IMG/VR virus record: IMGVR_UViG_3300024503_000573 | Coordinates: 1-21,629 of that record | Length of the DNA stretch: 21,629 nt | From: a virus | Direction: 5' to 3' (one strand) | Shown: in pieces, positions 1 through 21,629 of the stretch | Numbering within the stretch: position 1 is the stretch's first letter | Layout: the number at the start of each line of letters is the position of its first letter | Position numbers and translations under genes: made by a program | The notes under the pieces: generated by a model | Database searches by the model: none | What the model was told of the DNA's origin: nothing | The model's input: only the letters and a program-made list of their open reading frames with translations

Positions 1-330
1 CCATTTATCAAAGAAGCAACAAAGAATAAGTTTAAAATTAAAATCAAACAAGTTAAACCTGTTCTCCATTATGTGATGGCAGAAGCAGGTCATATTGATA
101 TTTTTGAATACTCAGCAGAAGGAACAAGATTAGTTGCTCAAGTTGATAATGTTGAACAGTACATTAGAGACCAAATAGAGCAAAACACACTTTACGAAAT
201 TGAAAATAAAGTAATCATTGATGAACCAATAAAAGATAAGTTCACAAAAGAAGGACAAGAAAGATTCAAACCTCTCTATGCCCCTCCTAAAAAGATTGCT
301 AAAAAATTATCTGCTCGCTTGTCTTTTTGA
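1..330 (+). CDS. hypothetical protein, 3' end only
   Basis: The reading frame is open from the first base of the window, so this is the last 109 codons of a gene that begins upstream. A GTG-ATG pair at 73-78 could be mistaken for a start, but the frame continues to the left without a stop. The visible part is lysine-rich at its left end (KNKFKIKIKQVK), has an acidic middle (VDNVEQYIRDQIEQN) and ends in a basic tail. I see no recognisable domain, membrane segment or signal. It is the only clear plus-strand gene here, and its last 24 bases overlap the end of the convergent nuclease gene, so the two units meet tail to tail without an obvious terminator. Function unknown. Confidence 0.75.
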   Translation, partial: PFIKEATKNKFKIKIKQVKPVLHYVMAEAGHIDIFEYSAEGTRLVAQVDNVEQYIRDQIEQNTLYEIENKVIIDEPIKDKFTKEGQERFKPLYAPPKKIAKKLSARLSF

Positions 331-747
331 TTCCAATAGAGAAAAATCTTTCTTTTTAGTTCCACCATCATATTCCCAAGCATATCCTTCATCAATCATC
401 ATTTGATTAACTGATTTCTTTTTATTGACTGCGGATACTTCAGCATCTCCAATAAACAAATGTCCCAGAATTCTTCCGTACTTTTCGGTAGAATCTGGGA
501 GTTCTGTTTTAACAATAATATCAGTTTGTCCATCTAACTTTTTCTTGAGCCATTCTTTAACTTCAAGACCAAGTGCTTTTTCTTTTGCATCAGTTGTTCT
601 GCTCTCTGGGGTATCGACACCAGCAAGACGAATTCTTTTTTCTAAACTTATATCAAACCCTAAATCTATTGACGCATCTATTGTATCACCATCTACAACT
701 TTTAAAACTGATTTAATCCTATAAATGTATGGGTCTTTATCTGCCAT
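307..747 (-). CDS. thermonuclease-like (staphylococcal nuclease family) protein
   Basis: This 146-residue protein carries the staphylococcal nuclease (SNase) signature set. VVDGDT is at residues 17-22, RLAGVDTPE is at 40-48 with the catalytic-type Arg40 and Glu48 and the calcium-ligand Asp45, and EKYGR is at 88-92 with the second catalytic-type Arg92. In the family these residues support calcium-dependent cleavage of DNA and RNA phosphodiester bonds. Length fits a single-domain SNase. There is no signal peptide, so a cytoplasmic role such as host DNA degradation or nucleotide recycling is the natural inference. It lies 4 bases downstream of the GIY-YIG endonuclease gene, so the two are probably co-transcribed, and it converges with the plus-strand gene at 307-330. 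Confidence 0.9.
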   Translation of the reverse strand: MADKDPYIYRIKSVLKVVDGDTIDASIDLGFDISLEKRIRLAGVDTPESRTTDAKEKALGLEVKEWLKKKLDGQTDIIVKTELPDSTEKYGRILGHLFIGDAEVSAVNKKKSVNQMMIDEGYAWEYDGGTKKKDFSLLESKRQASR

Positions 748-751
748 TTAT

Positions 752-1342
752 TTAATTTGATTTACTCTTACTATATATTCTTCCCTGAACCCATCCACAT
801 TCAGGAACTTCATTACGACCAAAAAGTCTTTCAACTTCACCATCATTCCACCACTTTCTCCCAGTCATATAATTTTTTCTTTTGTCCTTGAATTCTTGGG
901 AACGAACTGCTCCTTTCTTATTTTGTGGTAGTTTTTCTATATGTTCCTTTGTTTTTTTCTTACCAGATAAAGCATTACTTATGTTTTCTCTATGAGATTT
1001 TGAAGCAGTCTTACCATAAAAAGGGTGATTTATACCACTCATCCTCAAACTATGAGATTTCTTTTGTTCTTCACTAATAATCTTACCAGAAGTTCCCTCA
1101 CCACCATCAGTAAGGTTTCTCAAAATCCCAGTCCCATTATCTTTTCTACCATAAACAGCAATCATATAAATTTCGTGTTTGATTGCCTCTTGTTCTGTTA
1201 GATTTCTTTTTAGATATATTATTCTATCTTTACTTGGTAAAGGTACAATTCTTTTTTTAACATACAATCTAAACCCTTTACCTTTACCGATGTAATAAGG
1301 TGTTCCGTCTTCCCGCAAGTATGCGTAAGTATAATATTCCAT
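752..1342 (-). CDS. GIY-YIG homing endonuclease with NUMOD3-like DNA-binding repeats
   Basis: The 196-residue product starts with a GIY-YIG-type nuclease domain. YAY at residues 6-8 and YYIGKG at 16-21 replace the two name-giving motifs, a candidate catalytic arginine is R25, and acidic and asparagine residues (E52/E57, N76 in RNLTDGGEG) occupy expected places. A NUMOD3-like segment (NHPFYGK..S..H) covers about 105-125. The C-terminus carries a WWNDG...GW..GR module (about 164-188) common in phage homing endonucleases. Such proteins cut intronless or element-free alleles and spread themselves. I see no flanking intron, so it looks free-standing. A late promoter lies 23 bases upstream of the ATG, with almost no Shine-Dalgarno sequence. 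Target site unknown. Confidence 0.88.
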   Translation of the reverse strand: MEYYTYAYLREDGTPYYIGKGKGFRLYVKKRIVPLPSKDRIIYLKRNLTEQEAIKHEIYMIAVYGRKDNGTGILRNLTDGGEGTSGKIISEEQKKSHSLRMSGINHPFYGKTASKSHRENISNALSGKKKTKEHIEKLPQNKKGAVRSQEFKDKRKNYMTGRKWWNDGEVERLFGRNEVPECGWVQGRIYSKSKSN

Positions 1343-1364
1343 CTGCTTTGTTTGTGGTTATAGT

Positions 1365-1372
1365 TATTTATA
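1365..1372 (-). promoter_or_regulatory. T4-type late promoter TATAAATA upstream of the GIY-YIG gene
   Basis: The minus strand reads TATAAATA, identical to the T4 late promoter core used with the phage sigma factor gp55. It sits 23 bases before the ATG at 1342, giving a leader of only some 15 bases. It directly follows the terminator hairpin at 1381-1396. Confidence 0.7.
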
Positions 1373-1373
1373 C

Positions 1374-1396
1374 AAGAAAAGGAGCATTTCTGCTCC
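1374..1396 (-). terminator. Rho-independent terminator after the 1439-1981 gene
   Basis: A perfect 6-bp stem (GGAGCA / TGCTCC at 1381-1386 and 1391-1396) with a 4-base loop is followed on the minus strand by TTTTCTT. It closes the unit ending with the gene at 1439-1981 and abuts the next late promoter. Confidence 0.65.
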
Positions 1397-1438
1397 CAAT
1401 CCTTTGCTTGAATAACCACAAACAAGCACTAATATTTA

Positions 1439-1981
1439 TCATCCAAGAATAGAATCTCTCCACTCTTCACTCATATTCACCATAATTGCTTCTGCTGCTT
1501 CTGGTGTTTCAGCATATCCTTCATCAAGTAAGTGTGAGAGGATGATGTCGTAGAGGTCATATTGGTCAGAAAGTCCCTGCCTCTCAGCAGCATTTGACAT
1601 TCTTCTTCTCATATCCTCTCTTTTTCTTTTTTTAATTTCTTCTGGACTTATCTTAGATGCTTTTTTTTCTTGTTGAGATTGATAATATTTCCCGTGAAAA
1701 CCCGAACCTCCAATACTTCTTGCAGTGGGTTTTCCTTTACCTCTCCTTTGTTTATGTGCTTGCTGCCTATTTTGATTTACACTCGTATCACCGGATCTAA
1801 CAATCATATCCAATCGTCTTCTGTTTTTTGGACTTAATCTATCAATATGTCTTTTGTCACGAACATTCATTTTCTTCCAATCATCCATAGTATCATCAAC
1901 TTTTGCTTCATCAAGTTGCTGTTGATTTTCAACAACTTCCATATATGCTTCTTGAAGACTACGAAAATCTTGTGCGTCCAT
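1439..1981 (-). CDS. hypothetical protein with acidic C-terminal helical segment
   Basis: This 180-residue soluble protein has no domain I can name. Its N-terminus (SLQEAYMEVVENQQQLDEA) is glutamine- and glutamate-rich and probably helical. The middle, about residues 37-127, is strongly basic, with many K/R and a KISPEEIKKRKREDMRRR stretch. The last 40 residues form an acidic block (LYDIILSHLLDEGYAETPEA onward, ending in SEEWRDSILG). That C-terminal pattern reminds me of short tails on T4-like cyanophage structural or core proteins, but this is an impression only. It has an AATAAATA late-like element just upstream and a terminator just downstream, so it may form its own late unit. Function unknown. 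Confidence 0.75.
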   Translation of the reverse strand: MDAQDFRSLQEAYMEVVENQQQLDEAKVDDTMDDWKKMNVRDKRHIDRLSPKNRRRLDMIVRSGDTSVNQNRQQAHKQRRGKGKPTARSIGGSGFHGKYYQSQQEKKASKISPEEIKKRKREDMRRRMSNAAERQGLSDQYDLYDIILSHLLDEGYAETPEAAEAIMVNMSEEWRDSILG

Positions 1982-2001
1982 TTTTATGAATACTTTTTAG
2001 G

Positions 2002-2009
2002 TATTTATT
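2002..2009 (-). promoter_or_regulatory. possible late promoter AATAAATA
   Basis: The minus strand reads AATAAATA, one base from the T4 late consensus, 21 bases before the ATG at 1981. It overlaps the stop region of the gene at 2008-2220. Confidence 0.4.
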
Positions 2010-2220
2010 AGAATGGCAACTTGAACTTCTCAGTATTTAGTTTAGGAATAGGTAGTTTCTCAAATGCTTTATTAACTTGATTCTCTACGACTTTACCAAC
2101 AAACTCTTCTGGATTGTTGAGGATTGCTTCCGCTTTCTTATAAGTCACATAAGCACCGTAACAAAGTGCTCCACTAATTGCCAGACTCGTTGCTGACAGA
2201 ATGATTGCTAGATTTTTCAT
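2008..2220 (-). CDS. small membrane-anchored hypothetical protein
   Basis: A 70-residue protein. Residues 3-25 form a hydrophobic segment (LAIILSATSLAISGALCYGA), which reads as an uncleaved N-terminal anchor. The remainder (YKKAEAILNN... to the KFKLPF end) is a short amphipathic, proline-containing domain probably facing the periplasm. No proper lipobox is seen: the residue before the only Cys is Leu. It overlaps by 47 bases the 49-residue membrane peptide gene upstream and belongs to the tightly packed lysis/envelope group. A spanin-like or holin-accessory role is possible from topology and context only. Confidence 0.7.
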   Translation of the reverse strand: MKNLAIILSATSLAISGALCYGAYVTYKKAEAILNNPEEFVGKVVENQVNKAFEKLPIPKLNTEKFKLPF

Positions 2221-2323
2221 CTTTCATTTCCTCGTGTGCTAATCGTAGTATGTAGTAAATTACATATGCAGTAAAGATAAGACCGCATCCCAATATTGTA
2301 ACAACTCCCCACGGAAAATCCAT
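2174..2323 (-). CDS. 49-residue single-pass membrane peptide
   Basis: This small frame starts with ATG at 2323 inside a TGATG overlap with the stop of the metallopeptidase gene, which suggests translational coupling. The product begins MDFPWGVVTILGCGLIF and is hydrophobic through about residue 27. A charged segment follows (RLAHEEMKDEK), then a polar serine/asparagine-rich tail. Its 3' part overlaps the start of the next gene (2008-2220) in another frame by 47 bases. Two overlapping genes that each encode a small membrane protein, next to wall-degrading enzymes, recall nested spanin pairs, but no lipoprotein signal is present. Unrecognised family. Confidence 0.65.
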   Translation of the reverse strand: MDFPWGVVTILGCGLIFTAYVIYYILRLAHEEMKDEKSSNHSVSNESGN

Positions 2324-3069
2324 CAATACTTACCCTCAGTGCAATACTCAACTTTCTTATTTGGATAATAAGGATACTTACCTTCTTGTGGTTTCATCCA
2401 TCCACATCCAATTAACCAATCCATCGTCATTGGGGTAGGACGAATTTGTTCCCACAGAGGACCATTCGCACACATTTCTAACTTTTCTGCAGTCTGATTT
2501 GATTGCTCTTCTGCCCAGTTAGCATCTGCTTCCCAGGGAACAGCACGACTTTGCATCATTGATTCATAAGTTAATCTAGTTTGCTTCATTACCCATGCAG
2601 GTATTTCAGAATCCTGATGTACCTGAGCCATAAAAGAAGTTTGTAGTCCACCACCCATACAATCTTGTACAGCGTGCCACCCTTCATGTCTCATTGTTCC
2701 CAGAAACTCTCTAGGATCTTTGAGAAGTTGTTCATTCACGAAGAAACGATTATAGTTTGGCTTATATAATCCTACTGTTCTTGGAGTAAAGTATCTTTCC
2801 GGTGCAACATAAACAGGAACATTTACACCATCAAGAGCAGTAATAATTCTTTTTAGTTCTTCTCTGAACGGGTCAAAATCTGGATTCTTTAGTAGTTCAG
2901 AATCCACTGTGAGTTTCTCTATACCCTCAGTGCATTCTAGGAGAATCATGCAACCCATTGCCTCTGCACTATAAGGTCTTACTGTTGGTTGCTTTGGTTC
3001 CAGTGATGATGCAATAGCAGGAAATGCTAAGGATAAAACTAAACCAACTGAGGTGAACAACTTTTTCAT
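2323..3069 (-). CDS. exported HExxH zinc metallopeptidase-like protein
   Basis: I place the start at 3069 (248 residues) because it forms an ATGA overlap with the upstream stop and begins a classic signal peptide (MKKLFTSVGLVLSLAFPAIA); an in-frame ATG lies 12 bases upstream. The mature part contains RHEGWHAVQD, with the zinc-binding HExxH at residues 128-132. About 50 residues later, PWEADA (Glu180) could supply a third zinc ligand. Several cysteines (C40, C46, C137, C199, C222, C243) could form disulfides outside the cytoplasm. The family-level inference is a periplasmic zinc peptidase. Its place beside muramidase and C39-peptidase genes suggests envelope remodelling or lysis, but the substrate is unknown. 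Confidence 0.75.
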   Translation of the reverse strand: MKKLFTSVGLVLSLAFPAIASSLEPKQPTVRPYSAEAMGCMILLECTEGIEKLTVDSELLKNPDFDPFREELKRIITALDGVNVPVYVAPERYFTPRTVGLYKPNYNRFFVNEQLLKDPREFLGTMRHEGWHAVQDCMGGGLQTSFMAQVHQDSEIPAWVMKQTRLTYESMMQSRAVPWEADANWAEEQSNQTAEKLEMCANGPLWEQIRPTPMTMDWLIGCGWMKPQEGKYPYYPNKKVEYCTEGKY

Positions 3070-3266
3070 TCGTTCCACCATCCTTCTTCTTTGTGTATCC
3101 AGACTTTCAAATCTTTTACATACTTTCTCAAGATCTGGGCCTGCTCTTCATGCCAAAAATCACCCGTCTCCATGTGAAGACGGGTGTGATTATCTATAGC
3201 TTTGAGTATTTGGTGGATGGGAGCATTCCAACACTCTCGTTTTGGAGTGTTCCATTCTCTTGGCAT
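3066..3266 (-). CDS. hypothetical protein, histidine- and tryptophan-rich
   Basis: A 66-residue soluble protein rich in His, Trp and charged residues (HQILKAIDNHTRLHMETGDF, then a helical EEQAQILRKYVKDLK). It has no membrane segment or known motif. Its stop overlaps the ATG of the metallopeptidase gene (ATGA), so the two are probably coupled. Its first 73 bases overlap the 3' part of another small frame (3194-3361). The compact helical pattern and the coupling make it a likely real gene; function unknown. Confidence 0.65.
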   Translation of the reverse strand: MPREWNTPKRECWNAPIHQILKAIDNHTRLHMETGDFWHEEQAQILRKYVKDLKVWIHKEEGWWNE

Positions 3267-3361
3267 TGGTATGTAAATGTGTAAATTTGATTATCACTTA
3301 AAAAATCAGTTTGACATAAGTTAGGTCCAACTAACACATGACCAACAATAGTCAAAGTCAT
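3194..3361 (-). CDS. 55-residue hypothetical protein overlapping its neighbour
   Basis: The frame starts with ATG at 3361, only 8 bases after the stop of the 40-residue basic peptide gene, and fills what would otherwise be a 100-base gap. The product (MTLTIVGHVLVGPNLCQTDF...) has a plausible beta-rich start, two further segments with Cys and Tyr, and no membrane span. Its last 73 bases overlap the gene at 3066-3266 in another frame. No strong Shine-Dalgarno is seen. The amino-acid make-up looks protein-like, so I keep it with moderate confidence. Confidence 0.5.
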   Translation of the reverse strand: MTLTIVGHVLVGPNLCQTDFLSDNQIYTFTYQCQENGTLQNESVGMLPSTKYSKL

Positions 3362-3369
3362 GAATTCAA

Positions 3370-3492
3370 TCATTTTTTCTTTCCACCATTCTTTGCTTTT
3401 TTAGCGTTAGCATTACCAGAGTTTTGCTTTTTGTTGTTAGAAGATCCAGCACCGCCAGAACCTTTTTTACCTTTATTTGCAGACTTAGACAT
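3370..3492 (-). CDS. 40-residue lysine/glycine/asparagine-rich basic peptide
   Basis: ATG at 3492 overlaps the stop of the upstream gene as TAATG. The product (MSKSANKGKKGSGGAGSSNN, then KK-rich to the end) is made almost entirely of Lys, Gly, Ser, Asn and Ala, with a strong net positive charge and no hydrophobic core. It should be disordered and could bind nucleic acid or anionic polymers. No family recognised. Confidence 0.65.
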   Translation of the reverse strand: MSKSANKGKKGSGGAGSSNNKKQNSGNANAKKAKNGGKKK

Positions 3493-3836
3493 TATGCTCC
3501 ACCTGTGCGAGGTTGTACTTGACCTTCCAGAACTTCTACTCTTTCTTCAAGAGTTGGTTCCGATGCGGAAACTTCGGGAGTAGGTAGTTCAGGAAGAGAT
3601 TCTACAACCTCTTCTCTTTTTGTCTCATCCTTTTTTTCATCATCATCACCACCCTTCTTCATTGTGTTAATACCAAAGGTTGCAGCAGATGCGGTGAAAA
3701 CAGTAGCAATGAAAGTGGGGTCCATCTTAGATAGAGCACCAGCATAACTAGCAGTAAGGAGAGCAGCAGACCAACCCAAAATCGCAATGCGTATAACAGT
3801 ACTCATACACTTTTCCTTTTTAGTTTGTGTTTCCAT
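3492..3836 (-). CDS. two-helix membrane protein, holin candidate
   Basis: The 114-residue product has two hydrophobic segments, about residues 12-35 (STVIRIAILGWSAALLTASY) and 40-58 (PTFIATVFTASAATFGIN). A long charged tail follows (GGDDDEKKDETKREEVVE), with a final coiled-coil-like stretch (LEERVEVLEGQV). Two membrane helices with a charged cytoplasmic tail, immediately downstream of a muramidase gene, fit a class II holin, but nothing diagnostic is present. Two starts are possible, each with a Shine-Dalgarno: ATG 3836 (AAAGGA) and ATG 3806 (AAAAAGGA). They differ by ten residues including three lysines. Confidence 0.7.
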   Translation of the reverse strand: METQTKKEKCMSTVIRIAILGWSAALLTASYAGALSKMDPTFIATVFTASAATFGINTMKKGGDDDEKKDETKREEVVESLPELPTPEVSASEPTLEERVEVLEGQVQPRTGGA

Positions 3837-3854
3837 TTGTTCCTTTGTGTGAGG

Positions 3855-4526
3855 TTAACCTTTTTTCCAAGCTTCACCTTCTGCTTTTCTTCTACGAGCA
3901 AGTCCTGCTTCTACATTTGAACCAGGATTACGATAGAGGAATAACGCATCAGGAACCAAGTCCCATTCTTTATTCTTCAAGCGTTTAGTAATAGTATTAA
4001 AGTTATCACCACCGTAAAAACCGGCACCAAGATTATAAGCAAAGCTGAGCAGAGCGCCTCTTTTTCCATCTGACATTTCACTCCAATAAGGGATTTTTCT
4101 TAATGCAGGAAGAAACTCTTTCTTACACTGCTCAATTAAAAGTTCATCTGCTTCCGCCTGAGTGAGTGTATCTCCCATATGGAACGCTGAACCATCTTTC
4201 TTACGGGTTGAACCCCAACCAATCGTGATTGGAAGTCCTCCAGTAAGAGGATCGGGATATGCTTTTAGATGACATCCCTCAAACTCTTTGATTAATTTGA
4301 GTCCCATCATTGGAACATCATCACCACCAACTACAGGTGCTGCAGCAGCGGGAGTGGATGCTGGTGCAGCACTAGTCTTTTTTCCTCTGTAAATCTCCGC
4401 CCAATCAATATTATCTTCTAGATATTTGACTGGGAGATTATCTTCCAACCACTGAACTGCTTTAACATGATTAGGATTCTTCTCGTCATAGAATTTGAAG
4501 AAGTTATGAAGATCGATTCTTGCCAT
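3855..4526 (-). CDS. GH24 (T4-type) lysozyme/muramidase with N-terminal accessory module
   Basis: The C-terminal part, from about residue 73, matches the T4/lambdoid lysozyme family GH24. It has LIKEFEGCHLKAYPDP with catalytic Glu83 and Asp92, then TIGWG with Thr101, and a helical lobe ending in YRNPGSNVEAGLARRR. Such enzymes cleave the MurNAc-GlcNAc bond of peptidoglycan. Residues 1-48 form a separate module (DLHNFFKFYD...AVQWLEDNLP...DW) nearly identical to that of the C39-like protein encoded next door. An Ala/Pro/Thr-rich linker (about 51-68) joins the two parts. There is no signal peptide, so release would need a holin or delivery in the virion. It probably belongs to the late unit that starts at 5322. 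Confidence 0.9.
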   Translation of the reverse strand: MARIDLHNFFKFYDEKNPNHVKAVQWLEDNLPVKYLEDNIDWAEIYRGKKTSAAPASTPAAAAPVVGGDDVPMMGLKLIKEFEGCHLKAYPDPLTGGLPITIGWGSTRKKDGSAFHMGDTLTQAEADELLIEQCKKEFLPALRKIPYWSEMSDGKRGALLSFAYNLGAGFYGGDNFNTITKRLKNKEWDLVPDALFLYRNPGSNVEAGLARRRKAEGEAWKKG

Positions 4527-4611
4527 TGTTGTCTCCGAAATACCGTTGATAAAGTTCGTTTGCTTCTAAATGCTTTCCGTTATTTGTAAGATCTTTAATC
4601 ACCTTAAGCAT
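4504..4611 (-). CDS. 35-residue hypothetical peptide bridging two lysis genes
   Basis: This short frame (MLKVIKDLTNNGKHLEANEL, then YQRYFG and a polar end) fills the 98-base gap between the C39-peptidase and muramidase genes. It runs 23 bases into the muramidase gene in another frame. The first 25 residues look like a small helical unit. The upstream sequence is purine-rich (AAAGAAAG) rather than a clear ribosome site. It may be a real peptide or may only keep ribosomes moving through the gap. Confidence 0.45.
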   Translation of the reverse strand: MLKVIKDLTNNGKHLEANELYQRYFGDNNGKNRSS

Positions 4612-4624
4612 CTTTCTTTTAAAA

Positions 4625-5296
4625 TTAATCGAAGATTCTTCCCCATCCATCGTTGCCTCCTGGACACCAACGGTGCTTAAGAACTGCTTTAGTATAAATG
4701 GTTTTCTTTCCGTTAGTTACAGGACCAGTGTAATTATCATTTAGTGATCCATATGGGTCATTAACATAGTACCCTTTTCCATCTGGTGTCTTGCCGATTA
4801 CAACACACATGTGCCCACCAGTAGGTGCAGAAAGAGAACCCCTATGGAGTATGCCAATAACAACGGGCTTCCCAGCGTCCAGACTTTTATCGATATCAGC
4901 AAAAGATAAATTGTAACTAAAGTGTGACTTAACACCATAACCTGCCAGAACCTTCGTCTGTACGGCATGGTCCGTTGTATCACCAATTGCGAATACTTTC
5001 TTAACATATTCATCGTCGCCTTTGATACTGCCTGGCTTGAGGAAAGCAAGGCACATAGCACACGATGAAGAGTTGCAAGTTCTATGTGCATCTCTGTAGT
5101 TGTCTACTTGGTTGAAGTATGGAACTGCTAGAACTGCTGGTGTAGGGGGCTTAGTTCTAAAAATTCCAATCCAATCAGTTTCCGCATCATCTAAAAACTG
5201 AGAGGGAAGATTATCTTCTAACCACTGGACCGCTGCAACATGATTTGAATTGCTATCATCATAAAACTTAAAAAAGTTATGAAGATCTAGGGTCAT
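4625..5296 (-). CDS. C39-like cysteine peptidase with lysozyme-shared N-terminal module
   Basis: Residues 1-47 (LDLHNFFKFYDDSNSNHVAA, WLEDNLP, DW) repeat the N-terminal module of the muramidase. From about residue 54 the protein matches peptidase C39-like/papain-fold proteins. VPYFNQVDN is followed by TCNSSSCAM with probable catalytic Cys74, GGHMCVVIG with His162, and VNDPYG with Asp180. In this fold such enzymes cut peptides, including peptidoglycan cross-links. The paired muramidase suggests a wall peptidase acting on the same substrate. No export signal. It is the first gene after the late promoter TATAAATA at 5322-5329, so it probably leads the late lysis unit. The exact bond cut is not known. 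Confidence 0.82.
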   Translation of the reverse strand: MTLDLHNFFKFYDDSNSNHVAAVQWLEDNLPSQFLDDAETDWIGIFRTKPPTPAVLAVPYFNQVDNYRDAHRTCNSSSCAMCLAFLKPGSIKGDDEYVKKVFAIGDTTDHAVQTKVLAGYGVKSHFSYNLSFADIDKSLDAGKPVVIGILHRGSLSAPTGGHMCVVIGKTPDGKGYYVNDPYGSLNDNYTGPVTNGKKTIYTKAVLKHRWCPGGNDGWGRIFD

Positions 5297-5321
5297 GGAT
5301 TATCTCTATAAACACTGAGAA

Positions 5322-5329
5322 TATTTATA
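5322..5329 (-). promoter_or_regulatory. T4-type late promoter TATAAATA for the lysis unit
   Basis: A perfect TATAAATA on the minus strand lies 26 bases before the ATG of the C39-peptidase gene at 5296. It joins the T-tract of the preceding terminator, so one unit ends exactly where the next begins. Confidence 0.78.
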
Positions 5330-5354
5330 AAAAAAGCGCCCCTTTGGGCGCTTT
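5329..5354 (-). terminator. strong Rho-independent terminator after peroxiredoxin
   Basis: A perfect 9-bp stem (AAAGCGCCC / GGGCGCTTT, 5333-5341 and 5346-5354) with a 4-base loop is followed on the minus strand by seven T. It ends the photosynthesis/redox operon 8 bases after the peroxiredoxin stop. Confidence 0.88.
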
Positions 5355-5362
5355 GATTATTT

Positions 5363-5890
5363 TCAAGCAGTAACAGTTTCTCGAACCGTAGATTTCACAT
5401 AATCAAGAACCACTTCTGGAGTAGTCGCTTCGTAAGGGTCGGTTTCTGCATTATCCCGCTGCCCATCCTCAACGAATAGTTTTTCGATGATTCCGTTATC
5501 CACGACTGCAGCATAACGCCAAGAGCGATCACCGAAACCAAGGTTAGACTTAGTGACAAGCATTCCCATAGAGCGTGTGAAATATGCATTGCCGTCTGGA
5601 ATGAGTTTTACATTCTTGATGTTCTGATCTTGTGCCCAAGCATTCATCACAAACCCATCATTAACAGAGATGCAGTAAATAGCGTCGATGCCACTACCAA
5701 CAAAGTCGTCGTATTTCTCTTCGAATCCAGGTAGCTGATAGGCACTGCAAGTAGGAGTGAAAGCACCAGGCAGACTAAACAGGACCACACGCTTTCCATC
5801 GAAAAGTTCTGCAGTTGTACGATTTACAAACTCTCCGTTCTCACGAAATACAAATTCAACTTGAGGAACTTGATATTGTTCTTTACGCAT
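5363..5890 (-). CDS. peroxiredoxin (Prx5/AhpC-TSA type)
   Basis: A thiol peroxidase that reduces hydrogen peroxide and organic peroxides. The start at 5890 (MRKEQYQVPQ) is chosen over longer frames because GGAGG lies 5 bases upstream. The 175 residues carry the peroxidatic motif PGAFTPTC (Pro41, Thr45, Cys48) and the active-site arginine within DRSWRY (Arg125). C73 is the only other cysteine, so the resolving partner is unclear; electrons could come from host glutaredoxin or thioredoxin. The Prx5-like features are the PGAFTPTCS core and the LPGF segment. It is the last gene of the hli-ferredoxin operon, which fits protection of infected cyanobacteria from photo-oxidative stress. Confidence 0.93.
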   Translation of the reverse strand: MRKEQYQVPQVEFVFRENGEFVNRTTAELFDGKRVVLFSLPGAFTPTCSAYQLPGFEEKYDDFVGSGIDAIYCISVNDGFVMNAWAQDQNIKNVKLIPDGNAYFTRSMGMLVTKSNLGFGDRSWRYAAVVDNGIIEKLFVEDGQRDNAETDPYEATTPEVVLDYVKSTVRETVTA

Positions 5891-5901
5891 TTTAACCTCC
5901 A

Positions 5902-6009
5902 TCACCATACACCAGGAATGATTTGACCAGTAAGGGTATAAGAACCCATTGCGGCAACAATACCAATCATTGCTGCCCAACCATTAATGCGTTCTGCGCG
6001 TTCGTTCAT
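5902..6009 (-). CDS. hli: short high-light-inducible protein (35 residues)
   Basis: The product [20 protein letters not shown] continues into a GSYTLTGQIIPG end. It is the core of a high-light-inducible (Hli/Scp) protein: one transmembrane helix with the chlorophyll-binding-type motif ERINGWAAM (E6, N9, M14; the usual NGR is NGW here). Hli proteins protect photosystems by binding chlorophyll and quenching excess energy. At 35 residues it is near the minimum for the family and lacks the N-terminal stroma-facing extension of the other copy at 6670-6879. ATG at 6009 overlaps the upstream stop (ATGA), and the peroxiredoxin start follows 12 bases downstream. Confidence 0.9.
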   Translation of the reverse strand: MNERAERINGWAAMIGIVAAMGSYTLTGQIIPGVW

Positions 6010-6284
6010 TGTTTTTCTCCTTGATAAGAATGTTTTTGTTTAAGTTCAGGATTTGGTTGTGAAGGAACAACTGGGTTCCTTGATTTGTTTTTAATGACGA
6101 TGAAAGCATCGTTTTGGTAAGATACAGTTCCAAATGGTTTTGCCCATTTTGGATTTGCATCTGGACTAGTAGGAGTTCCTGTGACTGCTACACCACCAAT
6201 TTCAACTGAGATATCATCATCTTTATCCCATCCAAGTGTTTCAAGAGCAATAGCAAATTGCCCTAGCATACCAGCAGTACTCAC
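6006..6284 (-). CDS. hypothetical protein in the hli-ferredoxin operon
   Basis: A 92-residue soluble protein with no recognised domain. It starts with a short helix ([20 protein letters not shown]), then has acidic and beta-like stretches ([32 protein letters not shown]). A Pro/Gln/Lys-rich tail follows. ATGA overlaps on both sides, with ferredoxin upstream and short hli downstream, tie its expression to photosynthesis genes. Its acidic beta core could dock to an electron carrier, but this is only a guess from context. Confidence 0.75.
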
Positions 6285-6574
6285 AGATTTTCTTCCTGTT
6301 CAGTAAGGATCACACAATCACTTGTGGGATAAGCAACGCAAGTGAGAACCCAACCTTCTGCTTGTTGATCATCATCAAGGAACGATTGTTCTTCGTTGTC
6401 AACGGTGCCAGAGATGAGTTTTCCAGCGCAGGCACTACAAGCACCTGCTTTACACGATGAAGGGAGGTCAACACCTGCCTCTTCTGCTGCTTCAAGAATG
6501 TACTGGTCATCAGCACATTCAATAGTGGTTTCTGTGCCATCAGGGGATTGGAGAGTGACATTAAAAACGGTCAT
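6281..6574 (-). CDS. petF: plant-type [2Fe-2S] ferredoxin
   Basis: A soluble one-electron carrier that takes electrons from photosystem I. The start at 6574 gives 97 residues and overlaps the stop of the upstream micropeptide as TAATG. Cluster ligands are Cys41, Cys46, Cys49 and Cys79 (CKAGACSAC then VLTC), spaced C-x4-C-x2-C-x29-C as in the family. The protein is acidic ([15 protein letters not shown]), as expected for docking to FNR or bilin reductases. Phage ferredoxins can divert host electrons to phage enzymes such as ribonucleotide reductase or phycobilin synthesis, though none of those partners is in this window. Confidence 0.94.
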
Positions 6575-6660
6575 TAGTAAGTCTCGCAAATTTTTTCAAC
6601 AGATGCTGCCAGTAATACAAAAAAGGCAACGGATGTTATTGTAAAGATAGTTGAAGTCAT
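6574..6660 (-). CDS. 28-residue single-span membrane peptide before ferredoxin
   Basis: A micro-gene with ATG at 6660, preceded by GAGGG 7 bases upstream. It ends in a TAATG overlap with the ferredoxin start. The product begins [20 protein letters not shown] and ends with a short polar tail (VEKICETY). One transmembrane helix of about 17 residues would fit a small thylakoid or plasma-membrane subunit. The size recalls photosystem or cytochrome b6f micro-subunits, but I see no convincing match to a named one. The good ribosome site and exact overlap make translation likely. Confidence 0.62.
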
Positions 6661-6669
6661 TGTCAACCC

Positions 6670-6879
6670 TCAGAAGATTCCGAAGAAGAGGTGCCCAGTG
6701 AGAGCATAAGAAATAGCGCCAGCAACAATGCCGACCATAGCCCAGCGTCCATTCATTTTCTCCGCTTTCTCTGCATAAGGTTCGATACCATAACGCTCAA
6801 GGGCTTCTTTGGTCATATACATCGCGGGTTCTTTGGCAAACATATTCATTTGCCCAAACTCGTTTTTTGTTACGGTCAT
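6670..6879 (-). CDS. hli: high-light-inducible protein (69 residues)
   Basis: First gene of the photosynthesis/redox operon. The C-terminal half carries the Hli signature EKMNGRWAMVG (E40, N43, R45, M48). A single helix follows (about residues 46-64) and a short LTGHLFFGIF end. The N-terminal 38 residues (KNEFGQMNMFAKEPAMYMTK...) form a soluble extension. Hli proteins bind chlorophyll and carotenoid and protect photosystem II under light stress. It is read from a perfect sigma-70-type promoter at 6906-6934, which suggests early expression by host-type polymerase. Confidence 0.95.
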   Translation of the reverse strand: MTVTKNEFGQMNMFAKEPAMYMTKEALERYGIEPYAEKAEKMNGRWAMVGIVAGAISYALTGHLFFGIF

Positions 6880-6905
6880 TTTCGTTTATTACGAATTGTT
6901 ACACA

Positions 6906-6934
6906 ATTATATAGCAAAAATAAAGGGGTGTCAA
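6906..6934 (-). promoter_or_regulatory. perfect sigma-70-type promoter TTGACA-17-TATAAT for the hli-ferredoxin operon
   Basis: On the minus strand the -35 TTGACA (6929-6934) and -10 TATAAT (6906-6911) match consensus with a 17-base spacer. The -35 lies across the loop and one arm of the terminator at 6924-6942. The leader to the ATG at 6879 is about 20 bases. Confidence 0.88.
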
Positions 6935-6942
6935 GCACCCCT
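6912..6942 (-). terminator. Rho-independent terminator after the barrel-protein gene
   Basis: A 7-bp stem (AGGGGTG / CACCCCT, 6924-6930 and 6936-6942), a 5-base loop and a T-rich tract on the minus strand. It ends the 6975-7421 unit and carries the -35 box of the next promoter inside it. Confidence 0.8.
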
Positions 6943-6974
6943 GGTAGTCATTTATACTTAGTTTTGTTAGGAAA

Positions 6975-7421
6975 TCAGAACTTCCAAGCAAGTCCAACAG
7001 TAGGAACAACGGAAGTACCATCAGTCAGAGCAACTTTCACATCAGCAAACACAACTGCATGTTCCGCAAGTTGAGTTTCAGCACCTGCTTGAATATAACC
7101 AACTGTATCATTATCAAAGGTAAGAATACCAGCATCACCAAAAGCAGCACCACCACCCAGATAAACATTGGTGTTTTCTGCAACAGCGAGATCGTAGGTT
7201 GCGCCAATGGCACCTTCAACCTCGCTATTAATAGTCACTTGAGGACGGACAGAAAGAGGGAGATTACCTGCCTCTACACGACCAACAATAGTTGCTGCAG
7301 CACCTTGACCATCAGTGCCTACGGCAATACCAGGACCAACATAGGAACCTTCAAGACCACCAGCAAGTGCTGAACCACCAGCAAAAACAGCAGTAGTAGT
7401 AGCAAGAATAATAGATTTCAT
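6975..7421 (-). CDS. outer-membrane beta-barrel-like protein
   Basis: A 148-residue protein with a cleavable signal peptide (MKSIILATTTAVFAGGSALA, about residues 1-20). The mature chain alternates polar and hydrophobic residues rich in Gly, Ala, Val and Thr (AAATIVGRVEAGNLPLSVRP, NTNVYLGGGAAFGDAGI). It ends in GLAWKF; a terminal Phe with alternating aromatic or hydrophobic residues is the usual Bam recognition signal of outer-membrane proteins. Roughly eight strands could fit, like a small OmpX/OmpA-type barrel. The family-level inference is a protein inserted in the host outer membrane during infection. It has a private sigma-70-type promoter and terminator, so it is a one-gene unit. Exact function unknown. 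Confidence 0.78.
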   Translation of the reverse strand: MKSIILATTTAVFAGGSALAGGLEGSYVGPGIAVGTDGQGAAATIVGRVEAGNLPLSVRPQVTINSEVEGAIGATYDLAVAENTNVYLGGGAAFGDAGILTFDNDTVGYIQAGAETQLAEHAVVFADVKVALTDGTSVVPTVGLAWKF

Positions 7422-7450
7422 AGTTTGTTCAACCCATTTTAAAGTTTACT

Positions 7451-7469
7451 AGTCTCATTGTGCGAGACT
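7451..7469 (-). promoter_or_regulatory. leader hairpin of the barrel-protein gene
   Basis: AGTCTC and GAGACT (7451-7456 and 7464-7469) form a perfect 6-bp stem with a 7-base loop. It lies at or just after the expected transcript start. It could stabilise the 5' end of the mRNA or be an operator. Confidence 0.45.
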
Positions 7470-7475
7470 TGATAC

Positions 7476-7504
7476 ATTTTACATTTGCTTCGGGATCATG
7501 TCAA
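7476..7504 (-). promoter_or_regulatory. sigma-70-type promoter TTGACA-17-TAAAAT for the barrel-protein gene
   Basis: The -35 TTGACA (7499-7504) overlaps the stop of the GT25 gene, and the -10 TAAAAT is at 7476-7481 with a 17-base spacer. The leader to ATG 7421 is about 50 bases and contains the hairpin at 7451-7469. Confidence 0.75.
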
Positions 7505-8298
7505 GTATTTTGTTGTGCAACAGAGTTTTCGGTTATTCGACCCAAATATGGATCATAATTCATATATTCTCGAATATCAACATCTGCACCAGATTGTTGC
7601 CACCAGTTTAGCAATGCATCATGAGGACCTTTATGAAAAATATTAAGATGATCTGTATGGATTGTAGATCCCATATCCAAGTTATACAAGAATAGAGGAA
7701 TTGTATATGTTTTACCGGTTTCCAAAATTGTATCTTCAGAAACTGCTCTTGGTTTTACACCATTATCAAGTTTATATTTACTACCGCGAATATGATGCTT
7801 CATAAGTTTTGCAGCATGATGTCTACTGATTAAGTAAATTGCTGCGGAAAAATCATTAATAAATTTCAAGTGCAATTTTACATGAATATCTCCAGTACAA
7901 ATTGTAGTTAATTGCACGCAATCCCAATCATATGGAAGAAGTGAGAAAAATTCTGTCCAAGTAAAATTCCAATATCTGGCAATATCAAGATTTACATCAT
8001 CTTCTAAAATTAAACAATATTCATCATTTGTATTTTCATAAAAATGTCGAATTGCTTTGAGATGAGACATACAACATCCCAACTCATTCTGAGATACATT
8101 ATCAGGAATTCTTCCTTTTAAATGGGAAGATACATCATCAACCCTACCATCATAACCGGAAATGCGTGTATGATTTTCGATTTCCCAATACTTAAATTGA
8201 TTTTCCATATACTCACGACGATGAGTATCTGCATCTAAATTTAACCAATAGATGTTAGGAAGATCTTTAAGTTTAAATACTGATTTGTTCTTATCCAT
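7501..8298 (-). CDS. glycosyltransferase family 25-like protein
   Basis: Last gene of the glycan operon, 265 residues from ATG 8298 (TGATG overlap with the upstream stop). It matches GT25, the LPS/LOS galactosyltransferase-type family. It has an N-terminal strand and Arg-rich turn (NIYWLNLDADTHRREYMENQ), the central NELGCCMSHLKAI motif at about 71-83, and the acidic metal-site motif YCLILEDDV (E99, D100, D101). Near 184-190, VSEDTIL could be a further conserved acidic pair. Such enzymes transfer a hexose from a nucleotide sugar to a lipopolysaccharide core or protein. Donor and acceptor cannot be read from the sequence. Length is normal for the family. Confidence 0.85.
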   Translation of the reverse strand: MDKNKSVFKLKDLPNIYWLNLDADTHRREYMENQFKYWEIENHTRISGYDGRVDDVSSHLKGRIPDNVSQNELGCCMSHLKAIRHFYENTNDEYCLILEDDVNLDIARYWNFTWTEFFSLLPYDWDCVQLTTICTGDIHVKLHLKFINDFSAAIYLISRHHAAKLMKHHIRGSKYKLDNGVKPRAVSEDTILETGKTYTIPLFLYNLDMGSTIHTDHLNIFHKGPHDALLNWWQQSGADVDIREYMNYDPYLGRITENSVAQQNT

Positions 8299-9845
8299 CA
8301 CTGAAAATACTTGACAATGTTTTCTCTATTTCCTTTAATATAACCGATACATTCTTTTAAATCATCTGGAAGATTATTCCATAAATTTGCCATTTCTTGT
8401 CCAGCTTCATCTTTGTTATAATTTGTTCCTTGTGCATGTTGGATTTGATGATCATAATCTCTGATCACTGGTCTCTTCATAATAAAAGAAATTGCATTCA
8501 TTACAAGATCCCAACCCCACCCCATTTTCATAGTCTCGGGAGTCATAATCTTTAAAAGATCTCTCTTGTAAAAATCACCAATCACATCTTTATGAATAAA
8601 CCATACTGTTTCATCAGTACACGCAACCATTTTAATATTAGAATCTTCAGATTCTAATCCTTCAATATCAGTCTGATCTGGAGTGTACCAAATGTTAGTT
8701 ACATCCGGAGCATAAACTCCCCATTCATATAGATTATAATACTTTCTTGCATCATCAACAAGTTGTTTCCAATTAGTATATTGAGTATCTCCTTGGATAT
8801 GAAGTAAAACTTTTTTATCATCTTTAAAGAGTTCCAGTGCTTTAGTAAATTGAGATGTAAAATAAGCAGAGTCTCCAAGATTAACCCAACCTTCTCTAGT
8901 ATTATTATCATCACTATTGATAACAGTAACATCATCAAATACTTCTTTCAGTGCATCTTCAATGGCACAAGTTTTTTCAAACTGACGATTCCAATTAAAA
9001 ATGAATGGTTGAATATCCTTTACTCTAATTTGAGGAAATCTTTCCAAGTAACCTCTACCATTAAGATCCGCATGATCTCCATGATCATTGCTAGTATTTA
9101 AATCCTGATAAAGAATCTCAACATAAGGATTTAAAATACGCGCATAGTTTGTAATGTTTGAAGACTTACCAATAATTGTTTTACACATTGACAAGGTAGT
9201 TGCATCAATCAAAACTTCATCACCAGCAAGAATTCTTTCGGCACTATTAGGTTCTGCTTGAATAGAATAATGAAGACCAGCAGTACTCATCGTGCGTTGA
9301 TGATCATAATGATGAATTGTGATATCTAGGAAATAATTTTTAAATTCGTCAATTACATTACTTTGATCTGTCGTAAGAAATATACAATCATATCCACCAG
9401 AATTAAACTCTTCTTTGGCTACCTTTAAGTATTTTTCAATAGCAACAAATTCAGTATGACCAACTCCATCAGTTCCACGATAGTGAACACCCAAAGCATT
9501 TTTATATTTTTCTTTAGCAATACTATCAATTTTTGCTTGCATTCTTTCATTATAAGGCAAGTACTTGCGGTACTTATCCAAATCAAAGTCCCTAAAAGAT
9601 GCCCAAGGATAGTCACAATCCCATCCATCTTGAGAATTAAACGCTTTATTGGCATCATCAGATACACGAGAGGAATCAAACCAATGATCTGGAGTTCCAT
9701 ACAACATAAACATTGATGGAGAAACGCAGACTTGATTAAGATCAACTCCTTTATTCTCAAGTGTTCTAAAACTTGTCAAAATAGTAAGATAGTTTGAGAG
9801 AAATCCGCGATGCATTCCCTCAACTAACTTAATCTCAAAACTCAT
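8298..9845 (-). CDS. two-domain glycosyltransferase fusion (fucosyltransferase-like plus second domain)
   Basis: A 515-residue protein that seems to join two enzymes. The N-terminal part, up to about residue 275, resembles GT11/GT23 fucosyltransferase-like proteins. GVHYRGTD (H121, R123, D126) equals the HxRxTD donor-binding motif, and LTTDQSNVIDEFKN matches the paralog encoded at 17259-18101. From about residue 280 (FIFNWNRQFEKTCAIEDAL) a second domain starts with an SDDNN acidic motif and LLHIQGD, and later MKMGWGWD. It looks like a nucleotide-diphospho-sugar transferase fold, but the family is uncertain. A fusion would let two successive sugars be added by one protein. Confidence 0.72.
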   Translation of the reverse strand: MSFEIKLVEGMHRGFLSNYLTILTSFRTLENKGVDLNQVCVSPSMFMLYGTPDHWFDSSRVSDDANKAFNSQDGWDCDYPWASFRDFDLDKYRKYLPYNERMQAKIDSIAKEKYKNALGVHYRGTDGVGHTEFVAIEKYLKVAKEEFNSGGYDCIFLTTDQSNVIDEFKNYFLDITIHHYDHQRTMSTAGLHYSIQAEPNSAERILAGDEVLIDATTLSMCKTIIGKSSNITNYARILNPYVEILYQDLNTSNDHGDHADLNGRGYLERFPQIRVKDIQPFIFNWNRQFEKTCAIEDALKEVFDDVTVINSDDNNTREGWVNLGDSAYFTSQFTKALELFKDDKKVLLHIQGDTQYTNWKQLVDDARKYYNLYEWGVYAPDVTNIWYTPDQTDIEGLESEDSNIKMVACTDETVWFIHKDVIGDFYKRDLLKIMTPETMKMGWGWDLVMNAISFIMKRPVIRDYDHQIQHAQGTNYNKDEAGQEMANLWNNLPDDLKECIGYIKGNRENIVKYFQ

Positions 9846-9846
9846 T

Positions 9847-10203
9847 TCAATCTCCTTTAATTACACGATAACTATCTTCATCAAAATGTTGCGTTGAAAA
9901 TTCAAAAAGTTCAGTATCTTCAAGAGCAATCATTTGATGTCTTAATCCACGATAAACATGAAACTTATCTCCTTTATTCAGGGTCAGTTCATGTGCTAAA
10001 GCAATATCATCTTCATCATAATATTTTAACAAAATTTTTCCAGATTGTAAATAGAAAACTTCATCTTTCAATTTATGAAAATGCCAGGAGCATCTTTTAC
10101 CCTTAACAAAATATAAAAGTTTTCCACAGTACTCTTCTGAATTGACAATCCATTTTTCAAATCCCCATCCTTTAGGGACAAATTTAATTTCCGAAGAACT
10201 CAT
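9847..10203 (-). CDS. cupin-domain sugar enzyme
   Basis: The start at 10203 (118 residues) is preferred because AAGGA lies upstream; an ATG at 10224 has no ribosome site. The protein is a single cupin barrel. GKRCSWHFHKLKDEVFYLQS, ending in G, fits the G(x)5HxH(x)4E(x)6G cupin motif exactly, and GDKFHVYRGLRH supplies the last metal-binding His. Cupins of this type include phosphomannose/sugar-phosphate isomerases and nucleotide-sugar epimerases. The adjacent genes encode a HAD phosphatase, PfkB kinase and nucleotidyltransferase, so a sugar-phosphate step, possibly isomerisation, is likely. It overlaps the HAD gene by 20 bases. Confidence 0.8.
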   Translation of the reverse strand: MSSSEIKFVPKGWGFEKWIVNSEEYCGKLLYFVKGKRCSWHFHKLKDEVFYLQSGKILLKYYDEDDIALAHELTLNKGDKFHVYRGLRHQMIALEDTELFEFSTQHFDEDSYRVIKGD

Positions 10204-10507
10204 TTGCGTTAATTCCTTTGTCATCTATGTAGACATCACCAGCAGGTTTACCCATAAACAATTTGTGATATTTACAACCCCATTCTTTAAGTTGTAACTC
10301 TGTTATATATCTCAAATCTGACTCTGCTAGTTGTGCATTATTATCATATCTACCCATACCTCGTGCAGTAAGATAAACAATGTAATGTCCTTCATCATAA
10401 AGTTGATTGATTACTTTTATCCTATCTCTTTTTGGTGTAGATGATGAATAACTATCGCCATCAGATTTATCACAAATAGTTCCATCAATGTCAACAACGT
10501 ATTTCAT
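10184..10507 (-). CDS. small HAD-superfamily sugar phosphatase
   Basis: The 107-residue protein from ATG 10507 has a complete HAD active site without a cap domain. Motif I is VVDIDGT (nucleophile Asp6, acid/base Asp8), motif II is YLTARG (Thr47), motif III is MGKP (Lys87) and motif IV is YIDDKG (Asp95, Asp96). HAD phosphatases of this small type occur in capsule and LPS heptose pathways, where GmhB-like enzymes remove a phosphate from heptose bisphosphate. GGAG lies about 9 bases before the chosen ATG; a GTG at 10522 and an ATG at 10516 are alternatives. It overlaps the kinase gene by 17 bases, so the steps are probably made together. Confidence 0.83.
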   Translation of the reverse strand: MKYVVDIDGTICDKSDGDSYSSSTPKRDRIKVINQLYDEGHYIVYLTARGMGRYDNNAQLAESDLRYITELQLKEWGCKYHKLFMGKPAGDVYIDDKGINANEFFGN

Positions 10508-11240
10508 TAATGTCATCTCCACTTAAAACATAAGTCCCAAAGTTTTGAACTGCTATTGCAGCTGCCTTGTTAGCGTAAGGTATTGCTTTTTCTATCGTAC
10601 CACACTCTAGGTAAAAGTAAACTAGTGCAGATAAAAAGGTGTCTCCCGCGCCACAAACATCAAATACACTTACTTTTTCTCCAGGGTAAGTTATACCATC
10701 ATATTCTGCTCCACCAGAACCTCTAGTAATGATAATGTTGTCATGTTTACTTTTTAAGAGTTTCGATTCATTATCATTAATCTTAATAAAACAATTTGAC
10801 TCTGGGAGAATTGTCTTTTTACTATCAACAAAAACAGGAATTCTAGAGTTAAAAACTACTTCAAATAATTTTTGTTGAGTAATAAATCCTTTGTCATAAT
10901 CAGAAATAACCAATGCATCATATTTTTCATTTGGTATTTCATATTCCATTGGAGATAAAGGATCCTCAATATCTACGCGAAGAATTTGATGATTATATTT
11001 TTCATCAATATATCTTGTTTTATAAATTTTTTCTTTATTGGTTAGCATATAAACTTCCATACCGAATGCTTGGAGATTATCTCTAACATTCCACGCCATC
11101 CCATTCTTACTTTCTTTTCTATGAAACTTAAGAATTGGCACTGGTGCTTCTGGATTTAATCTTTCACAAGTTCCATAGACATATTCATCGACGCAACTAT
11201 CTCCGATTAATAATATCTTGTATGGTTTTTGTTGTGGCAT
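10491..11240 (-). CDS. PfkB-family kinase resembling the HldE/RfaE1 heptose kinase domain
   Basis: In HldE, this domain phosphorylates D-glycero-manno-heptose 7-phosphate at C1. Here the start shows IGDSCVDEYVYGTCERLNPE followed by APVP, matching the RfaE1-type N-terminal signature. The end shows FDVCGAGDTF with catalytic Asp200 and the anion hole. At 249 residues it is some 60-70 residues shorter than a usual HldE kinase domain, and the normally GGAANVA-like segment reads KNGMAWNV, so substrate use may differ. AGGAG lies just upstream of the ATG. It overlaps by 44 bases the nucleotidyltransferase gene, the other half of an HldE-type enzyme, here encoded separately. Confidence 0.85.
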   Translation of the reverse strand: MPQQKPYKILLIGDSCVDEYVYGTCERLNPEAPVPILKFHRKESKNGMAWNVRDNLQAFGMEVYMLTNKEKIYKTRYIDEKYNHQILRVDIEDPLSPMEYEIPNEKYDALVISDYDKGFITQQKLFEVVFNSRIPVFVDSKKTILPESNCFIKINDNESKLLKSKHDNIIITRGSGGAEYDGITYPGEKVSVFDVCGAGDTFLSALVYFYLECGTIEKAIPYANKAAAIAVQNFGTYVLSGDDINEIRC

Positions 11241-11595
11241 AATCTCCTATCCTATCAAAGAATATTAATTCAGCAGCATAATAAGAACCTATTACAGACT
11301 TACCTTTCCAGTCAGAACCAACAACCATTATATCAGGTTTAAAGGATTTTACCAAACCCTCAAGTTCTTCATCGCTAGAAAACAGTTTTACCTCATCCAC
11401 TGCCTTTAGATTTTCTAGAAAAAATTTCCTTTCATCTTGATTATGTATGGGTCTTGTTGAACCCTTCTTTTCTTTTACTCTTTCATCAGTATCAATACCA
11501 ACACACAAATAATCACCAAGACTTTTTGCATAATTCAAAAGTTCAAGGTGACCTCTATGTAGAATATCAAATGTTCCGTTTACAAAAATGTTCAT
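11197..11595 (-). CDS. cytidylyltransferase-like sugar nucleotidyltransferase (HldE C-domain type)
   Basis: A 132-residue single-domain member of the HxGH nucleotidyltransferase family. VNGTFDILHRGH holds the HxGH motif (His13, His16). The core includes VVGSDWKGKS and the C-terminal TTKTIQDI segment equals the STTxxI motif of HldE/RfaE2 and glycerol-3-phosphate cytidylyltransferases. It would transfer AMP or CMP to a sugar-1-phosphate. With the kinase next door, an NDP-heptose is the most coherent product, though glycerol-phosphate or another sugar cannot be excluded. The start overlaps the upstream SDR gene by 29 bases. Confidence 0.85.
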   Translation of the reverse strand: MNIFVNGTFDILHRGHLELLNYAKSLGDYLCVGIDTDERVKEKKGSTRPIHNQDERKFFLENLKAVDEVKLFSSDEELEGLVKSFKPDIMVVGSDWKGKSVIGSYYAAELIFFDRIGDYATTKTIQDIINRR

Positions 11596-12388
11596 AACAG
11601 TTTTTAATCTCTTTTTCTAATCCACTAAACTTTATTCCAAAAGTTTTTAACAATTCACCAGAACCACAATACGACTTGTCCATCCCTTCTTCCAAAACAG
11701 TTACGGGAACTTTATATTCCGATAGACTGTTTATAATCCTAGAAACATCAGACAATTTCGTTTTTGTTTCATAAACTAAATTAACTTCCTTTGGTAAATC
11801 TTTTCTCAATTCAAGATATAAATCAATAACTTTTTTTGTATCTTCTATTCCAAAAAAGTCCATAAACTTATCCTTAAAAATAACAATTTCTTTCTTAAGG
11901 ATATAATTTTTTATATTCACAGAGGTAAACATATTATCTGGAGTTTCTGGTCCAAATACATTAAAGAACCTCAAGTTATAAACATGATCCAATTGACGAC
12001 ATCTTTGTGATATAAGACACTTTGCAAAACCATAATAATCTTCAGGAATTATTTCTCCCACTTGATTTTCTTTTGCAAGATAAATGTCTTTTTGTCTACC
12101 AAATGCAGCACCACTACAAAAATTAATCATTGGAACTTTTTGTGCTGCAAGGTTTTCAAACATTTTCATATTTACATAAAAATCGTCAGGAATATCCTGA
12201 CGAATTCTACGACCACCTTTAATTGCAGCGTGGAGAATAAAATCAATATTATTCTCCTTTACAAACAAATCAACCAGACCTTTATTTGTATAATCAACAT
12301 CAGGATAAAAAACATCATGAGTTTTAAGAAGATGCGGTATGACTTCTCTCCCTAAAAATCCACGATGTCCAGTAAAAAGAATATTCAT
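11567..12388 (-). CDS. NAD(P)-dependent sugar epimerase/dehydratase (extended SDR)
   Basis: A 273-residue extended short-chain dehydrogenase. The Rossmann nucleotide motif is TGHRGFLG (residues 6-13), the catalytic Ser lies in FCSGAAFG (S92), and the active-site pair is YGFAK (Tyr119, Lys123). NLRFFNVFGPETPDN is the usual substrate-loop region. Extended SDRs of this form act on nucleotide sugars as epimerases, reductases or dehydratases. In heptose pathways HldD is such an enzyme, but I cannot tell which reaction occurs here. ATGA overlap upstream and 29-base overlap downstream make it part of the continuous operon. Confidence 0.85.
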   Translation of the reverse strand: MNILFTGHRGFLGREVIPHLLKTHDVFYPDVDYTNKGLVDLFVKENNIDFILHAAIKGGRRIRQDIPDDFYVNMKMFENLAAQKVPMINFCSGAAFGRQKDIYLAKENQVGEIIPEDYYGFAKCLISQRCRQLDHVYNLRFFNVFGPETPDNMFTSVNIKNYILKKEIVIFKDKFMDFFGIEDTKKVIDLYLELRKDLPKEVNLVYETKTKLSDVSRIINSLSEYKVPVTVLEEGMDKSYCGSGELLKTFGIKFSGLEKEIKNCYEHFCKRNI

Positions 12389-12855
12389 CTACTTAGGTTA
12401 ATATAGGAAGGAGAAGAACCATACAGAAATTCTTTAATATTAATGTCTTCTTTATCCTTTGGTCTAAAAGTTTTTATGTTTGGAAACAAAGAAAGAACTT
12501 GTTGGTCTTCACAAGCATAGTGAGAAAATCCACAAACTCCATAGTCATCATCTCTACCACTTCCCACAAGTTTAACAGGGATATTCTCGTGGTTTACATA
12601 GTTGCGAATAAACTCAAATGGACGATAAAGAACAAATGGAGTAATAGAGTAAACAACAGGAATAATACCTTCCATTGCCATACCAACTGCCATACCGATC
12701 ATAAGTTGTTCAGAAGCACCAGGATTAATAACTCTATTCGGAAACTCTTTTCTCAAATCATCAAATAATCCATATCCAACATCACCAACCAAAAGAGAGA
12801 TATTTTCATTCTCTCTCATTTCACTAGTTAGTAAATCTCTAAAAGTTCTTCTCAT
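12385..12855 (-). CDS. transketolase-like subunit, pyrimidine-binding domain only
   Basis: A 156-residue protein equal to the middle (Pyr) domain of transketolase/DXS-type thiamine diphosphate enzymes. NPGASEQLMIGMAVGMA carries the conserved Glu49 that activates the cofactor's pyrimidine ring. Downstream, GFSHYACEDQ corresponds to the GxTH..xED substrate-site region. It lacks the third, C-terminal transketolase domain seen in many split enzymes of roughly 310 residues. The partner PP-binding half is encoded immediately upstream with ATGA overlap, so the two products should form a heterodimeric or heterotetrameric enzyme. It could move a two-carbon unit between sugars. Confidence 0.85.
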   Translation of the reverse strand: MRRTFRDLLTSEMRENENISLLVGDVGYGLFDDLRKEFPNRVINPGASEQLMIGMAVGMAMEGIIPVVYSITPFVLYRPFEFIRNYVNHENIPVKLVGSGRDDDYGVCGFSHYACEDQQVLSLFPNIKTFRPKDKEDINIKEFLYGSSPSYINLSR

Positions 12856-13475
12856 AGTGCCTCCAAAGCAGATTGATATTGTTCCTCACTAAAGTTTGTA
12901 TAATGTGCATGAAGACCTTCTAAACCATAATGATTTACTGTTGTCCTTACAAAGTTTACATATGGATTAAATGCTTTAATCCTATTTTCAAGATAGTCTA
13001 AGTCAACAGCATCATAAGCAGCCCATCCATTTGCGTTCACATAAATCTTGAGATTGTGAAGATTGTTCTCATAAGCAAAACGAAGTGCTTCCCACACAGA
13101 ACCTTCTGCTGATTCGCCATCAGAAATCATACAGTAAACATTACGATTAGGATTTGCAAGTGCTCTTCCAACAGCAACTGTAATGCCCATTCCAAGACTT
13201 CCTGTTGAGCAATGAAGTTTTACAGTCTCATCTCTTTTTGGATGCTCTCCATATTTTTCTAGAAGTTCTTCAGCATTAAATCCAAAGTACTTTTCAAGAA
13301 CAACATATAAAGACACTACTGCGTGACCATTTGAAAGAATAAAAATATCATCTTCATTCATTTCACTATAGATCTTATCAATTAGGTCAAGACAAGAAAA
13401 GTAACTTCCTAGATGATGAAGTTGCTTTTCATAACAGATATCAAGAAGTCTCCTAGTCAGTTTTTCATCCGTCAT
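12852..13475 (-). CDS. transketolase-like subunit, diphosphate-binding domain
   Basis: Companion of the previous gene. The start at 13475 (207 residues) has GGAG upstream; two ATG codons at 13490-13493 are alternatives. The thiamine-diphosphate motif is visible as ISDGESAEGSVWEA followed by IYVNANGW (D119, G120, N147/N149), the first glycine of GDG being Ser. HHLGSYFSCLDL replaces the usual GHPGGSLS start, and LSNGHAV (49-53) and STGSLGMG are further cofactor-pocket motifs. At 207 residues it is shorter than the usual 270-residue N-half. Inferred role: sugar transketolation feeding glycan synthesis, possibly sedoheptulose 7-phosphate. Confidence 0.84.
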   Translation of the reverse strand: MTDEKLTRRLLDICYEKQLHHLGSYFSCLDLIDKIYSEMNEDDIFILSNGHAVVSLYVVLEKYFGFNAEELLEKYGEHPKRDETVKLHCSTGSLGMGITVAVGRALANPNRNVYCMISDGESAEGSVWEALRFAYENNLHNLKIYVNANGWAAYDAVDLDYLENRIKAFNPYVNFVRTTVNHYGLEGLHAHYTNFSEEQYQSALEAL

Positions 13476-14175
13476 AACCAAGAACTCCATCATAAGTAAG
13501 TTTCATTGTCTTTTTACCAAGTGATTCAAGTCTTTCAATAACTTTATTCACATTCTCTTCCATCTTACCAACACCCTCAAAATCATGAACCTCAACATAG
13601 ATTGCATCAATTTCTTTAATAGCGTCTTCGAATGATGGATCATGCACAACTACATTTTCAAATCCTTCAATGTCCATCTTTACAAAATTCACTCTCTTTT
13701 TCACAGTATTTTTAATAAAATCGGCAAGAGTTGTAGTAGGAACCATGACACTATCAGTGCCACCAGGATCAATACCATGACGAAGAAAAGAATTCATAGT
13801 CGAATTGCTACTATTCAACTGAAACTCTTCTTCTCCATTTTTAGTATGAATAGCAACTTGATGTGGAAAAATATTTTTTACCTTAAGACTTTTTAAAATA
13901 TCTCCCATAATTTCAATATGAGATGGAGTTGGTTCTACTGCATATACTTCTTTACAGATAGAACTCATATAAAGAGAAAACAATCCAATATTAGCACCAA
14001 GATCAACCATTACAACATCTTCATTGTCCTCAAGAAATGAATAAAAACCATCCTCAAATTGATCAAGAATTGCAATTGTTTTTGAATGAGGTGTATTATG
14101 GTGCTCCAAAAACTTTTTAGATTTGGAAAGATCATATGTTTCAAGATCTTTAATTGTTTTCAAAATAACAGACAT
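13465..14175 (-). CDS. FkbM-family methyltransferase
   Basis: A 236-residue S-adenosylmethionine-dependent methyltransferase of the FkbM type. MVDLGANIGLFS (about 56-67) is the SAM-binding glycine loop, VEPTPSHIE ends the second strand, and VKMDIEGFE is the FkbM hallmark. In surface-glycan clusters FkbM enzymes usually O-methylate a sugar hydroxyl, which can block recognition by other phages or receptors. AGGAG lies 5 bases before the ATG. The stop overlaps the start of the transketolase N-half by about 11 bases. The substrate sugar cannot be identified. Confidence 0.88.
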   Translation of the reverse strand: MSVILKTIKDLETYDLSKSKKFLEHHNTPHSKTIAILDQFEDGFYSFLEDNEDVVMVDLGANIGLFSLYMSSICKEVYAVEPTPSHIEIMGDILKSLKVKNIFPHQVAIHTKNGEEEFQLNSSNSTMNSFLRHGIDPGGTDSVMVPTTTLADFIKNTVKKRVNFVKMDIEGFENVVVHDPSFEDAIKEIDAIYVEVHDFEGVGKMEENVNKVIERLESLGKKTMKLTYDGVLGYDG

Positions 14176-14176
14176 T

Positions 14177-15055
14177 TTATTCTCCTAAAATTGTTTGAAT
14201 GTAATCGCGTACTTCTGATTTAATTATACCATATAACCAGTTATAATGGTCACCATATTGTTTAATAGTTTCCATTGTACCTACTCCAGCGGCATGAAGT
14301 ATGCTTGTTCTCAATGGTTCTCCCGTAATTGGGTGATCAATATAAACAGAGTTGTCTTTTATGTAAAGATTTTTCCAACTCTCACAATGATCTTTTTCTC
14401 CCCACTGATTAACTATACCATAAGTTACACCACTTCCCTCTCTATCAATTATTTCACTTGTATACTTATCTTTTGCATGAAATATATGATTCCAAGTATC
14501 TTGTTCATTACGAATTAAGGGCCATGGTTTATAGGTAAAAGTTCTTCCATCACTTTGCTCAGCAACAAACTTATTAAAGTCTCTCCACTCATACCAAAAT
14601 TGCTTATCATTTGAAGCAATAAATCCCGCATTAAGAAACTCATTTACACCTATCATTCCACCATCGCCATATGGTTCATAAAAAGGACTTACACAAGGTT
14701 GTGCTGATCCTGCTTTACCAAAGAAGTTATTGTTTCTAACTCCTATCAATTCTGCATTTGAATCAATAACTTTATCAAGACTACCAATACAAAAAGAGTC
14801 TGCATCAATATGAATTACCATATCATAATCTTCAACTAAAGGAAGACATGTCACGACCATCATCCAATCAGAAAACCTAACATTTTCTGCACCAAGCCAA
14901 GGATATTCTTTTGTTATATTTTTTGTATCCTCTGTCCCAAAAATATGAAAGTCTATCTCCGGATGAAAATGATTGATGAGTTTTTGCAACTTATCTGGTC
15001 TTAGATAAGGTGCATAGTCATCAGTACACCATGTAGAAACTGCAATCTTTTTCAT
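14177..15055 (-). CDS. GT-A-type glycosyltransferase
   Basis: A 292-residue protein with the look of GT8/galactosyltransferase-like enzymes. After an N-terminal nucleotide-binding region (KKIAVSTWCTDDYAPYL) it has the metal-binding DxD motif in VIHIDADSF (Asp84, Asp86). A middle block includes FYEPYGDGGMIGVNEFLNAG, and the end has SILHAAGVGTMETI, where a His could bind the donor diphosphate. It should transfer a sugar from a nucleotide sugar with Mn2+ or Mg2+. It starts in an ATGA overlap with the upstream methyltransferase. Donor and acceptor unknown. Confidence 0.8.
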   Translation of the reverse strand: MKKIAVSTWCTDDYAPYLRPDKLQKLINHFHPEIDFHIFGTEDTKNITKEYPWLGAENVRFSDWMMVVTCLPLVEDYDMVIHIDADSFCIGSLDKVIDSNAELIGVRNNNFFGKAGSAQPCVSPFYEPYGDGGMIGVNEFLNAGFIASNDKQFWYEWRDFNKFVAEQSDGRTFTYKPWPLIRNEQDTWNHIFHAKDKYTSEIIDREGSGVTYGIVNQWGEKDHCESWKNLYIKDNSVYIDHPITGEPLRTSILHAAGVGTMETIKQYGDHYNWLYGIIKSEVRDYIQTILGE

Positions 15056-15675
15056 TTTATTTTTTTGAAGATAGATGTAAGTATATTTGGATATGAATGC
15101 TCGGTCTTACGAATAGAGTCTTCAATATTTGTATGGTTAACATATTCATAATTTTGAGACTCAACAAAACTCCTCAAAGATTTTTCATCAAAATGCCAGA
15201 GGTGTTCATCTGGTCTTCTATGCTTCCAATTTTCAAACCATTCATCATTAAAATTATGACACCAAGGAACACTTATACAAATATAATCACACTGCAGTTT
15301 ATCTAAAAAGTAAATATCATCAAAATGTTCTAAAGAATCAAAGAAACTAATGACATCATAATGACTATCAAAGATATTATCTACAGTTTTAATTTTACTT
15401 GGCAAATTAACACCACTAACATCATACCCAAAACAATTTGGAATTATTTCACTACATGTTTTTAAAAAACTTCCATTCCCGTATCCAACATCAAGAATAG
15501 AATTTGGAACTTTACCTAGAGAACCTATAACAAATCCAAGTCTTAGATAAGACATATAGTTTGTCAATTCGCCATAAGAGTTATATCTAGTATCGACATA
15601 TTTTTGATCATATGTAATTGGTTTGCATATAATCTGTTTTATTACGCCATTATCATCTTTTTGATAGTTTTTCAT
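15052..15675 (-). CDS. class I SAM-dependent methyltransferase
   Basis: A 207-residue methyltransferase of the small Rossmann type. SILDVGYGNGSFL (about 59-71) is the SAM-binding motif I, YDVSGVN marks the end of strand two, and VISFFDSLEHF is the motif that often follows in Methyltransf_23-like proteins. It probably methylates a sugar or sugar-linked group in the glycan made by the operon. ATGA overlaps link it to both neighbours. This is the second methyltransferase in the operon, so the product may carry two methyl groups. Confidence 0.83.
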   Translation of the reverse strand: MKNYQKDDNGVIKQIICKPITYDQKYVDTRYNSYGELTNYMSYLRLGFVIGSLGKVPNSILDVGYGNGSFLKTCSEIIPNCFGYDVSGVNLPSKIKTVDNIFDSHYDVISFFDSLEHFDDIYFLDKLQCDYICISVPWCHNFNDEWFENWKHRRPDEHLWHFDEKSLRSFVESQNYEYVNHTNIEDSIRKTEHSYPNILTSIFKKIK

Positions 15676-16451
15676 ATTTTTTGATCATATTCAACGATAA
15701 CCCAACGATTATCATTTAAATGGGAATTTACCAACAGCAATCCATTATCAGCTCTTAGATCATGAAAATAAAGATCTGCTTTTAAGTCTAAAGGTAAAGA
15801 ATCAACTAGACAAAATACAGAACTTGGGGAAACATGAATCTCTGTAGCATTTTCAATGACTTTAATCCAATCTAATAGATTATCTGTTATATTATCTTTT
15901 ATTTTTATGATTGTCAAGTCAGAGTTTTTGCCATTTCTCCAACCAAACATATCAAATTCATATTCATCGCTTGCACTTGATGAATCGTGTACAAGAATAT
16001 AATTTTTTACATTCCCAACTACTTTTTCGTAAAGATCATCCGCTCCCTTTATTTGTTTTGGTAATTTGAAATTACTATATCTTTCCGAATAAAGAACTTC
16101 TGCTTGTTCATAAAACTGTCTCTCAAAATTTATTCCAACCCATTTTGGGGGGCATTGTTCTCTTTCCAGATAAGTATAAATGACTTTATCATAACCTATT
16201 TTAAGGTAATCAAATTTAGTTTCAGAAGACCAATCAGAAACTTCTTTTTCAAGATTATCCCAATCATTATCAAATGCTTTTGGAATAATATTTGGGAAAT
16301 CTTGATAGAGACAATCTATTGTGTTATAAAACTTTTTTCTGCATGGTAAATATAAAGTCTCATACTTTTGTGCATAATGATGCACCATACCATTACAAAG
16401 AAAATGATCACCCAAACCAGGATGATGATGAAGAATTAAATTTTTTTTCAT
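15672..16451 (-). CDS. GT-B-like glycosyltransferase, tandem paralog A
   Basis: A 259-residue protein starting LILHHHPGLGDHFLCNGMVH, with a glycine-rich GLGDHFxCN turn like the first loop of GT-B enzymes such as heptosyltransferases (GT9). Later parts (ILVHDSSSASDEY, ENATEIHVSPSSVFCLVDSL) match the C-terminal donor-domain pattern of an acidic/Ser pocket followed by a VDS motif. The next gene encodes a clear paralog, with the shared NFERQFYEQA segment in both. GT9-like transfer is an inference from the fold-like motifs only; no named family is certain. Confidence 0.65.
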   Translation of the reverse strand: MKKNLILHHHPGLGDHFLCNGMVHHYAQKYETLYLPCRKKFYNTIDCLYQDFPNIIPKAFDNDWDNLEKEVSDWSSETKFDYLKIGYDKVIYTYLEREQCPPKWVGINFERQFYEQAEVLYSERYSNFKLPKQIKGADDLYEKVVGNVKNYILVHDSSSASDEYEFDMFGWRNGKNSDLTIIKIKDNITDNLLDWIKVIENATEIHVSPSSVFCLVDSLPLDLKADLYFHDLRADNGLLLVNSHLNDNRWVIVEYDQKI

Positions 16452-17257
16452 TACATTAAATGAGAGTATCTAACTATGTTCCAGCGATTAAATCCTGTTG
16501 CTAAACAATTTATTTGCTGCATAGTGTTATATCGAATATCATGATAAAAAAGTTTGGCATTAATTTTAGTACATACACTATCAACAAGATGAAAAAATCC
16601 ACTGTTTACACAATGTATCTCTCTTGCATTTTCAATTAGTTTCATATAAGAAAGAACATTATTAGTTTGCCCCTTTTTAATTTCAATTACTTTGCTTGGA
16701 ATTTTTTCATCAGGTCTCCAAGATGAAATTTCTATGGGATATTCATTTCTAAAACTTGAATTTTTATGAACTACAATGTAGTCATTATTATCACCAACTA
16801 ATTTTTCATAGACTTCATCAACATCAGGAATTTTTTTAGGCAAAACAAACTTTTCATATCTATCTTTATAAAACATATTTGCTTGTTCATAAAACTGTCT
16901 TTCAAAGTTTGGAGCAAACTTTTCTGGATATGCTTCACCTTCTCCTCTTGGAGTATTTTTCCTCATCATTTCTCGATAATTTAAGTTCTCAAACCCAAGT
17001 CTTATAATTGGGTATCCCATCTGTTGAGCCCAAGGAAACATTTCTCTTTCAAGAGTTGCCCAATCATCATGAAAAGAATGAACAATAATATTTGGATAAT
17101 CACTATACAAACATTCTAAAGTTTCAAAATACCTATGATGAGTAGGGATATGCAAACGATCGGTCATTTTTACATATTCATGAACAATTGCATTACAAAT
17201 GAAATGATCACCAAGTCCAGTATGATGATGAAAAACTAAATCAGAATATTTTTGCAT
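16451..17257 (-). CDS. GT-B-like glycosyltransferase, tandem paralog B
   Basis: A 268-residue paralog of the downstream product. Shared segments are HHHTGLGDHFICNAIVHEY, NFERQFYEQA, YIVVHKNSSFRNEY, ENAREIHCVNSGFFHLVDSV, and an R-W-x-I-V-x-Y motif near the end. It has a short insertion around residues 80-112 (NTPRGEGEAYPEK) absent from copy A. The stop overlaps the start of copy A as TAATG. The two probably add neighbouring sugars, or the same sugar at two places. Same uncertainty over family as for copy A. Confidence 0.65.
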   Translation of the reverse strand: MQKYSDLVFHHHTGLGDHFICNAIVHEYVKMTDRLHIPTHHRYFETLECLYSDYPNIIVHSFHDDWATLEREMFPWAQQMGYPIIRLGFENLNYREMMRKNTPRGEGEAYPEKFAPNFERQFYEQANMFYKDRYEKFVLPKKIPDVDEVYEKLVGDNNDYIVVHKNSSFRNEYPIEISSWRPDEKIPSKVIEIKKGQTNNVLSYMKLIENAREIHCVNSGFFHLVDSVCTKINAKLFYHDIRYNTMQQINCLATGFNRWNIVRYSHLM

Positions 17258-17258
17258 A

Positions 17259-18101
17259 TTAGTTTAGATTACCAAATTCATCAAATTGAAAAACATTATT
17301 GACACTTCCTCGATAAAGATTCATCCATAAACCACAATTGCCCGTATGATTGACGACATATGAACATTCAGAAACACACCTAAGTGCAGAATCAAACCAC
17401 TGCATCCAATCCATAGTATCTTTCCCTTCGTTCTCCATTACAGTGTTCATTGCATCTGTACCGTAAGTCGAAGGAGTTTCTTCAAAGTGAATAACCATAT
17501 CTCCAAGTTCATTTTTAAAATAATCTATAACTTGTGTCTGATCACTTTGAACTAAAACTTTTTTAGCAGAAGTTGCTTGTAAAAGTTGCTTAACCGCTAT
17601 CAAATAATTTGAAGGATGCGATAAACGAACTTCAGTCCACTTATCAGTTCCTCTATAAAGAACAGAAATTGTTTCTGTAGGATTAATATTATATTTTTGC
17701 ATTAAAAAATTTTTTCTTTCCAAAATTAAATCACTTGGATTAAAAAACTTATTAATTACTTGATTATAATATTCAAAATCATAAAGTCCAAATTGCTTTT
17801 TATTTTCGTCAGGCAAAGCAACTTTTTTAAACAACTTTACTTTTTTATTAAAATCAATTTTATAAAAATCTGGGAAAATATCACGATTCTCATCTTTTTT
17901 GAATCTCTTGAATCCCATTGAATAATTAATTACATCAGGTTCTATACCATGACTTAATAAGATTAAGAGAGAAAGAAATGCTTGTGTTTGATTAGAATAA
18001 AACCCACAGTTCCACATGCAATCCAGCTGATTCATTTCTGGATGATTAATCGAACTGCACCCCCCAGTAGATGCAGTATATTTACAATGTCGTAACTTCA
18101 T
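17259..18101 (-). CDS. fucosyltransferase-like (NodZ/GT11/GT23-type) glycosyltransferase
   Basis: A 280-residue protein with the motif VLYRGTDKW (about 148-155), the family HxR-x-TD donor site with the first His replaced by Leu. It also has LVQSDQTQVIDYFKNELGDM (about 183-202), homologous to the N-terminal domain of the fusion protein at 8298-9845. Several cysteines cluster near the N-terminus (CKYTASTGGC, LDCMWNC). Family members transfer fucose or similar deoxyhexoses from GDP sugars, which would suit the GDP-mannose-derived sugar made by the upstream gene. ATGA overlap with that gene supports the link. The donor sugar is inferred. Confidence 0.72.
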   Translation of the reverse strand: MKLRHCKYTASTGGCSSINHPEMNQLDCMWNCGFYSNQTQAFLSLLILLSHGIEPDVINYSMGFKRFKKDENRDIFPDFYKIDFNKKVKLFKKVALPDENKKQFGLYDFEYYNQVINKFFNPSDLILERKNFLMQKYNINPTETISVLYRGTDKWTEVRLSHPSNYLIAVKQLLQATSAKKVLVQSDQTQVIDYFKNELGDMVIHFEETPSTYGTDAMNTVMENEGKDTMDWMQWFDSALRCVSECSYVVNHTGNCGLWMNLYRGSVNNVFQFDEFGNLN

Positions 18102-19183
18102 TTTAATTCAATTTGAGTTTTAATCCAGTTATAAGTTTTACGAATACCCTCTTCAAGAGTTTGAGAGTAATCCCAACCTAGTTTTTCGCGAATAAGATCA
18201 TTGTTAGAATTTCGACCACGAACACCTAGAGGACCATCAATATGATTTTTTTCTACAACTTTACCTGCGACTTTAGCAGCAGTATCTACTAGTTGATTAA
18301 TAGTAACCATTTCTTCAGAACCAATATTCACAGGTCCAATAAAATCACTATCCATCAATCTGCGGGTTGCTTCGATACATTCATCAATATACAAGAAGGA
18401 ACGAGTTTGTAACCCGTCTCCCCACACCTCGATAGTTCCACCTTCCTCTGAAAGGTAGGCAACTTTACGGCAAATTGCTGCAGGAGATTTTTCCCTTCCC
18501 CCTTCCCAGGTTCCTTCAGGTCCAAAGATATTATGATACCGAGCAACCCGAACAGGGATCCCGTGATTACGAGAATAAGCGAAAAACAACCGCTCTGAGA
18601 AGAGTTTTTCCCAACCATATTCAGAATCTGGTGCTGCGGGATATGCTGATTCTTCACGGCAATCTGGATTATTGGGATCAAGTTGATTATGTTCTGGATA
18701 CATGCAAGCAGAACTAGAATAAAAGATTTTAGTCTGATAGTCTAGAACAGGTCGAACACATTCAGTACCATTATCTACACCATTAAAAGTTTCATTAAAC
18801 TGACGCTGTGCTTCAAGAACATTAAGATTAATGGTTGCAGAGTTATGCATGATGTCTGCATCATTTTCGCCAGTGAAAACAAATCCAGCACCACCCATAT
18901 CTGCAGCAAACTGATAAATCTCATGGAAAGGGCGAATGTAACGATAAGGGACTGAATTATAAAAATTACCCTGTTCGCCTTTGAATTCAAGGGTACATCG
19001 AACAAAACCCATGTCCCTCAAGTCTCCCAAAACAAATTCATCTGCTTCGGAAATTGAAAACTCGGGATACTTAATATCAACTCCACGGACCCAATATCCC
19101 TCAGACTTTAATCTCTTTACCATGTGACTTCCAATGAATCCACCAGCACCTAATACAAGTGCAGTTTTCTTATAATCACTCAT
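18098..19183 (-). CDS. GDP-mannose 3,5-epimerase-like enzyme
   Basis: First gene of the glycan operon, 361 residues. It follows plant GDP-mannose 3,5-epimerase closely: GAGGFIGSH (12-20) for NAD, AADMGGAGF, the catalytic Cys in SSSACMYPEH (Cys160), YGWEK (Tyr189, Lys193), RYHNIFGPEGTWEGGREKSP, GDGLQTRSFLYIDEC, and GVRGRNSNNDLI. The plant enzyme converts GDP-D-mannose to GDP-L-galactose or GDP-L-gulose. Here the product would feed the GDP-sugar transferases in the operon. A sigma-70-type promoter at 19210-19238 lies 27 bases upstream, and a terminator is fused to it, so the operon clearly starts here. Length agrees with the family. Confidence 0.9.
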   Translation of the reverse strand: MSDYKKTALVLGAGGFIGSHMVKRLKSEGYWVRGVDIKYPEFSISEADEFVLGDLRDMGFVRCTLEFKGEQGNFYNSVPYRYIRPFHEIYQFAADMGGAGFVFTGENDADIMHNSATINLNVLEAQRQFNETFNGVDNGTECVRPVLDYQTKIFYSSSACMYPEHNQLDPNNPDCREESAYPAAPDSEYGWEKLFSERLFFAYSRNHGIPVRVARYHNIFGPEGTWEGGREKSPAAICRKVAYLSEEGGTIEVWGDGLQTRSFLYIDECIEATRRLMDSDFIGPVNIGSEEMVTINQLVDTAAKVAGKVVEKNHIDGPLGVRGRNSNNDLIREKLGWDYSQTLEEGIRKTYNWIKTQIELK

Positions 19184-19209
19184 AGATCAATAAATTTCTC
19201 TTAGTATAT

Positions 19210-19238
19210 ATTATACAAAAAAAGAGGGGTTATGTAAA
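19210..19238 (-). promoter_or_regulatory. sigma-70-type promoter TTTACA-17-TATAAT for the glycan operon
   Basis: The -35 TTTACA (19233-19238) lies in the loop of a terminator hairpin, the -10 TATAAT is at 19210-19215, and the spacer is 17 bases. The start codon at 19183 is 27 bases downstream of the -10. Confidence 0.78.
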
Positions 19239-19248
19239 CCCCTCTTTT
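19217..19248 (-). terminator. Rho-independent terminator before the glycan operon
   Basis: A 12-bp stem (19220-19231 with 19237-19248, AAAAGAGGGGTT / AACCCCTCTTTT) has a 5-base loop, followed by a T-tract on the minus strand. It ends the 20109-19376 gene group; its loop carries the -35 box of the next promoter. Confidence 0.87.
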
Positions 19249-19254
19249 GAAAAT

Positions 19255-19362
19255 TCAGGCTCGCCACCAATTCTTTGACTGGAAATTGGAAACCAGGCGG
19301 AGAAAGAATTCCCCATCCGCACCACTTGCTCTTGAGAGAAGCAAGAAACTCATAGGGGTCAT
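19255..19362 (-). CDS. possible 35-residue peptide; competing frame over the same DNA
   Basis: The 127 bases between the terminator and the gene at 19376 hold two overlapping frames. The ATG frame at 19362 (MTPMSFLLLSRASGADGEFF, ending NWWRA) has GGAG four bases upstream and stops before the terminator. A second frame from GTG at 19375 encodes a protein-like sequence (ESNDPYEFLASLKSKWCGWG...) but runs through the terminator to a stop at its T-tract. I favour the first because of the ribosome site and clean end, but either could be real, or neither. Confidence 0.4.
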   Translation of the reverse strand: MTPMSFLLLSRASGADGEFFLRLVSNFQSKNWWRA

Positions 19363-19375
19363 TTGACTCCACCAC

Positions 19376-19609
19376 TTAGTTTTGAGAAACTAAGAAAAGT
19401 TGGGTTAACTTTGATATCTCGGTAATACCAAAGAATGCACATAAGAATAATACATCCCAAAGTTTTAGTTTAATAGCAAAAGGTATTGTGAGTAGTCCCC
19501 CAATAACTTTTATCATTAAACCGTATTTAAATTCTCCCCACAACATAGTTTGATAACCAATTATAAGGAGAATGTTTCCAATCCACCGAAGCAAATCAGA
19601 TTTAGACAT
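19376..19609 (-). CDS. small multi-span membrane protein
   Basis: A 77-residue protein with three hydrophobic segments: about residues 8-24 (RWIGNILLIIGYQTMLWG), 31-48 (GLMIKVIGGLLTIPFAIK) and 51-64 (WDVLFLCAFFGITE). It has short charged turns and ends LTQLFLVSQN. No family recognised. It sits in a short unit of hypotheticals ended by the terminator at 19217-19248, which suggests early expression from the promoter at 20132-20160. It could alter the host membrane. Confidence 0.65.
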   Translation of the reverse strand: MSKSDLLRWIGNILLIIGYQTMLWGEFKYGLMIKVIGGLLTIPFAIKLKLWDVLFLCAFFGITEISKLTQLFLVSQN

Positions 19610-19657
19610 AAGGGGTTTTGCTCCCGACCAGTGCTGTTAAAGTCCATCCGTGACTAT

Positions 19658-19897
19658 TTACTCATCATCATCTCTCACATAACAAGGAACACGATCTGGA
19701 TCTAACCATTTCGCATATTCAATATCTTCCATTGCAGTAGAACATTGTAAAACATTATCAAAAAGATAAATGTCATTCCAGCGTTTGGTATACTCGTTTT
19801 GTTTTTGCATACGGTAATCAGGTTTACCGTTGATTTCAAGGATACCCGCCTCAATAAAGCGATATCCTTCTCGTTCAAGAAGAACTTTTGTCTTCAT
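19658..19897 (-). CDS. hypothetical protein
   Basis: A 79-residue soluble protein (start MKTKVLLEREGYRFIEAGIL, then RMQKQNEYTKRWNDIYLFDN). It ends acidic (YVRDDDE) and has a C-terminal part typical of a small mixed alpha/beta domain (AMEDIEYAKWLDPDRVPCY). No motif or membrane segment. ATG overlaps the upstream stop (ATGA), so both are expressed together from the sigma-70-type promoter. Function unknown. Confidence 0.68.
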   Translation of the reverse strand: MKTKVLLEREGYRFIEAGILEINGKPDYRMQKQNEYTKRWNDIYLFDNVLQCSTAMEDIEYAKWLDPDRVPCYVRDDDE

Positions 19898-20109
19898 GCC
19901 ACCTCTACAGATTCGAGATCAGCAAGAACATATTCCATAAGCATTTCATAGTCATCTAGAGGATCACCAGAGAATACTACACCTTCGTTCTCATAGTACC
20001 GACGAACCTTTTTGTAGAGTTTCGGATTCTTTACATCAAGGTAGAAGTCACCGTTTGCTGCTCCACGAAGAGTTTGGATGTCTTTCTTGAATTTTGCTGT
20101 GAGAGTCAT
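19894..20109 (-). CDS. hypothetical protein, first gene after a sigma-70-type promoter
   Basis: A 71-residue protein with the start placed at 20109 because the promoter -10 lies at 20132-20137, so any start further upstream would precede transcription. The sequence is MTLTAKFKKDIQTLRGAANG, then DFYLDVKNPKLYKKVRRYYE and an acidic end (GDPLDDYEMLMEYVLADLES). It is charged and probably a small globular protein of helices and strands. No family recognised. Early expression and small size fit a host-takeover type role, but nothing proves it. Confidence 0.7.
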   Translation of the reverse strand: MTLTAKFKKDIQTLRGAANGDFYLDVKNPKLYKKVRRYYENEGVVFSGDPLDDYEMLMEYVLADLESVEVA

Positions 20110-20131
20110 TGTTTTGAATGTTGACCTTAGT

Positions 20132-20160
20132 ATTATAAGGGGTTGACTTGAAGAAGTCAA
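20132..20160 (-). promoter_or_regulatory. sigma-70-type promoter TTGACT-17-TATAAT
   Basis: The -35 TTGACT (20155-20160) and -10 TATAAT (20132-20137) have a 17-base spacer on the minus strand. A perfect inverted repeat TTGACTT-GAAG-AAGTCAA (20143-20160) covers the -35 and the first spacer bases, so it may also bind a regulator. It drives the genes at 20109-19376. Confidence 0.75.
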
Positions 20161-20163
20161 GGT

Positions 20164-20183
20164 GGACAGTAGAGTTTCTGTCC
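20164..20183 (-). promoter_or_regulatory. hairpin just downstream of tRNA-Met
   Basis: GGACAG and CTGTCC (20164-20169, 20178-20183) form a 6-bp stem with an 8-base loop, two bases past the tRNA 3' end. There is no T-tract, so it may mark a processing site or a weak terminator rather than a classic one. Confidence 0.4.
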
Positions 20184-20185
20184 TA

Positions 20186-20258
20186 TGCTCGTCAGGGGAA
20201 TCTAACCCCTCTTCGGCGCTTTATGAGAACGCTGCATTCGACAGATTGCTAGACGAGC
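20186..20258 (-). tRNA. tRNA with anticodon CAT (Met or, if modified, Ile), unusual loops
   Basis: The acceptor stem is 7 perfect pairs (GCTCGTC / GACGAGC). The anticodon arm is GCGTT-CTCATAA-AGCGC with anticodon CAT, and the T-arm is AGGGG-TTAGATT-CCCCT. The D-arm is short: GCA/TGC, loop ATCTGTCGAA. No CCA is encoded; the discriminator base is A. The T-loop lacks the usual C56 and the D-loop lacks the GG pair, so the tRNA is atypical. CAT reads AUG, or AUA if C34 becomes lysidine. The 5' end overlaps the end of the HNH endonuclease gene by 10 bases. Confidence 0.72.
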
Positions 20259-20692
20259 GTTTGTAAAAATTGATTCCAAGAATTTCCATTATGGAGTTCT
20301 TGATGACAATTATGACATAAAAGATCACACTTGTCTATTTCTTCTTTTAGAGTTTCATACTTTGTATTTCCAAATCTTCTAGCATCAAGATTTAGTTCTT
20401 TTTGTGATGGATCTCTATGATGAAAGCACAGCATTGCTGGTCTGTTTTCACCACACTGTTGACATTTTCCACCTTTATTTTGAATTGCTTCCCATTTTCT
20501 TTCATAAGAAACTCTTTTTTGTCTTTCGTAAGTGTTTCTTTGTACTTGTTTAGGTTTATAGTTTGTGTCGTTTTTATAACGCCATCTTTGTCTACAAGCA
20601 TTGCTACACCATTTTTTTAGTCGTCCTTTTGTGACTCTTTCATTTAATATATCACAACCACAATTATGACAGGTAGATATTAAAGTAAACAT
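20249..20692 (-). CDS. HNH homing endonuclease inserted among tRNA genes
   Basis: A 147-residue protein. It starts with a zinc-finger-like region (CHNCGC...WCSNACRQRWRYK), then a basic helical linker. The HNH nuclease domain follows: CQQCGENRP, CFHHRDP with the metal/catalytic His pair, and LLCHNCHQELHNG with the final His residues. Such enzymes nick or cut DNA near their own gene and spread it. It is free-standing, lies between tRNA-Ile and tRNA-Met genes, and its stop overlaps the 5' end of tRNA-Met. TATAAATA 27 bases upstream of the ATG indicates late expression. Confidence 0.88.
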   Translation of the reverse strand: MFTLISTCHNCGCDILNERVTKGRLKKWCSNACRQRWRYKNDTNYKPKQVQRNTYERQKRVSYERKWEAIQNKGGKCQQCGENRPAMLCFHHRDPSQKELNLDARRFGNTKYETLKEEIDKCDLLCHNCHQELHNGNSWNQFLQTLV

Positions 20693-20710
20693 ATTGGTGT
20701 TATGAATATA

Positions 20711-20737
20711 TACATAATTATTTATAAAAATTATGTA
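20711..20737 (-). promoter_or_regulatory. late promoter TATAAATA in the loop of a 9-bp inverted repeat
   Basis: TACATAATT (20711-20719) and AATTATGTA (20729-20737) are exact inverted repeats. The minus-strand TATAAATA lies at 20719-20726, essentially in the loop. The element lies between tRNA-Ile and the HNH gene, whose ATG is at 20692. Confidence 0.7.
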
Positions 20738-20738
20738 A

Positions 20739-20810
20739 TGGGAATACTGGGAGTTGAACCCAGACTAAGCCCTTATAAGGAGCCCGCTCTAACCATTAAG
20801 CTATACTCCC
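20739..20810 (-). tRNA. tRNA-Ile (anticodon TAT)
   Basis: Acceptor GGGAGTA / TATTCCC (one G-U), D-arm GCTTAATGGTTAGAGC, anticodon arm GGCTC-CTTATAA-GGGCT with anticodon TAT, T-arm CTGGG-TTCAACT-CCCAG. No CCA is encoded. TAT reads the codon AUA, which is common in AT-rich phage DNA but poorly served by many bacterial hosts, which use modified CAT. A sigma-70-type promoter lies immediately upstream. Confidence 0.88.
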
Positions 20811-20824
20811 CTGAATCCAGATCT

Positions 20825-20853
20825 ATAATAGCGGATCTGGAACGCTTTGTCAA
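20825..20853 (-). promoter_or_regulatory. sigma-70-type promoter TTGACA-17-TATTAT before tRNA-Ile
   Basis: TTGACA (20848-20853) overlaps the antitoxin stop region, and TATTAT (20825-20830) follows with a 17-base spacer. The -10 lies in the loop of a perfect 8-bp inverted repeat, TCCAGATC / GATCTGGA (20816-20823 and 20834-20841), which could be an operator or an RNA processing hairpin. Confidence 0.68.
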
Positions 20854-21080
20854 GAACCTTCTTCGTGGTCGGTGTGTATTCGTATCACATCGTCGTCCAC
20901 ATCAGATTCTACTGCAAACTTTATGGTTTCGTTGTATGGAACAATCACTGCGCTTCTTTCTCCATCAGTAATAATAAACGATTCACCATTTTCTACTCTT
21001 TGTATTAGATTGTCAAAATCTGCTTGAAACTCTTCAACCGTAAATTTTTGGAGATCTGAAAGTTCTGGATACATTTTCAT
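20850..21080 (-). CDS. Phd/YefM-type antitoxin-like protein, no toxin partner seen
   Basis: A 76-residue protein whose middle matches the Phd/YefM antitoxin N-terminal fold: KFTVEEFQADFDNLIQRVEN, then GESFIITDGERSAVIVPYNE. The C-terminus is acidic (SDVDDDVIRIHTDHEEGS), as in antitoxins that wrap a toxin. Two nearby ATG codons (21080 and 21074) could start it. It lies between tRNA-Pro and tRNA-Ile genes. No RelE/Doc-like toxin gene is found beside it, so it is an orphan, possibly used to neutralise a host toxin. Confidence 0.82.
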   Translation of the reverse strand: MKMYPELSDLQKFTVEEFQADFDNLIQRVENGESFIITDGERSAVIVPYNETIKFAVESDVDDDVIRIHTDHEEGS

Positions 21081-21098
21081 AAAGTGAAGTTTTATGAG

Positions 21099-21172
21099 TC
21101 GGGGTGACAGGATTCGAACCTGCGACCCTCTGCTCCCAAAGCAGATGCGCTACCAAGCTGCGCTACACCCCG
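21099..21172 (-). tRNA. tRNA-Pro (anticodon TGG)
   Basis: A canonical tRNA: acceptor CGGGGTG / CACCCCG, D-arm GCGCAGCTTGGTAGCGC, anticodon arm TCTGC-TTTGGGA-GCAGA with TGG, T-arm GCAGG-TTCGAAT-CCTGT. No CCA is encoded. The first base follows directly after the stop codon of the micropeptide gene at 21173-21289. Confidence 0.95.
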
Positions 21173-21289
21173 TTACTTGTTTTTGTGTATGTACATAATA
21201 CCAGCAAAAGGTACAACTGTCAATCCCATTCCACAAAGAAAAAGAAAGAAAGGACTTGCTGCTAGGGTTTCAACCAAGTGGAAAATCAT
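21173..21289 (-). CDS. 38-residue membrane peptide
   Basis: ATG at 21289 overlaps the upstream stop as ATGA, and TAA abuts the first base of tRNA-Pro. The product (MIFHLVETLAASPFFLFLCG, then MGLTVVPFAGIMYIHKNK) has one long hydrophobic span from about residue 10 to 34 and a basic end. The exact fit between its neighbours supports a real gene. Function unknown; single-span micropeptides are common in this stretch. Confidence 0.62.
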   Translation of the reverse strand: MIFHLVETLAASPFFLFLCGMGLTVVPFAGIMYIHKNK

Positions 21290-21486
21290 CTTCCTCTCCA
21301 GTTCTTGTATTCATAATACATGTATTGGTCAACTTCGTCAAGTCCTTGTAAAGGGGCGTTAACATTCCAAATAGACCATTCTTTGCAAAACTGTTTAATA
21401 TCTATATTGTTTACAATATTGTGCCCATACATTCTCACAAAAGAAGACATTGCAAAATTGTATCTTTGTTTATTTGACATATGCAT
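21286..21486 (-). CDS. hypothetical protein
   Basis: A 66-residue soluble protein (MHMSNKQRYNFAMSSFVRMY, then IDIKQFCKEWSIWNVNAPLQ and YMYYEYKNWRGR). It is rich in aromatic and charged residues with no membrane segment or known motif. GGGGA lies 7 bases before ATG 21486, so I prefer that start over the ATG at 21480. ATGA overlap with the downstream membrane peptide. Confidence 0.65.
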   Translation of the reverse strand: MHMSNKQRYNFAMSSFVRMYGHNIVNNIDIKQFCKEWSIWNVNAPLQGLDEVDQYMYYEYKNWRGR

Positions 21487-21562
21487 AATTAAGTCCCCAA
21501 TAAATCCACAAACTAATTGTAGAAAAATATATTAAGGATAATACAAAAAGTGTTTTAGTCAT
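21470..21562 (-). CDS. 30-residue single-span membrane peptide
   Basis: Starts with ATG at 21562, overlapping the end of the upstream frame by 8 bases, and ends inside the next gene. The product (MTKTLFVLSLIYFSTISLWI, then YWGLNYAYVK) is one hydrophobic helix with a short basic end. Third tiny membrane peptide in this corner; family unknown. Confidence 0.52.
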   Translation of the reverse strand: MTKTLFVLSLIYFSTISLWIYWGLNYAYVK

Positions 21563-21629
21563 CTTCTTCGTCCTCGTAAGTTGATGGTTCTTCAAAGAGT
21601 TCATCCATTTTCTGTTGAAAAACTCTTTG
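21555..21629 (-). CDS. 3' end of an acidic protein, cut by the window edge
   Basis: The frame is open to the right edge. The visible end (QRVFQQKMDELFEEPSTYED, then EEDD) is acidic, as in C-terminal tails that bind polymerase, SSB or clamp partners, but nothing more can be said. An internal ATG at 21608 is unlikely to be the start since it would leave 17 codons. Confidence 0.6.
   Translation of the reverse strand, partial: QRVFQQKMDELFEEPSTYEDEEDD

Follow-up and report, generated by a model that had tools for sequence, protein, structure and literature searches.

A five-gene set in a cyanophage-like fragment

The window, by which we mean the whole analysed stretch of 21,629 nucleotides (IMG/VR record IMGVR_UViG_3300024503_000573), is a fragment of cyanophage-like DNA from a virus of photosynthetic bacteria. 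Between positions 9847 and 12388 it contains five ORFs on the minus strand, each without an internal stop codon, and adjacent ORFs share 17-44 bases (Table 1). This confirms the first-pass annotation, which described an overlapping run of a PfkB kinase with an LNPEAPVP motif, an HxGH nucleotidyltransferase (NT), a HAD phosphatase, an SDR, and a cupin. Motifs read directly in the window are LNPEAPVP and CGAGDTF in the kinase, HRGH in the NT, DIDGT in the HAD, GHRGFLG and YYGFAK in the SDR, and WHFHKLKDE in the cupin. The Pfam matches of the NT, kinase, SDR, and cupin exceed the cut-off and that of the HAD (HAD_PNKP, 4.8e-05) falls under it; the phage kinase, NT, HAD, and SDR all score under the curated NCBIfam cut-offs of their families.

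Table 1. Genes of the five-gene set and its flanks, with Pfam matches (E-values).
Feature	Position	Strand	Length and Pfam match
GT25-type glycosyltransferase, downstream	7501-8301	-	Glyco_transf_25 2.4e-10
Possible glycosyltransferase, downstream	8298-9845	-	515 aa; weak FUT8_N_cat 0.0027
Cupin	9847-10224	-	125 aa; Cupin_2 6.8e-07
Small HAD phosphatase, EcbF/BcbF type	10184-10507	-	107 aa counted from ATG
PfkB kinase, short RfaE1/HldA-like	10491-11240	-	249 aa; PfkB 6.3e-13
HxGH nucleotidyltransferase	11197-11595	-	132 aa; CTP_transf_like 2.2e-17
Extended SDR	11567-12388	-	273 aa; Epimerase 7.3e-16
Transketolase-type pyrimidine-binding half	12385-12855	-	Transket_pyr 1.4e-20
Transketolase-type TPP-binding half, partner of the preceding gene	12852-13493	-	Transketolase_N 3.4e-10
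Upstream context genes	13465-19183	-	FkbM methyltransferase (Methyltransf_21 6.8e-16), second methyltransferase (Methyltransf_23 1.5e-15), second SDR (Epimerase 1e-31), and four genes with no Pfam family found (14177-15055, 15672-16451, 16451-17257, 17259-18101)

The two genes downstream of the cupin are possible users of an activated sugar, and the split transketolase could be a source of sedoheptulose 7-phosphate or have a different sugar as its substrate. Two upstream genes with a GLGD motif (15672-17257) were considered as possible heptosyltransferases; they have no Pfam match, also in four relatives, and their profile has no match in the PDB.

Relatives of the kinase, nucleotidyltransferase, phosphatase, and SDR

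The window kinase matched the NCBIfam model rfaE_dom_I (TIGR02198) in two stretches with 139.2 bits (1.5e-40), which does not reach the cut-off of 345 bits. That cut-off was reached by only one of 379 genomes, so cell relatives are mostly under it too. All 24 phage sequences are short, with 243-279 aa where the model has 315 positions. They carry an [LI][NS]PEAPVP-type motif with GAGD, with a few variants such as LAPDKPVP in locus L057, and the GAGD and KxR..QxxRxD motifs are largely retained. HldA (4e84) and its complexes are by far the best PDB match, both by sequence and by fold. We propose from these similarities that the phage kinase is a heptose-7-phosphate 1-kinase.

The best NCBIfam match of the NT is rfaE_dom_II (TIGR02199; 1.5e-31, 109.1 bits, under the cut-off of 181.5 bits), ahead of the glycerol-3-phosphate cytidylyltransferase model TIGR01518 at 80.9 bits. 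In the PDB search, ethanolamine-phosphate, putative, and glycerol-3-phosphate cytidylyltransferases lead (3elb, 5x9q, 1coz). Residues H13, G15, and H16 of the HxGH motif are invariant in 21 sequences, and we propose a role as a heptose-1-phosphate NTP transferase. The first-pass claim of a heptose enzyme set is supported for the kinase, whose closest relatives in profile, PDB sequence, and fold comparisons are all heptose kinases. For the NT the evidence is divided, the heptose model being nearest in NCBIfam but not in the PDB.

The HAD protein matched the EcbF-BcbF capsule-biosynthesis phosphatase model of NCBIfam (TIGR01689; 7.2e-10, 38.9 bits, cut-off 162), and its family profile matched the capsule biosynthesis protein 9iqw in the PDB (1.6e-18). 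No NCBIfam match of the phage HAD to any GmhB model was found at E <= 0.01; two cell phosphatase homologs score 158 and 181 bits with PRK08942. Its proposed function is that of a heptose-1,7-bisphosphate 7-phosphatase.

The SDR did not bear out its assignment as an ADP-heptose 6-epimerase. It matched the HldD model heptose_epim (TIGR02197) at 2.5e-10 with 40.1 bits against a cut-off of 274.6 bits, and it varies between phages, partial alignments with the SDRs of other cyanophage clusters showing 21-25% identity. A defined HldD is not supported, and we propose an optional tailoring enzyme (epimerase or reductase) that acts on the activated sugar.

Conservation of the gene set in phages

We collected 60 phage loci with a kinase match, leaving out the slice that is the window itself, and grouped them into 35 clusters at 95% kinase identity; near-copies are included among the loci (the kinases of L008-L011 are 100% identical to that of the window). 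The kinase shares its locus with the cupin in 34 clusters, with the NT in 32, and with the HAD in 31. All four genes are found together in 29 of the 35 clusters, and 27 of these 29 keep the order NT-kinase-HAD-cupin. The sole cluster without a cupin (L061) comes from an uncultured phage of 735 kb whose kinase has 328 aa. In 25 of 34 clusters no more than 340 bases separate kinase and cupin, usually with the HAD between them; the gap is 1.0-2.1 kb in eight and 7.2 kb in one. This co-occurrence is more than chance. The SDR is present in 9/35 clusters and is thus outside the constant core, and the split transketolase, carried by only three of 35, was rejected as a core member.

The same four genes occur in the T4-like cyanophage clusters T4-GC 304-308 (P-SSM2, S-SSM7, S-SM2) and in their relatives S-CAM1, S-CAM3, S-T4, Sf-CH8, Sf-FS3, and P-TIM68. 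All nine records contain the core and seven have it in the order NT-kinase-HAD-cupin, P-TIM68 and S-SM2 being ordered differently; further genes are inserted within the run in S-SSM7, Sf-FS3, Sf-CH8, and S-T4. The window differs from these clusters in its SDR, which lies ahead of the NT, and in its additional split transketolase.

GmhA was said in the first-pass annotation to be missing, and a search for it (TIGR00441, SIS fold) at E <= 0.01 found none in nine full-length phage records or in 13 phage contigs, the window itself being a fragment. GmhA encoded elsewhere in the phage was therefore rejected for the nine full-length records. The HAD is labelled 'phosphoheptose isomerase' in all nine related phage records, and the cupin 'cysteine dioxygenase' in seven. 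We rejected this annotated isomerase as the missing enzyme because the gene is a HAD by profile and PDB matches. As to supply of the pathway by the host, GmhA (E <= 1e-6) was found in 27 and HldE-N (E <= 1e-20) in 18 of the 101 genomes of the family of G020, which is the genome of locus L071 and is titled Prochlorococcus. A phage-like cupin (177 bits) occurred in one of 300 genomes, on the contig of L071, with ten others at 41-66 bits. The L071 contig also carries an ORF read by eye as RecA/UvsX-like.

Fold and grouping of the cupin

Residues H48, H50, E55, and H96 of the cupin are invariant in 19 sequences including the window, and from the cupin motif we take them to be metal ligands. The AF2 model (pLDDT 93.4) predicts a cupin barrel in which the metal-ligand positions hold conserved residues, as in a metal-dependent cupin sugar isomerase. 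In a Foldseek search with this model, the D-lyxose isomerase 7nzp ranks first. Among the matches listed by VIA, CapF, phosphomannose isomerase (7zvy/7zvm), Pac13, and KdgF are tied at Z 15-16, and the absence of a fold family from this list does not exclude that family. The tie of CapF, Pac13, and KdgF with the isomerases counts against an isomerase reading, as does the functional diversity of cupins. The RmlC family is absent among the listed Pfam and NCBIfam matches of the window cupin.

H-x-H and YC[GS]K are found in all nine kinase-linked cupins and in 19/19 phage cupins, while 40 of 53 other cupin relatives have Q-x-H; this scoring left out 53 of 83 cupin matches, which were not taken in as loci. 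The phage cupin has the full signature YC[GS]K...CSxHxHxxxxE and groups with the kinase-fused cupins: in the tree, a branch supported at 100/99 has kinase-linked and phage cupins on the same side. Five H-x-H cupins have no kinase in their locus (L067, L069, L071, L074, L106), which also counts against the isomerase reading.

Cupin and GmhA beside HldA kinases in Patescibacteria

In Patescibacteria, members of the phage cupin's group occur next to HldA heptose kinases or as fusions with them, the fusions being of either order. The cupin is N-terminal of the kinase in L133, L136, L137, L163, and L164 and C-terminal in L075, L076, and L134; in L139 it is GmhA itself that is fused N-terminally to the kinase. 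We found no paper describing HldA-cupin fusions of Patescibacteria in a literature search. A single origin of the cupin-linked kinases was rejected (AU p 1.3e-5), with the cupin-linked label set before the tree, the one-clade test run after tree inspection, and four of the nine cupin-linked kinases having an unusual amino-acid make-up able to disturb both tree and test.

HldA-type kinases at E <= 1e-60, a cut placed at a gap in the first kinase match list and then reused, were present in 28 genomes, 27 from the kinase search and G002, which entered through its cupin. At the kinase, nine genomes have the cupin (eight fused, one adjacent) and another 17 have GmhA, either fused, directly beside it, or at most 0.6 kb away. 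None has both there; the two with neither have a GmhA-family gene elsewhere (G130, 214 bits; G640, 102 bits). No cupin genome has a GmhA match above 91 bits. The association of the cupin with the absence of strong GmhA is significant when kinship is ignored (Fisher p = 1.4e-7; 4.5e-7 without G002), eight of the 19 genomes without the cupin being scored for GmhA on the ORF next to the kinase (local profile, E <= 2e-53), and after tree correction it amounts to two supported to three independent contrasts, too few for a sign test. Seven genomes with weaker best TIGR02198 matches (80-148 bits) were left out of the 28. G070, G115, and G227 among them carry GmhA at 125-198 bits; G121, G254, G300, and G348 have no GmhA at E <= 1e-6, and G348 has cupin matches of 43-78 bits.

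Locus L075 encodes an HldA-type kinase-cupin fusion, an HldC-GmhB fusion, an HldD that scores 401 bits against a cut-off of 274.6, and a GT9 heptosyltransferase, so that the predicted cell pathway is complete except for GmhA. GmhA is missing from its genome, G001, and from G002, where the best match reached 19.9 bits in a 588-aa frame; the best SIS_2 match, at 14.5 bits, stayed under the cut-off. Since genome completeness was not given, the absence of GmhA from any single genome proves nothing. In G030 the gene order is NT-GmhB-kinase-cupin-RmlD-like gene, and G102, G052, and G170 have homologs of these genes, 61-82% identical including a LepA-like gene beyond, with gmhA in the slot of the cupin.

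Against replacement, G320 combines a fused cupin and kinase with a SIS gene of 90 bits on a different contig, and L073 carries the cupin set and a separate set of GHMP-like kinase, SIS, and HAD-NT. The GmhA genomes G052, G088, G200, and G237 have other cupin relatives elsewhere at 43-113 bits; the one of these that was read, in G237, is of the Q type.

Discussion

The first-pass suggestion that the cupin replaces GmhA is supported by the fusion and adjacency to HldA, the mutual exclusion with GmhA, the one in-situ swap, and fold relatives among sugar ketol-isomerases. We consider it likely that the phage carries its own four-enzyme heptose-activation cassette in which the cupin takes the place of GmhA, with the SDR and the glycosyl- and methyltransferases acting downstream in the pathway. 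In the route that we infer from the genes, their conservation, and the lines of evidence just named, every catalytic step, the nucleotide, and the acceptor are predictions. The cupin would act as the sedoheptulose-7-phosphate isomerase, the short PfkB kinase would phosphorylate C1, the HAD would take off the C7 phosphate, and the HxGH transferase would add the nucleotide. The variable SDR would then tailor the sugar, and the glycosyl- and methyltransferases of the same gene run would use it in decorating either the virion or the surface of the host. If the cupin has this role in the cassette, it would therefore be a non-orthologous replacement of GmhA common to phages and Patescibacteria.

On balance we lean towards a broader reading as well, in which the cupin represents a sedoheptulose-7-phosphate isomerase family so far unrecognised. 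This family would have replaced GmhA on more than one occasion in Patescibacteria and would occur in many cyanophages, enabling them to make NDP-heptose for a virus-specific surface glycan in hosts whose known LPS lacks heptose. According to the available text of PMC4515613, the marine Synechococcus strains WH8102 and CC9311 have an LPS that lacks heptose, which leaves the cassette without a known acceptor in the host.

We regard it as unlikely that the cupin is a phosphomannose or lyxose/mannose-type isomerase and that the cassette activates a hexose or pentose, for example from mannose-6-phosphate through mannose-1,6-bisphosphate to NDP-mannose. The fold and sequence relatives of the cupin are D-lyxose/D-mannose, L-ribose, and phosphomannose isomerases, and among Q-type relatives, L126 adjoins an ORF like a mannose-1-phosphate nucleotidyltransferase and others adjoin ORFs like hexulose-phosphate enzymes (all read by eye). 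However, the phage cupin falls among the H-x-H cupins that are linked to heptose kinases and not among the Q-x-H ones, heptose kinases are the best kinase matches, and the cell cluster L075 includes HldD and a GT9 heptosyltransferase.

It also seems improbable that the cupin is an accessory protein acting on heptose phosphates or nucleotide-heptose (anomer selection, kinase regulation, or C3/C5 epimerisation) while something else is the isomerase. Direct fusion to the kinase would fit an accessory domain too, an SDR is nearby in some phages, and GDP-heptose is a substrate of cupin-fold epimerases (available text of PMC7949155). Yet GmhA is absent where the cupin is present and the cupin occupies the gmhA slot in G030, which disfavours this role because an accessory factor should coexist with GmhA. 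Moreover, the epimerases DdahB and MlghB are described in the same text as RmlC-like proteins of at least 163 residues with a cofactor-free His-Asp dyad, whereas the phage cupin has 125 residues with its invariant residues at cupin metal-ligand places.

Highly improbable, finally, is a pathway for glycerol phosphate or another polyol with a TagD-kind cytidylyltransferase and a kinase acting on a short polyol: the NT match to the glycerol-3-phosphate model, the lead of cytidylyltransferases in the PDB (1coz and the NT share a GxDWxGK-like stretch), and the Zn-dependent dehydrogenase and transketolase-like genes adjoining the cassette in S-SM2 and P-TIM68 favour it, but the NT scores higher with rfaE_dom_II than with the TagD model (109 vs 81 bits), HldA is the best match of the kinase, and we know of no polyol pathway needing a PfkB kinase, a HAD phosphatase, and such a cupin.

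To our knowledge GmhA is the only known family of sedoheptulose-7-phosphate isomerases, and its step is the first committed one to manno-heptoses. GmhA has been studied as a drug target (available text of PMC11056994). If the cupin is such an isomerase, the missing step in genomes that lack GmhA would be filled by a second, unrelated family, and a gene mislabelled in the examined cyanophage genomes would be corrected. Cyanophages would bring in a sugar absent from the known LPS of their marine hosts, and the function of phage 'LPS genes', an old question, would become directly testable with a few purified enzymes.

Comparison with known systems

The phage cassette resembles the ADP-heptose pathway of Gram-negative bacteria (GmhA, HldE or HldA and HldC, GmhB, HldD) in its clustered kinase, NT, phosphatase, and epimerase-like genes, and the kinase and NT are sequence relatives of those of that pathway. 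It differs in having a cupin instead of GmhA, a kinase about 35-70 residues shorter and separate from the NT, a HAD of the EcbF/BcbF kind rather than GmhB, and an SDR that is remotely HldD-like. Phosphomannose and D-lyxose/D-mannose isomerase cupins (7zvy, 7nzp, 2y0o) have the cupin fold in common with the phage protein and carry out aldose-ketose isomerisation to the manno configuration; the phage cupin is set apart by H-x-H (Q-x-H in the Q-type relatives), the YC[GS]K and CS motifs, and by being physically linked to heptose kinases. The C3/C5 epimerases DdahB and MlghB, which serve in heptose modification in Campylobacter and act on GDP-4-keto-heptose, are likewise cupin-fold proteins in a heptose pathway but belong to the RmlC family, are larger, and are cofactor-free (available text of PMC7949155). 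The cupins of the eight Patescibacteria HldA-cupin fusions group with the phage cupin, and these fusions differ in that their kinase is full-length, they reside in cell genomes, and the phosphatase, where read (L075, L185), is of the GmhB type.

The phage cassette and its conservation

The window, a virus record of 21.6 kb, has several cyanophage traits, namely genes for a ferredoxin and a peroxiredoxin and a megablast match running over a phage high-light-inducible gene. Its best DNA match by megablast, Synechococcus phage DSL-LC02, covers 10% of its length. A search with the window DNA matched 250 phage records overall, of which 178 were mycobacteriophages whose match positions were not listed. 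The first-pass annotation had described a set of consecutive, overlapping sugar-activation genes, and we recovered these at 9847-12388.

Positions of the cassette and of other features
Sequence	Positions	Strand	Feature
Window	9847-12388	-	Cassette of five overlapping genes
Window	9847-10224	-	Cupin
Window	10184-10507	-	HAD protein
Window	10491-11240	-	PfkB kinase, 249 aa
Window	11197-11595	-	HxGH nucleotidyltransferase (NT)
Window	11567-12388	-	SDR
Window	12385-13493		Transketolase-like enzyme split over two genes (213 + 156 aa), without C-terminal domain
Window	15672-17257		Pair of adjoining, related GLGD-motif genes (40% identity)
Window	21093-21173		81 bases with a 97.5% identical match in Synechococcus phages S-H35 and S-B64
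MAG locus L072	8700-14500		NT, cupin, Zn-dehydrogenase, short transketolase-like gene, short kinase, SDR, HAD
Locus L073	7461-11435		One contig, two parallel sets: PfkB/NT/cupin and GHMP-like kinase (named by eye)/SIS/HAD-NT fusion

Matches to the kinase were found in 33 phage records, of which 27 are named Synechococcus, Prochlorococcus or cyanophage and several are repeat entries for one phage, and in 48 viral-contig loci, four of which encode a kinase 100% identical to that of the window. When 60 loci were grouped into 35 clusters at 95% identity, the cupin was present in 34 clusters, NT in 32 (two of the three misses being loci that begin at the kinase) and HAD in 31. All four core genes occurred in 29 clusters, in the order NT-kinase-HAD-cupin in 27; this order is shuffled in phages P-TIM68 and S-SM2. 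SDRs resembling the window's SDR occurred in 9/35 clusters and a transketolase half in 3/35. A one-gene short transketolase-like form (381-402 aa) lies beside the same cassette in S-SM2, P-TIM68 and L072 and, where compared, is only remotely similar to the split pair of the window.

The set was present in all nine annotated records (P-SSM2, S-CAM1, S-CAM3, S-SSM7, Sf-FS3, Sf-CH8, S-T4, P-TIM68 and S-SM2), in several of them near tail-fibre and neck genes and together with carbamoyltransferases and 2OG oxygenases. None of the nine contained a match to the GmhA model TIGR00441. In these records the HAD protein is annotated as "phosphoheptose isomerase" (9/9) and the cupin as "cysteine dioxygenase" (7/9). 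The former label, which the small HAD protein carries in PHROG 1238 and in NC_006883, NC_020837, NC_031906, NC_015287, NC_015279, NC_028955, NC_048049, PV340853 and PV340856, is likely a propagated mislabel.

Cupin or GmhA beside the kinase in Patescibacteria

The cupin had been conjectured to take the place of GmhA, and gene neighborhoods in Patescibacteria support this prediction. Matches to the HldA model TIGR02198 were found in 23 of 379 sampled genomes at E <= 1e-20 and in 16 at E <= 1e-60. A second sample of 242 genomes, drawn from the class of genome G208, contained 15 at E <= 1e-60, of which 11 had not been in the first sample, and both samples together with genome G002 gave 28 genomes with an HldA-type kinase. 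A cupin gene was beside the kinase in nine of these (G001, G002, G030, G186, G208, G238, G320, G631 and G647) and GmhA in 17 (in G593 at 0.5 kb, cut by the locus end), and no genome had both there. The two genomes with neither beside the kinase, G130 and G640, each encode a member of the GmhA family elsewhere (214 bits in G130, 102 bits in G640). Among the cupin genomes, G002, G030, G208 and G238 had no GmhA match, the best matches in G001, G186, G631 and G647 were parts of 588-665-aa frames scoring < 29 bits, and G320 had a 90-bit SIS gene on a different contig. Across the 28 genomes the Fisher p was 1.4e-7 for strong GmhA and 2.9e-6 when the G320 gene was counted, a result weakened by kinship among the genomes. 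The kinase tree requires three changes; its supported branches give two independent contrasts, a number insufficient for a sign test. A single origin of the cupin linkage was rejected on this tree (AU p 1.3e-5), a rejection to be read with caution given the unusual amino-acid make-up of 4/9 cupin-linked kinases.

The most telling case for replacement is G030, whose NT gene, truncated at the contig end, is followed by GmhB, kinase, cupin, and RmlD-like and LepA-like genes (the last two identified by eye). In G102, G052 and G170, whose homologs are 61-82% identical to the G030 genes, the order is NT, kinase, gmhA, an RmlD-like gene and, on contigs that extend far enough, a LepA-like gene (these two again identified by eye); GmhB is also at the locus in G052 and G170. 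This appears to be a swap of one gene for the other in the same slot.

Loci L075 (Levyibacteriota) and L076 (Parcubacteria) encode a full-length HldA-type kinase fused at its C-terminus to the cupin. Overall, five kinase fusions have the cupin at the N-terminus and three have it at the C-terminus. In G144 the N-terminal fusion partner of the kinase is GmhA itself. Loci L165-L171, from the class of G208, contain HldA-type kinases from genomes that apparently read TGA as a sense codon, and all except L166 have GmhA <= 0.6 kb from the kinase.

Sequence and fold of the cupin

We compared 81 distinct cupin relatives (9 kinase-linked, 19 phage and 53 others). YC[GS]K with H-x-H was found in all kinase-linked and all phage cupins and in 13 of the others (8 of them from short-kinase loci and 5 from other loci); the remaining 40 have Q-x-H. 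L065 contains one Q-type fragment close to a kinase that is accompanied by an H-x-H cupin as well. In an unrooted tree built from few columns, a branch with support 100/99 separates off 41 rows, made up of the kinase-linked and phage cupins and five others. H48, H50, E55 and H96 are invariant in 19 cupin sequences. The AF2 model of the cupin (pLDDT 93.4) had D-lyxose isomerases as its first Foldseek matches. Using VIA, CapF, Thermococcus phosphomannose isomerase, Pac13, KdgF and D-lyxose isomerase all fell within one Z unit, and thus the activity cannot be read from the fold by itself.

Searching 84,980 species genomes with a cupin profile yielded 32 loci. Seven are MAG loci with a phage-type cassette (all four genes in L062-L065, L070 and L079; kinase and cupin in L066) and may be misbinned phage DNA. 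L072, on a 250-kb contig of a MAG filed as Bifidobacterium breve, holds a phage-type cassette and may come from a freshwater actinobacterium that acquired it by transfer, or may be misbinned; GmhA was not found in the 1.4-Mb genome holding it. The two sets in L073 look as if each kinase type had kept its own isomerase. Erysipelotrichaceae loci (L077-L090) contain Q-type relatives. In the two readable ones, L078 and L088, the cupin directly follows a 6-phospho-3-hexuloisomerase-like ORF, and L078 also has a hexulose-phosphate-synthase-like ORF ahead and transketolase-like halves nearby. These identities, assigned by eye, suggest another uncharacterised sugar-phosphate cupin.

The predicted pathway

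The best-supported account, which we consider likely, has four enzymes leading from sedoheptulose 7-phosphate to an NDP-heptose, with a predicted cupin isomerase among them. The window kinase is most like heptose kinases. Aligned with full-length HldA-type kinases, the phage kinases are missing some 25 residues behind the GMAxNVxxNL motif and others ahead of the VTxGS strand and retain GAGD, SDYxKG and most of KxR...QxxRxD. For NT, the heptose model is preferred in NCBIfam, and the nearest PDB chains are cytidylyltransferases. Both proteins score below the curated family cut-offs, the HAD subfamily differs from GmhB, and the SDR, previously proposed as the NDP-heptose epimerase, is only remotely HldD-like. 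These four proteins may work like the heptose enzymes without being members of their families.

A Calvin-cycle host is expected to contain ample sedoheptulose 7-phosphate. The pathway itself may rarely be provided by the host, since in the family of a Prochlorococcus genome GmhA was found in 27/101 genomes and HldE-N in 18/101, and since a review describes the LPS of marine Synechococcus WH8102 and CC9311 as containing neither heptose nor Kdo (PMC4515613). The same review reports heptose in Spirulina. From neighboring glycosyl- and methyltransferase genes, we infer that the sugar may be destined for a virion or host-surface glycan. The GLGD-motif genes of the window, which had no Pfam or PDB match, are candidate glycosyltransferases.

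Comparison with known systems

Earlier papers hint briefly at a heptose pathway in phages of this kind. The announcement of phage SynMITS9220M01 names genes for heptose kinase, phosphoheptose isomerase and heptose epimerase (PMC7378029) and a pelagimyophage survey mentions rfaE (PMC7029224); the cupin is unmentioned in the excerpts of both. Among the matches listed from the open-licence literature on cupins together with sedoheptulose 7-phosphate, GmhA, hldE or rfaE, on heptose in Patescibacteria and on alternatives to GmhA, none described a cupin isomerase. In the excerpts of one review "cupin" and "heptose" occur apart (PMC4139412), and another paper describes cupin-fold C3/C5 epimerases of Campylobacter that act on GDP-heptose (PMC7949155). 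These epimerases and the cytidylyltransferases nearest to NT in the PDB slightly lower our confidence in the heptose reading with a cupin isomerase. On balance, we lean towards an unrecognised family of sedoheptulose-7-phosphate isomerase cupins that replaced GmhA more than once in Patescibacteria and is carried by many cyanophages, which would make NDP-heptose for a virus-specific surface glycan in hosts whose known LPS lacks heptose. In this view the pathway is known, and its first step would belong to a predicted new family of enzymes.
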